Assembly: GCF_023897015.1 (NCBI RefSeq)
Contig: NZ_JAMHFY010000028.1
Span: 1 to 62,417, forward strand
DNA: 62,417 bases
Source of the DNA: Desulfosporosinus nitroreducens
GTDB lineage: Bacteria > Bacillota > Desulfitobacteriia > Desulfitobacteriales > Desulfitobacteriaceae
Direction: 5' to 3'
The translations under genes were made by a program, and so were the position numbers. Below are positions 1-62,417 of this stretch, piece by piece (position 1 is the first letter of the stretch; every line of letters starts with the position of its first letter). Below the pieces are notes generated by a model. It ran no database searches, was not told where the DNA came from, and worked only from the letters and a program-made list of their open reading frames with translations.

Positions 1-249
1 ATACCATTGTGTATTTTTAGAAGAAATCGATTGCACAATTATTGAAGTTGAAGTTAGCTCTCTAAGAGCATATTATTCACTGGTGTAAAGCTATATTAAA
101 AAATTCTCAAAGTGATAAATAATTAAAGGATTTTATCATTTTGAAACGAAATAATAAATAACAAATTAATCAATTAGTGAGGCAAAAGGAAGATAGTTGT
201 CATATTAACCGACTTTATGAGAAATAATAGTATTGATGGGGGTAGCTTA

Positions 250-2019
250 ATGGTTGAACTTATGGCCGTTAAAGATTATGCACAACAAATTGCTGAAGCA
301 ATTGCCACTGTTGTGAAAATCGATGTTGAGGTAGCGGATCATAATCTGATGCGTATTGCTGGAACAGGCAGGTATCACAAAGGGGTCGGTCAATCCATGG
401 ATCGGCAAGGGTATATATACCAGGAAGTTTTGAGGACCGGTCATCAATTCGTTATAGAAACGCCTGGCAATCATCCCCTATGCGCCCCATGTAAAGCCCG
501 GGGGAATTGTTCTGAGAAATACGAAGTTGTTTCTCCAATCAATGTGGATGATAAGGCAGTGGGAGCGATCGGTCTCATTTGCTTTAATGAAACCCAAGCT
601 AAACTCATTCAAGAAAACCAACAATCATATCTGATTTTCTTAACCAAGATGGCGGAAACTATTGCCCTAAAGATGAAAGAACAAGAGTTTTTGGCGGGTC
701 TGGTTTCAGCCAATCACTATCTTAATTCGATTATCGATTGCTTAGAAGAAGGGCTCATAACGGTCGATCTCGAGGGAAATGTCCTTCACTATAATCAAGC
801 GGCTAAGCGCTTGTTCAGTGCTAATTTGCTGACCCCGAGAAGTCATCTGAAGAGCTTGTTCATACCGCAAATCGTCGCGGATATTCTCAGAGCGGGGACT
901 AATGTGAATGAAGTCGTTGAGCGGGAAGTGCATTTGGAAACTAAGAAAAATCGGGTTCAAATGATTTTGCGAGCGTTGCCCATTGATGGTGAAGAGGGAG
1001 TCAAGAGCATTGGCGTGACCTTGCGCCCATTTGATGAAATTGGACGAATCGTCCATCGACTTTCCTTACAAGATGCAGGGTACACCATTGATGATATTTT
1101 AGGTGTCAGTGATACAGTTTGCCAGATTCGTGAACGAGCCAAGGTTGTTGCCGCAAGTAAGTCGACAGTCTTGATCCGTGGGGAAAGTGGAACGGGGAAA
1201 GAAATGTTGGCTCGCTCAATTCACAATCTCAGTTCCAGACAACAAGGTATGTTTATGGCAATTAACTGTACGGCGATTCCCGAAACGTTACTGGAAAGTG
1301 AACTCTTCGGCTATGAAGAAGGTGCTTTTACCGGAGCGCGCAAAGGGGGCAAAATTGGAAAGTTTGAATTAGCCAATAAAGGAACGCTCTTTCTCGACGA
1401 GATAGGAGACATGCCCTTGTTTCTGCAGGCCAAAATTCTTCGGGTGCTGCAGGAGCGCCAAATAGAACGGATTGGTGGAATAGCTCCGATTCCTGTCGAT
1501 GTCCGAGTTATCGCGGCAACTCATCGAAACCTTGAGGAAATGATGGCTAAGGGAGAATTTCGTGAAGATCTTTATTATCGGATTAATGTGATTCCTATAG
1601 ATATAAAACCCTTGCGGGATCGCAAAGAGGATTTGCAGATTTTGTCTGAACACTTTATTAAAGGGTTTAATCAACAGCTTAATAAAGAGGTTCGATTTAT
1701 ATCGGATGGATTCCGTCAAAGGCTATTTGATTATGGGTGGCCTGGCAATGTTCGTGAATTGCAAAACATTATGGAGTATGCCATGAATTTAGCCAAAGAT
1801 GCAACCTTAACTGAGGAGCATTTATCTCCGAGATTGAAAAAGATCGAAAGTCAGGCTGAATCAAATGAGTTTAACCTTGAAAAGGTTGAACGTGAGACTA
1901 TCATGCGTTGTTATCAGGCGTTTGGAACAGGTGTGCAGGGTAAAGAAAGAGCTGCAAAGGCTTTGGGAATCGGAATAGCAACCCTTTATCGCAAACTTGC
2001 TCGTTACAATATTGAGTGA
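250..2019 (+). CDS. ygeV: Sigma-54-dependent transcriptional activator, YgeV-like (first of two)
   Basis: Enhancer-binding protein expected to drive the -24/-12 promoters of this purine island. The order is an N-terminal sensor (about 1-150), a PAS-like domain (about 157-267), an AAA+ core with Walker A GESGTGKE near residue 311 and GAFTGA near 358, and a C-terminal Fis-type helix-turn-helix (about 563-586). The sensor carries a C-x2-C-x5-C cluster (about 78-87), also seen in the second activator at 25153. An upstream in-frame start at 217 exists. I chose ATG 250 because GGGGG lies just upstream and the resulting 589 aa matches the 588 aa of the paralogue. It lies directly upstream of xdhABC, as E. 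coli ygeV lies next to xdhABC. The inducer is unknown; a purine is the obvious guess. Confidence 0.88.
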   Translation: MVELMAVKDYAQQIAEAIATVVKIDVEVADHNLMRIAGTGRYHKGVGQSMDRQGYIYQEVLRTGHQFVIETPGNHPLCAPCKARGNCSEKYEVVSPINVDDKAVGAIGLICFNETQAKLIQENQQSYLIFLTKMAETIALKMKEQEFLAGLVSANHYLNSIIDCLEEGLITVDLEGNVLHYNQAAKRLFSANLLTPRSHLKSLFIPQIVADILRAGTNVNEVVEREVHLETKKNRVQMILRALPIDGEEGVKSIGVTLRPFDEIGRIVHRLSLQDAGYTIDDILGVSDTVCQIRERAKVVAASKSTVLIRGESGTGKEMLARSIHNLSSRQQGMFMAINCTAIPETLLESELFGYEEGAFTGARKGGKIGKFELANKGTLFLDEIGDMPLFLQAKILRVLQERQIERIGGIAPIPVDVRVIAATHRNLEEMMAKGEFREDLYYRINVIPIDIKPLRDRKEDLQILSEHFIKGFNQQLNKEVRFISDGFRQRLFDYGWPGNVRELQNIMEYAMNLAKDATLTEEHLSPRLKKIESQAESNEFNLEKVERETIMRCYQAFGTGVQGKERAAKALGIGIATLYRKLARYNIE

Positions 2020-2067
2020 TTTTGAAAAGAGAATTTGAAGCTTTGGTCTAATGAAAGATAGATCGAA

Positions 2068-2131
2068 CTAATAGGTGTTATCATAATGATTAGCACCTAT
2101 TAGTTTGATAATTTTATTATCATTATGATAA
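2068..2131. promoter_or_regulatory. Pair of palindromic activator sites (UAS type 1), the first inside a terminator-like hairpin
   Basis: Two copies of a TTATCAT-N-ATGATAA palindrome occur. One at 2078-2092 ends in ATGATTA (one mismatch), and one at 2117-2131 is perfect. They lie about 170 and 131 bp upstream of the xdhA -24 element, a usual distance for sigma-54 activators. The first sits inside a larger inverted repeat, 2068-2077 against 2094-2103 (CTAATAGGTG / CACCTATTAG), just after the activator gene, so the DNA may also act as a terminator. The same palindrome lies upstream of the NCS2 permease promoter. Binding by the 250-2019 protein is inferred. Confidence 0.7.
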
Positions 2132-2252
2132 CGAGAGGTTACTAGAGGTTGAGGCTGTTATCCAACTTTCGGTCTATCAATGTGATAAATATATTTACTT
2201 AACTTAAATGTAAACTCGGGGAGTTAACTCATTTTTCGACACATGAGCCTGT

Positions 2253-2268
2253 TGGCATGAATTTTGCA
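2253..2268 (+). promoter_or_regulatory. Sigma-54 (-24/-12) promoter of xdhABC
   Basis: TTGGCATGAATTTTGCA has GG at 2254-2255 and GC at 2266-2267, the exact 12-nt GG-to-GC spacing of sigma-54 promoters. The predicted transcription start is about 2279, some 50 nt before the xdhA ATG. Confidence 0.85.
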
Positions 2269-2328
2269 CGGTTACATATGCTAGAACCGTTAAAAGGTCA
2301 ATAATTGTTAGGGACGGGAGGAAACAAA

Positions 2329-4689
2329 ATGGCTTATACAGTTGTAGGGAAAAGCGTTACAAGAGTCGATGCTGTAGCCAAGGTGACAGGCAAGGCCAAA
2401 TATACGGATGATTTTTCTGAACGGGATATGTTGGTTGGGAAAATCCTGCATAGTCCCTATGCGCATGCGATTGTAAAATCAATCGATGTAAGCAAAGCGA
2501 AGGCCTTGCCCGGTGTTGAGGCTGTTCTAACGTATAAAGATCTTCCTGAAATTCGATACGCTACAGCCATGCCGGGTGTGATTGAGGCTATTGCAACGGA
2601 CGAAGTTGATGTTGCAGAACTAAAATATGGCACCGCTGGGCATCCTTTTTCTCTGGATGAAAGTCATCGTGACAAAGAAGATCGCTATATCTTGACTCAG
2701 AAGGCTCGATTCGTAGGAGACAATATAGCAGCTGTGGTTGCGACGGATGCTTTGATCGCCTCAAAGGCGTTAAAGTTAATTGAGGTTGAATATGAAGTGT
2801 TGGAAGCCTTGACCAGCACTGACGCTGCCCTTAAAGAAGGCGCTCCGTTGATCCATGATGACTGTGAAAGAAACATTCTGGCATCGGGCGGATACGCCAT
2901 AGGGAATCTTGAAGAAGCCCTAAAAGAATCGGATCATGTTATCGAAGGCGAGTACGAAACAAGTATTGTCCAACATTGCCATATGGAAAATCAAGTATCT
3001 CATGCCTATGTTGATTCGGATCGAAGAATCGTTATCATGACCTCGACTCAGATTCCACATATTGTACGCAGGATTGTTGCCCAATCCCTAGGTATTTCCT
3101 GGGGCAGGGTGCGAGTAATAAAGCCTTATGTTGGGGGCGGGTTTGGAAATAAACAGGATGTCTGTATTGAGCCATTGAATGTTGCGATGAGTTTGGCTGT
3201 GGGTGGACGACCTGTAAAGCTGGAACTTTCTCGTGAAGAGGCGATGATTGATACCCGTACTCGTCATGCGTTTAAGTTTAAGATCAAGACTGGAATTAAC
3301 AATGATGGCAAGATCAACGGAATTCATATAACGGCTGTTTCAAATACCGGGGCCTACGCTTCCCACGGCCATTCAATAGCCAGCAGCGGCGGGGGCAAAT
3401 TCCGCTATCTATATCCAACTAAAGCTTTGAAATATGACCCTATAACAGTCTACACAAATTTGCCGGTTGCCGGAGCAATGCGTGGATATGGGACGCCTCA
3501 GATATTCTTTGCCTTTGAATCTCATATTGAAGACATAGCCAAAAAGCTTAAGATGGATCCCATCGAGATTCGAAAGAAAAACCTGGTTGAAGTCGGGCAC
3601 GTAGACCTATTGAGTAAAAATAAGATTATGAGCTGCAGTATCCGGGAATGTATTGATAAGGGCAGAGAATTAATTAAATGGGATGCCAAAAAGGCTTTAT
3701 ATAAGGAGCAGACCGGAGACAAACGTCGGGGGTTGGGCATGGCTTGCTTCAGCTATGCTTCAGGGACTTACCCGGTGGCCTTAGAACTTGCGGGAGCCCG
3801 TATTGTTATGAATCAAGATGGCTCAGTTCAACTGCAACTCGGAGCAACAGAAATTGGTCAAGGAAGTGACACGGTCTTTGCTCAAATGGTGGCTGAGGTT
3901 CTGGGGATTCCCATGTATATGGTGCATGTGATAAGCACCCAAGATACGGACATTACCCCCTTTGATACGGGGTCTTATGCTTCAAGACAAACCTATGTAT
4001 CAGGGATGGCGGTAGAAAAGGCAGCTCTGGAAGTTAAAGAGAAAGTTCTTGCTTTCGCAAACAGAATGACGGATATTCCTGCTCATCTCTTAGATATCAA
4101 GGATCAATTTGTGGTCTTTAAAGACTCGGGGGAACAAGTCATAGCGTTAGAAGTTGTTGCGATGCAATCCTATTATGACAGAGTTAATGCCCAACCAATT
4201 ACGAGTGATGTCTCGAATAATGCACGAATTAATGCGATTCCTTATGGGGTAACCTTTGCAGAGGTGGAAGTAGACATCAAGACTGGAAAAATTAAGATTC
4301 TGGAAATCTTCAATGTTCATGATTCGGGTAAGATTGTCAATCCGCTTTTGGCCGAGGGACAAGTTCACGGCGGGGTCAGTATGGCCATAGGTTATGCTCT
4401 CTCTGAGCAGTTGCTCTTTGATGAGAAGACGGGTAAACCTCTTAATAATAACTTATTGGACTATAAGCTTCCTACAATCATGGATACCCCGGAGATTGGT
4501 GCAGCCTTCGTTGAAAAAGAGGATCCAACCGGACCCTTTGGCGTAAAATCACTGGGAGAACCTCCAATAGTTTCGCCTGCACCTGCTATACGCAACGCAG
4601 TGTTCGACGCAACGGATGTGGCTTTTAATCGGATACCGATGAATCCGCAACGCGTTTTTGAAAAGTTTAAAGAAACGGGATTAATCTAG
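2329..4689 (+). CDS. xdhA: Xanthine dehydrogenase molybdenum-binding subunit
   Basis: Molybdopterin subunit (786 aa) of a three-subunit xanthine-dehydrogenase-type hydroxylase that hydroxylates purines such as hypoxanthine or xanthine. Recognised from the N-terminal a/b hammerhead start (GKSVTRVDAVAKVTGKA), the GGGFGNKQD loop, AMRGYG and the C-terminal GVKSLGE motif holding the catalytic glutamate. In the GGGFG-K loop a glutamine stands where bovine XDH has Glu802. ATG 2329 is preferred over the upstream in-frame start at 2305 because GGGAGG sits 8-14 nt before it. It leads the operon xdhA-xdhB-xdhC behind a sigma-54 promoter and activator sites. The exact substrate is inferred from family and context. 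Confidence 0.9.
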   Translation: MAYTVVGKSVTRVDAVAKVTGKAKYTDDFSERDMLVGKILHSPYAHAIVKSIDVSKAKALPGVEAVLTYKDLPEIRYATAMPGVIEAIATDEVDVAELKYGTAGHPFSLDESHRDKEDRYILTQKARFVGDNIAAVVATDALIASKALKLIEVEYEVLEALTSTDAALKEGAPLIHDDCERNILASGGYAIGNLEEALKESDHVIEGEYETSIVQHCHMENQVSHAYVDSDRRIVIMTSTQIPHIVRRIVAQSLGISWGRVRVIKPYVGGGFGNKQDVCIEPLNVAMSLAVGGRPVKLELSREEAMIDTRTRHAFKFKIKTGINNDGKINGIHITAVSNTGAYASHGHSIASSGGGKFRYLYPTKALKYDPITVYTNLPVAGAMRGYGTPQIFFAFESHIEDIAKKLKMDPIEIRKKNLVEVGHVDLLSKNKIMSCSIRECIDKGRELIKWDAKKALYKEQTGDKRRGLGMACFSYASGTYPVALELAGARIVMNQDGSVQLQLGATEIGQGSDTVFAQMVAEVLGIPMYMVHVISTQDTDITPFDTGSYASRQTYVSGMAVEKAALEVKEKVLAFANRMTDIPAHLLDIKDQFVVFKDSGEQVIALEVVAMQSYYDRVNAQPITSDVSNNARINAIPYGVTFAEVEVDIKTGKIKILEIFNVHDSGKIVNPLLAEGQVHGGVSMAIGYALSEQLLFDEKTGKPLNNNLLDYKLPTIMDTPEIGAAFVEKEDPTGPFGVKSLGEPPIVSPAPAIRNAVFDATDVAFNRIPMNPQRVFEKFKETGLI

Positions 4690-4704
4690 TAAGGCGGTGA
4701 TGAG

Positions 4705-5586
4705 ATGTACGATATTAAAGGATACTACGATGCTGAAACTGTAAGCGAAGCAACAGCGTTGCTTGCGGATAACCCAAATATGAAACTTATTGCAGGCGGG
4801 ACAGATGTGCTTATCAAAATGCACGGGGGGCAACTTGAAGATGCCGAGCTCCTGAGTCTGCGTAAGATTAAATCCTTGGAGAGTATTAGCGTAGCGGAAG
4901 ACGGGACGATTGTTATTGGTGCGATGGCTACCTTCTCGATGATTTTTCACAATCCCATGCTGAAGGATTTGATTCCAATTTTAACGGAAGCGGCCATCTC
5001 TATGGGCGGTCCGCAAATTAGAAATATTGCGACCATTGGCGGAAACGTTTGCAATGGAGCTACGTCGGCAGACAGTGCATCATCCTTGTTTGCGCTTAAT
5101 GCCCACTTGAAGTTACAGGATAAGAATGGGGAGCGGGTGGTTCCGATTCGTGAATTCTATCTGGGACCCGGCAAGGTTGCACTGAACCCAGGGGAAATTC
5201 TTACCGAGATTCTTATTGCACCGGAAGATTACAAAGGATTTGGCGGGCAATACATTAAGTTTGCTATGCGTGAAGCGATGGATATTGCCACGCTCGGGGT
5301 GGCGGTTGTTTGTAAAGTGCAAAGCGGAAACTTCGATGAGGTTAGAATTGGGCTTGGGGTTGCAGGTCCGACTCCATTAAGGTGTCTTGAGGCGGAGGAG
5401 TATGCCAAGGGCAAGAAGATTACATCGGAAACCCTAGCGGAGATTGGAAAGCTGGCAGTTAAATCTGCCAAGGCGCGAACCTCTTGGCGGGCATCTAAAG
5501 AATACAGGGAACATCTGGTGGAAGAGCTCACTCAAAGAGCTCTGAAAATAGCCGTTGTCAACGCAGGAGGTGCGGAAGTTGTTTAA
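4705..5586 (+). CDS. xdhB: Xanthine dehydrogenase FAD-binding subunit
   Basis: CO-dehydrogenase-flavoprotein/XdhB-type FAD subunit (293 aa, normal length) that takes electrons from the iron-sulfur subunit to NAD(P) or another acceptor. Visible family motifs are AGGTD near residue 31 and, further on, the stretch RNIATIGGNVCNG, both contacting FAD. It starts 16 nt after xdhA with AAGGCGGTGATGAG as ribosome site, and its end overlaps the start of xdhC by 8 nt, so translation is probably coupled. The gene order A-B-C matches E. coli. Confidence 0.9.
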   Translation: MYDIKGYYDAETVSEATALLADNPNMKLIAGGTDVLIKMHGGQLEDAELLSLRKIKSLESISVAEDGTIVIGAMATFSMIFHNPMLKDLIPILTEAAISMGGPQIRNIATIGGNVCNGATSADSASSLFALNAHLKLQDKNGERVVPIREFYLGPGKVALNPGEILTEILIAPEDYKGFGGQYIKFAMREAMDIATLGVAVVCKVQSGNFDEVRIGLGVAGPTPLRCLEAEEYAKGKKITSETLAEIGKLAVKSAKARTSWRASKEYREHLVEELTQRALKIAVVNAGGAEVV

Positions 5587-6085
5587 ACGAATTGCCTTTA
5601 CGGTCAATGGAAAAGCTTATAATTTCGAGGTGGATGTACGCGAATCGTTGCTGGATGTCTTAAGAAGTCATTTGGGTTTTACGGGTGCTAAGCAAGGGTG
5701 CGGGGTAGGAGAATGCGGTGCTTGCAGTGTGCTCATTGACGGTGTTCCTTACGATACCTGCATTTACCTGGCGGTTTGGGCGGATGGCAAAGACATTAAA
5801 ACCATTGAGGGTGTAGCTGAGAAAAACGGAGAGCTTTCTGATGTTCAGAAAGCCTTCGTCGAGGAGGGTGCTGTACAGTGTGGATTCTGTACCCCTGGCC
5901 TCGTCTTGACCACTACGGCCTTGAAGGAGAGCGGAAAAGATTACACCCGAGAAGAGTTGAAACGAGAACTTTCGGGGCATCTATGCCGTTGTACCGGGTA
6001 TCAGAGCATTTTGAAAGCTGCTGAAAAGTCTTTAGAAGGACATGTTTGCACATGTGTTGACAGCCCTCATTACAAGGGAAAATAG
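5579..6085 (+). CDS. xdhC: Xanthine dehydrogenase 2Fe-2S subunit
   Basis: Small iron-sulfur subunit (168 aa) with two [2Fe-2S] clusters: a ferredoxin-like CGVGECGAC motif followed by a later cysteine, then CGFC...CRC in the helical domain. It passes electrons from the molybdenum site to the FAD subunit. The frame is open from a TTG at 5555. I choose TTG 5579 because AGGAGGTG (5565-5572) lies 6 nt before it. This start overlaps xdhB by 8 nt. The C-terminal tail carries extra cysteines (near HVCTCVDSPH), not needed for the two clusters. Start codon less certain than the function. Confidence 0.87.
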   Translation: MFKRIAFTVNGKAYNFEVDVRESLLDVLRSHLGFTGAKQGCGVGECGACSVLIDGVPYDTCIYLAVWADGKDIKTIEGVAEKNGELSDVQKAFVEEGAVQCGFCTPGLVLTTTALKESGKDYTREELKRELSGHLCRCTGYQSILKAAEKSLEGHVCTCVDSPHYKGK

Positions 6086-6450
6086 CTGGAACATGCTTCA
6101 GGAGAAGCCGCCCAACCCAAGGATTTATTTTCAATCACTGCAGGTGCGGCGGCAGCGGCATGTAAGGCTACGCTGATAAACACCCCCAAAAGCATGCTCA
6201 AGAATTCATAGACCCAAAAGGAAGGCAGCTTCGCCCACAGGAGTGAACACATCGCATGGAGAGGCGGTAAGGCCCACAAAGCTTTCGCGGGAAGTGCAGC
6301 CACGGGTTCACTTCAGGTATTACCCGGAGGTTTGGCGAAGCTCCTGCGAAAGCGCGTGGGCGAGCCTTGGAGTGCTGTGTGAACGGAAGTGGGCGAAGCT
6401 GCCCGACCCAAGCGACCCAAGTGAAGAATCTCTATATAAACATAAGAATT
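6086..6450. repeat. GC-rich structured spacer with nested inverted repeats
   Basis: About 365 bp between xdhC and ygfK, clearly richer in GC than the genes on either side. A perfect 15-bp inverted repeat, GGCAGCTTCGCCCAC (6224-6238) with its complement at 6389-6403, encloses a second, GCTTTCGC (6281-6288) with its complement at 6346-6353. Short open frames on both strands here have no recognisable protein content. I see no promoter or riboswitch I can name. It may be a small palindromic repetitive element or a structured leader for ygfK. Confidence 0.5.
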
Positions 6451-6465
6451 GAGGAATGATAGATA

Positions 6466-9400
6466 ATGATGAGTGACAAAATGATCCCGATTCCCTTCAA
6501 TAAACTAGTCAATTGGATGCTTGAAGAATATAAACGAACTCAAACCATTTTTGGAGTTTCTGAGGTCAAATTTTTCCGAAAAAGCAATGATCAACAAATT
6601 GGGCTTTTTGGCGAAACTATGGATACTCCGGTTGGTCCGGCTGCCGGTCCCCATACACAGCTTGCTCAAAATATTATTGCTTCCTATTTAAGTGGAAGTC
6701 GTTTCTTTGAGTTAAAATCTGTTCAAATCATGGATGAGTTAGAGATTCCTAAGCCTTGTATCTTGGCGGAAGATGAGTGCTATAACACAGAGTGGTCTAC
6801 CGAGCTTCCGATAATGGGCGCCTTTGACGAGTATGTTAAAGCATGGTTTGCGCTCCATGTGTTGCAAAAAGAGCTGTTTAACCAAAGTGACCGACGTTTT
6901 ATGTTCAATATGAGTGTGGGGTATGACCTCAAAGGAATTCAATCTCCTAAAGTCGATCAATTTATTGAGGGGCTTAAGGATGCATCAGGAACTGAGATTT
7001 ATAAGGAGTGTCTAGCTTCTTTACTTGAGAATGTTGACCAGTTTAAGAAGGTCGATCGTGCCTTTATTGAACAGATTTCACCGAATATTTGTACTTCCAT
7101 CACCTTGTCGACCATGCATGGCTGTCCGCCGGCAGAGATTGAAGCCATTATTAAATACCTGCTTAGTGAAAAGAAACTGCACACCTTTGTCAAGATGAAT
7201 CCGACGCTTTTAGGGTATGGGTATGTGCGGAACACTTTCGATAAAATGGGCTACAAGTATATTCAGCTCAAGGAAGAATCCTTTACTCATGACCTGCAGT
7301 TTAAGGATGGAGTTGAGATGTTAAAACGCCTCAAGGTTTTTGCTAAAGAGCAGCAAAAAGACTTTGGGGTCAAGATGTCCAACACGTTACCGGTAAAGAT
7401 TGGTAGATCGGAACTGCCGGGCGAAGAAATGTACATGTCCGGTCGAGCGCTTTATCCCTTGACGATTAATCTAGCCTATAAGTTGGCCTCTGAGTTTGAG
7501 GGGGATCTCAAAATCTCCTATTCGGGTGGGGCGGATGCCTTCAATATTGATCGCATCTTCGAGACGGGAATCCAGCCCATCACTGTGGCTACCACCTTGT
7601 TAAAACCCGGAGCCTATATGCGCTTTAAACAAATGGCGGACATTTTAGATCCTCTCATGAATAATAAGGAGTCCGGCAAACTGGATATGGAGAAATTAAA
7701 AGCCCTTGCTGAAAGTTCCTTAAGCGATGCCAATCATCTCAAAGAAAAGAGAGATCTGGTCAATCGAAAAACAGAGCTTAAGCTCCCGGTTCTCGATTGC
7801 TTCATTGCCCCTTGTATGGTTGGATGTCCTATTGAACAGGATGTTCCGGAATATCTGCGTTTGGTAGGAGAAGGCCGCTACGAGGAAGCGTTTGATGTCA
7901 TTGTATCTAAAAACCCATTCCCTTTCATCACAGGTACGATTTGTACTCATAACTGTATGACTAAATGTACTCGTTTAGACTATGATGAATCCGTGCATAT
8001 CCGCGGGCAGAAATTAGTGGCTGCCGAAAAGGGCTATGATGCCTATATGCAGAAGTTCCCTGCGCTTAAACCGGAGTCATCTGCCAAAGTCGCCGTGATT
8101 GGAGCGGGTCCATCCGGACTGGCTGCAGCCTATTTCCTTGCCAAAGGAGGCATGGAGGTTACGGTATTTGATAAGCGGGAGAAAGCTGGCGGTACAGTCG
8201 AATATGTAATTCCGGATTTCAGAATTTCGAGAGAAGCGATCGCTAAAGATATTAAGCTCATCGAAAGAATGGGTGTTAAGTTTGAATTTGGCATTGACTC
8301 AAATGTTTCAGTGGCTGAATACAAAGCAAAAGGATTCCAGTACGTTTATCTGGCCATTGGTGCAGGTAAGACCAACGATCTGGACATCAACGGGGATAAA
8401 GAGCGGGTTATGGGAGCAATTCCATTCCTGGAAGCCTTTAATGCCAATAAAGATGCCCTGAAACTCGGTAAGAACGTTGCGGTAGTTGGCGGCGGGAATT
8501 CCGCGATGGATGCTGCTCGGGCTGCCCTAAGAGTCAAGGGTGTAGAAAATGTCTATATCGTCTATCGCAGAACCAAAGACTACATGCCTGCAGACCATGA
8601 AGAATTGATCTATGCTGAGGAAGATGGGGTAATCTTTAAGGAACTGCTAGCTCCGCTATCTTTGACTAAAGGGGTCTTGAAATGCCAGCAGATGGCACTG
8701 GGTCAGCCGGATGCATCTGGGCGAAGGAGACCTATGGCGGTTGAGGGTGCCTTTGAAGAATTGTTGATTGATACCGTTTTGTCTGCTATTGGGGAATTAA
8801 TCGATTATGATCTGTTAAAGAGCAATGGAATTGAAGTTGGGGAGAAAGGGAAGATTCTCGTCAATGAGGAAACACTGGAAACTAGCGTAGAAAATGTCTT
8901 CATCGGCGGGGATGCCCTTGTTGGACCTTGGACTGTAGTTGGAGCTGCTAAGCATGGCACGATGGCGGCTAAAGCTATTCTGAAAAAAGAAGGGCTGGAA
9001 TTCAAACAAGAGTTCACGTCTAAAATCTCCTTTAATAATGAAAAGCAGTTGTTAGAAATTGCCGAAAAGAAAGCTGTTATGAAACCTGTTGCCGATCACA
9101 AACTGGAATCGGACAGATGTTTAGAGTGTAATAAAGTGTGTAATATCTGTGCCGAGGTTTGCCCGAACCGTGCCAACCTTATGATCCCGGTCAATGGCAA
9201 GGGGTTAACCAATATGAGTCAGATCCTGCACGTCGACGGAATGTGTAATGTCTGCGGAAACTGTGGAACCTTCTGCCCGTATTCCAGCGAACCGTATAAA
9301 GTCAAATTGACTCTTTTCTGGACTGAAAAGGATTTCATGGACAGTCCTAATATCGGCTTCTATTTCTTAGGTGACGGCTCTGAGGGAGAATTTATGCTGC

Positions 9401-9534
9401 GCCTTGATGACAAAATATCCAAGGTGAAGTTTGATGAATCCGGCAATACGGATGTACCGATCGATGATAAGGTTGCGGCCTTTATCTGGACCGTTTACAA
9501 AGACTACGAATATCTGTATAAAGTTTTGAACTAA
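6466..9534 (+). CDS. ygfK: YgfK: DPD-like flavin/iron-sulfur oxidoreductase ("putative selenate reductase subunit" family)
   Basis: Large electron-transfer protein (1022 aa; E. coli YgfK is about 1030). Residues about 1-430 resemble the FMN-binding TIM barrel of dihydroorotate/dihydropyrimidine dehydrogenases. Residues about 430-860 are GltD-like, with cysteine groups near 445 and 492, a first dinucleotide motif GAGPSG near 543 and a second, GGGNSAMD, near 671. The C-terminus has two ferredoxin-type clusters (CLECNKVCNICAEVC near 884; CNVCGNCGTFC near 925). So it contains the modules of dihydropyrimidine dehydrogenase in a different order, which fits NAD(P)H-driven reduction of a purine-derived ring. 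The old name 'selenate reductase' reflects its link to selenium-dependent hydroxylases. GAGGAATG precedes the start. Confidence 0.88.
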   Translation: MMSDKMIPIPFNKLVNWMLEEYKRTQTIFGVSEVKFFRKSNDQQIGLFGETMDTPVGPAAGPHTQLAQNIIASYLSGSRFFELKSVQIMDELEIPKPCILAEDECYNTEWSTELPIMGAFDEYVKAWFALHVLQKELFNQSDRRFMFNMSVGYDLKGIQSPKVDQFIEGLKDASGTEIYKECLASLLENVDQFKKVDRAFIEQISPNICTSITLSTMHGCPPAEIEAIIKYLLSEKKLHTFVKMNPTLLGYGYVRNTFDKMGYKYIQLKEESFTHDLQFKDGVEMLKRLKVFAKEQQKDFGVKMSNTLPVKIGRSELPGEEMYMSGRALYPLTINLAYKLASEFEGDLKISYSGGADAFNIDRIFETGIQPITVATTLLKPGAYMRFKQMADILDPLMNNKESGKLDMEKLKALAESSLSDANHLKEKRDLVNRKTELKLPVLDCFIAPCMVGCPIEQDVPEYLRLVGEGRYEEAFDVIVSKNPFPFITGTICTHNCMTKCTRLDYDESVHIRGQKLVAAEKGYDAYMQKFPALKPESSAKVAVIGAGPSGLAAAYFLAKGGMEVTVFDKREKAGGTVEYVIPDFRISREAIAKDIKLIERMGVKFEFGIDSNVSVAEYKAKGFQYVYLAIGAGKTNDLDINGDKERVMGAIPFLEAFNANKDALKLGKNVAVVGGGNSAMDAARAALRVKGVENVYIVYRRTKDYMPADHEELIYAEEDGVIFKELLAPLSLTKGVLKCQQMALGQPDASGRRRPMAVEGAFEELLIDTVLSAIGELIDYDLLKSNGIEVGEKGKILVNEETLETSVENVFIGGDALVGPWTVVGAAKHGTMAAKAILKKEGLEFKQEFTSKISFNNEKQLLEIAEKKAVMKPVADHKLESDRCLECNKVCNICAEVCPNRANLMIPVNGKGLTNMSQILHVDGMCNVCGNCGTFCPYSSEPYKVKLTLFWTEKDFMDSPNIGFYFLGDGSEGEFMLRLDDKISKVKFDESGNTDVPIDDKVAAFIWTVYKDYEYLYKVLN

Positions 9535-9544
9535 TGCACATATT

Positions 9545-9579
9545 GAGAGAGGTCGAACTTTCGCGAGTCGACCTCTCTC
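9545..9579 (+). terminator. Hairpin after ygfK
   Basis: GAGAGAGGTCGA (9545-9556) pairs with TCGACCTCTCTC (9568-9579), 11 nt after the ygfK stop. A second small hairpin (9586-9602) ends in a T run. Confidence 0.6.
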
Positions 9580-9671
9580 GGGATTAAAACCATGATGGTT
9601 TTTAGCGATTTTATTTTCCGATAGTGGAATTCTTTTGGTGATCTAAAAAAGTAATTCTTCTATTGAAAAAT

Positions 9672-9708
9672 CTTATCATTAAGGTATGAATCTTATCATA
9701 ATGATAAG
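9672..9708. promoter_or_regulatory. Palindromic activator sites (UAS type 1) upstream of the NCS2 permease
   Basis: CTTATCAT-A-ATGATAAG at 9692-9708 is a perfect palindrome (8-bp arms), with the same core as the sites upstream of xdhA. A degenerate copy starts at 9672 (CTTATCATTAAG). The perfect site is about 165 bp upstream of the -24 element at 9864-9865. Confidence 0.7.
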
Positions 9709-9861
9709 ACCTACATATTCGACTCTGTGCCCCGTATGGAGACGTTTTTCGAAGGCGAAGACTTGAAAACCCTGAATTAAATTTATCTTTTTGATAAAGG
9801 TAAATAGGGGCTAAAGTAGGAAAAGGTCGTTTCTTAGGCAACTTCAGTTTAATTAATCGAG

Positions 9862-9878
9862 TTGGCACGAATATTGCT
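9862..9878 (+). promoter_or_regulatory. Sigma-54 (-24/-12) promoter of the NCS2 permease
   Basis: TTGGCACGAATATTGCT matches the sigma-54 consensus almost perfectly, with GG at 9864-9865 and GC at 9876-9877. The predicted start near 9889 leaves a leader of about 220 nt. That leader contains a second strong Shine-Dalgarno sequence (AAGGAGGTGA, 10051-10060) that is not followed by any real open frame. The permease's own site is AAGGAGG near 10098. Confidence 0.85.
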
Positions 9879-10112
9879 ACAGAAACAAAGGTATAGGCGC
9901 AACAATGCTCCTTGCAAAGGACCCTTGACCCAAAATTTAATACTTTGCCGGCGATCTTGTTAAACAAAACGGGTATCTGAGATTCCTAAGAGGTCAAAGC
10001 GAAGTAGACCCCTTGAATTAGTTGCGGGACTTACTCAAGGATATCGATTATAAGGAGGTGACAGCTGGTTTAATTAATCTCACCGCACTTAAAATAAGGA
10101 GGAAAGTTAATA

Positions 10113-11462
10113 ATGGCAAATACCAACAATGGAGTGGCACCAGTTGACGAAATGCTACCTGCCGGAAAACTTTTTTTGTATGGATTACAGCACGTACTTG
10201 CTATGTACGCTGGAGCGGTTGCAGTTCCTTTGATTATTGCAGGAGCGGCAAAGTTAACCCCTGAACAAACTGCCTTTTTAATTAACGCAGACTTATTCAC
10301 TTGTGGAATTGCTACCCTGCTCCAGACCCTGGGGATCTGGAAAATTGGAATCAAAATTCCGGTTATTCAAGGGGTTACTTTCGCTGCTGTAACGCCCATG
10401 GTCATCATGGCTCAGACGGGCGGCATGACCATGATTTTTGGTTCAGTTATTGTGGCAGGGCTATTTACGTTTTTAGCGGCACCTTTCTTTAGTAAACTGA
10501 TCCGCTTTTTTCCGCCGATTGTTACAGGGACTATTATTACCATTATCGGGATCTCTCTCTTGCCAGTTGGTATAAACTGGGCTGCGGGTGGAATCGGAAA
10601 TAAGAATTTCGGCTCGTTAACGTTTATCTTCGTGGCAACCGTTGTACTTGTAAGCATTCTCTTGATCAATAAACTGTTTACAGGTTTTCTCTCCCACATT
10701 GCAGTATTGCTTGGTTTAATTATCGGTCTTATAGTAGCCATCCCCTTCGGACTTGTAAGCTTTGCGGGTGTGGCTGACGCTCCTTGGATAGGCATTACAA
10801 CACCTTTCTACTTCGGTTTCCCAATATTTGATATTGGTGCGATCATCTCCATGATTTTGGTCATGTTAGTTGTTATGGTAGAGTCGACCGGAGACTTTCT
10901 GGCTATTGGTGAGATGGTCGGCAAAAAGATCGGTCAAGATGAACTTACTGCAGGTTTGCGTGCAGATGGCTTAGCTACTGCACTTGGTGGTGTCTTCAAT
11001 GCCTTCCCTTACACTGCATTTGCCCAGAACGTTGGCTTAGTCGGTTTAACTGGTGTTAAGAGTCGTTTCGTCGTCGCTACCTCCGGTTTAATATTGGTTG
11101 TCTTAGGATTATTCCCTAAGATGGCTACAATTATTGCCTCCTTGCCTAACGCAGTACTTGGTGGTGCAGGGATTGCCATGTTCGGAATTGTGGCGGCAAG
11201 TGGGATTAAGACTCTTGCTAAGGTTGACTTCGAACGTAACCATACTAATATTTTCATTGTTGCTATCAGTATCGGAATTGGTGTTATCCCTGTAATGGTT
11301 CCGAACTTCTTTCAAAATTTCCCCTCTTGGAGTCAGACCATTATGCATAGTGGAATCACATTAGGTTCAATCACAGCTATAATTCTCAATGCTTTCTTCA
11401 ACGGAAGCAAAGGGGCAGGAGACTTAGACGAACTCAAAGCAAACGCTGGAATTCGTGAGTAA
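10113..11462 (+). CDS. NCS2-family xanthine/urate permease
   Basis: Integral membrane proton symporter of the nucleobase-ascorbate transporter family (449 aa, about 12-14 hydrophobic segments). Diagnostic elements are the TM1 histidine in LQHVLAMYAG, the QGVTFAAVTPM stretch, the VESTGDF segment with its substrate-binding glutamate, and the NAT signature QNVGLVGLTGVKSR. This signature is typical of the xanthine/uric acid branch rather than the uracil branch. It has its own sigma-54 promoter and is followed by a terminator, so it is a single-gene unit. I cannot tell from sequence alone whether it prefers xanthine or urate. Confidence 0.88.
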   Translation: MANTNNGVAPVDEMLPAGKLFLYGLQHVLAMYAGAVAVPLIIAGAAKLTPEQTAFLINADLFTCGIATLLQTLGIWKIGIKIPVIQGVTFAAVTPMVIMAQTGGMTMIFGSVIVAGLFTFLAAPFFSKLIRFFPPIVTGTIITIIGISLLPVGINWAAGGIGNKNFGSLTFIFVATVVLVSILLINKLFTGFLSHIAVLLGLIIGLIVAIPFGLVSFAGVADAPWIGITTPFYFGFPIFDIGAIISMILVMLVVMVESTGDFLAIGEMVGKKIGQDELTAGLRADGLATALGGVFNAFPYTAFAQNVGLVGLTGVKSRFVVATSGLILVVLGLFPKMATIIASLPNAVLGGAGIAMFGIVAASGIKTLAKVDFERNHTNIFIVAISIGIGVIPVMVPNFFQNFPSWSQTIMHSGITLGSITAIILNAFFNGSKGAGDLDELKANAGIRE

Positions 11463-11472
11463 GAAATATTAG

Positions 11473-11499
11473 GGTGAGAGAGCTTTCTCTCTCACCTTT
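11473..11499 (+). terminator. Rho-independent terminator after the NCS2 permease
   Basis: GGTGAGAGAG (11473-11482), loop CTTT, CTCTCTCACC (11487-11496), then TTT. Confidence 0.75.
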
Positions 11500-11544
11500 C
11501 CTGATTTCAAACAAATGCAACACACATCGAAGGGGTTTTAGAAA

Positions 11545-12750
11545 ATGACAGTCGATTTATCCGTTGTTTATTGCGGAATAAAACATGAAAGCCCCTTTAT
11601 CTTAGCGCCGTCTCCGGCCACAGACCATTTGCATCTTTTAATTCAAGGGTTTGAAGCTGGTTGGGCAGGGGCGGTCTTAAAGACTGTTGCGGTTGATTCT
11701 AGAATAGTAAGTCGAGTTTTCCCCATGGTCACCCGAATAGAACAAGAAAATGCCTTTATCGGTCTTCAAAATATAGATCTTGTCTCAGAACATTCTGTTG
11801 AAATTGTTGAACAAAATGTGAGGGCTCTTAAAAAAAGGTTTCCAAATAAAGTGGTCGTTCCCAGTATCATGGCCTTTACTAAGGAAGATTGGCAATCGCT
11901 AACTAAACGTTTTGTTCAAGCAGGTGCAGATATTATTGAATGCAGCATTTGGCATCCACATGGTACTGAATGGACTTTATGTACTAAAGTACAAGAGCCT
12001 GTCGGAACGGAACAAATTGCTTCTTGGGTTAAAGAAGCGGCCGGAGATGTTCCTGTTGTCATCAAGCTCTCGGCACTGGATTCCGATATAATGGCCACTG
12101 CTGAAGCGGTTGAACGCAGTGGTGCCAACGGAGTCAGTGCCATAAATACAATAAAAAGCATTACCGGCGTGGATTTGGATACTTTAATTCCTTATCCTAA
12201 TATTGCAGGGCTTTCAACGTATGGAGGACTTTCTGGACCCGCTTTGAAGCCGATTTCTTTGCGCTGTACAGCTGAAATTGCCCAAAGGGTTAAGTTGGAT
12301 ATTGCATCTAGCGGCGGAATTGCTACTTGGAAAGATTGTGCTGAATTTCTTCTTCTTGGCGCAAGCACCTTGCAATTGTGTACCTCTGTTTTGAGGTTTG
12401 GTTTAGGGATCATTGATGAACTGAAGCCGGGGTTAGAAGGTTGGATGAAGGAAAAGGGTTTCCAGAGTCTGACGGATGTAATTGGTAAGTCACTGCCGTA
12501 TTTGGTAGATCATTCTAGACTTCCGAGAGGCATTCAAGTAGTTTCGCATATTCAGAAAGAAGACTGTAATGGTTGCGGAGCTTGCTGCATTGCGTGCGAA
12601 TCAGGTGGGCATGGAGCAATAAGCTTGGTCGATGGACTGCCTCAAGTTGAAGTTAATAAGTGCATAGGGTGCGGTATTTGTCGCTCTATGTGTTTATCAA
12701 AAGCGATAACTTTAATCCGACCCAATGGTAAACAAAGCACATCGTTGTGA
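11545..12750 (+). CDS. PreA-like dihydropyrimidine-dehydrogenase-type protein with two 4Fe-4S clusters
   Basis: 401 aa, close to PreA (about 411 aa), the catalytic half of bacterial dihydropyrimidine dehydrogenase. Residues about 1-320 form an FMN-binding TIM barrel of the dihydroorotate dehydrogenase class (APSPATDH at the N-terminus, SGGIAT before the phosphate-binding end). The C-terminus has two ferredoxin motifs, CNGCGACCIAC (near 341) and CIGCGICRSMC (near 372). No separate PreT partner is encoded here; the GltD-like part of YgfK could supply electrons (inference). In this setting a reduced purine product is as likely a substrate as uracil. Not given a symbol for that reason. Confidence 0.8.
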   Translation: MTVDLSVVYCGIKHESPFILAPSPATDHLHLLIQGFEAGWAGAVLKTVAVDSRIVSRVFPMVTRIEQENAFIGLQNIDLVSEHSVEIVEQNVRALKKRFPNKVVVPSIMAFTKEDWQSLTKRFVQAGADIIECSIWHPHGTEWTLCTKVQEPVGTEQIASWVKEAAGDVPVVIKLSALDSDIMATAEAVERSGANGVSAINTIKSITGVDLDTLIPYPNIAGLSTYGGLSGPALKPISLRCTAEIAQRVKLDIASSGGIATWKDCAEFLLLGASTLQLCTSVLRFGLGIIDELKPGLEGWMKEKGFQSLTDVIGKSLPYLVDHSRLPRGIQVVSHIQKEDCNGCGACCIACESGGHGAISLVDGLPQVEVNKCIGCGICRSMCLSKAITLIRPNGKQSTSL

Positions 12751-12802
12751 AATAATACGATGCCATGTTGTCGGATGTTTTCATATTAGAGTCAGACCCT
12801 TG

Positions 12803-12868
12803 TGCCTATGGCTTGGCGGAATGACTAATTCGTGCGAAGACAGTGTCTTCGGGCGGTAGCCAAGTTTT
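12803..12868. repeat. Short hairpin repeat, long form (related copy at 38076-38117)
   Basis: GCCTATGGCTTGGCG ... TAGCCAAGTTTTT encloses an inner hairpin GAAGAC-agt-GTCTTC (12836-12850). The copy at 38076-38117 has the same flanks but a much shorter middle. It sits in the 170-bp gap between the PreA-like gene and ssnA. Confidence 0.5.
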
Positions 12869-12921
12869 TAAATAGGTTTTTAGTTAATTAAACACCTAAA
12901 TATAGAGAGGATGATGATTTA

Positions 12922-14250
12922 ATGATTTTGATCGCTAATGGTACGGTTTTAACCATGGGCAAAAGTAATCAAGTGATTCAAGATGGCGGTGTTCTGATCC
13001 AAGACAGTAAGATTATTGAGGTTGGGTCAACTCAAGATTTACAAAAGCGGTTCCCTGATGCAGAATTTATCGATGCTCGCGGAAAACTTATTATGCCTGG
13101 AATGATCAATACGCATATGCATCTCTATAGTACATTTGCCCGCGGAATGGACTCTAAAAGCAAACCTCCTAAAACCTTTGGAGATATTTTAGAGGGACTT
13201 TGGTGGAAACTTGATAAACTGTTAACTTTGGATGACGTTTATTACAGTGGACTGACTCCTTTGATTGAGTGCATCAAGACAGGGACAACCACAATTGTTG
13301 ACCATCATGCCAGTCCTATGGCTATTACAGGCAGTTTATCCACATTAGCAAAAGCTGCTAAAGAAATGGGAGTGCGTGCTGCTTTTTGTTACGAAGTCTC
13401 GGACCGAGATGGAGATGCGATTGCACAAGAGGGAATTAAAGAGAATGTCGACTTTATTGCCGAGTGTCAGGCTCAGCCAGATCCCATGGTCGCTGGAATG
13501 TTCGGGCTCCATGCTTCTCTGACCTTATCCGATCAGACGTTGACAAAGTGCAGCGAGGAAGCTAAACGCTTGGGAGCAGGATTTCACGTTCATGTTGCAG
13601 AAGGAAAAGAAGATTTAGAAGACAGTCTCTCCAAATATGGGATGAGGGTGGTTGAACGGCTGGAGAAATTCGGAGTTCTGGGACCAAAAACCATTGCTGT
13701 CCACTGTGTACATATTGATGATCATGAGATCGATCTGCTAAAAGCTTCAAAGACCCAAGTTGTGCATAATCCGGAATCAAATATGGGGAATGCCGTGGGA
13801 GTAACTCCAGTTCTAAAAATGCTCAGTGAAGGGGTTAAGGTAGGACTTGGGACCGATGGCTATACGTGTGACATGTTTGAGAGCGGAAAAGTGGCAAATA
13901 TCCTTCATAAACATGCCATGGCTAATCCGAGTGTAGCTTGGGGTGAGGTGCCGCAAATGCTTTATGGCAATAACCCTGAGATTGCCTCAGACTTGTTTGG
14001 CGGGAAATTTGGCGAATTGACCGAAGGTGCATGGGCGGATGTCATTGTTGTTGATTATGTACCGCCGACTCCCATAGGGTCCAACAATTGGAGCGGACAT
14101 CTCCTCTTCGGAGTTTCAGGACGGTCTGTTGAAACAACAGTCATTAATGGGCGCGTGCGTATGCTCGACAGAAAGCTCATAGACATTGATGAAGTAGCTA
14201 TCGGTGCTCGTTCAAGGGAGTTGTCTCAGAAACTTTGGAATAGAATTTGA
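12922..14250 (+). CDS. ssnA: SsnA, putative aminohydrolase of purine catabolism
   Basis: Amidohydrolase-superfamily metal enzyme, 442 aa, the same length as E. coli SsnA. Metal-site and family motifs are NTHMHLYSTFARG (HxH near residue 66), HVHVAEG, HCVHIDD and GLGTDG. ssnA homologues belong to the gene set reported for anaerobic urate degradation by gut bacteria, together with ygfK, ygeWXY and hyuA. The exact reaction is not established from sequence; hydrolysis of a reduced purine ring is the natural hypothesis. Ribosome site GAGAGGATGATG precedes ATG 12922. The next gene starts 11 nt after its stop. Confidence 0.87.
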   Translation: MILIANGTVLTMGKSNQVIQDGGVLIQDSKIIEVGSTQDLQKRFPDAEFIDARGKLIMPGMINTHMHLYSTFARGMDSKSKPPKTFGDILEGLWWKLDKLLTLDDVYYSGLTPLIECIKTGTTTIVDHHASPMAITGSLSTLAKAAKEMGVRAAFCYEVSDRDGDAIAQEGIKENVDFIAECQAQPDPMVAGMFGLHASLTLSDQTLTKCSEEAKRLGAGFHVHVAEGKEDLEDSLSKYGMRVVERLEKFGVLGPKTIAVHCVHIDDHEIDLLKASKTQVVHNPESNMGNAVGVTPVLKMLSEGVKVGLGTDGYTCDMFESGKVANILHKHAMANPSVAWGEVPQMLYGNNPEIASDLFGGKFGELTEGAWADVIVVDYVPPTPIGSNNWSGHLLFGVSGRSVETTVINGRVRMLDRKLIDIDEVAIGARSRELSQKLWNRI

Positions 14251-14260
14251 GGTGATCTTG

Positions 14261-15502
14261 ATGAAGAATGTATTAGGACTGCGCTGTATTGATTGTGGAA
14301 AGCAAGTTCCTGCTGAGGCGGGTACGTATACTTGTCCATCCTGCGGCAAAAAAGGCGGCATTATGGATGTAGAATACGACTACAAAGAAATTAATCGACT
14401 GACTTCTCGTGAGCAACTAACCCAGTCTAAAGACTATTCAATTTTCCGCTACCTGCCTTTTCTGCCCATTGGTCCAGACTCTGCACGCCCTCATCTGAGA
14501 GTGGGTTGGAGCCCTCTTTACAAACCTCAGGGTTTAGGGAAAAGTTTAGGTATGAGTAACCTGTATGTTAAAGACGACGGTCAGAATCCGACAGCTTCGC
14601 TGAAAGACCGAGCCTCGATTATTGCTGTCATTAAAGCAGTGGAAGAAAAGGCGCCCACGGTCGCCGCTTCTTCTACTGGTAATGCGGCCTCATCTTTGGC
14701 AGGCAGCGCCGCTGCCATGGGTATTAAATCTGTTATTTTTGTTCCGAGCCGTGCACCGCAAGGGAAGATTGCCCAATTGCTAATCTTTGGAGCTACAGTG
14801 ATTAGTGTCCAAGGGTCTTACGAAGATACCTTCAGACTTTCAGCAGAGGCGATTGAACGTTTTGGTTGGTATAATCGTAATGCAGCTATCAACCCCTACC
14901 TGGTTGAAGGGAAGAAGACGGTTGCTTTGGAGATCGCCGAGCAATTGAACTGGGAAGTACCGGATTGGGTGATCCTTTCTGTTGGGGATGGTTGCACCAT
15001 AGCCGGGGTTTGGAAAGGCTTTAAGGACCTCTATAATGCCGGGTGGATCGATCGCTTGCCTAAAATTGCCGGGGTTCAGTCTACAGGATGTTGCCCGCTC
15101 GTCGATGCCTTCTTGGAAGATCGCCCTTGGACTCCCAAGGAAGAGAACACGATTGCTGACAGTATTGCAGTTGGAGTGCCGCGCAATCCGGATAAGGCCT
15201 TAAACGCTGTTCGTGAATCGGGTGGTACGATGGTCGCAGTATCCGACGAGGCTATCTTGGATGCGATGCGTGAACTGGGCAGAACAAGTGGTATCTTCGG
15301 AGAGCCTGCCGGTGTGACTGGAACTGCAGGACTTAAGGTCCTAGTGGAAAAAGGAGTTATAGGAGCCGACGAAAAAGTAGTTTCTATTGTCACAGGTAAT
15401 GGATTGAAGGATGTACAAAACGCGATTAAAGCAGTGGGTGAGCCCATCAAAGTTGAGCCTTCCCTGAAGGAACTCTTGGTGAAGTTGGAAGGGAAAGTCT
15501 AA
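14261..15502 (+). CDS. Fold-type II PLP enzyme, threonine-synthase-like, with N-terminal zinc ribbon
   Basis: 413 aa. It begins with a zinc-ribbon pair C-x2-C (residues 9, 12) and C-x2-C (25, 28). A threonine-synthase/threonine-dehydratase fold follows, with PLP lysine in TASLKDRAS, a substrate loop SSTGNAASS and a phosphate-binding VGDGCTIAG. The frame is open from 14204, but GAGGTGATCTTG directly before ATG 14261 sets the start, 11 nt after ssnA, so they are probably co-transcribed. True threonine synthase would normally sit with hom/thrB, which are absent. The context suggests a lyase or synthase acting on an amino-acid intermediate of purine breakdown; substrate unknown. Confidence 0.8.
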   Translation: MKNVLGLRCIDCGKQVPAEAGTYTCPSCGKKGGIMDVEYDYKEINRLTSREQLTQSKDYSIFRYLPFLPIGPDSARPHLRVGWSPLYKPQGLGKSLGMSNLYVKDDGQNPTASLKDRASIIAVIKAVEEKAPTVAASSTGNAASSLAGSAAAMGIKSVIFVPSRAPQGKIAQLLIFGATVISVQGSYEDTFRLSAEAIERFGWYNRNAAINPYLVEGKKTVALEIAEQLNWEVPDWVILSVGDGCTIAGVWKGFKDLYNAGWIDRLPKIAGVQSTGCCPLVDAFLEDRPWTPKEENTIADSIAVGVPRNPDKALNAVRESGGTMVAVSDEAILDAMRELGRTSGIFGEPAGVTGTAGLKVLVEKGVIGADEKVVSIVTGNGLKDVQNAIKAVGEPIKVEPSLKELLVKLEGKV

Positions 15503-15617
15503 GTCGAGGCGAGATGTACGAGCACGAGGCAAGATACACAGACAAATAATGATTCGAACATTTCACAATCGGACTTCGAGCCTCGTGCCTCGAACTTCGA
15601 AAATAAGGAGGTCAAAT
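15503..15617. repeat. Spacer with GAGGC-rich direct and inverted repeats
   Basis: GAGCACGAGGC near 15519 is answered by GCCTCGTGCCTCG near 15583, and GAGGC-GAGAT/GAGGCAAGAT recurs as a direct repeat. It lies between the two PLP enzyme genes. No function can be assigned. Confidence 0.4.
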
Positions 15618-17099
15618 ATGAGAAGCTTGATCAATTTAACCATTAATGAAGAGCAACTTAAAAAGACGGTGCAGAGTGTTAAAGAAAAAAATGTTGTTAT
15701 TCCTACCTTGGCACAAATGAAGGACCCAAATAAGATACCTGCATCAGTAAAAGAAAAGTTGAAGAAAACTGGCTTATGGGATGTTGACCCCATTAACTTG
15801 TTCAGAATTTCTTGGAAAAACCAACCTGTTAAAGATGGCGGCTTATTTAATCCGTTGCCGAACTATGTTGAGATCCCTTCTGAAATTTCAGGAGTTAAAG
15901 CTAGAATTATTGCTATGGCAGGTAAGTATTTCCCGACCGGTGCTCATAAGGTTGGAGCTAGTTTTGCTTGTTTAGTACCTCGCCTAGTGACTGGACAATT
16001 TGATCCTAAATATCACGAAGCAGTTTGGCCTTCAACCGGTAACTACTGCCGTGGTGGAGCCTACAATTCCGCCTTATTAGGGTGCAAATCGATTGCTATT
16101 TTACCAGAAAATATGAGTAGAGAGCGTTTTGAATGGCTGAAGACCGTCGCAGGGGAAATTATTGCAACTCCCGGCAGTGAAAGTAATGTCAAGGAAATTT
16201 ATGATAAAACTTGGGAACTCCGAAGAACCCGAGATAACGTTGTGATCTTTAATCAATTTGGAGAACTCGGTAATCATTTATGGCATTATGAAGTTACCGG
16301 AAATGCTATGCATGATATTATCAAAGCTGAAATCGGCTCGAAGGGGAAATTTGCGGGAGTATGCTTAACCTCGGGTTCTGCTGGTACGCTGGGTAGCGGA
16401 GACTACTTAAAAGATCAATATCCACATGCTAAAATCGCTGTTGGCGAAGCCTTACAATGCCCAACCTTACTAGATAATGGTTTTGGTGAACATAGAATTG
16501 AAGGAATCGGGGATAAACATATCCCGTGGGTTCATAATGTTAAGAATACCGATATGGTCATCGCCATTGATGACAATGACAGCTTGGGACTGTTCCGTCT
16601 CTTTAATGAACCTGCTGGCCAGGACTATTTGAGAGAGCAAGGGATATCTGAAGAGGTTATTGCGAAGCTTTCTTGGGTTGGAATTTCCGGTGCAGCAAAT
16701 ATTCTATCCTGCATAAAATTTGCAAAATACTATGAGTTGACCGAGAATGACATTGTTATGACGGTCCTTACAGACTCTGCAGAGATGTATCAGTCGAGAT
16801 TGCAGGAAATGGAAGCGGAAAGAGGCAGTAAATATGCTTCGCTTAACGCTGCCATTGATCATAACAGAAACGTTTTGGGCGTTAGAACTGACAGCATGGA
16901 AGAGTTAACTTACATGACCAAGAAGCGTATTCACAACCTTAAGTACTACACATGGATTGAACAACAAGAGTATGATGTGGACGATCTTAATGCACAATGG
17001 TATGATTATGACGAATACTGGGGTAAGTTGCACCAGATGGGACCAGAACTCGATAAACTCATCGAACAATTCAATGAGAAAGTCGGTATTTCAAAGTGA
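15618..17099 (+). CDS. Uncharacterised fold-type II PLP enzyme
   Basis: 493 aa pyridoxal-phosphate enzyme of the tryptophan-synthase-beta/cysteine-synthase fold. Likely PLP lysine in PTGAHKVGAS (about residue 117), substrate/phosphate loop in PSTGNYCRGG, and a glycine-rich cofactor loop SGSAGTLGSG. It is longer than typical O-acetylserine sulfhydrylases, with an acidic C-terminal tail. The frame is open from 15549, but AAGGAGG (15605-15611) fixes ATG 15618. The gene follows the threonine-synthase-like enzyme and precedes a terminator. I do not recognise a characterised orthologue. Its conserved company implies work on a carbon-nitrogen fragment from purines. Confidence 0.75.
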   Translation: MRSLINLTINEEQLKKTVQSVKEKNVVIPTLAQMKDPNKIPASVKEKLKKTGLWDVDPINLFRISWKNQPVKDGGLFNPLPNYVEIPSEISGVKARIIAMAGKYFPTGAHKVGASFACLVPRLVTGQFDPKYHEAVWPSTGNYCRGGAYNSALLGCKSIAILPENMSRERFEWLKTVAGEIIATPGSESNVKEIYDKTWELRRTRDNVVIFNQFGELGNHLWHYEVTGNAMHDIIKAEIGSKGKFAGVCLTSGSAGTLGSGDYLKDQYPHAKIAVGEALQCPTLLDNGFGEHRIEGIGDKHIPWVHNVKNTDMVIAIDDNDSLGLFRLFNEPAGQDYLREQGISEEVIAKLSWVGISGAANILSCIKFAKYYELTENDIVMTVLTDSAEMYQSRLQEMEAERGSKYASLNAAIDHNRNVLGVRTDSMEELTYMTKKRIHNLKYYTWIEQQEYDVDDLNAQWYDYDEYWGKLHQMGPELDKLIEQFNEKVGISK

Positions 17100-17213
17100 A
17101 CTCGTAAACGGGTTAAGAAATTTTTATAATAAAAGTGATTGGTAAAAAACAATTTATCAACTCGACTCGGAAACATTATTTCTTTAAGGGTTTAATAAGT
17201 AAATAAATTATCT

Positions 17214-17253
17214 AGAGGCAGCGGTTCTTGCACAGGAACCACTGCCTCTTTTT
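17214..17253 (+). terminator. Rho-independent terminator after the PLP enzyme genes
   Basis: AGAGGCAGCGGTTC (17214-17227) pairs with GAACCACTGCCTCT (17236-17249), with one mismatch, followed by five Ts. Confidence 0.85.
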
Positions 17254-17274
17254 AAAAAGAAAGGGGATACTTTT

Positions 17275-18663
17275 ATGTCCATTTTGATCAAAAATGCTTC
17301 CTATATAATTACTTTTAATGATCGTGATGAAATACTAGAAAATGCTAATCTTCTCATTGAAGGTAATAAGATTGTTGCAGTGGGCCAAGATTTAAGCTTA
17401 ACCTCTTCAACCTCTTTAGATAAACCTGAAATTATCGACGCTCAAGGAATGGCTGTCCTTCCAGGCTTAGTAAATACTCACCACCACCTCTATCAAACCT
17501 TATTTCGCGGGTTGCCGGAGGTCCAGGGAATGCCGCTATTCTACTGGCTGATTAATCTTTACGAGTTTTGGCGTCATATCATTCCAGACGCAGTATATTA
17601 TGGGGCTATGGTAGGTTTTAGTGAACTTCTGCGTACTGGATGTACTTTAACAACCGATCATCATTATGTTTTCCCGAGAGGGCAATCTAGTAACTTTATT
17701 GATACGCAAATCACGGCGGCTCAAGAAATCGGAATTCGCTTTCATGCTACACGGGGGTCCATGTCCTTAGGTAAAAGCGAAGGGGGGTTGCCCCCTGATG
17801 AGGTGGTCCAAGACGCAGAGACTATTCTCAAAGATTCTCAGCGTTTGATTGAGAGGTATCATGATCCTTCCCCTTATGCGATGACTCGTCTGGCGTTGGC
17901 ACCGTGTTCTCCCTTCTCAGTAAGCCTTGATCTGATGAGGCAGTCGCAAATTTTGGCCAGAGAAAAAGGGGTTATGCTGCATACTCATTTGGCGGAAACC
18001 CTCGATGAAGAAAAGTTTTGTTTAGAACGCTACGGACGCCGCCCCGTCGAATTGATGGAAGACGTGGGCTGGATTGGACCAGACGTCTGGTTTGCCCATG
18101 CCATTCATCTCAGTGAGCGAGAAATTGCTCTTTTAGCTCAGAGTGGATCAGGAGTAGCACACTGTCCCAGTTCGAATATGAAACTGGGAAGTGGGATTTG
18201 TCCAACTTCGGATCTGGTCAAAGCGGGTGCTAAACTGGGGATTGCGGTAGACGGAAGTGCTAGTAATGATGGTTCGAATATGTGGGAAGAGGTCCGCAGA
18301 GCATATCTGCTGAACCATCTCCGTTATAAAGATGAAGGCCTTTCAGCTTATGAGACCCTGAGATGCGCGACCCGCGGGGGCGCAGATGTCTTAGGACGTC
18401 CCGATACTGGGCGTTTGGAAGCAGGCAAGGCTGCAGATATTATTCTGATTGATTTGCAGGATGTAGCCTATGCAGGTTCTCATGATCCCTTGGTTTCGAT
18501 TGTGTGCTGCGGGAACCAGAGTTTGGTGGATACCACGATTGTTAACGGGAAGGTTGTTGTACGAAGGGGACAACTTCTTACTCAAGATACAGAGGAGATT
18601 CGGAAAAAAGCCCATCAAGTGGCCTGTAAAATCGTGCAGAAGGAGCGGGGGTTGAAGAACTAA
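17275..18663 (+). CDS. 8-oxoguanine deaminase-like amidohydrolase
   Basis: 462 aa amidohydrolase of the guanine/8-oxoguanine/hydroxyatrazine deaminase group. The metal-binding motif NTHHHLYQTLFRG (about 66-78) is of the 8-oxoguanine deaminase type, with HTHLAE, HCPSSNMKLGSG and VDGSASND further on. Expected reaction: 8-oxoguanine + water to urate + ammonia, in the cytosol. This would feed oxidised guanine directly into the urate pathway around it. The start ATG 17275 follows AAAGGGGA, only about 22 nt after the preceding terminator. A guanine or isoxanthopterin-type substrate is the alternative. Confidence 0.75.
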   Translation: MSILIKNASYIITFNDRDEILENANLLIEGNKIVAVGQDLSLTSSTSLDKPEIIDAQGMAVLPGLVNTHHHLYQTLFRGLPEVQGMPLFYWLINLYEFWRHIIPDAVYYGAMVGFSELLRTGCTLTTDHHYVFPRGQSSNFIDTQITAAQEIGIRFHATRGSMSLGKSEGGLPPDEVVQDAETILKDSQRLIERYHDPSPYAMTRLALAPCSPFSVSLDLMRQSQILAREKGVMLHTHLAETLDEEKFCLERYGRRPVELMEDVGWIGPDVWFAHAIHLSEREIALLAQSGSGVAHCPSSNMKLGSGICPTSDLVKAGAKLGIAVDGSASNDGSNMWEEVRRAYLLNHLRYKDEGLSAYETLRCATRGGADVLGRPDTGRLEAGKAADIILIDLQDVAYAGSHDPLVSIVCCGNQSLVDTTIVNGKVVVRRGQLLTQDTEEIRKKAHQVACKIVQKERGLKN

Positions 18664-18788
18664 GGAAAGTCTGAGTGTTTTAGTAATTAAATCAGGTAGA
18701 ATCGAAGATGAAAGATTGGCAGGCTCGGACGTTAATATGAAGATAAAAGCACCGTTATCGGAACTAAGCGATGACGGTCTTTCAACCC

Positions 18789-18905
18789 ATGATATTATAA
18801 GCACCTTCAGACGGTAAAGTAACCCGCATTATTTATCATTATAGTGCAAGTAAAATGTTCCTCTGTTTATATCAGCTCTTCTGGTTAAGTCGGTAATAGA
18901 TATAA
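18789..18905 (+). pseudogene. Remnant of a duplicated hlyD-to-tetR module with an internal deletion
   Basis: 18789-18832 matches the interior of the hlyD gene at 20321-20364 with a few substitutions. From 18831 the sequence matches the tetR gene at 22321-22390 (about 57 of 60 positions) in the same relative orientation. The two pieces join at a shared ATT, removing what would be about 2 kb between them. With the Uma2 remnant at 19365-19462, this is a decayed older copy of the 19.7-23.4 kb module. 18664-18788 holds nothing else I recognise. Confidence 0.75.
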
Positions 18906-18913
18906 TTAATATT

Positions 18914-18963
18914 ATCAAGGAACCCCATAGTTACCAGATTGGTGTCCAATGGGGTTCCTTGAT
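18914..18963 (-). terminator. Strong terminator hairpin of the minus-strand small gene
   Basis: ATCAAGGAACCCCAT (18914-18928) pairs perfectly with ATGGGGTTCCTTGAT (18949-18963), 5 nt past the stop of the gene ending at 18969. Confidence 0.7.
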
Positions 18964-18968
18964 TCGAT

Positions 18969-19268
18969 TTAAACTGAAGGTTTTCTAAAAGGTATCACTT
19001 TGCACGTACTTTTCTTAGGTATTGGTTCACTGTCGCTACAAGATTGGCAGCCTCCGCCGCAACCAGTTTTATTGCCAATAAAAACTTTTCGCCAAAACAC
19101 TTGCCATTTTCCGTCTATTTGATCTACGCGGGTTTCCACTTCATACTGAGGTCCGTGTTGTTGATTGGCTAACCTGGCTTCGGTTGTAGCAACAATATTT
19201 GCAGTTTTCTGGGCTTGTTTTTCAGAGTCATAGAGAGTCTGTATTTTTACCCATTCCACTAAGTCCAT
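18969..19268 (-). CDS. Small cysteine-rich protein of unknown function
   Basis: 99 aa, not recognised. The N-terminal half is helical (MDLVEWVKIQTLYDSEKQAQ). A C-terminal cysteine cluster follows, C-x3-C-x2-C (CGGGCQSC), with a further cysteine near STCKV, and could bind a metal. An upstream in-frame start at 19313 exists. I prefer 19268 because AAGGAAG lies 8 nt before it. It is oppositely oriented to the purine genes and sits inside the accessory insert, between remnants of the duplicated efflux module. Confidence 0.65.
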   Translation of the reverse strand: MDLVEWVKIQTLYDSEKQAQKTANIVATTEARLANQQHGPQYEVETRVDQIDGKWQVFWRKVFIGNKTGCGGGCQSCSDSEPIPKKSTCKVIPFRKPSV

Positions 19269-19364
19269 TTGAATCACTTCCTTAATTAACACTTCGTAAT
19301 CTATGATAACCACTTAATCATAGATTGTAAGAATAATCGTAACAGAAACATGTCACATCTTTTT

Positions 19365-19462
19365 AAATGGACAAAAAGGGGTGTAAGGGTGCCGTTGATT
19401 TGATAATTGGAATTATATCACTCACGACTGCCAAAAAGGATATGCAGGAAAAATTCCTCTAT
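19365..19462 (+). pseudogene. Remnant of a duplicated Uma2 gene
   Basis: About 98 bp closely match the interior of the Uma2 gene (23086-23182), including AAAAAGGATATGCAGGAAAA and GGTGTAAGGGTGCC, but with substitutions and no open frame. It lies in the 19269-19683 gap, downstream of the hlyD/tetR remnant, so the order of the intact module is kept. Confidence 0.75.
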
Positions 19463-19683
19463 AATTGTTGAACACTTTGGTATATATAGTCGGTTTGTCA
19501 ACAGTTATGGCATTTTTGATTATTGCAAACATTTCTTACGTCAATATAATTAGATTGACAAATCAATGGATTATTTCATCAAGGTCTTGTTATATAGTAT
19601 CTACTGCTTAGAGCTTAGTTTGCTTAGATAGATGTTATACCCAATGCTAGATTAATTATTTAAAGAAGGAGAGACAAAAAGAC

Positions 19684-20694
19684 ATGAAAAGATTAATTTC
19701 TTTTATACTATTAATCGTTTTCCTCGGTGCTGGTGGGATATTTATGACTATGGAAGGAAAAGATGCAGTAACGATGGCGTCAATCAAAAAAAGCAGTCTA
19801 TTAACTGCAGATAACTCTAACTTATCTTTTCAAGGGGTTGGAGGCAAAGTGACTGCTATTATGGTAACAGAGGAGCAACAAATAAAACTGGGAGAAGTAC
19901 TTATCACACTTGATCCAACGGATCTTGATTTGCAAATAACCAAAGTAAAGACGGAGATACAACAACAAGATGTCAAGATCAAGCAAACAAAAGCTCAAGT
20001 CACGCGCACTGAAGATCTAGAACGTCAAATGCTCGTAGTGGAAGCATCCCAACAAACCTTAAATTTAGCGCAAACTAATTACGATCGAACGAAAGCTTTA
20101 TATGATGCTGGAGCGGTTGCCCTGACAAATCTGGATACTGTCAGTTACCAACTTGACACAGCAAAAAACGTGTTATCGCAGCAACAAGCACTTGCCAAAA
20201 AAATTGAAGCCCAAATAAGCACGGATATTCAAAATAATGATTACAACATCGAAGCTCTTCAAAAGCAAAAGGAAGCAATGCAAGTTCAGCTACAGTCCTT
20301 GGAGGTTCAAAAACAACGCATGATATTAAAAGCGCCTTCAAACGGTAAAGTAACCCGCATTATTCCCAAGATTGGAGAGAATACTGCATCAGGAGCACCA
20401 GTTGTTACTATTGAATCTGACCAGCTATACTACACTATTTATGTCGATGAGACGCAAATAACGAAATATAAGGTTGACGAAAGTGTGACAGGGCAGATTG
20501 CAGCTTTAAATAAGAAGGTCGAAGGTAAGGTCCGCTATATTACCTCTGCACCCCAATACGCAAGTATGAGAATGAGTAGAGATAAAGGACAATCAGATGT
20601 TAGTTCATTCCTAGTTCGCATTGATGTGCAACGTACGCCAGAACTTCTGCCGGGAATGATAGTGGAGGTGAATACGAGTGAAACCACTAATTGA
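19684..20694 (+). CDS. HlyD-family membrane fusion (efflux adaptor) protein
   Basis: 336 aa. One N-terminal membrane anchor (about 5-25), a split biotinyl-lipoyl domain, a long coiled coil (about 75-200) and a beta-barrel region containing ILKAPSNGKVTRI. It links an inner-membrane transporter to the exterior. The start has AAGGAGAGAC upstream. The next gene overlaps by 17 nt, so the two form one operon. No function in purine metabolism is evident; the pair looks like an accessory insert in the island. Confidence 0.82.
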   Translation: MKRLISFILLIVFLGAGGIFMTMEGKDAVTMASIKKSSLLTADNSNLSFQGVGGKVTAIMVTEEQQIKLGEVLITLDPTDLDLQITKVKTEIQQQDVKIKQTKAQVTRTEDLERQMLVVEASQQTLNLAQTNYDRTKALYDAGAVALTNLDTVSYQLDTAKNVLSQQQALAKKIEAQISTDIQNNDYNIEALQKQKEAMQVQLQSLEVQKQRMILKAPSNGKVTRIIPKIGENTASGAPVVTIESDQLYYTIYVDETQITKYKVDESVTGQIAALNKKVEGKVRYITSAPQYASMRMSRDKGQSDVSSFLVRIDVQRTPELLPGMIVEVNTSETTN

Positions 20695-21817
20695 TGAGTG
20701 GAGACACATTATCAAAGGCAAATTTATTATCCTTATTCTGCTTGTTCCCTTAGTGGTTGCGGCTGTATTTGGCTATATATTTAAAAATAGTTATGTAAGT
20801 GAAGCACCTTTGGCGATTATCGATCTCGATCACAGTACATATAGCCGGCAACTGATTGATAAGTTAAACTCGTCTCAATATGTCCATGTTCTTGATATTT
20901 ATGACAATTTTGTAGAAGCTGAACTACTTCTGTACAATGAGAAATTTTCTGGAGTCTTATATCTCCCAACAGGGTTAGAAGCGGCATATCTCAAAGGAAG
21001 TCCCATTAATATGGGCTTATACTTAGATATGACACTTGCCGCTAGCGCGACGAGTATACGCACTGGGGTCAATGAAGTCGTCGGCTTGGAAAATGCCGCG
21101 AAGAGCACTCCGCTTACTGCAATAGTCCTAGAACAACGCACATTATTTAACCCTACCAATAGTACGATCATGAGTGCGGTAGTAATGTTTGTAAATTTGA
21201 TTATGCTTGTTCTCTTAGGAAGCAATACGATAAATATAGTACCTCGTCTACGTGAGGAGGGGAGGTTACAGGATGAATTAAAACATCCGCTGGGTATTAT
21301 TTTTCGGGTAGTTCCTTATGTTCTAATTGCCAGTGTTTCAAGCTATTTAGTAATGGGAGTGCTTAAACAAATTGGTGGCCTTCGATTTGAAGCTCATTGG
21401 CTTCAAATTATGATTCCGTTTCTGCTGTATATGTTGGATACCAGTTTATTGGCGATGTTAATTGGGTGGACGGCCCTAAGCGTTGACAAGGCTAATGGTA
21501 GAATCTTATGGCTTATGATGCCCTCGTTCTTGCTTAGTGGTGGTCAAGTGTCTGTTGCCTTATTGCCAGAACTTCTACAATGGATTAACAAGGTTATTCC
21601 TTTGTCTTTGCACTTTAAGTTTTTGCGGGGTTTAGGGTACAAGGGTGGGGATTTGCGTTACTTTATTCCTGAATTAGGTCAATACATTGTTCTAACCAGT
21701 GGGTTTTTATTGGTGATCTTCTTTCTTGTTCTTAAAGAAAAACATGAAGTAAGAAAGCTAAAGACTCAAGGTCCTATAGCAAATGCGATTAGCGTCCAAA
21801 AGGCACCTGGTTTTTAA
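20678..21817 (+). CDS. ABC-2 type transporter permease
   Basis: 379 aa. One N-terminal membrane segment (LVPLVVAAVFGYIF), a large extracytoplasmic domain and five or six C-terminal membrane segments, as in YhhJ/YbhS-type drug-efflux permeases. The start is GTG 20678 with GTGGAGGTG upstream, overlapping the adaptor gene. No ATP-binding subunit is encoded before or after it, so a partner elsewhere in the genome would be needed. Confidence 0.82.
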   Translation: MKPLIDEWRHIIKGKFIILILLVPLVVAAVFGYIFKNSYVSEAPLAIIDLDHSTYSRQLIDKLNSSQYVHVLDIYDNFVEAELLLYNEKFSGVLYLPTGLEAAYLKGSPINMGLYLDMTLAASATSIRTGVNEVVGLENAAKSTPLTAIVLEQRTLFNPTNSTIMSAVVMFVNLIMLVLLGSNTINIVPRLREEGRLQDELKHPLGIIFRVVPYVLIASVSSYLVMGVLKQIGGLRFEAHWLQIMIPFLLYMLDTSLLAMLIGWTALSVDKANGRILWLMMPSFLLSGGQVSVALLPELLQWINKVIPLSLHFKFLRGLGYKGGDLRYFIPELGQYIVLTSGFLLVIFFLVLKEKHEVRKLKTQGPIANAISVQKAPGF

Positions 21818-21877
21818 GGACTTGACTTTGGCCGACGACTATTTTTTAGTGCTTGCATCTGATTTAAGACCACCTGT

Positions 21878-22498
21878 TTAATCAGTGCGATATTTAAAGC
21901 CAGATACTCTGAAGGGACCGAGAAAGAACATTTTGGATAAGATTAGAGCCATATCTTCCGGAGATTGTTCCATACCGCCCACAAGCCACTCTTGTATCAC
22001 TCCTATATGAGCTGAAACCACGTAGGCGACAAAAAATGTGTCGGGAATCAGCAGATTATCACGCTCAAATGCTTGAATGACCCTCTTTTCAAATAATTTA
22101 GTTTCTAAAAGTTGCTTGAGCTTTATGTAAAATGCCGGATCTCCCTTTGGACTTAAAATAGCTTTCATAAATGTTGCATTTTCTCTGATCTGCTTCAAAA
22201 TCTTGATCATATAGGGCATAGGTGTGTCTATAGAGGCTATGTTTAGAAAATCAATATGGCCTATATGATGAGCATATAGCTCTTGTAGTACTTCGTTTTC
22301 AACTTTCTCTAACAAATCGAATTTATCGTCATAGTGCAAGTAAAATGTTCCTCTGTTTATATCAGCCCTTCTGGTTAAGTCGGTAATTGATATATGATTA
22401 AATCCTTTTTCTTCAATTAACTCTGATAAAGCATTTCTTATCATCTTTTTTGTGCGTATTGTTCGTCTGTCATTAGAGGTGTTTAACACTAATTCCAT
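21878..22498 (-). CDS. TetR/AcrR-family transcriptional regulator
   Basis: 206 aa. N-terminal helix-turn-helix (about 12-60), with the recognition region [21 protein letters not shown] typical of the family, followed by an all-helical ligand domain. It is convergent with the efflux adaptor/permease operon, which it probably represses. The annotated ATG 22498 is immediately preceded by GAGAGGGG, rather close. A GTG three codons in is an alternative start. A partial copy of this gene lies at 18831-18900. Confidence 0.85.
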   Translation of the reverse strand: MELVLNTSNDRRTIRTKKMIRNALSELIEEKGFNHISITDLTRRADINRGTFYLHYDDKFDLLEKVENEVLQELYAHHIGHIDFLNIASIDTPMPYMIKILKQIRENATFMKAILSPKGDPAFYIKLKQLLETKLFEKRVIQAFERDNLLIPDTFFVAYVVSAHIGVIQEWLVGGMEQSPEDMALILSKMFFLGPFRVSGFKYRTD

Positions 22499-22785
22499 CC
22501 CCTCTCATATTTGTTTAACCGATAGCTAACTGCAGCAATCCCCTGCGAATTTAGGCAATAATATTAAGTCAGTTAAAGAACTTGATTTTGTTAATTAAGA
22601 AATTACATTTCAATTATAATAGACATCTAGGATATAAAACAACAGGGTGTTTATAAAATGCTGATGTTATTCTAGATTCGGTTGCGGTATTGACATGAAT
22701 TGTCCGAACAATTGTGGTAATATATTGTAAAGATATGATAAAACAATTGGTTTGGATCATGATAGTCGGTGAAAAGGAGAGTCAT

Positions 22786-23385
22786 ATGGGTGTTACCGAA
22801 AAGATGAGCGGACTGAGATATACATATGGCGATTATGTAAATTGGTCGGAAGATGAACGATGGGAGCTTATAAATGGAATACCTTATAATATGACTCCGG
22901 CTCCCTCCACTGAACACCAAAGAATTTCACGTAAATTGGCCCTGCAATTTGCCAACTATTTAGTGGGTAAAACGTGTGAGGTCTTCTATTCTCCTTTTGA
23001 TGTGCGGTTGCCACTGGCAAATGAGAAAGATGAAGAAATTACCACAGTGGTGCAACCTGATTTAGCTATAGTCTGTGACAGGAATAAATTGGACGAAAAA
23101 GGGTGTAAGGGTGCCCCTGATTTGATTATAGAAATAATATCACCCGCCACCGCCAAAAAGGATATGCAGGAAAAATTCCTCTTGTACGAGCAGAACGGAG
23201 TAAGTGAATACTGGTTGGCATTTCCCTTGGATAGGGTTGTGGACGTATATGTTCTTAATAAGGATAACAAGTATCAACGAAGCGGGCTATATCAAAACTA
23301 TGATAAAATCAAGGTTGAAATATTTGAAGACTTGGAGATTGATTTGGGTTTAGTATTTACGAATGATATGGAGATACGGCTTTAG
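22786..23385 (+). CDS. Uma2-family (DUF820) putative endonuclease
   Basis: 199 aa PD-(D/E)xK-fold protein. Family features are GDYVNWSEDERWELINGIPY, PSTEHQR near the N-terminus, VQPDLAIVC and PDLIIEIISP (the catalytic D and E), then KKDMQEKFLLYEQNGVSEYW. The frame extends upstream to 22714, but AAAGGAGAG before ATG 22786 fixes the start. The cellular role of Uma2 proteins is unknown; they are often numerous and horizontally mobile. A decayed copy lies at 19365-19462. Confidence 0.85.
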   Translation: MGVTEKMSGLRYTYGDYVNWSEDERWELINGIPYNMTPAPSTEHQRISRKLALQFANYLVGKTCEVFYSPFDVRLPLANEKDEEITTVVQPDLAIVCDRNKLDEKGCKGAPDLIIEIISPATAKKDMQEKFLLYEQNGVSEYWLAFPLDRVVDVYVLNKDNKYQRSGLYQNYDKIKVEIFEDLEIDLGLVFTNDMEIRL

Positions 23386-23526
23386 AGAAGTGCGCTGACA
23401 TCAAACGCATCGGTCTTCATCTGAATGATTCAAGTTAATCGTATCCCGTTTTAATGAGCACTTCTTTTCCCATGATAACTTATTAAATCATAGAGATTAT
23501 TGCAAGAATCTTAAATGTAGTATCGG

Positions 23527-23570
23527 GGAGACCCACTAGATCAACAAAATTTCTAGCGGGTCTCCTTTTT
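23527..23570 (+). terminator. Rho-independent terminator upstream of the ygeX promoter
   Basis: GGAGACCCACTAGA (23527-23540) pairs with TCTAGCGGGTCTCC (23552-23565), then TTTTT. It isolates ygeX from the accessory insert. The rest of 23386-23526 shows no gene. Confidence 0.85.
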
Positions 23571-23587
23571 GGATTTGTATTTGCAAG

Positions 23588-23604
23588 TTGGCACGATAAT
23601 TGCA
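23588..23604 (+). promoter_or_regulatory. Sigma-54 (-24/-12) promoter of ygeX
   Basis: GTTGGCACGATAATTGCA has GG at 23590-23591 and GC at 23602-23603, exact sigma-54 spacing. The predicted start near 23615 leaves a 140-nt leader. I found no convincing copy of either activator palindrome upstream. Confidence 0.85.
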
Positions 23605-23755
23605 TTAAATATCATAGCGGAAAGCCTAGTCAATGAATTCGTTTTTAGGGGGAGATAGAAGGTTTATAGACAAAACAAGAAATTGTTTTTTTGATACCGT
23701 ATTAAATGTGTAGTTTTATTGCACAATATTTAAAAAAAGAGGAGAGGTACTTTAA

Positions 23756-24979
23756 ATGAATGATAAAATTAAATGGATACAAAATAGTATGGTTAAACAA
23801 AATGGAACGGGCGCTTCAACAGAACTATTTAATAAAATGGCTATAGAAAAGGCAATAAATTTCCACAGGACATTCCCAGATTATCAACCTACCCCACTTC
23901 GTGAACTTAGCAAGCTTGCTAACAATTTAGGGGTTGGTGGAATCTATGTAAAAGATGAGTCATATCGTTTTGGCCTAAATGCGTTTAAAGCCTTGGGCGG
24001 TTCCTATGCAATCGGAAGATACCTAGCGAAACGACTGAACAAGGATATAAGTGAACTGCCTTTCGAAGTTCTTACTTCCCCAGAGGTTAAAGAGCAATTA
24101 GGCGATATAACTTTTGCTACTACTACAGACGGAAACCATGGTCGTGGAATTGCTTGGACTGCTCGACAATTACGTCAAAAGTCTGTAGTCTATATGCCCA
24201 AAGGCTCTTCACAATATCGGCTGGAAAGGATTAGGTCTGAAGGTGCTACAGCTGAGATTACTGATATGAATTATGATGATGCCGTACGAATGACTGCTGT
24301 AGAAGCAGAAAAGCACGGATGGGTAGTTGTACAGGATACATCTTGGGAAGGTTACGAGGAGATTCCAAGTTGGATCATGCAGGGCTACGGGACAATGGCG
24401 GCAGAGTCTATAGAACAGCTTAACAATCTGGGTATTGAGAAGCCGACTCATATTTTTGTTCAGGCAGGAGTTGGAGCTCTGGCAGGTTCTGTACAAGGAT
24501 ATTTTGCTTCCTTATTTAAAGAGGGACGCCCAGAAACCGTGATAGTGGAGGCTGATCAAGCGGATTGCTTATATAAATCTGCTCTTGCAGCGGATGGCAG
24601 ACCACGGGTAGTCGGCGGTGACATGGCTACTGTTATGGCAGGACTTGCCTGTGGAGAACCAAACTTGATAGGGTGGAATATCTTGCGCGATTACAGTGAT
24701 GTGTTCGTTTCATGCCCTGACTGGGTAGCGGCTAAAGGAATGCGTGTGTTGGCAAATCCATTGTTGGGGGATCCGAAAGTGATCTCGGGTGAATCTGGCG
24801 CTGTAACGGCCGGTTTGCTTAGCACGCTTATGATAGATGAGGGCTTAAAAGAGGCCCGTGAAGCTCTTCATCTGGACGAAAAATCCCAAATACTACTCTT
24901 CAATACAGAAGGAAATACTGACCCCTTTAAATATCGCAGTATTGTTTGGGATGGAGAATTGCCGTCTGCAGGACGTTAA
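23756..24979 (+). CDS. ygeX: 2,3-diaminopropionate ammonia-lyase
   Basis: 407 aa, closely resembling E. coli YgeX (398 aa). Fold-type II PLP enzyme that splits 2,3-diaminopropionate to pyruvate and two ammonia. PLP lysine in FGLNAFKALGG; TTDGNHGRG phosphate loop; QAGVGALAG cofactor loop. In this pathway it would finish a three-carbon diamino fragment left from the purine ring. It has its own sigma-54 promoter and a terminator after it, so it is monocistronic. GAGGAGAGG precedes ATG 23756. Confidence 0.92.
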   Translation: MNDKIKWIQNSMVKQNGTGASTELFNKMAIEKAINFHRTFPDYQPTPLRELSKLANNLGVGGIYVKDESYRFGLNAFKALGGSYAIGRYLAKRLNKDISELPFEVLTSPEVKEQLGDITFATTTDGNHGRGIAWTARQLRQKSVVYMPKGSSQYRLERIRSEGATAEITDMNYDDAVRMTAVEAEKHGWVVVQDTSWEGYEEIPSWIMQGYGTMAAESIEQLNNLGIEKPTHIFVQAGVGALAGSVQGYFASLFKEGRPETVIVEADQADCLYKSALAADGRPRVVGGDMATVMAGLACGEPNLIGWNILRDYSDVFVSCPDWVAAKGMRVLANPLLGDPKVISGESGAVTAGLLSTLMIDEGLKEAREALHLDEKSQILLFNTEGNTDPFKYRSIVWDGELPSAGR

Positions 24980-25003
24980 TAATTAGTTCTGGAATTAGAC
25001 TGG

Positions 25004-25044
25004 AAGGAAGCACACAATCGTTAAAGATAAGGTGCTTCCTTTCC
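25004..25044 (+). terminator. Rho-independent terminator after ygeX
   Basis: AAGGAAGCAC (25004-25013) pairs with GTGCTTCCTT (25032-25041), with pyrimidine-rich sequence following. Confidence 0.75.
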
Positions 25045-25152
25045 CTTTATAATTCTTTTATTCTTACATGCTTTATGGAGTAGGAAGTAAGCGATATAAG
25101 GCGAATAGTTGTATATAATGTAGGTTAAAGCGAATAATATGAGGTGTAAAGC

Positions 25153-26919
25153 ATGTTGTATTACCTGCGTAATATTAAGAGCACAGTCCAACAAACTGCA
25201 GACGCGATTGCTGCAGCGCTAAAAATCGAAGTTGAAATTGCAGATGCCGACTTAATTCGGGTTGCCGGTACGGGGAAATATAAAAGCCAATGCGGTTGCC
25301 CAATGGATGATGGCTTTGTCTATCGGCACGTTATGAAAACAGGGGTTCCGGTCATTATTGACAACCCTGGCTTCAACGAACTCTGCCAGCCTTGTCCCTG
25401 CAGAGGGAACTGTATGGAGTATGCTGAGGTTGCCATACCCATACGCATTGAGGATCAGATCATAGGGGTTATTGGATTAGTAAGCTTTGATGAGGAGCAA
25501 ACTCAGCGGCTAATGGACAATAAACAATCCCTGTTGCTTTTTTTGGAAAAGATGGCTGACCTTCTTGTTGGGAAGGCAACTGAAATCCAACAAAATCATG
25601 ATCGCGACATTTTAACAAGCCAATTAGTTACAGTACTGAATCTGTTGCATGACGGCATTTTGTTAGTTAACGATCAGCAAAAAGTGACGCATTATAATAC
25701 GCTGGCGGCTAAATTATTGGACATTGATGCGCAAGAAGAACAGGCTTTATATCACTTATTGGATAACAAAAACCTTTGGCTTGCCGTTGAACGCGGAGAA
25801 ACGTTTTCTGGTAACATTCAGGGGAAAAGGGTGGCTACACAACTATATTGTGACGTAGTGCCAATAAAAAATGACGGAAATATTGAAGGCGCGGTTATCA
25901 CTCTGAGGGATCTTCAGCAAATAAAGAAGTTGGTCAAAGCGGCGACTGTGAACGATATTGAAACTCATTTTTCACAGATTGTCGGAAATTCTAAGAAGAT
26001 GAAAGACTTAAAAGCCATGGCCTTACATGTTGCTCCCAGTAAGGCAACCCTCTTGATTCAAGGAGAAAGCGGAACAGGAAAAGAACTGTTAGCTCGAGCG
26101 ATCCACCAGAGCAGTAAACGTAAAGGGCATGCCTTCATCGCCATAAATTGTGGTGCCATTCCTGAAAATCTACTGGAAAGCGAATTGTTCGGATATGAAG
26201 AAGGATCGTTTACGGGGGCTAAGCGAGGTGGGAAACTAGGAAAGTTTGAGCTTGCTCATAATGGTACTCTTTTTTTAGACGAGATTGGGGATATGCCGCT
26301 TCACTTGCAGGTTAAGATATTGAGAGTGTTGCAAGAAAGAAGGGTTGAGCGAATAGGCAGTACTCGCTCAATTCCAGTGGATGTACGTGTCATTGCTGCT
26401 ACTCACAGAGATTTGGATAACATGGTAATAACGGGCGAATTTAGAGAAGACCTTTATTATCGTTTAAATGTTATTCCACTGACGATTCCACCCTTGCGAG
26501 AACGTTTAGAAGATGTCCCCATATTGACCCAATTCTATTTAGATTATTATTCTGTAGTAACCGATAGGTCAGTTAGTGGAATCACCTCGGAAACTATAGA
26601 AATCTTGTCCCGCTATACTTGGCCAGGGAATGTCCGAGAATTGGGGAACGTGATTGAATACTGCGTAACCATGGTGGCTGGGGGTATGATTACCTCTGAT
26701 ACCTTGCCAAAAAGAATCAAAACGGAACATAAACCGGAAATGATAGATTCCTCGTTAAACCTCAAAGTCTTGGAACGGGAAACAATTATGAAAGCCTTAA
26801 CGCTTGTTGATGTGAATGGGCATAAGGAAGATGCAGCAAAATTATTAGGAATTAGCAGAGCGTCTCTCTATCGCAAGATTAAGGAATATGAAATCGGTGA
26901 GAATAGAACTTTTTCTTAG
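25153..26919 (+). CDS. Sigma-54-dependent transcriptional activator, second paralogue
   Basis: 588 aa with the same plan as the activator at 250: sensor domain with a cysteine group (C-x2-C-x-C-x3-C, about 78-87), PAS-like region, AAA+ core (Walker A GESGTGKE near 302) and Fis-type helix-turn-helix (about 560-580). The sigma-54 contact loop reads GSFTGA rather than GAFTGA. The recognition helix (GISRASLYRK) differs from that of the first activator (GIGIATLYRK), consistent with a different DNA site. It lies between ygeX and ygeY, and the different palindrome GTCTCAT-A-ATGAGAC lies just downstream, upstream of the ygeY promoter. Confidence 0.88.
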   Translation: MLYYLRNIKSTVQQTADAIAAALKIEVEIADADLIRVAGTGKYKSQCGCPMDDGFVYRHVMKTGVPVIIDNPGFNELCQPCPCRGNCMEYAEVAIPIRIEDQIIGVIGLVSFDEEQTQRLMDNKQSLLLFLEKMADLLVGKATEIQQNHDRDILTSQLVTVLNLLHDGILLVNDQQKVTHYNTLAAKLLDIDAQEEQALYHLLDNKNLWLAVERGETFSGNIQGKRVATQLYCDVVPIKNDGNIEGAVITLRDLQQIKKLVKAATVNDIETHFSQIVGNSKKMKDLKAMALHVAPSKATLLIQGESGTGKELLARAIHQSSKRKGHAFIAINCGAIPENLLESELFGYEEGSFTGAKRGGKLGKFELAHNGTLFLDEIGDMPLHLQVKILRVLQERRVERIGSTRSIPVDVRVIAATHRDLDNMVITGEFREDLYYRLNVIPLTIPPLRERLEDVPILTQFYLDYYSVVTDRSVSGITSETIEILSRYTWPGNVRELGNVIEYCVTMVAGGMITSDTLPKRIKTEHKPEMIDSSLNLKVLERETIMKALTLVDVNGHKEDAAKLLGISRASLYRKIKEYEIGENRTFS

Positions 26920-26977
26920 TTCATTAAATCAGGTTTCTATTTTCACAGCTAAAAATATGTTTCAAAGGTAGACTTTT

Positions 26978-27073
26978 GTCTCATAATGAGACCGATAAGG
27001 AAGAATGTCGAATTGACAGTCTTTCAGAGATTATTTTTATTTCAGGCGGATATTAAAGTGTCTCAGAATGAGA
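26978..27073. promoter_or_regulatory. Palindromic activator sites (UAS type 2) upstream of ygeY
   Basis: GTCTCAT-A-ATGAGAC (26978-26992) is a perfect palindrome with 7-bp arms. A second copy, TCTCAG-A-ATGAGA (27061-27073), has one mismatch. They lie about 175 and 93 bp upstream of the -24 element. The core resembles the type 1 site but swaps TTA for GTC at the outer arm. Binding by the 25153-26919 protein is inferred. Confidence 0.7.
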
Positions 27074-27156
27074 TTGGAACAAAGTGATAATACAAAGATT
27101 TCTGGGGAAAGATACACCTGACCTAAGATAAAAATGTTTTTTTTGAATAAAACTAC

Positions 27157-27173
27157 TTGGCATGGTTCTTGCA
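27157..27173 (+). promoter_or_regulatory. Sigma-54 (-24/-12) promoter of ygeY
   Basis: CTTGGCATGGTTCTTGCA has GG at 27159-27160 and GC at 27171-27172. The predicted start is near 27184. Confidence 0.85.
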
Positions 27174-27268
27174 TTTATTAAACCATGTAAAACGAAAGGT
27201 CATCTTTAAAGTAAGGGGATCCAACAATTCACATTAAATTTAAAGCAGTATTGAAAGGGGATTATATT

Positions 27269-28522
27269 TTGAAAATGGAATTCACGAAAGTTCTCGAACT
27301 GGCTAAAAAATATGAGCCAGAAATGAGTCGGTTTTTACGGGACCTAATCGCAATACCAGGTGAAAGTTGCGATGAAAAAGGGACAGTTCTTCGCATCAAA
27401 GAAGAGATGGAAAAAGTCGGCTTTGACAAAGTTGAGATTGATCCTCAAGGTAACGTTCTTGGTTATATTGGCCATGGTAAACACTTAATTGCCATGGATG
27501 CACATATTGACACAGTAGGCGTAGGCAGCTTGGAGAATTGGCAGTATGATCCTTATAAAGGGTTTGAAGATGATGAAATCATTATCGGCCGTGGTGCCTC
27601 TGACCAAATCGGTGGAATGGCATCGATGGTTTATGCTGGTAAGATCATTAAGGATCTTGGCTTAGAAGATGATTATACCATGGTTGTTGTCGGTTCCGTC
27701 CAGGAAGAAGATTGTGATGGATTATGCTGGCAGTACATTATCAAAGAAGACAAGGTTGTACCTGAATTTGTTGTAATTACCGAACCTACCGATGGAAAGA
27801 TCTATCGCGGACATCGTGGTCGGATGGAAATTAAGGTATTGACAAAAGGTGTTAGTTGTCATGGTTCTGCTCCAGAACGCGGGGACAATGCCATTTATAA
27901 GATGGCTCCAATTCTTCAAGAGTTGCGCAGCTTGCATGAAAACCTCATGGACCACCCATTCCTTGGAAAAGGCAGCTTGACAGTTTCTGAAATCTTCCAC
28001 ACTTCACCTTCACGTTGTGCAGTTGCAGACAGCTGCTGGATTTCCGTCGATCGTCGCTTAACTGCTGGCGAATCATGGGAATATGCAGTTCAACAAATTA
28101 AAAACCTTCCTTCAGTAAAAGCTGCTAATGCAGAAGTTACGATGTATATGTATGATAGACCGTCCTATACTAACCTGGTTTATCCAACTGAATGCTATTT
28201 CCCAACCTGGCTAATCGAAGAGGGACATCCTGTAACCAGTACTCTTGAAGATGCTTACAAAGGCTTATTCGGTAAAGATCCAGTGGTAGACAAGTGGACG
28301 TTCTCCACAAATGGTGTTTCCATCATGGGACGCTATGGAATTCCTTGCATCGGTTTTGGACCGGGACATGAAGACCAAGCACATGCTCCAAATGAGCGGA
28401 CCTGGAAAAAGGAACTTGTGGATTGTGCGGCTATGTATGCAGCGATTCCTAGCATTTATGTCAACGAGTATGCTGATAAGATGCCTAAGGATACTGAGAA
28501 TTTAGTAGAGATTAAGAAGTAA
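27269..28522 (+). CDS. ygeY: YgeY, M20-family peptidase/deacylase of purine catabolism
   Basis: Zinc-dependent M20/M28-type hydrolase with very strong resemblance to E. coli YgeY ([55 protein letters not shown]). Metal ligands are visible as the H and D of DAHIDT, D of RGASDQIGG and EE of VQEED. The substrate is probably an N-acyl or carbamoyl amino acid intermediate (inference). The frame opens at a TTG at 27251, but AAAGGGG (27254-27260) points to TTG 27269 or ATG 27275. It is followed by ygeW and carbamate kinase. Confidence 0.9.
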
Positions 28523-28524
28523 GT

Positions 28525-28715
28525 ATGGGAGAGAGGCGCGAGGGGCTGGGGACGACGGGGGCTTTGTCGCGATTCGACATTAACCTTCGGTTAACGCTAC
28601 TGCGCTCCGGTAATGTCGACCTTTGGTCGACTAAGGTTATGTTTTGTTATATCTTTAAGCTTCACCTATTTTGTAGTCTTAAGTGGCTACTCTGCAATAA
28701 ACATAATTATTAGGA
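28525..28715. repeat. GC-rich structured spacer between ygeY and ygeW
   Basis: Stacked inverted repeats: CGACATTA (28575-28582) with TAATGTCG (28611-28618), TTAACC/GGTTAA inside it, and GTCGACC/GGTCGAC (28615-28631). The open frame across it has no protein-like content. It may be a repeat element or an mRNA processing/stability structure within the ygeY-ygeW transcript. Confidence 0.45.
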
Positions 28716-28726
28716 GGAATTAATAA

Positions 28727-29731
28727 ATGAACACAGTATTCAGAGGAAGACATTTTATCAACTTAGAGGATTTTACTAAAGAAGAAATAGATACAATGCT
28801 TGATGTTTCTTTAGATCTTAAGAGAAAATTCGCTATGGGCGAAGATACTGATTATCTTCATAATAAAACCGGTTTCTTAATGTTCTTCGAGCAATCCACT
28901 CGGACGAGAAACTCAATGGAAGCTGGTATGGCTCAATTGGGCGGTCATGCTGGATTCTTGGATTCTAGCAGTATGCAAATTGCTCATGGTGAGACTGCGA
29001 AGGATACCGCTATTATTCTTTCTCGTTTTGGACATATGATTGCTTGCCGTTATTGCAATTGGGGTCGCGGCAACCAATACTTGACCGAGATGGCAAAATG
29101 GTCGTCAGTTCCGGTTATGAACTTGCAAGATGACCTTTATCACCCATTCCAAGGTTTGGCAGATTTGCTGACAATTAAAGAGAAGCACCAAGACTTGAGA
29201 CGCAAAAAGATTTCGATCATTTGGGCTTATGCTGAAAGCCATAAGAAACCAATCTCTGTGCCTGTGACCCAAGTTCTTCTCTTCCCTCGTTATGGTATGG
29301 ATGTTTGGCTGGCTTATCCAAAGGGTTGGGAGCTTCCTGAGTGGGTTATCACCCAAGCTAGAGAAAATGCTGAGAAGCATGGCGGTACTTTGACAATTAC
29401 TCATGACGAGGCTGAAGCTTATAAAGATGCCGATATCGTTATTCCTAAGAGCTGGGGTAACTGGGTTACGGACCAAACTGGTGCTTCAGTTTCTGGTGCA
29501 ACTGCAGTTATTGATGATGCCCTCGTTTCAAATAAGAGCTGGAAGTGCACTGAAGCAAAAATGGCTACTGCCAGCAAAGATGTAATGTATATGCATGCTT
29601 TACCTGCTGACCGTAACAATGAAGTTGAAGACTCCGTTATCGATGGGCCACATTCTATCGCTTATGATGCTGCAGAAAACCGTTTGCATACAGCTAAAGC
29701 TGTTATGACATTGTTGGTAGGTGGAAAATAA
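28727..29731 (+). CDS. ygeW: YgeW, carbamoyltransferase of purine catabolism
   Basis: 334 aa aspartate/ornithine carbamoyltransferase-family protein. The carbamoyl-phosphate motif STRTR (in FFEQSTRTRNSME), HPFQGLADLL and HALPADR are all present. E. coli YgeW is of the same type, with an unknown substrate distinct from ornithine or aspartate. Working in reverse it would release carbamoyl phosphate from a ureido-type intermediate for the adjacent carbamate kinase. Start ATG 28727 has TAGGAGGAAT upstream. Carbamate kinase follows after 2 nt. Confidence 0.9.
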   Translation: MNTVFRGRHFINLEDFTKEEIDTMLDVSLDLKRKFAMGEDTDYLHNKTGFLMFFEQSTRTRNSMEAGMAQLGGHAGFLDSSSMQIAHGETAKDTAIILSRFGHMIACRYCNWGRGNQYLTEMAKWSSVPVMNLQDDLYHPFQGLADLLTIKEKHQDLRRKKISIIWAYAESHKKPISVPVTQVLLFPRYGMDVWLAYPKGWELPEWVITQARENAEKHGGTLTITHDEAEAYKDADIVIPKSWGNWVTDQTGASVSGATAVIDDALVSNKSWKCTEAKMATASKDVMYMHALPADRNNEVEDSVIDGPHSIAYDAAENRLHTAKAVMTLLVGGK

Positions 29732-29733
29732 TT

Positions 29734-30684
29734 GTGAGTACATTAGCTGTTGTAGCAATTGGTGGGAATTCTCTGATTCGTGATAACGCGCATGAGTCCG
29801 TTGAGGATCAATATCAGGCTGTTGTAGAAACAGCTAAGCATATTGTCGGGATGATCGAGCAGGGCTATGAAGTGATTGTTACTCATGGCAACGGTCCACA
29901 AGTAGGGTTTATCTTAAGAAGGTCGGAAATTGCTAAGGATGTCGCAGCAATGCATCAGGTTCCTTTGGTCAGCTGTGGGGCAGATACCCAGGGGGCCATT
30001 GGTTACCAAATTCAACAAGCAATGGATAATGAATTCAAGAAAAGGGGTATGGATAAAACGGCTGTCACGATTGTGACTCAAGTCGTGGTTTCCGAAAATG
30101 ACCCAGCTTTTCAGAAACCTACTAAACCCATTGGTTCATTTTACACCAAAGAACAGACTGCAGAAATTCAAAAGGCTAACCCATCGTGGGTTATGATCGA
30201 AGATGCTGGCAGAGGGTATCGCCGGATGGTGGCCTCTCCACTCCCACAAGAGATTGTAGAGAAAAATGTTATCAACAAGTTAGTTCGCGATGGCTATTGT
30301 GTTATTAGTGTTGGTGGCGGCGGAATCCCTGTAATCAAAAGTGAGGACGGGTCACTGCGCGGTGTTGACGCGGTCATTGATAAAGATTTTGCTACTAGTC
30401 TTTTGGCCGCAGATATTAAGGCAGACGTCTTAATTATTTCGACCGGAGTGCCTACTGTTTATTTGAATTACGGCAAGCCTAATGAAAAAGCCTTAGATAA
30501 GGTGACGCTGGCTGAACTGAAGCAATATGTGGCTGAAAACCATTTTGCTCCAGGAAGCATGTTGCCTAAGATCCAAGCCGTTATCAGTTTCCTGGAAAAT
30601 GGCGGAAAAGAAGCGATCATTACCAATCCTGAATCGCTGGAAGAAGCCGTCGCAGGGAAGACTGGGACCCATATATATCCGTGA
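29734..30684 (+). CDS. yqeA: Carbamate kinase
   Basis: 316 aa amino-acid-kinase-fold enzyme: carbamoyl phosphate + ADP to carbamate (CO2 + NH3) + ATP. Motifs include AIGGNSLI, VTHGNGPQVG, SVGGGGIPV and DKDFATSLLA. The GTG start at 29734 lies 2 nt after ygeW, with GGTGG at the end of ygeW as ribosome site, so the two are co-translated. This is the ATP-yielding step of the pathway. Confidence 0.92.
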   Translation: MSTLAVVAIGGNSLIRDNAHESVEDQYQAVVETAKHIVGMIEQGYEVIVTHGNGPQVGFILRRSEIAKDVAAMHQVPLVSCGADTQGAIGYQIQQAMDNEFKKRGMDKTAVTIVTQVVVSENDPAFQKPTKPIGSFYTKEQTAEIQKANPSWVMIEDAGRGYRRMVASPLPQEIVEKNVINKLVRDGYCVISVGGGGIPVIKSEDGSLRGVDAVIDKDFATSLLAADIKADVLIISTGVPTVYLNYGKPNEKALDKVTLAELKQYVAENHFAPGSMLPKIQAVISFLENGGKEAIITNPESLEEAVAGKTGTHIYP

Positions 30685-30720
30685 TCACATTAGTTCCTAG
30701 ATGGATTTAAATAAATAAAT

Positions 30721-30757
30721 ACTTGAGATGAAGAAGTTTAAATTCTTCATCTCAAGT
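30721..30757 (+). terminator. Terminator hairpin after carbamate kinase
   Basis: ACTTGAGATGAAGAA (30721-30735) pairs perfectly with TTCTTCATCTCAAGT (30743-30757). Confidence 0.7.
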
Positions 30758-31232
30758 AAGTCTCACAGACAATAGTAAATAGGATATATTTATCCTATCT
30801 ACTGGAATGAGAAGAGCGAATCTTTTTAAGTAGCTTTTTGAATCAAGTTGTGCGCAGAAATGATTCCTCTTGGGAAGCGATCTGCGTCAATTCTTTATCC
30901 AATAACTAACTGTCACTAATACCAGTTTTTCTTTTAGAGAGTAGCTTCTCGTCATCCGACGTGGCTACAGCGACAACTAGATCGCCCATGCCCCGGGGGA
31001 AAAGTGACACTAAGCTCCTAGATAGCATGTCATAGGTTTAATCTCGATTAATACCCCATGACTCAAGAATTTTGAGTGTGCTACTATTACAGAGGTCAGT
31101 AATCAGAGGCCGGAGGCCAGATGAATATATTTTAAGAATCTGAATCGCCCTTGATAAGATAGATAGATTCTTCAGATTAAACACTGAGGAAGTTTCCATA
31201 ATGTTTGTGACCCAAGATGAGGAGATTTCCCT
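30758..31232. other. Gene-free gap before hyuA
   Basis: Nearly 500 bp without a supported gene. It contains small hairpins (for example GTAGC/GCTAC around 30941-30968) and a 40-codon minus-strand open frame (31028 to 30906, LFPRGMGDLVVAVATSDDEK) that might be a protein fragment. I could not match it to a riboswitch class or recognise a sigma-54 promoter. Confidence 0.3.
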
Positions 31233-31247
31233 TAAGGAGAAATGAAC

Positions 31248-32642
31248 ATGGGTATAGTATTAAACGGTGGAACTATTGTTACGGCTGCAGATCTATATCA
31301 AGCAGACGTCCGCATTGAAGGCGAGAGAATTGTGGCCATTGGCTGCAATATCAAGCAACCTGGTGACCAGGCAATAGATGTGGATGGCTGCTTTTTGTTT
31401 CCGGGAGGAATTGACCCACATACTCACTTCGATCTCCCGATGGGGGATTTTTCGACATCAGATGATTTTTTATCGGGTACAAAAGCAGCTGTATTAGGCG
31501 GGACAACAACTATCCTCGATTTTGCCACTCAGTTTAAAGGGGAAACTTTAAAAGAGGGCTTGATGAATTGGCATACAAAGGCTAAGGACAAGTGTTATGC
31601 CGACTACGGTTTTCATATGGCAATTACAGATTGGAATGACTCAATAGCTCAAGAAATGCCGGAGTTGATTCGAGAAGAAGGGGTACCGTCATTTAAGCTT
31701 TATATGGCTTATAAGAATGTCTTGCAAGTTGACGACGGGGCTTTGTTACAAGCTCTGCGCCAAGCCGGAGAATATGGGGCCCTGGTTTGTGTGCATTGTG
31801 AGAATGGTGATATCGTCTATGATTTGGTACATGAACATATAACCCAGGGTAAAACTGCTCCAAAATATCATCCACTGTCTCGGCCTCCGATAGTAGAAGA
31901 GGAAGCAACTTCACGAGTTATTACCCTTGCTCAGTTGGCCGATGCTCCGCTCTATATTGTCCACCTTACCTGTAGCGGAGCACTTAAGGCAGTGAATAAT
32001 GCGAAGTTGAATGGGCAGGAGGTTTACGCTGAAACCTGTCCTCAATATCTCTTGTTAGATGACAGCTATTACAGTGCCGAAGGTTTTAACGGTGCTAAAT
32101 ATGTGATTTCACCGCCTTTGCGTCCGGTTCATAATCAGGAAGTTTTGTGGGCAGGCTTAAAAAATAGGGTCTTAGATGTTGTGGCCACGGATCATTGCGC
32201 CTTAAATTATCAAGGACAAAAAGATAAGGGCCTGAATGATTTTAGCAAAATCCCCAATGGAGCGGCAGGAGTTGAAACCCGCATGGGATTGTTGTATACG
32301 TATGGGGTTTTGACTGGGAAGTTAACATTAAACGATTTTGTAGCTCTAACTTCAACGAATGCAGCAAAACTCTTTGGATTGTTCCCCCAAAAAGGAACCA
32401 TAGCTCCTGGGAGTGATGCAGACCTTGTAGTTTGGGATCCCCGTATATCATCGGTGATAAGGGCCGCGGATTTGCATCAGCAGGTCGATTACACCCCTTA
32501 CGAAGGTTTTAAACAGACCGGTCAAGCGATTCATGTATTCTTACGTGGAAAACAGGTTGTCCAGGATGGACAGCTAAAGGTGGATAAACCCACGGGGATA
32601 TACTTATCCCGTAAGCCATTCCTTAAGAGAAAGGTTGGGTAA
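31248..32642 (+). CDS. hyuA: Dihydropyrimidinase/hydantoinase
   Basis: About 464 aa cyclic amidohydrolase that opens six-membered dihydropyrimidine or hydantoin-like rings. Zinc ligands in GGIDPHTHFDLP, carboxylated lysine in PSFKLYMAYKN, then VHCENGD, VHLTCSGAL and VVATDHC. ATG 31248 is preferred over ATG 31242 because AAGGAG sits 8 nt before the former and only 2-3 nt before the latter. The next gene begins 2 nt after its stop. hyuA belongs to the E. coli and gut-bacterial urate clusters. Confidence 0.88.
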   Translation: MGIVLNGGTIVTAADLYQADVRIEGERIVAIGCNIKQPGDQAIDVDGCFLFPGGIDPHTHFDLPMGDFSTSDDFLSGTKAAVLGGTTTILDFATQFKGETLKEGLMNWHTKAKDKCYADYGFHMAITDWNDSIAQEMPELIREEGVPSFKLYMAYKNVLQVDDGALLQALRQAGEYGALVCVHCENGDIVYDLVHEHITQGKTAPKYHPLSRPPIVEEEATSRVITLAQLADAPLYIVHLTCSGALKAVNNAKLNGQEVYAETCPQYLLLDDSYYSAEGFNGAKYVISPPLRPVHNQEVLWAGLKNRVLDVVATDHCALNYQGQKDKGLNDFSKIPNGAAGVETRMGLLYTYGVLTGKLTLNDFVALTSTNAAKLFGLFPQKGTIAPGSDADLVVWDPRISSVIRAADLHQQVDYTPYEGFKQTGQAIHVFLRGKQVVQDGQLKVDKPTGIYLSRKPFLKRKVG

Positions 32643-32644
32643 TA

Positions 32645-35203
32645 ATGTATACTATTGATATTAATGGCACAATTCATAGCGTGCAGGAGGATAAGAATCT
32701 GCTTGATTTCTTGCGAGATGAGGCACAGGTAACTTCACTTAAAAATGGATGTGGAGAAGGAGCTTGTGGTGCGTGCATGCTTTTAGTGGATGGCAAGGCT
32801 ATGCGAGCTTGTATTTTGACAGTCGCTAAGGCATCCGGAAAGAAACTTCTGACCGTTGAAGGGCTATCCGAGCGAGAAAAGGAAGCTTATACTTGGGCGT
32901 TTGCCGAAGCAGGTGCGGTTCAATGCGGCTTTTGTATACCAGGTATGATTATCAGCGCTAAAGCTTTGCTTGATAAGAATGCCAATCCCACTTCTCAAGA
33001 AATAAAGCAGAGTATTCGCGGAAATATTTGTCGTTGCACAGGGTATATAAAAATTGAACAAGGCATTTTCTTGGCAGCTCAGGTATTGCGAGGGGAAATA
33101 ACCCCTAAGTCTTTACAGCCTGGGGCTAGAATTGGAACTAGTGTACAACGTGTGGACGCTCGTGAAAAGGCAATGGGAACGGGACAATATGTCGATGATA
33201 TGCAGGTAGATAATATGCTTTATGCAGCGGTTTTAAGGACTAAGTACCCTAGAGCCCTTGTCAAGGCCATCGATGTATCTGAAGCGCGTTCTTATCCAGG
33301 TGTAGAAGCGGCATTAACTGCAGAGGACATTCCGGCAGATCGCAATCACGGTCATATTTTTCCTGATTGGCCGACCATGGTTTCGATCGGACAAGAAACA
33401 AGGTATATCGGTGATGCAATTGCCATAGTTGCCGCTCAGACGAAAAAGCAAGCTCGAGAAGCTTTGAATTTGATTAAAGTGGAGTATGAAGAGCTCAAAC
33501 CGATTCTAAGTCCAACAGAAGCCATTGCTGAAGGAGCTCCTCGGATTCACGAAAAAGGGAATCTGTTAAGCACTACTAAGATTAAACGAGGAAATCCTGA
33601 GGAAGCGCTTGCTAATTCCGCGCATGTCGTTACGAATCGATATACAACGCCACCTACTGAACATGCCTTTATGGAACCTGAAAGCGCCTTAGCTATCCCT
33701 CAGGAAGACGGAGGGGTCACAATTTACGTTGGAGATCAAAGTGTTTATGATGATCAACATGGGATTATGGCGATGCTTGGCTTGCCAGCAGAAAAGGTGC
33801 GCGTAATCAGCAAATTGGTCGGTGGCGGATTTGGCGGTAAAGAAGATTTAAGTGTCCAACATCATGCCGCTTTGCTAGCTATAAAAACCCAAAAACCTGT
33901 CAAACTAACCTTTACTCGCCAGGAAAGCATCTTAGTGCACCCTAAGCGCCATGCTATGGAATTGGAAGTTACGACTGGATGTGATGAGAAGGGGAAGCTG
34001 ACGGCTATGTCAGCCAAGATTGTTGCTGATACGGGGGCTTATGCCTCTTTAGGCACTGCTGTTCTGCAACGGGCGTGTACCCATGCCAGTGGTCCTTATC
34101 AAATAGCTAATGTAGATATTACCGGGCTCTGCGTTTATACGAATAATCCTCCGGCTGGAGCATTTAGAGGCTTTGGTGTCCCGCAATCCTCTTTTGCGGC
34201 TGAGACAAATATGGATCTCTTAGCAGAAAAAGTGGGGATTTCTCCTTGGGAAATTCGGTACCTCAACGCTCTCGAACCAGGGATGGTTAATTCCACTGGT
34301 CAGATTACAGATGAGGGGACTGCCATCAAGGAGACACTTCGTGCAGTTCGGGAAGTGTATGAGTCTCACCCACATGCTGCGGGAATTGCCTGTGCTATGA
34401 AAAATACCGGTATTGGAGTGGGTCTTCCGGATACCGGGCGGGTAAAAATTAAAATTCTTAATGGGAAAGCGGTAGTCCTGACCAGTGCTGCCTGCATCGG
34501 ACAAGGTTTTGCCACTATTGCAACACAGATCGTTCATGAAGCAACGGGTTTGCCTCTGGAACAGATTGAAGTTGGTGCTCCTGATACCTGTTTGACGCCT
34601 AATTCTGGAACAACAACTGCTTCGCGTCAGACTATGTTTAGTGGTGAGGCCGTGCGTCAAGCTTCTCTGAAATTGCAACAAGCGATGCATAATGCTACTT
34701 TTGAGAACTTAGAAGGGCAAGAATTTTACGGGGAATACTTTGGGGAAACCGACCCAATGAATTCAGATAAGCCAAACCCAATTAGCCACGTTGCTTATAG
34801 TTATGCAACTCATGTTGTTCTGCTAAATGAACAGGGAATGGTGGAAAAAGTGGTCGCAGCCCATGATGTGGGAAGGGCCATCAATCCGAAAGCCATCGAA
34901 GGGCAGATTGAAGGCGGAGTTTGCATGGGATTAGGCTATGCTTTGCGTGAGGATTTTCCTCTTCTTAATGGTGTGCCAACAGCTAAGTACGCTAAGTTAG
35001 GACTTTTGCGGTCGACAGAAATGCCTGAGGTTGAATCTGTGATTATTGAAAAGAATTCCTCTCCATTAGCTTACGGTGCCAAAGGAGTAGGGGAGATCGC
35101 CTCGATTCCGACGGCTCCGGCAGTTGCATCCGCATATTACAAGTTTGATGGCACACTGCGTTGTTCCTTGCCCTTGAAAGAAACCCCTTATAATAAAAGT
35201 TAA
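32645..35203 (+). CDS. Selenium-dependent xanthine dehydrogenase-type hydroxylase (fused Fe-S and Mo subunits)
   Basis: 852 aa fusion. Residues 1-155 are the two-cluster [2Fe-2S] domain (CGEGACGAC; CGFC...CRC). Residues about 165-852 are the molybdopterin part with GGGFGGKED, AFRGFG and the catalytic glutamate in AKGVGE. The length and fusion match the selenium-dependent xanthine dehydrogenase family, whose sulfido-type ligand carries a labile selenium rather than selenocysteine. Direct coupling to yqeC, mocA and yqeB downstream supports this. It keeps the glutamate equivalent to bovine Glu802, unlike the XdhA at 2329. No FAD subunit is attached, so electrons may pass to YgfK or another flavoprotein. 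Confidence 0.87.
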   Translation: MYTIDINGTIHSVQEDKNLLDFLRDEAQVTSLKNGCGEGACGACMLLVDGKAMRACILTVAKASGKKLLTVEGLSEREKEAYTWAFAEAGAVQCGFCIPGMIISAKALLDKNANPTSQEIKQSIRGNICRCTGYIKIEQGIFLAAQVLRGEITPKSLQPGARIGTSVQRVDAREKAMGTGQYVDDMQVDNMLYAAVLRTKYPRALVKAIDVSEARSYPGVEAALTAEDIPADRNHGHIFPDWPTMVSIGQETRYIGDAIAIVAAQTKKQAREALNLIKVEYEELKPILSPTEAIAEGAPRIHEKGNLLSTTKIKRGNPEEALANSAHVVTNRYTTPPTEHAFMEPESALAIPQEDGGVTIYVGDQSVYDDQHGIMAMLGLPAEKVRVISKLVGGGFGGKEDLSVQHHAALLAIKTQKPVKLTFTRQESILVHPKRHAMELEVTTGCDEKGKLTAMSAKIVADTGAYASLGTAVLQRACTHASGPYQIANVDITGLCVYTNNPPAGAFRGFGVPQSSFAAETNMDLLAEKVGISPWEIRYLNALEPGMVNSTGQITDEGTAIKETLRAVREVYESHPHAAGIACAMKNTGIGVGLPDTGRVKIKILNGKAVVLTSAACIGQGFATIATQIVHEATGLPLEQIEVGAPDTCLTPNSGTTTASRQTMFSGEAVRQASLKLQQAMHNATFENLEGQEFYGEYFGETDPMNSDKPNPISHVAYSYATHVVLLNEQGMVEKVVAAHDVGRAINPKAIEGQIEGGVCMGLGYALREDFPLLNGVPTAKYAKLGLLRSTEMPEVESVIIEKNSSPLAYGAKGVGEIASIPTAPAVASAYYKFDGTLRCSLPLKETPYNKS

Positions 35204-35283
35204 TTTGAATTTTCTTGTTTCGGCGCTTGAACAATGTCTCAAACTCACGTAAACTATCCGTAAACAGTCTTTAGGAGTTAAAC

Positions 35284-36129
35284 ATGACTAGTTCGGCAAG
35301 AAGATCTACGATCAGTTCGACAATCGGAAGCGGCAGTCTTTGGAATATGACTCAGCATTTATCTGTTACAACCTTCATCGGGGCTGGAGGGAAGACAACG
35401 TGTCTTCGATCACTGTCTCATGAAATCGCATCCGCTGGTCTGCAAGTTGTGGCAACCACTACGACAAAAGTCTATCCTGAGGAACACATGAACATTTGGA
35501 GGAATCTCAATCCTCCTCCTAAACAAAAGGGTGCATGGTTCTGGTATGATAAACTAGAGGATGAAAGTGGAAAATGGCTTGGCCCATCGGTTACAGCGGT
35601 TGACAATGCCATCTCAAAGGATATTCTCTCATTTGACTTGCACAACTTGAAGGGTCACCGTTTTTGGGTAATTGAAGGAGATGGTGCACGAGAGCGCAAG
35701 TTAAAGTGCTGGGAGTCCTATGAACCGCAAATTCCTAAGTATACGGATTGTGCTGTGTTAGTGCTGGACCGGGGGTTATGGGGAGATGTTCTGCAAGAGG
35801 ATCACGTTCATAGATCTCACAGGTGTAAGGATCTTCTCGGTCAGGTTTGGAAAGCAGAGAGTGCTTGGAGATATTTTTTGAGGTCTCCTGTCTTTGCTCC
35901 TCAATATGAGCAGATGTCTTGGGTTATTCTCTTGAATGGTCCAGGAAAAACCATTGAGAACAAAAAGGTAATAGATCCAATGGATTCATTGGATCTATTA
36001 CACGATCTTAAGCATAAATGGTTAGAAACCCAACAGAATGCCGTACCCTTCGAAGCGAGACCAAGTCATTTACGCCTGGCCGTGGGGGATGCCAAAGAGG
36101 GGGACTTACGATGGTTCGATTTGTGGTAA
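35284..36129 (+). CDS. yqeC: YqeC, selenium-dependent hydroxylase accessory protein
   Basis: 281 aa protein with an N-terminal P-loop FIGAGGKTTCL (about residues 36-46) and the TTTTKVYPEE stretch typical of YqeC. The family is a phylogenetic-profile marker of selenium-dependent molybdenum hydroxylases. Its precise maturation role is not established. ATG 35284 follows TTAGGAG. Its end overlaps mocA by 19 nt. Confidence 0.85.
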   Translation: MTSSARRSTISSTIGSGSLWNMTQHLSVTTFIGAGGKTTCLRSLSHEIASAGLQVVATTTTKVYPEEHMNIWRNLNPPPKQKGAWFWYDKLEDESGKWLGPSVTAVDNAISKDILSFDLHNLKGHRFWVIEGDGARERKLKCWESYEPQIPKYTDCAVLVLDRGLWGDVLQEDHVHRSHRCKDLLGQVWKAESAWRYFLRSPVFAPQYEQMSWVILLNGPGKTIENKKVIDPMDSLDLLHDLKHKWLETQQNAVPFEARPSHLRLAVGDAKEGDLRWFDLW

Positions 36130-36734
36130 TGGCCGCAGGTTTGGCTACTCGAATGGGGCGAGATAAACTTGCTCTGCCTTGGAAGAAGACCACTGTCCTA
36201 GGGCATGTTATTGAAACGATTCTTGAGACGATCAAACTACATAAAAGTGAATCAATGTTAGCAAAGATTGAGATTCACGTTGTCTCACGGCAAACCATTG
36301 ATACGTATGTTTCAGAAGACGGTATTAGAGAGTTTAGAGAGCAGGGCGGGATTTGGCATTATGTTCCAAGCCCTCAACCTCTTGCGCAGACGCTTAACAT
36401 AGGACTACAAAATATAAATAATCAAATACATAGTTACGTTTTTATACCAGGGGATCAGGTAGGAATTAATGTTCAAGAGCTCTCAGCCTGCCTGGGAGAG
36501 GTGCTTAGGTTATGTCCGGATTTCCTTGTTCCCATTGCCGGGGATACAACAGGTTCCCCCGTATTTTTTCATAAGCGATACGTCCCGGAACTATTGGCGC
36601 TTCAGGGTGAGCAAGGCGGAAGAGCCGTTTTAAATAAATATCCGGATCGATGGCTGAAATTTTCTGTTAAGGAAAATTTATTTTGTGATGTTGATACACC
36701 TGAACAATATCAGGCTTTATATAACAAAATTTAG
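36111..36734 (+). CDS. mocA: MocA-type molybdenum cofactor cytidylyltransferase
   Basis: 207 aa nucleotidyltransferase with the MobA/MocA signature VVMAAGLATRMGRDKLALPW. It makes the cytosine-dinucleotide form of the cofactor used by xanthine-dehydrogenase-family enzymes. The frame is open from 36018, but the protein homology begins at ATG 36111, preceded by AGAGGGGG and overlapping yqeC. Its position in a yqeC-mocA-yqeB block mirrors E. coli (ygfJ/mocA). Confidence 0.87.
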   Translation: MVRFVVMAAGLATRMGRDKLALPWKKTTVLGHVIETILETIKLHKSESMLAKIEIHVVSRQTIDTYVSEDGIREFREQGGIWHYVPSPQPLAQTLNIGLQNINNQIHSYVFIPGDQVGINVQELSACLGEVLRLCPDFLVPIAGDTTGSPVFFHKRYVPELLALQGEQGGRAVLNKYPDRWLKFSVKENLFCDVDTPEQYQALYNKI

Positions 36735-36828
36735 TTCTGCTAAGAGAGTTAAACTTCTAAACAGATAATTCTAATGTTTGCTTTTAAACAGTTAATATTT
36801 GAACCCTAAAGACAGGAGAAATGTGCGA

Positions 36829-37677
36829 ATGAACAGTAAACTGGTTATGAATGGGCCGGTGGTTTTAATTCGTGGGGCTGGGGAACAAGCTTCTGGCGTC
36901 GGTTGGGCTTTGGCTAAAGCAGGATTTAGAGTAGTAATGACGGAAGTAGCTGAGCCTTTAATGGTCCGCTGGCCAGTATGTTTTGGTACTGCTATTGAAG
37001 AAGGCCGTTGGAAAGTTGAAGAAATCACGGCTTGCCGTATAGCTTCTCCAACCTCAGATTGTGAAACTGCTTGGAAAGCGGGAGAAATCCCAGTCCTTGT
37101 TGATCCTGATTTGAAGACATTACCTGAGCTTAATCCTTCAATACTGGTTGATGCTATTATGGCCAAACGAAACATGGGGACAAAGCAAAGCATGGCCCCG
37201 TTAACGATCGGTTTGGGACCTGGTTTTACCGCAGGAGAAGATGTAGATGTCGTTATAGAAACTAACCGAGGGCATCATCTAGGCCGGATCATTTATTCTG
37301 GACCAGCTCAACCTAATACTGGTATTCCGGGAGAAGTTAAGGGCATTTCTAAAGAACGTGTTGTCTATTCTACCAAGACAGGGGTCTTCAAAGCAAAGCG
37401 GGCTATTGGAGAACAGGTTTTAGCGGGAGATTGCTTGGGTGAAATTGAAGACGGGATAGAGAAGACCGAAGTAGTGTCCTTAATCAATGGGGTTTTAAGA
37501 GGGTTATTGAGAACAAATACCCAGATTTCTGAAAATGTAAAAATTGGGGATATAGATCCTCGTGGGAACGAAGAATACTGTTGGACGATTTCGGAGAAAG
37601 CACGTGCTATAGGGGCCGCAGTTTTATTATGCATCCTGGAATGCGGTATCATTAGTCCCCTGCGATTAAAAGGCTAG
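36829..37677 (+). CDS. yqeB: YqeB, selenium-dependent molybdenum hydroxylase maturation protein
   Basis: 282 aa, matching the clostridial short form; E. coli YqeB is longer, about 540 aa. It has VVLIRGAGEQASGVGWALAKAG, a Rossmann-like start as in the XdhC/CoxI maturation family, then VIETNRGHHLGRI. It is expected to help insert selenium into the molybdenum site. The frame opens at TTG 36799; ATG 36829 or GTG 36823 is likelier, given AGGAG at 36814-36818. Confidence 0.83.
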   Translation: MNSKLVMNGPVVLIRGAGEQASGVGWALAKAGFRVVMTEVAEPLMVRWPVCFGTAIEEGRWKVEEITACRIASPTSDCETAWKAGEIPVLVDPDLKTLPELNPSILVDAIMAKRNMGTKQSMAPLTIGLGPGFTAGEDVDVVIETNRGHHLGRIIYSGPAQPNTGIPGEVKGISKERVVYSTKTGVFKAKRAIGEQVLAGDCLGEIEDGIEKTEVVSLINGVLRGLLRTNTQISENVKIGDIDPRGNEEYCWTISEKARAIGAAVLLCILECGIISPLRLKG

Positions 37678-37911
37678 AAATTGTTTCATTCGTTTGAAAA
37701 AATAGGTATATTCTTATTGCCGAATGATGATTGATTCACTTTGTGGATCATTTTACCTAAAATGTAAGACAATTTTTTATATTTAAGCAGGATAACCCTA
37801 TATACAAATCGAATGTTTATATTGTAATATGTGTATTAGATCTTATGTCTTAAAACCGTTTAGAGAATGAAACAGATTAATTGATTGCTCAATAATTAAA
37901 TACTGAATTCT

Positions 37912-37977
37912 ACTCATATAACCTCGATAATTGGTTCGAGGGTTTCTACGAGGCAACCGAAATTGCTTCTCTATGAG
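37912..37977 (+). promoter_or_regulatory. Purine-family riboswitch aptamer (variant)
   Basis: All parts of the purine riboswitch are visible. P1: CTCATA (37913-37918) with TATGAG (37972-37977). P2: CCTCGA with TCGAGG (37922-37927, 37936-37941). The invariant junction GTTTCTAC is at 37942-37949. P3: GAGGCAA (37950-37956) with TTGCTTC (37963-37969). The L2 GG (37933-37934) and L3 CC (37957-37958) needed for loop kissing are present. The specificity position (74 in xpt numbering) is C (37971), as in guanine-type aptamers. Unusual: L2 and L3 are each one nucleotide short, and position 73 is U instead of A. It controls the hydroxylase operon starting at 38151. Confidence 0.8.
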
Positions 37978-38019
37978 CCAGGGATGGCCATAGAGTTTTG
38001 CAATAGAGGTTGCTTTTTT
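37953..38019 (+). terminator. Riboswitch expression platform: terminator that competes with the aptamer
   Basis: A long stem uses aptamer sequence: GCAACC (37953-37958) with GGTTGC (38008-38013), TTGC (37963-37966) with GCAA (38000-38003), CTCTATG (37969-37975) with CATAGAG (37989-37995) and GCC/GGC at the tip, followed by TTTTTT (38014-38019). It consumes P3 and the 3' strand of P1, so aptamer and terminator exclude each other. Ligand binding should therefore allow read-through (ON switch). Confidence 0.75.
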
Positions 38020-38075
38020 GTGCTGTCAAAAAGTATAAACTTACGTTATATACTTTCTAAGCATAAGTGCAACTA

Positions 38076-38117
38076 AGGCTACCGCCTGCGCCTGTGGCTT
38101 GGCGCTAGCCAAGTTTT
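38076..38117. repeat. Short hairpin repeat, compact form (related copy at 12803-12868)
   Basis: GCCTGTGGCTTGGCG directly followed by TAGCCAAGTTTT forms a small hairpin, CTTGGC-GCTA-GCCAAG (38098-38113), with four Ts. It lies between the riboswitch terminator and the next gene. Confidence 0.45.
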
Positions 38118-38150
38118 CTATATGCGCAAAATAATAAATGAGGTGAAAAA

Positions 38151-38993
38151 ATGAAGTATTTTCAACCGTACAGCGTGGAAGAGGCTATAGAAATAGCCCA
38201 TGCATCCGAGTCTACTTTCTTGGCTGGGGGAACCGACCTTGTACTTCATATGCGTAACGGCAAAGCTCAGCCGTCGGGTCTCATAGACCTGGGCAAAATC
38301 CCCGTTCTTCGCGAGATCAAAGAAGTCGACGGGTTTATCGAAATCGGGAGCATGGCCACGTTTGCAGAATTAGGAAATAGTGAACTCGTTGCCCAAAATG
38401 CCTATGCCCTTTGGCAGGCCTGTCAATCCATGGGTTCTCCACAAATTCGTAATCAAGCGACTTTGGGTGGAAACTTAGGTAACTGCTCACCGGCTGCGGA
38501 TGGCTTGCCACCACTATTAGCGTTAGGGGCAGAGGTCCATTTGATTTCGCAAGAGGGGGAGGAATTTGAACCTTTATCCACTCTCTTAAGCCGTACACCG
38601 CTCCTCGGACAGAACACCCTCATTCTTGGATTCCGTATCCCTATCAATGGTTGGCAGAGTGGCTTTGCAAAATTAGGTAGACGCAGAGCGTTAGCCATTG
38701 CCCGTTTAAGTGTCGCTGTGGCTGTAGAAATAAATGGAACCCGAGTGGAAAATGTTCGCGTGGCCCTGGGAGCTGTGGGCAGACGAGCTTTCTTAAGTGA
38801 ATCTCTTGGCCGGGAATTAAGCGGTCTGGACTTAAACGGGGCTTGGTTGGAAAAAGGGGTTTTGGAAGTCCAACAGATAGTCCGAGAAGCTTTGGGGGCC
38901 CGGGCATCTGCACCATATAAACGGGAAGCGGTTTCTGGAGTCTTTCGTGAGGCGTTAGCGTCGATCATCACAGAGGGAGGGACACAGGCATGA
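38151..38993 (+). CDS. FAD-binding subunit of a four-subunit molybdenum hydroxylase (YgfM/NdhF-like)
   Basis: 280 aa CO-dehydrogenase-flavoprotein family subunit with LAGGTDLVLHM and RNQATLGGNLGNCSPAADG, the two FAD-contact motifs. First gene of the riboswitch-controlled operon. The next start overlaps its stop by 4 nt. Family neighbours are YgfM of the putative E. coli selenate reductase and the flavin subunit of clostridial nicotinate dehydrogenase. The substrate is probably a purine, given the riboswitch and neighbours. Confidence 0.87.
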   Translation: MKYFQPYSVEEAIEIAHASESTFLAGGTDLVLHMRNGKAQPSGLIDLGKIPVLREIKEVDGFIEIGSMATFAELGNSELVAQNAYALWQACQSMGSPQIRNQATLGGNLGNCSPAADGLPPLLALGAEVHLISQEGEEFEPLSTLLSRTPLLGQNTLILGFRIPINGWQSGFAKLGRRRALAIARLSVAVAVEINGTRVENVRVALGAVGRRAFLSESLGRELSGLDLNGAWLEKGVLEVQQIVREALGARASAPYKREAVSGVFREALASIITEGGTQA

Positions 38994-39457
38994 TAGAGAT
39001 TAAACTTGTTGTAAATAATAAGCCTTATACTTTGGGAGTTGAACCAAGTGAACGTCTCATTGATGCTTTACGCAACCGTTTGGGATTGCTTGGAACGAAA
39101 GAAGGGTGTGGGGAAGGAGAATGTGGAGCCTGCACCGTGATTATGGACGGTAAAACAGTGAACTCCTGTCTTGTTCTGGCTGTTCAAGCCAACGGAAGTG
39201 TTATTACGTCAATTGAGGGAGTAGGAAATCGGCGCTCACCTCATCCTGTACAGAAGGCTTTTGTCGAAGTTGGAGCCGTTCAATGTGGTTTTTGTACCCC
39301 TGGAATGGTTTTATCAGCTAAGAATTTGCTGGATAAAAACTCGAAGCCTAGTAATGAAGAAATTGGAATTGCCATGTCAGGGAATCTTTGTCGCTGTACA
39401 GGGTATGATAAAATTTTGCGGGCTGTAAAAATCGCTGCTGAGGAGGGAAAGGAATGA
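38990..39457 (+). CDS. 2Fe-2S subunit of the four-subunit molybdenum hydroxylase
   Basis: 155 aa with two [2Fe-2S] sites: CGEGECGAC...C and CGFC...CRC. It overlaps the FAD gene at its start (ATGA) and the next gene at its end (ATGA), so the whole operon is translationally coupled. It ferries electrons between the molybdenum and FAD subunits. Confidence 0.9.
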   Translation: MIEIKLVVNNKPYTLGVEPSERLIDALRNRLGLLGTKEGCGEGECGACTVIMDGKTVNSCLVLAVQANGSVITSIEGVGNRRSPHPVQKAFVEVGAVQCGFCTPGMVLSAKNLLDKNSKPSNEEIGIAMSGNLCRCTGYDKILRAVKIAAEEGKE

Positions 39458-40719
39458 AAACTTCAGTGGTGGGTTCCCGAGTTGTCAGAGAAGATGCCTG
39501 GGGGAAAGTCTTTGGGCAAACGAAATTCCCTGCAGACGTGAATTTGCAGGGTCAGATCTACGCGGTAGTTATTCGCAGTCCACATCCTCATGCCAGAGTT
39601 CTAGGAATTAACAGTGAACAAGCAATGAGCTTAGCTGGTGTGGTGGCTGTCTTAACGGCCAAGGATGTTCCTAATAATTCCCACGGTGTACTCTTTCGCG
39701 ACCAGCCCGTCCTAGCAGAGTATATTCGAATGGTTGGGGACCCGGTGGCGGTTGTAGGAGCAGAAACAGAGGAAATTGCTCGAGCTGCTGCCAAGCTTGT
39801 AGAAGTAGAATACGAGGTTTTGCCGGCGGTGTTTGACCCAGAGGAGGCTATGATGCCTGATGCGCTCCCTCTTCATCCTACGCTTCGGCCGACAAACGTC
39901 TTATATCACATGCCAATTCGTCGGGGCAATTTGCAAGAAGGCTGGGCTCAAGCAGACGTCGTAATTGAAAAAGAGTACAGTACTCAACATGTGGACCATG
40001 CCTTTCTGCAACCCGAAGCAGTGCTGGCTCATGTGGATGAACGCGGACACATGGTGGTGGAAACAGCTACCCAATACGCTCACTATGATCGGGGCGAGAT
40101 TGCCCATGCGTTAGGGCTTCGTTTTAGCCAGGTTCAAGTCAAAACCTTAGCGGTGGGAGGAGCTTTCGGAGGACGGGAAGACATTTCACTTCAGATTATG
40201 GCGGCCTTAATGGCCTGGAATACACTTCGACCTGTAAAAATGGAAAATACCCGGGAAGAATCCTTTTATTCTCATTCCAAACGTCATCCTATGCGGATGC
40301 ACTATAAAACAGGAGCGACGAAGGATGGAAAATTAGTTGCCCTGGAAGCTAAAATTATTGGGGATGCAGGTGCTTACTCTTCCTGGAGTATCAACGTTTT
40401 GCGTAAGTCTGCGGTACATGCCAGCGGACCCTATGTTATCCCGAATGTTTCAATTGATAGTTATGCCGTATTTACCAACAATCCTTATTCTGGAGCCATG
40501 CGTGGCTTTGGTGCGGCCCAAACAGTCTTGGCGTATGAGAGTCAAATGGATCTCCTCGCGAAGGAAATTGGAATTTCTCCATTAGAGATTCGCTTGCGTA
40601 ATCTTTTTAAGGTTGGAAGTACGACGGCTACAGGACAAGTATTGACCGGAAGTGTGCCACTTGATCAGTGCTTGGCGAAAATCGCGCCGTATCTCCAAAG
40701 AGGGGGGGACTCTCAATGA
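39454..40719 (+). CDS. Molybdopterin subunit, N-terminal part (NdhL-like large fragment)
   Basis: 421 aa corresponding to the first half of an XdhA-type subunit, with the hammerhead domain, GGAFGGRED and AMRGFG. It stops at TGA 40717-40719, just where the second molybdopterin domain should continue; that half is a separate gene starting at ATG 40716. A natural split at this point is known from selenium-dependent nicotinate dehydrogenase (NdhL about 50 kDa, NdhM about 37 kDa). A run of seven Gs (40702-40708) lies at the junction, so a frameshift or read error is the alternative. The GGRED glutamate aligns with Glu802 of bovine XDH. Confidence 0.8.
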   Translation: MKTSVVGSRVVREDAWGKVFGQTKFPADVNLQGQIYAVVIRSPHPHARVLGINSEQAMSLAGVVAVLTAKDVPNNSHGVLFRDQPVLAEYIRMVGDPVAVVGAETEEIARAAAKLVEVEYEVLPAVFDPEEAMMPDALPLHPTLRPTNVLYHMPIRRGNLQEGWAQADVVIEKEYSTQHVDHAFLQPEAVLAHVDERGHMVVETATQYAHYDRGEIAHALGLRFSQVQVKTLAVGGAFGGREDISLQIMAALMAWNTLRPVKMENTREESFYSHSKRHPMRMHYKTGATKDGKLVALEAKIIGDAGAYSSWSINVLRKSAVHASGPYVIPNVSIDSYAVFTNNPYSGAMRGFGAAQTVLAYESQMDLLAKEIGISPLEIRLRNLFKVGSTTATGQVLTGSVPLDQCLAKIAPYLQRGGDSQ

Positions 40720-41720
40720 AAAAGAGGGGAATTGGGTTAGGGTGTTCGTGGTATGGCACGGGTTATGGGAACGGTTTCCCGGACGTGTCCAGTGCCTTTG
40801 TAGAAATTCATGATGACGGGTCAGCGACGGTTTTGACGGGAGCTGTCGACGTAGGACAGGGAAGCAACTCAATCTTTGCCCAAATCGCAGCGGAAGAGCT
40901 GGGACTAGAGTCCCAAGATATCTGTGTCTATTCTGGTGATACGGATGCAACACCTGATTCAGGAACGACGGCAGCGACGCGGCAAACTTATAATACTGGA
41001 AATGCTGTTCTTAAAGCTGTTCGCCAAGCAAAATCCTCTTTGTTGGATTATGCTGCCCATGAGTTTTCTTGCCCAACTTCAGAAGGTATAGAGCTTAAAG
41101 CCGGTTATATAGGAGTCAAAGGTGATTCTTCACGCCGTATGCCTTTAGCTGACATGGTTTTTCAAGCCCGTTTAAAGGGTGAACGGTTTATAAGTGCTGA
41201 AAGCTCGACGGCGCGATCGACTCCTGTCGATCCTGAAACCGGGCAAGGTGCTCCTTACTGGCCATATGCGTTTGGATGTCAGATGGCTGAGGTAGAAGTT
41301 AATACTGAAACTGGTATGGTCCGTGTTCTCAAAGTAGTTGCAGTTCATGACGTAGGAAAAGCCCTAAATCCAACTCAAGTAGAAGGGCAAATTGCGGGAG
41401 GAGTAACCCAGGGAATAGGGTTTGCTTTGCTTGAGGAACTGGAATTAAAAGAGGGTAAAATTAATAATCCGGCCCTTTCCAGTTATTTGATTCCCACGGC
41501 CTTAGATGTGCCTAGTATAGAAGCTTTATTCGTGGAAGATGCAGAGTGCACTGGTCCTTTCGGTGCTAAGGGACTCGGTGAACCGGCAATGCTTCCAACA
41601 GTTGCGGCCATCATTAATGCTATTGATGATGCTGTGGGAGTAAGGATTACGTCTTTACCAGCGACACCGGAAAAAATTCTGCAAGCGTTAGCAGAGAAGA
41701 AGGAGGGTTTAGGAGAGTAG
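40716..41720 (+). CDS. Molybdopterin subunit, C-terminal part (NdhM-like medium fragment)
   Basis: 334 aa corresponding to the second half of the molybdopterin subunit, with VDVGQGSNS, TTAATRQTY and the catalytic-glutamate motif AKGLGE near the end. The frame is open from 40668, but the homology begins at KKRGIGLGCSWY, so ATG 40716 is the likely start. It has the G-rich tract GAGGGGGGG as ribosome site and an ATGA overlap with the preceding gene. Together the two parts equal a normal XdhA-type length. Confidence 0.8.
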   Translation: MKKRGIGLGCSWYGTGYGNGFPDVSSAFVEIHDDGSATVLTGAVDVGQGSNSIFAQIAAEELGLESQDICVYSGDTDATPDSGTTAATRQTYNTGNAVLKAVRQAKSSLLDYAAHEFSCPTSEGIELKAGYIGVKGDSSRRMPLADMVFQARLKGERFISAESSTARSTPVDPETGQGAPYWPYAFGCQMAEVEVNTETGMVRVLKVVAVHDVGKALNPTQVEGQIAGGVTQGIGFALLEELELKEGKINNPALSSYLIPTALDVPSIEALFVEDAECTGPFGAKGLGEPAMLPTVAAIINAIDDAVGVRITSLPATPEKILQALAEKKEGLGE

Positions 41721-41808
41721 AGTAAAGTTTAATATAATCAATAGATTTTGCTTAAACTACCAAAATAGGAGATTAGATGAGGAAAATAATTAACTGGGAG
41801 GGCTGTCT

Positions 41809-43164
41809 ATGTCAACCGTTAAGAATTCGTCAGATAAACCAGAAGGCTTTTTAGAAAGATTTTTTCACCTTAATGAATTAGGCTCCAATGTACGAACGGA
41901 AATTTTGGCGGGGGTAACTACATTTATTACCATGGCCTACATTTTGTTTGTAAACCCGATAATATTAAAAGATGCAGGGATGCCTATTAGTGCTACTTTT
42001 GCCGCTACGGCCATTGCCGCAGCATTTGGTACTCTGATTATGGGCTTGTATGCCAACTATCCGATCGCTTTAGCACCAGGAATGGGGCTTAACGCATTCT
42101 TTACGTACACTGTTGTTCTTGGAATGGGACTTAGTTGGCAAACAGCACTCGGTGCAGTTTTTATTTCAGGTGTTGTCTTTTTCCTCATGACAGTTACGAA
42201 AGTTCGTGAGTGGATTATTGAGGGTGTACCTCCGGTTTTGCGACTCTCTATTGGGGTAGGTATTGGCTTATTTATTGCTTTTATTGGACTTAAAAACGGT
42301 GGTTTGATTGTTGCTGACCAAGCTACGTTTGTAAAATTGGGGAATATGAAGTCGCCGGGCGTTCTCGTTACTGTCTTCGGTCTTATTGTTACTGGCGCGT
42401 TGATAGCTAGGAAAGTAAAAGGCGGTTTATTGATCGGGATTGTTGCTACGACCTTGTTAAGCATGATAATGGGCGTTTCTGCATATCCCACTGGAATATC
42501 GAGTTTTATTTCAATGACTAATCCTTTAACAGCAATTGCGCCGGTGGCGTTTGAGCTCGATGTTTGGGGAGCTATTAGTTATGGTTTTATTTCAATTCTC
42601 TTTGCCTTTACGCTAGTAGACTTGTTTGATAATATCGGTACCTTACTTGGGGTATCACGCAAAGCGGGTCTCTTAGATAAGAACGGGAATCTACCCCGTG
42701 CTGGAAAAGCTTTGATGGCAGATTCAGTTGGAACTATGTTCGGAGCTGCAGTGGGAACTCCCACGGTAACGTCTTATATTGAAAGTGCCTCAGGCGTAGC
42801 CGAGGGTGGTAAAAGCGGACTAACTGCAGTTACAGTTGCAGGTCTCTTCTTAGTTTCACTTATTTTTGCTCCATTGGTCGGATTAATTCCTGGGCAAGCA
42901 ACAGCACCTATTCTTATTTTGGTGGGTGTCTTGATGATGAGTGAAGTGGTCGAAATTAAATTTGACGACTTTACCGAAGCTTTGCCTGCTTTTATGACGA
43001 TCGTCATGATGCCTCTAACCTTCTCGATAGCTCAAGGGATTGCCTTTGGATTTATGTCTTACACCCTTATTAAATTAGTGAGTGGTCGACATAAAGAAAA
43101 TAATTTGGTTATGTATGTATTCACGGCTCTCTTTATTATCCACTTTATTATCGGTGGGCACTAA
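41809..43164 (+). CDS. AzgA-family adenine/guanine/hypoxanthine permease
   Basis: 451 aa NCS2 transporter of the AzgA (COG2252) branch: FFHLNELGSNVRTEILAG start, TTFITMAYILFVNP, FDNIGTLLGVSRKAG, and GTPTVTSYIESASG, with about 12-13 membrane segments. It imports adenine, guanine or hypoxanthine by proton symport. It lies 88 nt after the hydroxylase operon, probably in the same riboswitch-controlled transcript. GGGAGGGCTGT precedes the start. Confidence 0.87.
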   Translation: MSTVKNSSDKPEGFLERFFHLNELGSNVRTEILAGVTTFITMAYILFVNPIILKDAGMPISATFAATAIAAAFGTLIMGLYANYPIALAPGMGLNAFFTYTVVLGMGLSWQTALGAVFISGVVFFLMTVTKVREWIIEGVPPVLRLSIGVGIGLFIAFIGLKNGGLIVADQATFVKLGNMKSPGVLVTVFGLIVTGALIARKVKGGLLIGIVATTLLSMIMGVSAYPTGISSFISMTNPLTAIAPVAFELDVWGAISYGFISILFAFTLVDLFDNIGTLLGVSRKAGLLDKNGNLPRAGKALMADSVGTMFGAAVGTPTVTSYIESASGVAEGGKSGLTAVTVAGLFLVSLIFAPLVGLIPGQATAPILILVGVLMMSEVVEIKFDDFTEALPAFMTIVMMPLTFSIAQGIAFGFMSYTLIKLVSGRHKENNLVMYVFTALFIIHFIIGGH

Positions 43165-43182
43165 TCTAACCAATAGTGTTTT

Positions 43183-43211
43183 GGAGAGATGTGGCTGGAA
43201 CACATCTCTCC
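43183..43211 (+). terminator. Hairpin after the AzgA permease
   Basis: GGAGAGATGTG (43183-43193) pairs with CACATCTCTCC (43201-43211). No T run follows, so termination efficiency is uncertain. Confidence 0.5.
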
Positions 43212-43451
43212 ATGATTGGAAAACATTGGTGGAGTTTCTGCTCCATATAAAGTATAGTTAAACTTATCTGGGGGCTGTAGCGAATTTGAATTTGTATACA
43301 AGATATATTTCGGAATTCGTTATTTCAATAAGAATTTCGAAATTTAGAATTCAGATTTCGAATACAATGGAGTTGCCTAAGATAACCTAATGCATGGCGT
43401 CTTTCGGTCGGCGGAGAGCGCCTTCGCAAGAAGGGGAAGGATGGGAATAGG

Positions 43452-44783
43452 ATGCGTATTCTCTTCAAAAATGGGAATATTGTAACAATGAATGATGGGC
43501 GTGAGATTATTCAGGGAGATCTGCTTGTTGATGGGTCTGAGATCGCAGCAGTTGGTGGTGTCATCGAACAACCTGCAGATCAAGTAATTGAGCTCAATGG
43601 CGATTTAATAATTCCCGGCTTGATTCAGACTCATATTCATTTGTGCCAGACATTATTTCGAGGTCAGGCTGACGATTTAGAGCTTTTAGATTGGCTCAAA
43701 CTGCGAATTTGGCCGCTAGAAGGCGGACATGATCCAGAATCCTTATATGATTCTGCTTTATTAGGTATTGGAGAGTTATTCCTTGGTGGTACAACGACGA
43801 TTGTGGACATGGAGACAGTGCATCATACTGAACATGCTTTTGAGGCTATCCTTGCCAGTGGCTTAAGAGCCCTGAGCGGGAAGGTTATGATGGATGACTG
43901 CAATGGAGATATTCCACCTTCCTTGCAAGAGAAGACGGAAGACTCTTTGCAAGAAAGTGTCGATTTATTTGAGAAATATCACGGTAAAGGAAATGGACGA
44001 CTCGAAGTTGCGTTTACGCCCCGCTTCGTTATTTCCTGCACCGATTCATTATTAAAAGAAGTTTCAAAGATTGCCCGTGAAAAAAATGCTTTTGTGCATA
44101 CACATGCTTCGGAAAATCGCTCGGAAATCCAACTTGTAGAGAGTACGCGTGGTATGCGCAATATCATCTATTTGGATAAAGTGGGCTTAACCGGGCCGAA
44201 ACTAATATTGGCTCATTGCATCTGGTTAGATGAGGCAGAAAAGGAAATTCTGGTCCGGACCAAGACGAGGATTTCACATTGCCCTTCTTCGAATTTGAAG
44301 CTGGCCTCGGGGATTGCTCCGATTCCAGAACTTATGAAACGCGGTGCAGAGGTTTCCCTAAGCGCGGACGGGGCACCCTGCGGCAATAACTTAGACGGAT
44401 TCCGAGAAATGCGACACGCTGCCCTGATTCAGAAACCTTTACATGGGCCGACGGTCATGCCAGCACGGGAGGTCTTTGAACTGGCCACTCTGGGTGGTGC
44501 TCGGGCCATCGGACATGAACATGATCTGGGAAGTCTGGAAGTTGGGAAAAAAGCGGATTTAGCAGTGGTTAGCCTGCAAGGCTTACACACATGGCCGATT
44601 GAGCATGTTGATGTTTATTCACAATTGGTATACCAGGCTGTTTCCTCCGATGTGCGACTCACAATGGTGGATGGGCAAATAGTGATGAAAGATCGGCACT
44701 TGTTAACGATTGATGTGCCGAAGCTTAAGTTAAGCTCAACGCGCAGTTTAAATCGAGTAATGCAAAGGGTAGGACTTGTATAG
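43452..44783 (+). CDS. Amidohydrolase, guanine/deoxyadenosine-deaminase type
   Basis: 443 aa metal-dependent deaminase. LIQTHIHLCQTLFRGQADDLELLDWL is shared with the TM0936/5'-deoxyadenosine deaminase and clostridial guanine deaminase group. HTHASE, LAHCIWL, HCPSSNLKLASG and LSADGAPCG complete the active site. Flanked by a purine permease and adenine deaminase, guanine to xanthine or an adenosine-type deamination are both plausible; I cannot decide from sequence. Separate from SsnA and from the 17275 enzyme. Confidence 0.75.
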   Translation: MRILFKNGNIVTMNDGREIIQGDLLVDGSEIAAVGGVIEQPADQVIELNGDLIIPGLIQTHIHLCQTLFRGQADDLELLDWLKLRIWPLEGGHDPESLYDSALLGIGELFLGGTTTIVDMETVHHTEHAFEAILASGLRALSGKVMMDDCNGDIPPSLQEKTEDSLQESVDLFEKYHGKGNGRLEVAFTPRFVISCTDSLLKEVSKIAREKNAFVHTHASENRSEIQLVESTRGMRNIIYLDKVGLTGPKLILAHCIWLDEAEKEILVRTKTRISHCPSSNLKLASGIAPIPELMKRGAEVSLSADGAPCGNNLDGFREMRHAALIQKPLHGPTVMPAREVFELATLGGARAIGHEHDLGSLEVGKKADLAVVSLQGLHTWPIEHVDVYSQLVYQAVSSDVRLTMVDGQIVMKDRHLLTIDVPKLKLSSTRSLNRVMQRVGLV

Positions 44784-44804
44784 AGAGACTTATGTGATAC
44801 AGAA

Positions 44805-44830
44805 AAAGGCTTGGCGTTAACCAAGCCTTT
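44805..44830 (+). terminator. Terminator-like hairpin between the deaminase genes
   Basis: AAAGGCTTGG (44805-44814), six-base loop, CCAAGCCTTT (44821-44830). Confidence 0.6.
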
Positions 44831-44864
44831 CTTGATATCTGTCTGGAATGGAGTGTGGAGCAGT

Positions 44865-46598
44865 ATGTTGAGCTTTAAGCAAAGAATGGATGAAGCCAGG
44901 GGGCTTGTTAAAATTGACTTGGTTCTGAGACGAGCTAAGTTAGTTAATGTCTTCTCTGGGGAAATCCATGAAACGGATATAGGAGTCCATCAAGGTAACT
45001 TTGTTGGTATTGGAAAGTTCGAAGAAGCGGAGAGGGTTCTGGATTTAGCCGGTAAGTATGTTGTTCCTGGCCTGATTGACGGACATGTACATATAGAAAG
45101 CTCGCATCTTTGTCCTGAGGAGTTTTGTTCGCTTCTTCTTTCTCATGGAGTAACAACAGCGGTCGCAGATCCACATGAAATCGCCAATGTTTTAGGGAAA
45201 CAAGGAATTCAATATATCCTCGACAGCGTCGAAGGACTACCCTTTAATGCCTTTGTAGCACTTCCTTCTTGTGTTCCTGCAACAGATTTGGAGACTTCAG
45301 GGGCTCGTCTCGGAGCGAAGGATTTATTAGAATTTGTCGATCATCCTAAAGTTATAGGTCTAGGCGAGGTTATGGATTATTTGGGAGTGATCCAAGCCGA
45401 ATCGGATATGGTAGAGAAGCTGAAACTTCCTTTGCCCTTTTTTGATGGGCATGCTCCCGGAATATCTCCTCAGGATTTGAACGCCTATTATCTGGCGGGA
45501 ATACATACAGAACATGAATGCTCAACAGTTGAAGAGGCTAGAGAGCGTTTACGGCGCGGTTTCCACGTCATGCTTCGCGAGGGAAGTGCCGCAAAAAACC
45601 TCTTGGATCTTTTGCCTGCAGTGACTTCCCAAAATGCAGGACAATGTCTTCTGGTGACAGATGACCGTCATCCGAGGGATCTTATCCATGAAGGAAGCAT
45701 CGATCATCTAGTCCGTCTGGCAATTAAGGCAGGAATGGACCCTGTCCAAGTAATCCAAATGGCGACGATCAATGCGGCCCGTGCAATCGGACTTTCTCGT
45801 TTAGGTGCAGTAGCACCTGGATATCAGGCGGATTTTGTCATTCTGGATGATTTAAATGAGTTTAAGATTAATGAAGTTTATTGGCGCGGAATAAAACAAA
45901 GTGGAAGTGAAGGGCGACCAAAATTTCCACGCTTCAGTGTTGCAGGACTCACGGAAAGTGTTCATATTGGCAACTGGTCCCCAGCCAAGCTCAGAGTTCT
46001 TACAGACAAAGAATCAAGATCGTCGAATCATGCTCAGGTTAAAGTTATTGGAGTACAAGAACATTCTCTGCTAACATCGACCTTACTTCGAGAACTGCCA
46101 GTCTGCAATGAACATATTCATCCAGACCCAGCCCAGGGAATTGCTAAACTTGCTGTGCTTGAACGTCATCATAAAACAGGAAATGTTGGGGTTGGATTTG
46201 TCGAAGGTCTGGGCTTAACAAAAGGGGCCATCGCTTCAACCGTTGCTCATGATTCACATAACCTAGTTGTCGTGGGAATGAGTGATGAGGAGATGAACCT
46301 TGCAATTATGACCTGTGTTGAGATGGGAGGCGGGCTTTGTCTTGTAGATGGAAGGCAAGTGATAGGAAAGCTTCCTTTACCGATAGCTGGGCTTATGACT
46401 GATCAGGGCGCCGAAGAAGTTGCACAAATCCTCAGTCAGTTGCATGAGAAGGCGGTTAGTTTGGGAATTAGTAAAATGGTAGATCCTTTTATGACCCTAG
46501 CCTTTCTTTCCTTACCGGTGATTCCTGAACTAAAGCTAACGGATCTGGGTTTAGTTGACGTAGAAAAGTTCCGATTAACTAAGGTCGTGTGTAAATGA
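44865..46598 (+). CDS. ade: Adenine deaminase
   Basis: 577 aa (E. coli Ade 588). Converts adenine to hypoxanthine and ammonia. The N-terminal amidohydrolase domain has LIDGHVHIESSHL and VADPHEIANV; the second domain has LTKGAIASTVAHDSHNL and MGGGLCLVDG, all diagnostic. The frame opens further upstream at 44811, inside the terminator hairpin. ATG 44865 after GTGGAG fits the usual N-terminus (FKQRMDEARG). Last gene of the purine island; its hypoxanthine feeds the hydroxylases. Confidence 0.92.
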   Translation: MLSFKQRMDEARGLVKIDLVLRRAKLVNVFSGEIHETDIGVHQGNFVGIGKFEEAERVLDLAGKYVVPGLIDGHVHIESSHLCPEEFCSLLLSHGVTTAVADPHEIANVLGKQGIQYILDSVEGLPFNAFVALPSCVPATDLETSGARLGAKDLLEFVDHPKVIGLGEVMDYLGVIQAESDMVEKLKLPLPFFDGHAPGISPQDLNAYYLAGIHTEHECSTVEEARERLRRGFHVMLREGSAAKNLLDLLPAVTSQNAGQCLLVTDDRHPRDLIHEGSIDHLVRLAIKAGMDPVQVIQMATINAARAIGLSRLGAVAPGYQADFVILDDLNEFKINEVYWRGIKQSGSEGRPKFPRFSVAGLTESVHIGNWSPAKLRVLTDKESRSSNHAQVKVIGVQEHSLLTSTLLRELPVCNEHIHPDPAQGIAKLAVLERHHKTGNVGVGFVEGLGLTKGAIASTVAHDSHNLVVVGMSDEEMNLAIMTCVEMGGGLCLVDGRQVIGKLPLPIAGLMTDQGAEEVAQILSQLHEKAVSLGISKMVDPFMTLAFLSLPVIPELKLTDLGLVDVEKFRLTKVVCK

Positions 46599-46878
46599 CA
46601 GACTTGCTGTTGCCCTCATCCTTTTAGCTGAACTTAAAAATCATTCGTTTATAGTTCCTAACTTCTTGCTGTGAAATGGAATTTAAGTAGAAAATATTGT
46701 AGACACTGAAAATCCTTACCATTGAAATAAATAGAGTTAATTGTCGAGATATCGAAATCTCATGGGACTAAAGGGAAAATTTATAGAGATATCACTATTT
46801 GTAAAAGGTTTTTAGTGATTTTTGACGAAGTAAACTTTAAGGACCAGAAAGCCACAAATTTGGATAGGGTGAAAGTTC

Positions 46879-47946
46879 ATGCGTTTGGTAAATACTCGTT
46901 ATGTTAAGGAAGGATCAGTTTTAGCACGTCCTGTGATCAACTCTTCAGGTAGGATTCTGTTACAGAGTGGGGTTCGCGTGACGGCTTCCTATATTGAACG
47001 ACTAATCACCATGGGGTATGATGTCCTTTTTATTGAGGATGATCGATTACAAGATGTAGAATTTCATATGTCAATTACAGGGCAAACGCGTGAAGTTGCT
47101 TATAAAACAATTAAAAATGTTAGCAGATATATTGAAAGTGGTCAGGAAAGCACCTTAGTGGTAGCTGATGTGCGATCGTCTGTTGAGCAAATGATTAATG
47201 ATCTATTGTCTAGTTCTGACATCTTGGGAAATTTGACAGAGATTCTAGGGTATGATGACTATACCTTTCACCATTCGATTAATACAACGATAATTGGACT
47301 TGTCTTAGGTATTGCATCAGGATTTTCTGAACAGAAGTTAATTGAGTTTGGAATGGGAATTCTCATGCATGATATCGGTAAAATCTTAATTCCGGAGAAT
47401 ATTCTCAATAAGAAAACCCCATTGACAGATGAAGAATTTGAGGAGATTAAACGGCACACGATAGACGGGTTTAACATTTTGCGCAAAAACAATGATTTTG
47501 GTTTGCTGTCTGCACACGTAGCCTTTCAACATCAAGAAAAATGGGATGGCACGGGTTATCCGAGAGGGCTTAAAGGATACGAAATTCATGAATATGCCAG
47601 ACTGGCGGCGGTTGCCGATGTATATGAAGCTCTGACCAGTAAACGGGTTTATCGCAAGGCCCTTGAGGCGAATGCGGCCTATGAATACATAGTTTCACAA
47701 TCTAATACCCACTTTTGTCCACAAACGTTAGAAATTTTCAAGAAACATATTGCGGTTTATCCGTCCGGTTCGGGTGTTCTCTTAAGCAATGGACAAAGAG
47801 GAAATGTTGTAAAACAGAACTCCGCTTTCCCAAATCGTCCCTTTGTCAGGGTATTCTACGAGAATGAAGAGGAACTTGATTCTCCGATTGATTACAATCT
47901 GGCAGAATGTCCTTCTCTTATGGTTATTGCAGTAGATAATCGCTAA
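46879..47946 (+). CDS. HD-GYP domain protein, probable cyclic di-GMP phosphodiesterase
   Basis: 355 aa. The C-terminal HD-GYP domain shows the HD pair in MHDIGK, the HHS motif upstream (FHHSINTT) and HQEKWDGTGYPRGLKG with the GYP signature. It hydrolyses cyclic di-GMP in the cytosol if active. The N-terminal 120 residues (RLVNTRYVKEGSVLARPV) are the short domain often found ahead of HD-GYP in clostridia. No membrane segments. Ribosome site AGGGTGAAAG. Single gene with a bidirectional terminator after it. Confidence 0.88.
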   Translation: MRLVNTRYVKEGSVLARPVINSSGRILLQSGVRVTASYIERLITMGYDVLFIEDDRLQDVEFHMSITGQTREVAYKTIKNVSRYIESGQESTLVVADVRSSVEQMINDLLSSSDILGNLTEILGYDDYTFHHSINTTIIGLVLGIASGFSEQKLIEFGMGILMHDIGKILIPENILNKKTPLTDEEFEEIKRHTIDGFNILRKNNDFGLLSAHVAFQHQEKWDGTGYPRGLKGYEIHEYARLAAVADVYEALTSKRVYRKALEANAAYEYIVSQSNTHFCPQTLEIFKKHIAVYPSGSGVLLSNGQRGNVVKQNSAFPNRPFVRVFYENEEELDSPIDYNLAECPSLMVIAVDNR

Positions 47947-47972
47947 ATATTGGTATTCCTTTATAAAAGAGA

Positions 47973-48009
47973 AAGAGTCTCTCACTTTAAATTGAAGTGA
48001 GAGACTCTT
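47973..48009. terminator. Bidirectional terminator between convergent genes
   Basis: AAGAGTCTCTCACTT (47973-47987) pairs perfectly with AAGTGAGAGACTCTT (47995-48009). It lies between the plus-strand HD-GYP gene and the minus-strand DUF255 gene. Confidence 0.85.
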
Positions 48010-48021
48010 CCCTTTTAGATA

Positions 48022-49947
48022 TTACGAGTTTTCCAGAAGGGTTCTAAATTCTTCGACCTGATGAACAGGTGTTTGACATGTAAAGTTTTCACATAAATAA
48101 GCTGTAACTTGACTTGGATCCAGGGGGTAATCCTTAATCCAAGGCACAGTATCACTGAGACTTCCCTCTTGGCAGAGAACCGAAGCAAAGGGGCGAAAAG
48201 TAGAAAAGAAGAGTTGACGCATTTCAGGGAGTTCTTTTGAGTTGAGAGAACCTGCCAAAATCAATTCCTGAGAAGGGTGAAGGGCAAATTGAAGAGCTTG
48301 CAAAAAAGCTGTATACCCTGAGGGGTGCTCCTCAAGAACCGATCTAAAATCGAGAAGCTGTTGTTCCGCTTTTCGTTCCCAGCGCTCATCGCCAGTGAAT
48401 CGACCAAGCCGAAGCAGGTTGAGCGCGGTGATCGAGTTACCAGAAGGAAGAGCTCCGTCATAACTTTCTTTTGGACGGAAGAGGAGTTCTTCCGCGTCTG
48501 AACCAGTTAGATAATATCCGCCGCCTTCTTCATCGAAAAAGAGACGATCCTGTTCTTCTTGAAGTTGAAGTGCGGTTTGGAGAATTTGGGGTTTGCCGTT
48601 AGCAGAGTAAAGTTCCAGCAGGCCCCAGATTAAGAATGCATAATCATCCAGGTAACCCAGGTAGGCTGTATCGCCCTCTCGGTAGCGTGCCATAAGACGA
48701 CCATCGCCACGTCGTAACTGAGTAAGGACGAAAGTTACAGCTTTTTCAGCCGCTTCCAGATAAGTATTACTGCCAAGAACTTGAGCCCCTTTTGCTAAGG
48801 CAACAATCATTAACCCGTTCCAAGCAGTTAAAATCTTATCATCCTTGTGAGGGTGGATTCGTTTTTCGCGTTCTGCAAAGAGAGCTTGGCGTGCATTTTC
48901 TAGGGAATGCAGAACCTCTTCCTCTGATAAAGAGTTATCCTGAGCCACTTTCTTAATATTTCCTAATAAAAGATTGGGAATATTCTTCCCTTCAAAGTTT
49001 CCTTTAGGTGTTATGTCGAAAACAGCACAATATTTAGCGGCTGTCTCTTTGTCGAGAACAGCTTCAACCTCTTCGGGAGTCCAGACGTGGAACTTTCCTT
49101 CTTCCCCCTCGGCGTCAGCATCTTCCGCAGAATAAAAACCGCCCTCAGGGGAGGTCATGTCTCGAAGTACATAAGTGAAAATTTCCTGCGCAATCTGAGC
49201 ATCTTTTGGAAAATGGGAAACTTGATAATTTTCTAAGTAAGCTAAAGCTAGTAAGGAATTATCGTAGAGCATTTTTTCAAAATGAGGAACTAACCATTTT
49301 TCATCCGTACTATACCTTGCAAATCCGAATCCGACATGATCATATATTCCACCAAGAGCCATTCCATCGAGAGTTTTCCGGACAATCTCCAGGGCTTTGT
49401 CCTTAGGGTGATCCTCTGCATAGCGAAGCAGGAAGGTTAGGGTATGGGGTGTAGGAAATTTTGGAGCCTGCCCAAATCCTCCGTAACGTGGGTCAAAGCT
49501 TTGGGCTAAGATGGAGTATGCTTTAGAGACTACTCCATTTCCCCATGTTTTAAAGGATTCTGAGCTGTCCTTAAGGTCTGAGATAGGGGCGGCGGTTTTA
49601 TCGGGCAGTGAACGCCCTGAATGAACTGCAGCCACAATTTGATCCGCTGAGTCTCGCAGTTTCTCCTCGTCCTTTGCCCAGAGAGTCCCTACTTGTTCTA
49701 AAAGTTCCATCATACCTTTGTATCCGTAGCGCTCTGTTTTCGGAAAGTATGTACCAGTAAAAAACGGCTTTTTCTCGGGTGTCATAATAATCGTAAGCGG
49801 CCATCCCCCTGACCCAGTTAAAGCCTGACAGAAGGCCATGTACAAATGATCAACATCCGGGCGTTCTTCACGATCCACTTTGATGGAGACAAAGTAGCGA
49901 TTGAGTAAAGCGGCAACTTCGTTGTCTTCGAAGGATTCTCTCTCCAT
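48022..49947 (-). pseudogene. DUF255 / YyaL-like thioredoxin-domain protein, main part of an interrupted gene
   Basis: 641 aa open from ATG 49947. It covers the end of the thioredoxin-like domain and the whole C-terminal six-hairpin-like domain of the YyaL/SPATA20 family (about 690 aa when complete). The missing N-terminus is present just upstream (49986-50150) but separated by 20 extra nucleotides (49969-49988) with an in-frame stop. The CxxC codons (TCHWCH, 49948-49968) lie in the open frame but before its first ATG, so this start yields a protein without the redox motif. The rest is well preserved. It could be a recent pseudogene, a read error, or a gene needing recoding. Confidence 0.8.
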
Positions 49948-49985
49948 GACATGACACCAGTGACAGGTAGATTACTATAACATTG

Positions 49986-50150
49986 TTAGGAGTACCCAAT
50001 AGAAAGAAATATCGGCTTATTTTCAGCTTGAGCTTTTTCAAAAACCTCTTGGCCCCAAGGGAACCAATTGACAGGATTATAAGCATGCTGTATTAAATAA
50101 GGCGATTTCTCGTTTATCAATCTATTGGGTACAGCATTTTTGTTGGTCAT
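49986..50150 (-). CDS. 54-residue N-terminal fragment of the DUF255 protein, ending just before CxxC
   Basis: Starts at ATG 50150 with AAGGTGATGCC upstream. It reads the normal family N-terminus ([30 protein letters not shown]) and stops at TAA (49986-49988), where the family normally continues TCHWCHVMERESF. The second copy at 59373-59537 has the same length and stops at the same codon. Either both are remnants or this is a real small protein. Confidence 0.6.
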
Positions 50151-50551
50151 GGCATCACCTTCTTTCTTAATAATTTTTTGATTTCAATTATTATATCCGA
50201 AAATAAAAAAGATACCAAAAGAACTGTGATAGTTGCGTTATGAAGCGATAGAACGACATTTCATGTAGATGGGCAATTCATTGGCTACCCTTTGGACGAA
50301 GGATATCGGATTGTCTTTGCTTAGGACGCAATGAGCAGAAAGTTCATTAGGCATTGCTAAATTTCAAATAGCTATTTTCAGGGTTGATAAGAATCAATAT
50401 TAGATTACACTAGGGATTGTATACAAAATATTGGAGCCCTCAAGTTTGAAGACTCCTTCTAAATATACAGGACTAGTTTTAAGCTATAGTTAAGACGCTG
50501 GTATAAAGACTGACTACAGTTTGCGCCGTAGTAACAAAGACCGTCAGAAAA
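50151..50551. other. Gene-free gap
   Basis: About 400 bp between the DUF255 start and the end of the collagen-like gene. Contains the ribosome site of the former and AT-rich sequence. I see no RNA gene or repeat here. Confidence 0.4.
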
Positions 50552-52072
<1,521 letters not shown>

Positions 52073-52307
52073 AGAATTCTTCCTTTCTCTAGTTTTAATC
52101 TTAGTAAGATGTTAACGATTTCAAAACCTTTAAACAAAAGGGAGCATGGGAGATTCCAGTTATTACCTAATGGAACAATTTAACTGAGACTCAATGCGTA
52201 GAATTTTAGAAAAGAAATTAGGATTAACACCAATATATTCCATATAAAATGAATTTGTTACGTTTTGAACTATAGGTTACGTCGAGAACGCAGTCGTCCG
52301 AACAACA

Positions 52308-52348
52308 AGCACAGCAAAATCCGCTCAACTGGCGGATTTTGCTGTGCT
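52308..52348. terminator. Strong 17-bp hairpin
   Basis: AGCACAGCAAAATCCGC (52308-52324) pairs perfectly with its complement (52332-52348). It lies in the 356-bp gap between the DUF3231 and collagen-like genes, so it may end DUF3231 transcription. The remainder of the gap is AT-rich with no gene. Confidence 0.65.
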
Positions 52349-52428
52349 TTTCTGAGGCTTTTAACTGCCTTATAGTTTGAATAATATTTACCACGTGCGT
52401 ATTAATTGTCTCAAGAGCAATCGTTCAC

Positions 52429-53400
52429 CTATACTAATGCTCCATACGTGGGTGGTGTCTTTGTCCAGCCTTTCGCTTTACCGTATTTTAGGAATTTATC
52501 ATACGAGCTCATCTCGTCTTTAAATAAATCGATGAATGTTTTGCGCAGGCTGTCATTTCTTACCGTCTCCATTACTGCCCTCATGTGCAGGTCAATAGAA
52601 TTCTGAAGGCCTGTGAGAAGAATTCTATACATAAATTGATCTTCCATTGCTTCCGGATCTATGCGCTGCACCATTTCAGCGGGTGGCCTTTCAGGTACTT
52701 GGACACTATAGTTTAGACACAGTTCCTCAAGTTTCTCGATTTGCTTTTTGATAATTATTAAGCCCATATCTAAGACAGCAATAAAGCTTGTGTCATGGGC
52801 AAAACTAATGGAGAACATGACTAATTCCAGCTGGTCATATCTTAAGTTTAAATGGTCCCAGAGATGGAAAGCTTCACTGATTGATAAATCTTCAGTTTTA
52901 ATTGGCTTGGAGGGCTTATAAGCCGGAGGATTGTCCTCCCAGCTCTTTAACTTACCAAACTTATAGAGTATTTGAAATTGATAGGCGTGGCCTAACAGGG
53001 CATGTTTGAAAAGTTCACGGAGTTGATCATTACTTGTAGTGGTTCTATAAGACCGACCAAGGACAACCATTTGAGTAACTAGGTCTTCATAGATTCTCCT
53101 GTAAATATATCTATCTGTAAGCTCATCAAGCTTTTTATCAATCCGGATATCCACTGCGGGTCTCTTGGGCAAGGTTACAGAATAGTGGGTTGCTTTCTCT
53201 TCCAATATCTTTGATTCCTTTATAAAGGTACTTAAGAAGCGACTAAGCATAAGATCAAACTCACGGTCATGGATAAAGTTCCTATACATCTGAAGGGTTT
53301 CTATACTTCCATAACGTGCTCTTAAGGCGTTCCATAAATTGAAGGCTCCTAGAATATCAATAACTTCTTCACCAGATAGTTTTTTAAAGAAAGAAAACAA
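52429..53400 (-). CDS. DUF3231 family protein (spore-associated, ferritin-like helical repeats)
   Basis: 323 aa made of two similar helical halves. Each half has LSGEEVIDILGAFNLWNALRARYG/LSISEAFHLWDHLNLRYD near its start, a VTLPKRPAVD/VQVPERPPAE segment and a C-terminal YGKLKSW/YGKAKGW motif. This duplication is the hallmark of DUF3231, common in spore formers and related to the spore coat F fold. TTG 53400 is preferred over GTG 53409 because GAGGTGAT lies before it and would overlap the GTG. Function unknown. Confidence 0.82.
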   Translation of the reverse strand: MFSFFKKLSGEEVIDILGAFNLWNALRARYGSIETLQMYRNFIHDREFDLMLSRFLSTFIKESKILEEKATHYSVTLPKRPAVDIRIDKKLDELTDRYIYRRIYEDLVTQMVVLGRSYRTTTSNDQLRELFKHALLGHAYQFQILYKFGKLKSWEDNPPAYKPSKPIKTEDLSISEAFHLWDHLNLRYDQLELVMFSISFAHDTSFIAVLDMGLIIIKKQIEKLEELCLNYSVQVPERPPAEMVQRIDPEAMEDQFMYRILLTGLQNSIDLHMRAVMETVRNDSLRKTFIDLFKDEMSSYDKFLKYGKAKGWTKTPPTYGALV

Positions 53401-53602
53401 AACAATCACCTCATTATAAGATTCTTTTAGTATCCGTTGGGTAGGGTATTTTTATGCGATGCAGAGAAAGGTCTGGGGAACCGGGAGCGACAACTTATTT
53501 GGTATTTAAGTGTTTAAGATAATTAAAGAAAAATAGAGGTAAAATACAAATAATGTCCAATATATATAGATATTAAAATACGGAACGAACAGAGGTTAAT
53601 TT

Positions 53603-56488
53603 GTGCAAAATCACATGAGCTTGAACGATAGTTTTCCAGTTGTGGGCATCGGAGTCTCGGATGTTGGGGGAAAGGCGTTTAAAGCTTTTTTCAAAAATAT
53701 GCCAGACGACTGTGGGATGGCCTTTGTTATTGTCGGCCGTCACGAAATGACGGTTCAGATCCTGCAGGAATACATATCTATGCCTGTTTTAGTTGTGAAA
53801 GACGATATGAAGATGATGCCCAACCATGTGTTCATATGCCCGAAAGATAAAGATACCGGAGTTGTACGGGGTAATTTTTATTTACGGGAACCCCTTTCTA
53901 ATCCTCGAAAACCTTTAGATTATTTTTTCAGCACCCTGGCCTATGACCAGGGTGAAAATGCCATATGTATTATTCTTTCAGGCATAAGTCATGATGGAGC
54001 GCTGGGCTTAAAAGAAATTAAAGCACAGTTTGGTATGGTCATGGTTCAGGACGGGGGCTTAGCGGGTTGTGCTGATTCCGCTGGCAGTGCCTCGGTCTTG
54101 GAATTGGCAGATTTTATTCTACCTATTGAGAAAATGAGTGATCAGCTCCTTGTGCATAGCAAGTGGTTGCAACGAAAAGCTTCGCGGAGTATGAACGAAA
54201 AATTAAGTAAGAACTCAGAAATACTAAAGAGAGTGCTTTTCATTATCCAAATGCACAACAGCCACGATTTTTCCCTTTACAAAAAAGGGACTATTTACCG
54301 GCGTATAGAAAGCAGGATGCGCGTCTGCCATATTCAAGATATTGAGGAGTATGTTCGCTATTTGCAGCGAAACGCTGCAGAAGTGGAAACTCTTTTCAAA
54401 GCGATACTTATTAACGTAACCCGTTTTTTCCGTGACTCTGAAGCCTTCGAGGTTTTGGAGAATCAAGTGATTCCTGATTTACTGGCGGATAAACCGGAGG
54501 GATATAATTTACGAATATGGATCCCCGGGTGTTCCAGCGGGGAAGAAGTTTACTCCCTGGCAATCATAATTCAGGAATGCATGAACAAAGTCCGGAAGAA
54601 TATGACTCTACAGATATTCGCTACAGATATTGACGAAGACGCCGTTTTGACGGCAAGGACTGGCTTATATCCCTTAAGCATCGCGGATGATATACACCCT
54701 GAGCGCTTAAAACGCTTTTTTAAGCTGGAAGAAAATCGATTCCGGATTTCGAAGGAAATCCGGGAAACTATAATTTTTGCTTCTCATGATCTTATTAAAG
54801 ACCCGCCTTTCATTAAGGTGGATATGATCAGCTGCCGAAACCTTTTAATATATTTTGAAAATTCCTTGCAAAAAAGGATTTCCAATCTTTTTCATTTCAG
54901 CCTACTACCTAATGGAATACTCTTTTTGGGCCCTTCCGAATCCTTTGGAAGTAACACGAACCTTTATACTGTGCTTAATAGCAAATGGAAGTTATATAAA
55001 CGCCGGGATGTCATTTCCAAACTCTGGGCAAATTTTCTTCCCAATTCGTCAATAATCAAGGCAGCCAAAGCAAGGGCGGATTTTACAAGCATCGTCGGAT
55101 CAGAAAAATCAGGAATGATTAATTCTATAGAGAAGATGTTGTTAGAAAACTATACCCCGCCCTGTTTTATCGTTAATGAAAAGGGAGATATCATTTATAT
55201 CAATGGACGTAGTAGAAGATATTTTGAACTAGCTACTGGAGAAGTTAGCCTGAACATTGCGACCATGGTTAAGGAGGAAATGCGGTATAGTTTAAGGGCA
55301 GTACTTCGTCAGGTAGCTAAAACAAAAGAAGATATTACTATTGAAGGCGTGAGGTTGATAATCAATGACGACCAAGTCACGCTTAATTTTGGTGTTAGGC
55401 CGATTGAGGAACCCGGAACATTACAGGGCTTGATCCTTGTGAACTTTGAGGAAGTTTCTGCATTACCCATAGATACCCCGCTGAATAACAACGATGACAG
55501 CTCGTCCGACAGTATGACGCGGATCGACGAACTAGAGAATGAGCTAAAAAGTACAAAGGTTCAACTATTCAGAACGATCGAAGAGATTGAATTATCCTAC
55601 ATGGAGACAGCAGCGGCCAACGAAGAACTACACTCAGCAAATGAGGAATTACAGAGTTCCAATGAAGAGATGGAGACTTCCCGAGAAGAAATGCAGTCCC
55701 TCTACGAGGAAGTCGTAACCGTTAACAATGAACTGCAAAATAAACTGAATGAACTGGCCCACTCCAATGACGATATGACCAATCTTTTAAACAGCACAGA
55801 AATCGCCTTTATATTTCTGGATAGTAATTTGAACATTATGCGGTATACTCCTTTAGCCCCCAGGCTTGTTAACATCATTCCCTCTGATGTTGGTCGTCCC
55901 CTAGCCCACCTTGTAACAAAACTCCGAAATACGGATATTATCAGCGAAGCTCAGAGGATTCTGGAAACATATGGCCAAATTGAGATGGAGGTTGAAACAT
56001 TAGAGGGGGTATGGTACCTGATGCGGTTAACGCCCTACCGAACCTCCGAAAACACGGTGGCTGGTGTCGTAGTTTCTTTTGTTAATATCAGTAAACTTAA
56101 GGCACTAAATTTATTAAATACTGAGCTGAGGGACAGACGTGATTATGCCTTTAGTATCATTGAGGCCATTGACTTTCCCCTCCTGGTGCTGGACAGTGAT
56201 TTTAAGGTTCTAACAGCGAACTTGGATTTTTACCGCGTTTTCCAGGTGACACCTTTAGAAACGGAAGGCATGTTGCTTTCACAACTTAGTGAAGGCCGAT
56301 GGAACATTCGCGAGTTGGAGGAAAAACTTACCACTATTATCGCTGAAGGGATATCTTTTCGAAGCTTCCTCTTGGATTATGAATTCCCAGGCGTCGGCTA
56401 TAAAAAGATTTACCTCGATGCCCACAGGATTAACAGCAAAAAGCCATCTGAAGATTTAATCCTAGTCATCTTTAAGACGGAGAATTGA
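53603..56488 (+). CDS. CheB-CheR-PAS fusion signalling protein
   Basis: 961 aa. CheB methylesterase-like domain (1-185: VGIGVSDVGG; LSGISHDGALG with the catalytic Asp). CheR methyltransferase domain (about 205-470: YKKGTIYRRIESRM, INVTRFFRDSEAF, IWIPGCSSGEEVYSLA for SAM). A PAS-like domain, a long coiled coil (AANEELHSANEELQSSNEE, about 640-720) and two further PAS domains follow. The GTG start at 53603 has AGAGG upstream. Such fusions regulate by modifying receptors or partner kinases; no chemoreceptor is nearby. A hybrid kinase follows after 35 nt and is the likely partner. Confidence 0.87.
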   Translation: MQNHMSLNDSFPVVGIGVSDVGGKAFKAFFKNMPDDCGMAFVIVGRHEMTVQILQEYISMPVLVVKDDMKMMPNHVFICPKDKDTGVVRGNFYLREPLSNPRKPLDYFFSTLAYDQGENAICIILSGISHDGALGLKEIKAQFGMVMVQDGGLAGCADSAGSASVLELADFILPIEKMSDQLLVHSKWLQRKASRSMNEKLSKNSEILKRVLFIIQMHNSHDFSLYKKGTIYRRIESRMRVCHIQDIEEYVRYLQRNAAEVETLFKAILINVTRFFRDSEAFEVLENQVIPDLLADKPEGYNLRIWIPGCSSGEEVYSLAIIIQECMNKVRKNMTLQIFATDIDEDAVLTARTGLYPLSIADDIHPERLKRFFKLEENRFRISKEIRETIIFASHDLIKDPPFIKVDMISCRNLLIYFENSLQKRISNLFHFSLLPNGILFLGPSESFGSNTNLYTVLNSKWKLYKRRDVISKLWANFLPNSSIIKAAKARADFTSIVGSEKSGMINSIEKMLLENYTPPCFIVNEKGDIIYINGRSRRYFELATGEVSLNIATMVKEEMRYSLRAVLRQVAKTKEDITIEGVRLIINDDQVTLNFGVRPIEEPGTLQGLILVNFEEVSALPIDTPLNNNDDSSSDSMTRIDELENELKSTKVQLFRTIEEIELSYMETAAANEELHSANEELQSSNEEMETSREEMQSLYEEVVTVNNELQNKLNELAHSNDDMTNLLNSTEIAFIFLDSNLNIMRYTPLAPRLVNIIPSDVGRPLAHLVTKLRNTDIISEAQRILETYGQIEMEVETLEGVWYLMRLTPYRTSENTVAGVVVSFVNISKLKALNLLNTELRDRRDYAFSIIEAIDFPLLVLDSDFKVLTANLDFYRVFQVTPLETEGMLLSQLSEGRWNIRELEEKLTTIIAEGISFRSFLLDYEFPGVGYKKIYLDAHRINSKKPSEDLILVIFKTEN

Positions 56489-56523
56489 TTTAGTTATGTT
56501 TAAATAAGGGGGTTGGTGATTGC

Positions 56524-58200
56524 ATGGATGGTGTAAAATTGCGCCAGGAAGCAGAAGCACTGAGAAACCAAAAGAACAGAGCTATCGGGAATACTTCGGC
56601 AGAAGGTTTAACGGAGAATATGGAACTGGAGGTTCATCAAATCGAATTATCAATGCAAAATGAAGAATTGCAGCGTGTTGGTCTGGAGAACGAATTATCC
56701 CGGGACAAATATAGGAAATTATATGACTTTGCCCCTGTGGGTTTTTTTACCTGTGGGACCAATGGCCTGATCCTGGAAGTAAACCGGACTGGGGCTGCTC
56801 TATTCGGAGTGGAGAAGGATAATTTATTGGGTAAGGTCTTTACCAGCTTTGTGCTCGATGAACACCAACACATTTTTTCTCTGTACTGCAAGTTGCTGCG
56901 GCAAATTAATACAAAGCAGGAATGCGAACTGAACCTCCGGAAGAATGATGGGACAGTTTTTTGTGCTTTAGTTGAAGGGATAGCAGATAAAGAGAAAGAG
57001 AAAGATGAAAAAGACACTCTTTGCTTTCTTGCAGTCAAAGACATTACCGATCGGAAGAAGAATGAGGAAGATAAAGTAAATTACCAAAGGATGGAGTCTT
57101 TGGGAATTTTGGCTGGGGGCATAGCCCACGACTTTAACAATCTTCTGACGGTTATATTAGGCAACATCTCGTTATTTAAAATGAAGAATTTGAAGCAGGA
57201 AAAAAACCTGGAACTATTGGAAGAGGCAGAAAAAGCCTGCCAGCAGTCAACGGATTTAACCTTGCAGCTGTTGACCTTTGCCAAAGGGGGGAAGCCCCTT
57301 AAAGAGGTGATTTCCATTGTTCCATTACTTAATGATACCGTCATTTTTGCAATGAGGGGTTCCAATGTGCGTCATGAACTTGAATTGTCCGATGATTTAT
57401 GGATGGTTGAGGTTGATGGCGGACATATCAGACAGGTGGTGAATAATCTGGTCATCAATGCCCAGCAGGCCATGCCCAATGGGGGAACGGTGTCTTTGAG
57501 GTGCGAGAACAAATACTTGACAAAGGAAGAGGGACTGCCATTAAATATAGGCCCCTATCTGAAGATAACCGTGGAAGATCACGGCGTTGGCATCCATAAA
57601 GACCAGTTGAACAGGATTTTTGATCCTTACTTTACGACAAAGGCTCAAGGTAACGGGTTAGGACTAGCTACTTCTTATTCCATAGTCAAGCGGCACAATG
57701 GTTACATTAGGGTTGAGTCCGAACCAGGTCAAGGGACAGCTGTATCTGTATACCTTCCAGCCTTACCGGGAATGGCTCTGTCAGAGAAGAAGGCTATAGA
57801 GCCATTTCTTTTCGGGCAAGGCAAAATTTTGGTTATGGATGATCAAGCCTCCATACGAGAAGTTATCGGGGGAATGCTTATCCAGTTGAGTTGTGAACCT
57901 TCCTTTGCTGCAGATGGAGAGGAAGCCATCCTTCTTTACAAGGAAGCCAGTGAGAGGGGCGAGCCCTATGATGCTGTTATTTTCGATCTAACCGTCCCCG
58001 GTGGAGCAGGTGGCAGACAGGCCCTAGAGGAGATCACTAAAATCGATCCCCAGGTCAAGGCCATAACCTCCAGCGGCTACTGTAACGACGCTATTATGAC
58101 TGATTTTAAAAAGTATGGATTCAAAGCGGCTTTACCTAAGCCTTTTTGCCTGGAGGAACTAAGTAGAGTCCTTAGAAATACTGTTATGGACTCCATGTAA
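56524..58200 (+). CDS. PAS-containing hybrid histidine kinase with C-terminal receiver domain
   Basis: 558 aa cytosolic sensor kinase. N-terminal coiled coil, PAS (about 62-180), phosphoacceptor motif GGIAHDFNNLL (about residue 200), HATPase with NNLVINAQQAM, DHGVGI and GNGLGLATSY, and a receiver with MDDQ and FDLTVPG (phospho-Asp about residue 487). No membrane segment or DNA-binding output, so phosphate would pass to another protein. ATG 56524 follows AAGGGGGTTGGTG. Probably one operon with the CheB-CheR fusion. Confidence 0.88.
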   Translation: MDGVKLRQEAEALRNQKNRAIGNTSAEGLTENMELEVHQIELSMQNEELQRVGLENELSRDKYRKLYDFAPVGFFTCGTNGLILEVNRTGAALFGVEKDNLLGKVFTSFVLDEHQHIFSLYCKLLRQINTKQECELNLRKNDGTVFCALVEGIADKEKEKDEKDTLCFLAVKDITDRKKNEEDKVNYQRMESLGILAGGIAHDFNNLLTVILGNISLFKMKNLKQEKNLELLEEAEKACQQSTDLTLQLLTFAKGGKPLKEVISIVPLLNDTVIFAMRGSNVRHELELSDDLWMVEVDGGHIRQVVNNLVINAQQAMPNGGTVSLRCENKYLTKEEGLPLNIGPYLKITVEDHGVGIHKDQLNRIFDPYFTTKAQGNGLGLATSYSIVKRHNGYIRVESEPGQGTAVSVYLPALPGMALSEKKAIEPFLFGQGKILVMDDQASIREVIGGMLIQLSCEPSFAADGEEAILLYKEASERGEPYDAVIFDLTVPGGAGGRQALEEITKIDPQVKAITSSGYCNDAIMTDFKKYGFKAALPKPFCLEELSRVLRNTVMDSM

Positions 58201-58288
58201 TCTTTATCGGTCAGGTTGACTTTTATCGATATTCAGAAGGATTCCATAAATGAAGTTGTGTGGGTGCATCAATTATTCTTTAAGTCTT

Positions 58289-58325
58289 GCCAGAACGTTT
58301 TTGACGCTCTGGCTTCTTGTTTTTT
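58289..58325 (+). terminator. Terminator after the hybrid kinase
   Basis: GCCAGAACG (58289-58297) pairs with CGCTCTGGC (58305-58313) apart from one mismatch, followed by TTCTTGTTTTTTT. The rest of 58201-58501 is AT-rich without a gene. Confidence 0.75.
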
Positions 58326-58501
58326 TAGAATTATAAAATTATAAATTTCTCTGCAAAAGCCATCCAATTACTTCCTGTAATATTCCCTTCAACAAAAGTG
58401 AATTCTATTAATAGTTTCTAAAAAATAGAAGACATTAGTTAAACATATTATTCAGATGTAACTCAAAAGAATGTTTGACTTAGGGGAGGTAATAACATAA
58501 C

Positions 58502-59083
58502 ATGAAAAAAATTAAGGATAGAAACACCTTAGCAATTGTTGCAGGGCTCATTGGTTTAACCGGTATTATGTTTGTTGACGGAGTCTCTCGTGGAGCAAAA
58601 ATCTCTAAGAGGTCATATAGGGAAGCTTCAGCAGGGATGTTCGTCTCAAAAAAGGAAGCTAGCAATTTGAGGGGACAAATCCTGGGAGTAATAATGAATT
58701 CTGCTGTGAGCATTATAGGAGCCAAATATATAATTAGTGATATGTCGAAAAATGGGCGGGATAAAATTATACCAAAAGGAATACTGGCGGGAATTTCCAT
58801 TGGAGCAATAGCTACAGTCCTTCCAAATATTGCCCCCAAAAATAAGGTTAAGCCAAAGGATGCAGCTAGCAACCTTTCTTACGTTTTCAGTAACATTGTT
58901 TATGGGTTACTTACTACTTTCGCAGTAGCTAAATTAGGGCATGATTCACTTTTCGACGCCCCACCTCTAAACAATTACTTGAAGCCGACTGAAAAAACAA
59001 CTGAGCAAACAAAAGAGTCGAATAGAAATAATATTTACTCAGATGTAAATCCCAATCTAGAAGAAGCAAAATATATAATGTAA
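58502..59083 (+). CDS. Small membrane protein of unknown function
   Basis: 193 aa with three or four hydrophobic segments (near 10-27, 57-77, 95-110, 128-145) and a polar, asparagine/glutamate-rich C-terminal tail. I do not recognise the family. AGGGGAGG precedes ATG 58502. It stands alone between the signalling genes and the DUF255 remnant. Confidence 0.7.
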   Translation: MKKIKDRNTLAIVAGLIGLTGIMFVDGVSRGAKISKRSYREASAGMFVSKKEASNLRGQILGVIMNSAVSIIGAKYIISDMSKNGRDKIIPKGILAGISIGAIATVLPNIAPKNKVKPKDAASNLSYVFSNIVYGLLTTFAVAKLGHDSLFDAPPLNNYLKPTEKTTEQTKESNRNNIYSDVNPNLEEAKYIM

Positions 59084-59339
59084 TTCATTTTTCTATGGTT
59101 ACAATCACGAGTAAAAGTCGGTCAAGGTAGCTTTCGACCCTGTCAGACTTTTTTGATGCACATAATTGTGAGACTGTAAAATGTTTTCTCTTCCAACTTT
59201 ATGAAATTTCTTTCTAAATTACAACGGACAATAAACGGTCAAGTGCCTGTTGGGTGAGGCATGGGGTTAAATAAGAAACGAACGGGTTCAGGAGTAAATG
59301 CTGAACCTGTTCGTTTTCTCCAATTTAGTTCTAGTAACT

Positions 59340-59537
59340 TGAGTGCCACCAATGACAAGTCGATAAACTACACTACGAATACCCAATAGATAAGAAAACA
59401 GGTTTATTCTCTGTTTTCGCTATACGAAAAGCCTCTTCGCTCCATGGATACCAGTTAACTGGATTATATGCGTGTTGGAGCAAGTAGGGAGACTTTTCAT
59501 TAGCTAATCTATTGGGTATTTTGTTCATTGTTGTCAT
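59340..59537 (-). pseudogene. Second DUF255 N-terminal fragment, 54-residue open frame plus short tail
   Basis: From ATG 59537 (ribosome site GGGAGGTGATTGCC) it reads 54 residues closely related to the fragment at 49986-50150 ([29 protein letters not shown]) and stops at TAG (59373-59375). After a 15-nt insertion (59361-59375) the family sequence resumes as TCHWWH with the second cysteine lost, and then ends. Nothing of the C-terminal domain remains. A CTGAACC-type hairpin about 60 nt further (around 59282-59315) may terminate the transcript. Same stop position as the first copy. Confidence 0.75.
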
Positions 59538-60002
59538 GGGCAATCACCTCCCTTAGAATAAATTTCGATTATAACATTTAATCTAGTATGACCTTTTACA
59601 TAGCTATGATTCCCATAAAATGTCGAGTAATTCAATTTGATTTTTCACTGAATTAACGGTCTTTTTATTAACCTTAAAGCGAGGTTATCAAAAAGTAAAT
59701 TATGTTAAAGTATTGAGTCATACGGATTTGTGAACTGGAATTAAATCAATTTATAATTTCTTTTACTAGAACACTTTGATATGCTCTGCTGTTTATTGTT
59801 TTATGAAGCTAGTATTTGGCAGGAATATTTTGAAATTTGTTGAATTCTAGATGAAGGCAATTTATGGTATACAAAGTTAAAGTCCATCTGCTGTTATGCT
59901 TGTATATAGCTAGACATGACTGCGTTGCAAACTCTCGGAATATCGGCCGACACTGCTGAAGCCCCTGTAGGTCAATGCAATTTAAAATGAGGTGAAAGTA
60001 GT
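59538..60002. other. Gene-free gap before the acetyltransferase cluster
   Basis: About 465 AT-rich bp with the DUF255 remnant's upstream region at one end and GAGGTGAAAGTAGT, the site of the next gene, at the other. No other element seen. Confidence 0.4.
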
Positions 60003-60548
60003 ATGGGTAATCTTCCAGAGCTAAAAAGCGGAAGAGTATTGTTGAGAAAACCTGAAAAAGAAGACATTGTTACTCGTATCTTATTTGGGTCACCCATCGA
60101 ATTTGTTAAAATGTGTAGCGGCGATACGAATAGTATAAATGAATTTACCTTAGATGATGGCAATCAGTGGTATAAAAAAATAATTGTGCACCCATGTAAA
60201 TGGGTTCTTGAGTATGATGGTTCCTGCATAGGTGAAGTAGCACTAACTCCATATAAACAAGACAATAAGGTAAGATATTCAATTGCTATATTTGAGATGT
60301 CTAAATGGGGGTTGGGAATAGGAACCGAAGTTGCAAAGATGGTACTTGATTATGCCTTCAACAGGATGAAATATCATAAAGTGTATTTGCGAGTTTTGGA
60401 TTATAACAAAAGAGCAATAAGGTGTTACGAAAAATGCGGATTTGTTCAAGAGGGTATTGACCGAGAGGGTGCACGTATTGAAGGAAACTATGAAACTGAT
60501 ATTTATATGGGCATTATCGAAGATGAATACCGTAAGTTCTTCGTTTAG
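60003..60548 (+). CDS. GNAT N-acetyltransferase, RimJ/RimL type
   Basis: 181 aa with an acetyl-CoA fold. SKWGLGIGTEVAKMVLDYAF holds the pyrophosphate-binding loop, and VLDYNKRAIRCYEKCGFVQEG is the typical C-terminal motif. The N-terminus LKSGRVLLRKPEKED matches the RimJ/RimL branch. Substrate unknown. Good ribosome site GAGGTGAAAG. Confidence 0.83.
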   Translation: MGNLPELKSGRVLLRKPEKEDIVTRILFGSPIEFVKMCSGDTNSINEFTLDDGNQWYKKIIVHPCKWVLEYDGSCIGEVALTPYKQDNKVRYSIAIFEMSKWGLGIGTEVAKMVLDYAFNRMKYHKVYLRVLDYNKRAIRCYEKCGFVQEGIDREGARIEGNYETDIYMGIIEDEYRKFFV

Positions 60549-60556
60549 TTTAATTT

Positions 60557-60781
60557 ATGAGATTAATCGGTTTGACGGGTTCTAGATGTAAAGGCGTAGG
60601 GCAAAAAGCATTAAATTTTGTTGAGGGTCTATTTCCTGAAGTAGAGTCTTGGAAGCTTGATTGTCCAGCAGATATGGCAACTAACCGCAAATGTTATGAA
60701 AAAGTAGGTTATAGATTTACAGGAGAGACAAGGATTATAAACGATAAGCTTACTCTTGTATCTTACAGAAAAGGCATATAG
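60557..60781 (+). pseudogene. Truncated GNAT acetyltransferase
   Basis: 74 aa consisting only of the C-terminal half of a GNAT domain: SRCKGVGQKALNF (acetyl-CoA loop) and ATNRKCYEKVGYRFTGE. The N-terminal half is missing and there is no clear ribosome site, only 8 nt after the preceding gene. Most likely a remnant. Confidence 0.6.
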
Positions 60782-60815
60782 AAGCCCTGAATGAATCAAA
60801 TAGGAGAAAAACGAT

Positions 60816-61346
60816 ATGGTGAACCTTAATCTAAAAAATGATTACAGGATTGAATCTTTGACAATAGATAAACTAATATTGATTGAAACTTTGAACCGAA
60901 AATGTTCGGATTATTATTTATTACATGATGGAATATTACCCTCAAAGAGGGAAGCGTTAGAAATATTCAACTCCCTACCTCCTGGTAAAAACTATGAAGA
61001 TAAATTCACTTTAGGAATATATAAATACACAAATGAATTGGTAGGAATTATTGACATTGTGAAGGATTTCTCAGTTAAAGGGGAGTGGATGCTTGGATTA
61101 TTGCTTATTGAACCAAAAGAAAGAGGTAATGGATTAGGTAAGCGGATTCATGAAGCATTAGTTCAATGGGCAACCACTTTAGAATCAAAATCTTTTCGAG
61201 TCGGCGTGATTGAAGATAATTTTAGGGGGAAGAAATTTTGGTCTGATTTAGGTTACCTAAAAATTAAGGATGCCACTGTGGTTAAGCCAGAAAAGACACA
61301 TCTTGTAGATGTTATGACTTACCAAATAAGCCGAAGTAATGTATGA
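60816..61346 (+). CDS. GNAT N-acetyltransferase
   Basis: 176 aa. Acetyl-CoA-binding segment LLIEPKERGNGLGKRIHEALVQWA (about 99-122), followed by VGVIEDNFRGKKFWSDLGY. Complete, with TAGGAGAAAA upstream. Substrate unknown. Confidence 0.83.
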   Translation: MVNLNLKNDYRIESLTIDKLILIETLNRKCSDYYLLHDGILPSKREALEIFNSLPPGKNYEDKFTLGIYKYTNELVGIIDIVKDFSVKGEWMLGLLLIEPKERGNGLGKRIHEALVQWATTLESKSFRVGVIEDNFRGKKFWSDLGYLKIKDATVVKPEKTHLVDVMTYQISRSNV

Positions 61347-61601
61347 GTTCTCAAACTTTATTGCACAACGTAACCTTCGTCCCAAATAACTGATACTTGG
61401 CGAAGGTGCATAGATTTATATGCGGGAGATTATTGTTCTAGGGATAAGGGAATGTAATTGACATATTTCCATATATGCTCACTTGAATCAGCGTTGAAAT
61501 TTTTAAAGATTTCTTGTTGCCCTTAAGCCTTAAAGCAAAAAGGGTTAAGCATGATTTCCTGCTCTTAACCATGAAGAGGCATTTGTTCTGGAGGTGTCAA
61601 T

Positions 61602-62057
61602 TTGAAAATTATCATTAAAGAATGTGAAATACAGGATTATGTAGATATAGTTTTACTTAATAAAAATGAAATGGGTTATGACTACCCCGCAGAAGATACA
61701 AAGGGTCAACTTGAACGATTACTTGGGGATAATAACCATAAATTATATGTAGCCAAAGTTGCTGACAAAATAGTTGGATATATTCACGCAAACAATCACG
61801 ATTTGCTATATGCACCACATCTGAAGAACATCATGGGTATTGCTGTTTCAGCGGATTTTAGAGGAAAAGGTATTGGTAAAACGCTTTTGGATGAAGTTGA
61901 GAACTGGGCACGTGATACAGGTGCCTGTGGTGTACGATTAGTATCAGGAGCAACAAGAACTGGTGCACACGCATTTTATTTGGCTTGTGGATATACTCTC
62001 AAGAAAGAACAGAAAAATTTTAATAGATATTTTGAAAACCCCTTTCATATTAAATGA
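61602..62057 (+). CDS. GNAT N-acetyltransferase
   Basis: 151 aa. IAVSADFRGKGIGKTLLDEVENWA holds the acetyl-CoA loop; VRLVSGATRTGAHAFYLACGY is the C-terminal motif seen in aminoglycoside-type and related GNATs. TGGAGGTGT precedes the start at 61602 (TTG). Substrate unknown. Confidence 0.83.
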   Translation: MKIIIKECEIQDYVDIVLLNKNEMGYDYPAEDTKGQLERLLGDNNHKLYVAKVADKIVGYIHANNHDLLYAPHLKNIMGIAVSADFRGKGIGKTLLDEVENWARDTGACGVRLVSGATRTGAHAFYLACGYTLKKEQKNFNRYFENPFHIK

Positions 62058-62228
62058 AAGCAAAAATCTAAAGAGTGTGAGTGTTTAGAGACATTGGGAT
62101 ATCCTGCTAGAATAGTAAGCAATAAAATTAGTAGTTCAATTAACCCTGGAAGTTCATCTGAACTATTTTATGACCCTGTGTTTAGAAAATTAAAGTCTAG
62201 ATACCTGATTTATAGAGGAAGGTTAAGA

Positions 62229-62417
62229 ATGAATATTTACATTGAAACTGAAAGACTTGTATTAAGACAATTTACTATTGATGACGCGGAAGAATTGCAC
62301 TCTATCTGTACCCAACCTCATGTATTAAAATGGATGCCCGATTGGGAAATATCCCTGGAAGAAAGGGATGGATAAGATGGGTGGAAAAGGAGTATCTAAG
62401 AGCAAGCAAAAATAGTG
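62229..62417 (+). pseudogene. Frameshifted GNAT acetyltransferase, running off the window end
   Basis: ATG 62229 opens a RimL-type N-terminus (ETERLVLRQFTIDDAEEL...VLKWMPDW), but the frame stops at 62375. The sequence after the stop continues the family in another frame (GWIRWVEKEYLRASKN), so one base is lost or gained near GAAGAAAGGG (about 62356-62365). A read error is possible. The gene continues beyond the window. Confidence 0.6.

Follow-up and report, generated by a model that had tools for sequence, protein, structure and literature searches.

In the pbuE-type adenine ON riboswitch, a terminator that consumes strands of the aptamer is blocked by the ligand, and a separate riboswitch class for 8-oxoguanine is associated with 8-oxoguanine deaminase. 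PMC9295807 describes guanine riboswitches chiefly as switches that turn purine synthesis, salvage or uptake OFF by lowering expression when guanine is plentiful, and their usual pocket is said to discriminate only about tenfold against xanthine and hypoxanthine. The same text sets out several variants of the scaffold: guanine-II, with insertions in J2-3 and J3-1, U51 kept and an ON switch predicted for Paenibacillus; xanthine-II, with U51G and junction insertions, predicted to be ON and tied to xanthine dehydrogenase and other purine-degradation genes; 2'-dG-III, in which the junctions are altered and J3-1 has C at position 73; and an 8-oxoguanine variant, which is named there. In contrast to the OFF switches described, the locus analysed here appears to place the guanine pocket on an ON platform in front of genes for purine breakdown.

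Aptamer and terminator of the leader

The window is the whole 62,417-nt stretch of Desulfosporosinus nitroreducens DNA (assembly GCF_023897015.1, contig NZ_JAMHFY010000028.1, positions 1-62,417, forward strand). An Rfam cmscan of the window gives one match above gathering threshold and no second one anywhere in it: the purine riboswitch model RF00167 matches 37894-37993 on the forward strand with 67.5 bits (gathering score 37, E 1.1e-9). The elements of the aptamer were read from the sequence, and the leader comprises the following features.

37913..37977, + strand, purine aptamer (P1, P2, P3 and kissing loops); RF00167 match, with covariation in P2 and P3
37913-37918/37972-37977, + strand, P1
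37922-37927/37936-37941, + strand, P2
37933-37934 with 37957-37958, + strand, kissing GG with CC
37942-37949, + strand, J2/3, GUUUCUAC
37950-37956/37963-37969, + strand, P3, 7 pairs
37970 and 37971, + strand, U73 and C74
37950..38019, + strand, intrinsic terminator: hairpin 37950-38016 and U tract 38014-38019; fold of -33 kcal/mol
38027..38126, + strand, dispersed repeat between the terminator and xdhB; 43 matches in its own genome, itself included

It is almost certain that the element is a purine riboswitch aptamer. U22, U47, U51 and C74 are all intact in a junction of standard length, as seen in both the sequence and the Rfam alignment, and judged by these bases the pocket is that of guanine-I. 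The departures from consensus lie elsewhere: L2 and L3 have 6 nt each, leaving a one-nucleotide gap in each against the Rfam model, position 73 is U where the consensus has A, and the first P3 pair, 54-72, is G-C where the consensus has C-G. The original prediction had described P1-P3, the junction, the kissing GG/CC, the C at the specificity position, the short loops and U73, and had proposed a covariance search; sequence, alignment and the score against RF00167 agree with it on each point, and the exchanged 54-72 pair is an addition to its list.

The terminator shares its strands with the aptamer. The hairpin 37951-38016 folds with -33 kcal/mol (z -6.4), a value matched by none of 200 shuffled sequences, and takes up P3 on both sides, J3/1 and the 3' side of P1; the first U's of the U tract sit within the stem of this fold. 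In a series of folds of increasing length, the aptamer has the lowest energy at 70 and 75 nt and lies 0.6 kcal/mol off the minimum at 80 nt, whereas the hairpin beats it by 6.6 kcal/mol at 85 nt and by 17.3 kcal/mol at 110 nt. Fold, hairpin search and leader pairing all show that aptamer and terminator are mutually exclusive by shared strands, as in an ON-type transcriptional riboswitch. Because forming the terminator uses up P3 and the 3' P1 strand, ligand binding should turn the operon on, and we consider this direction very probable; the original prediction had given the same account of the terminator, and its ON-type reading stands as a prediction.

We infer both the direction and the kinetics of switching. 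Without ligand, the nascent leader would rearrange, with a hairpin nucleating just 3' of P1 that takes the 3' P1 strand and then both P3 strands to form an intrinsic terminator upstream of xdhB. A bound ligand would hold P1 and the three-way junction and block the terminator, so that the genes for purine uptake, deamination and hydroxylation would be transcribed. The dispersed repeat that follows holds a terminator-like hairpin of its own (38096-38115) and is missing from the leaders of two relatives (L041 and L042).

The operon and its relatives

The genes downstream of the leader are all on the forward strand.

38151..38993, + strand, FAD subunit of a molybdenum hydroxylase (XdhB-like); NCBIfam XdhB 155 bits, under the cutoff of 310
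38990..39457, + strand, 2Fe-2S subunit (XdhC-like); NCBIfam XdhC 188 bits, cutoff 217; best model 189 bits, cutoff 290
39454..40719, + strand, molybdopterin subunit, N-terminal part (MoCoBD_1); Pfam PF02738 and PF01315
40668..41720, + strand, molybdopterin subunit, C-terminal part (MoCoBD_2); Pfam PF20256
41809..43164, + strand, NCS2-type purine permease; Pfam Xan_ur_permease 182 bits
43452..44783, + strand, TRZ/ATZ amidohydrolase, putative deaminase; NF005557 (5'-deoxyadenosine deaminase) 672 bits, cutoff 522
44811..46598, + strand, adenine deaminase; TIGR01178 612 bits, cutoff 472.5

The relatives of the NCS2 permease with solved structures are the adenine/guanine permeases AZG1 and AZG2. 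Upstream lie genes for YgeY, a carbamoyltransferase (under its cutoffs), carbamate kinase (472 bits, cutoff 266), D-hydantoinase, a selenium-dependent xanthine dehydrogenase (1406 bits, cutoff 830), YqeC, a MocA-like protein (under its cutoff) and YqeB. From this gene content, we read the locus as one for purine degradation. The purine-hydroxylase operon proposed originally is thus present, with hydroxylase subunits, permease, amidohydrolase and adenine deaminase in place, whereas the label of an 8-oxoguanine-deaminase-like gene is not supported: the amidohydrolase stays under the cutoffs for 8-oxoguanine deaminase (NF006055, 296 bits against 532) and guanine deaminase (TIGR02967, 241 against 375), and passes the 5'-deoxyadenosine deaminase model instead.

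The two parts of XdhA lie in different frames in 19 of the 21 relatives that have both, and in one frame in two (L037 and L039). The split is therefore the usual state of the gene, and we rejected a sequencing error in the window as its cause. Elsewhere in the window, 50552-52072 (- strand) encodes a protein with a long collagen-like Gly-Ala-Thr repeat. A block of the form AGGA, about 17 nt, CGAATA-like lies at about 37789-37815 and recurs upstream of many orthologous leaders; a similar one, at 25081-25107, precedes a PrdR-like gene. We rejected this block as a general promoter, as one form of it has 6 matches in the genome against 21 for a reversed control, and a looser form occurs in the window at chance level (8 matches, 7.4 expected).

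RF00167 matches occur in 41 of the 45 genomes of the family, from which we read 40 matches in addition to those of the window's own genome. Within the genus, 25 of 29 genomes carry the U73 element; the four others are G012, G020, G026 and G030, where one match was read (L071). Wherever the records are named, the U73 element of the window's type belongs to Desulfosporosinus. Five genomes of other genera in the same family have an orthologous element with C54-G72 and A73 and the same genes downstream (L034, L038, L044, L065 and L066). For the 30 orthologous elements, the next gene is xdhB in 22, the amidohydrolase directly in four, the NCS2 permease in one, and an xdhA remnant with the permease in two; one is cut by the contig end. 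In most of its columns the junction varies little or not at all; among the 25 genus genomes with U73, L055 has lost one J2/3 base and three have G at position 48. The conservation of U73 and the short loops, which the original prediction had proposed to examine, therefore holds in part: U73 is kept in most of the genus, but the five orthologues have A73, and L3 has 6 or 7 nt.

We aligned the 30 orthologous rows (28 distinct) and examined them for covariation, the absence of which had been named at the outset as grounds for abandoning the prediction. Standard pairs make up 98.2% of the total and 11 of 22 pairs are changed on both sides, values of which neither is reached by any of 500 shuffles; the number of further pair types is unexceptional (77 of 500 shuffles). 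The covariation is confined to P2 and P3. Neither P1 nor the kissing pairs covary in this alignment: the kissing pairs and five of the six P1 pairs are invariant, and the remaining P1 pair has no compensated change. Some of the P3 changes set the A73 group apart from the rest and so represent few events.

The overlap with the terminator is conserved as well. In 28 of the 30 leaders, the 5' strand of P3 and the arm preceding the U tract form at least 6 consecutive pairs, and the A73 group keeps this pairing with re-paired sequence. L049 and L065 fail this test of perfect pairing, but the simple hairpin search still predicts a hairpin overlapping the aptamer for both. When arms were swapped between groups, the 5' arms of U73 leaders reached at least 6 pairs with 3' arms of the A73 group in none of 100 combinations, whereas A73 5' arms reached 6 pairs with U73-group 3' arms in 60 of 120; the control is one-sided, since A73 5' arms pair with half of those arms.

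Position 73 and switch direction in other genomes

PMC9588036 places A73 of the adenine relative in a stack with A24 close to the pocket, and U73 may therefore shift affinities. As the literature describes it, the consensus base A73 makes no contact with the ligand. U73 looks like a specificity mutation, yet its distribution fits this poorly. A pattern scan for U73 and C74 finds at least 119 genome loci and, with three viral ones, 122 among the matches listed; of these, 70 have the standard register, 47 have a mismatch or a shifted register at 54-72, and five, including the three viral loci, are chance matches. Nine of the 70 listed standard-register loci are of the window's type (seven named Desulfosporosinus, plus L185 and L192 of the same sequence type). 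We labelled genes here, for matches in the window's own genome and in the phylum sample below by regular expressions, and called ON or OFF by the simple hairpin search. By these labels, the first gene of the 70 listed loci is guaA in 30, purE in four, purC in two and guaB in one, and xanthine-dehydrogenase-type in 11, NCS2 in 12 and guanine-deaminase-like in five; the other five have other genes or none.

No P3-consuming terminator is called in the 37 of these 70 loci that precede biosynthetic genes; for guaA, the terminator follows the aptamer in 26 of the 30 listed loci, and in four a hairpin starts at the edge of P1. U73 is thus no private marker of the window's type, a reading that we rejected, and its frequency before biosynthetic genes makes it compatible with ordinary guanine control. 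In contrast, all 11 listed loci before xanthine-dehydrogenase-type genes are called ON with a P3-consuming terminator, six being of the window's own type and five from Bacilli. Cytobacillus firmus (L143) combines short L2, short L3, U73 and an ON-called terminator with downstream iron-sulphur, FAD and molybdopterin reading frames that score best against xanthine dehydrogenase subunit models, each under its cutoff (FAD and molybdopterin frames scanned in L143, the iron-sulphur frame in its relative L138); the case is either independent or transferred. We also observed U73 aptamers before guanine-deaminase-like genes in L076, L146, L149, L166 and L182, the first three named Oscillospiraceae or Oscillibacter. 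The predicted terminator starts at the 3' P1 strand in four of these, possibly making them ON switches, and none is called in L076; the one gene scanned has guanine deaminase as its best model (309 bits, under the cutoff of 375). The 47 listed shifted-register loci are guanine-II-like at most with uncertainty, because most have terminators after the aptamer and PMC9295807, in the text accessible, predicts ON for Paenibacillus.

For the phylum, we took roughly every second of the best listed matches outside the window's family, 80 in all, of which 79 could be parsed (all except L271). ON is called in 25 of the 79. In this crude sample, it is called in 8 of 12 cases where the gene is labelled as a molybdenum hydroxylase, against 2 of 22 where it is biosynthetic (Fisher p 0.0009) and 17 of 67 for all the rest (p 0.008). 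The script reads U73 in none of the 79 matches, but L255 and L272 appear to be misread, and L255 by eye has U73 with a 54-72 mismatch. Five matches from other families (L234, L244, L246, L267 and L278), parsed with G73 and a mismatched P3 base, are called ON before genes labelled as molybdenum hydroxylases and may form another variant group.

In the C. difficile genome behind L085, only one of four purine switches has U73 (L287, the same locus as L085). The second gene upstream of L287 matches the model for a branched-chain amino acid carrier (301 bits, cutoff 243), and CD2702 is given as brnQ in the accessible text of PMC3510511. If the carrier gene, one gene away from L287, is CD2702, this U73 aptamer fits and appears to be CD2704. 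The review PMC11477304 gives high-affinity guanine binding for each of the four C. difficile switches, and a specific response to xanthine for the CD2704 switch; because the U73 aptamer appears to be CD2704, xanthine is a serious rival to guanine as the signal.

Candidate ligands and comparison with known classes

Taken together, the element is probably a guanine-class (C74) purine riboswitch in ON orientation; guanine is its most likely inducer, followed by xanthine or hypoxanthine. We infer guanine as the main signal with slightly better than even chances, because the A73 orthologues share the operon, because 37 of the 70 listed U73 loci are biosynthetic and five guanine-deaminase-like, and because in C. 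acidurici the gene for guanine deaminase is numbered beside those for purine hydroxylase (PMC3519856, accessible text). The effect of U73 on affinity, the CD2704 case, the pairing failures in L049 and L065, the junction loss in L055 and the description of guanine switches as OFF may all speak against this explanation. Xanthine or hypoxanthine as the main signal is possible. We regard as doubtful the corresponding alternative, in which the ON mechanism is the same and the aptamer with its U73 prefers xanthine (or hypoxanthine), a substrate or product of the hydroxylase, with guanine the weaker natural signal. The CD2704 assignment, the low discrimination described for the usual pocket, and the ON switches before xanthine-dehydrogenase-type genes, including the five Bacilli loci with short L2 and L3, favour it. 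However, guanine is reviewed as a ligand of all four C. difficile switches, the gene that U73 most often precedes is guaA, where xanthine makes less metabolic sense as a signal, orthologous operons have A73, and the ligand-contacting residues are unchanged. A broader proposal, that U73, often with shortened loops, tunes the guanine scaffold toward xanthine without touching a ligand-contacting base, and that Desulfosporosinus and, among Bacilli, Cytobacillus with its relatives thereby built xanthine-induced ON switches for xanthine-dehydrogenase-type operons, we consider unlikely.

A separate class of aptamer, sensing 8-oxoguanine, urate or some other oxidised purine, would suit a catabolic operon, draws on the named 8-oxoguanine variant of the scaffold and could look to the amidohydrolase superfamily, which includes 8-oxoguanine deaminase. 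The model for that deaminase is passed in one of the 16 genomes behind 16 of our loci and in 4 of 98 genomes of that one's family, the first included. At one of these loci, L285, a purine aptamer lies upstream of the gene above cutoff, with a J2/3 shorter by one nucleotide and A73, whereas the window keeps the full J2/3; the other three loci have no purine aptamer at E up to 1. As the window's amidohydrolase is also under the cutoff, 8-oxoguanine, one of the ligands suggested originally, is not supported, and the whole alternative is highly improbable. The suggestion that U73 and short loops mark a new ligand class is likewise weakened by the A73 orthologues, the variable L3 and the U73 loci before guaA, purE, purC and guaB. 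We give equally little credence to an OFF switch or a decayed aptamer, a relic beside a terminator that is constitutive or otherwise regulated. The described OFF mode of guanine switches, the repeat that entered the window's leader and the damaged junction of L055 would fit; against them, P3 lies inside the terminator, so bound aptamer and terminator cannot coexist, the two are conserved together across 30 leaders, and most junction columns hardly vary.

Related arrangements were seen in passing. In three genomes of the genus, aptamers before a second molybdenum-hydroxylase cluster (L067, L068 and L069) have U51G and an insertion ahead of J3/1, as well as a hairpin that overlaps them, and by these features resemble xanthine-II. 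In L001 (1501-1692), a match to Guanidine-I (ykkC) that stays under the threshold (48.5 bits against 63) comes after a canonical purine aptamer and suggests a tandem guanine-PRPP switch; L002 and L003 look similar by eye but are without the Guanidine-I match, and L002 precedes another FAD-like reading frame of a molybdenum hydroxylase.

Our literature search, which reached few subscription journals and is weak evidence of novelty, returned no report of this operon's switch or of a standard-junction guanine aptamer in an ON switch. Compared with the classes described, the window shares with guanine-I (RF00167) the three-way junction, the kissing loops, U22, U47, U51 and C74 and the standard P3 register, and differs in its ON-type platform, its catabolic operon, U73, G54-C72 and the 6-nt L2 and L3. 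The 8-oxoguanine class, represented here by L285 through gene association only, has a similar scaffold, and differs in the J2/3 and position 73 noted above. Judged by the text descriptions in PMC9295807, three variants can be excluded: guanine-II, which is alike in scaffold, U51 and predicted ON direction, whereas the window has a junction of standard length and register, a P3 of 7 pairs and a paired G-C at 54-72; xanthine-II, which is alike in ON type and in its tie to xanthine dehydrogenase and purine degradation, whereas the window has neither U51G nor junction insertions and its J2/3 is GUUUCUAC; and 2'-dG-III, as the window has U73 and an intact J2/3. The pbuE-type adenine switch is alike in its terminator arrangement, but has U74 where the window has C at 37971, which excludes the adenine class. 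The switch is thus a variant arrangement of a known riboswitch class and not a new class.
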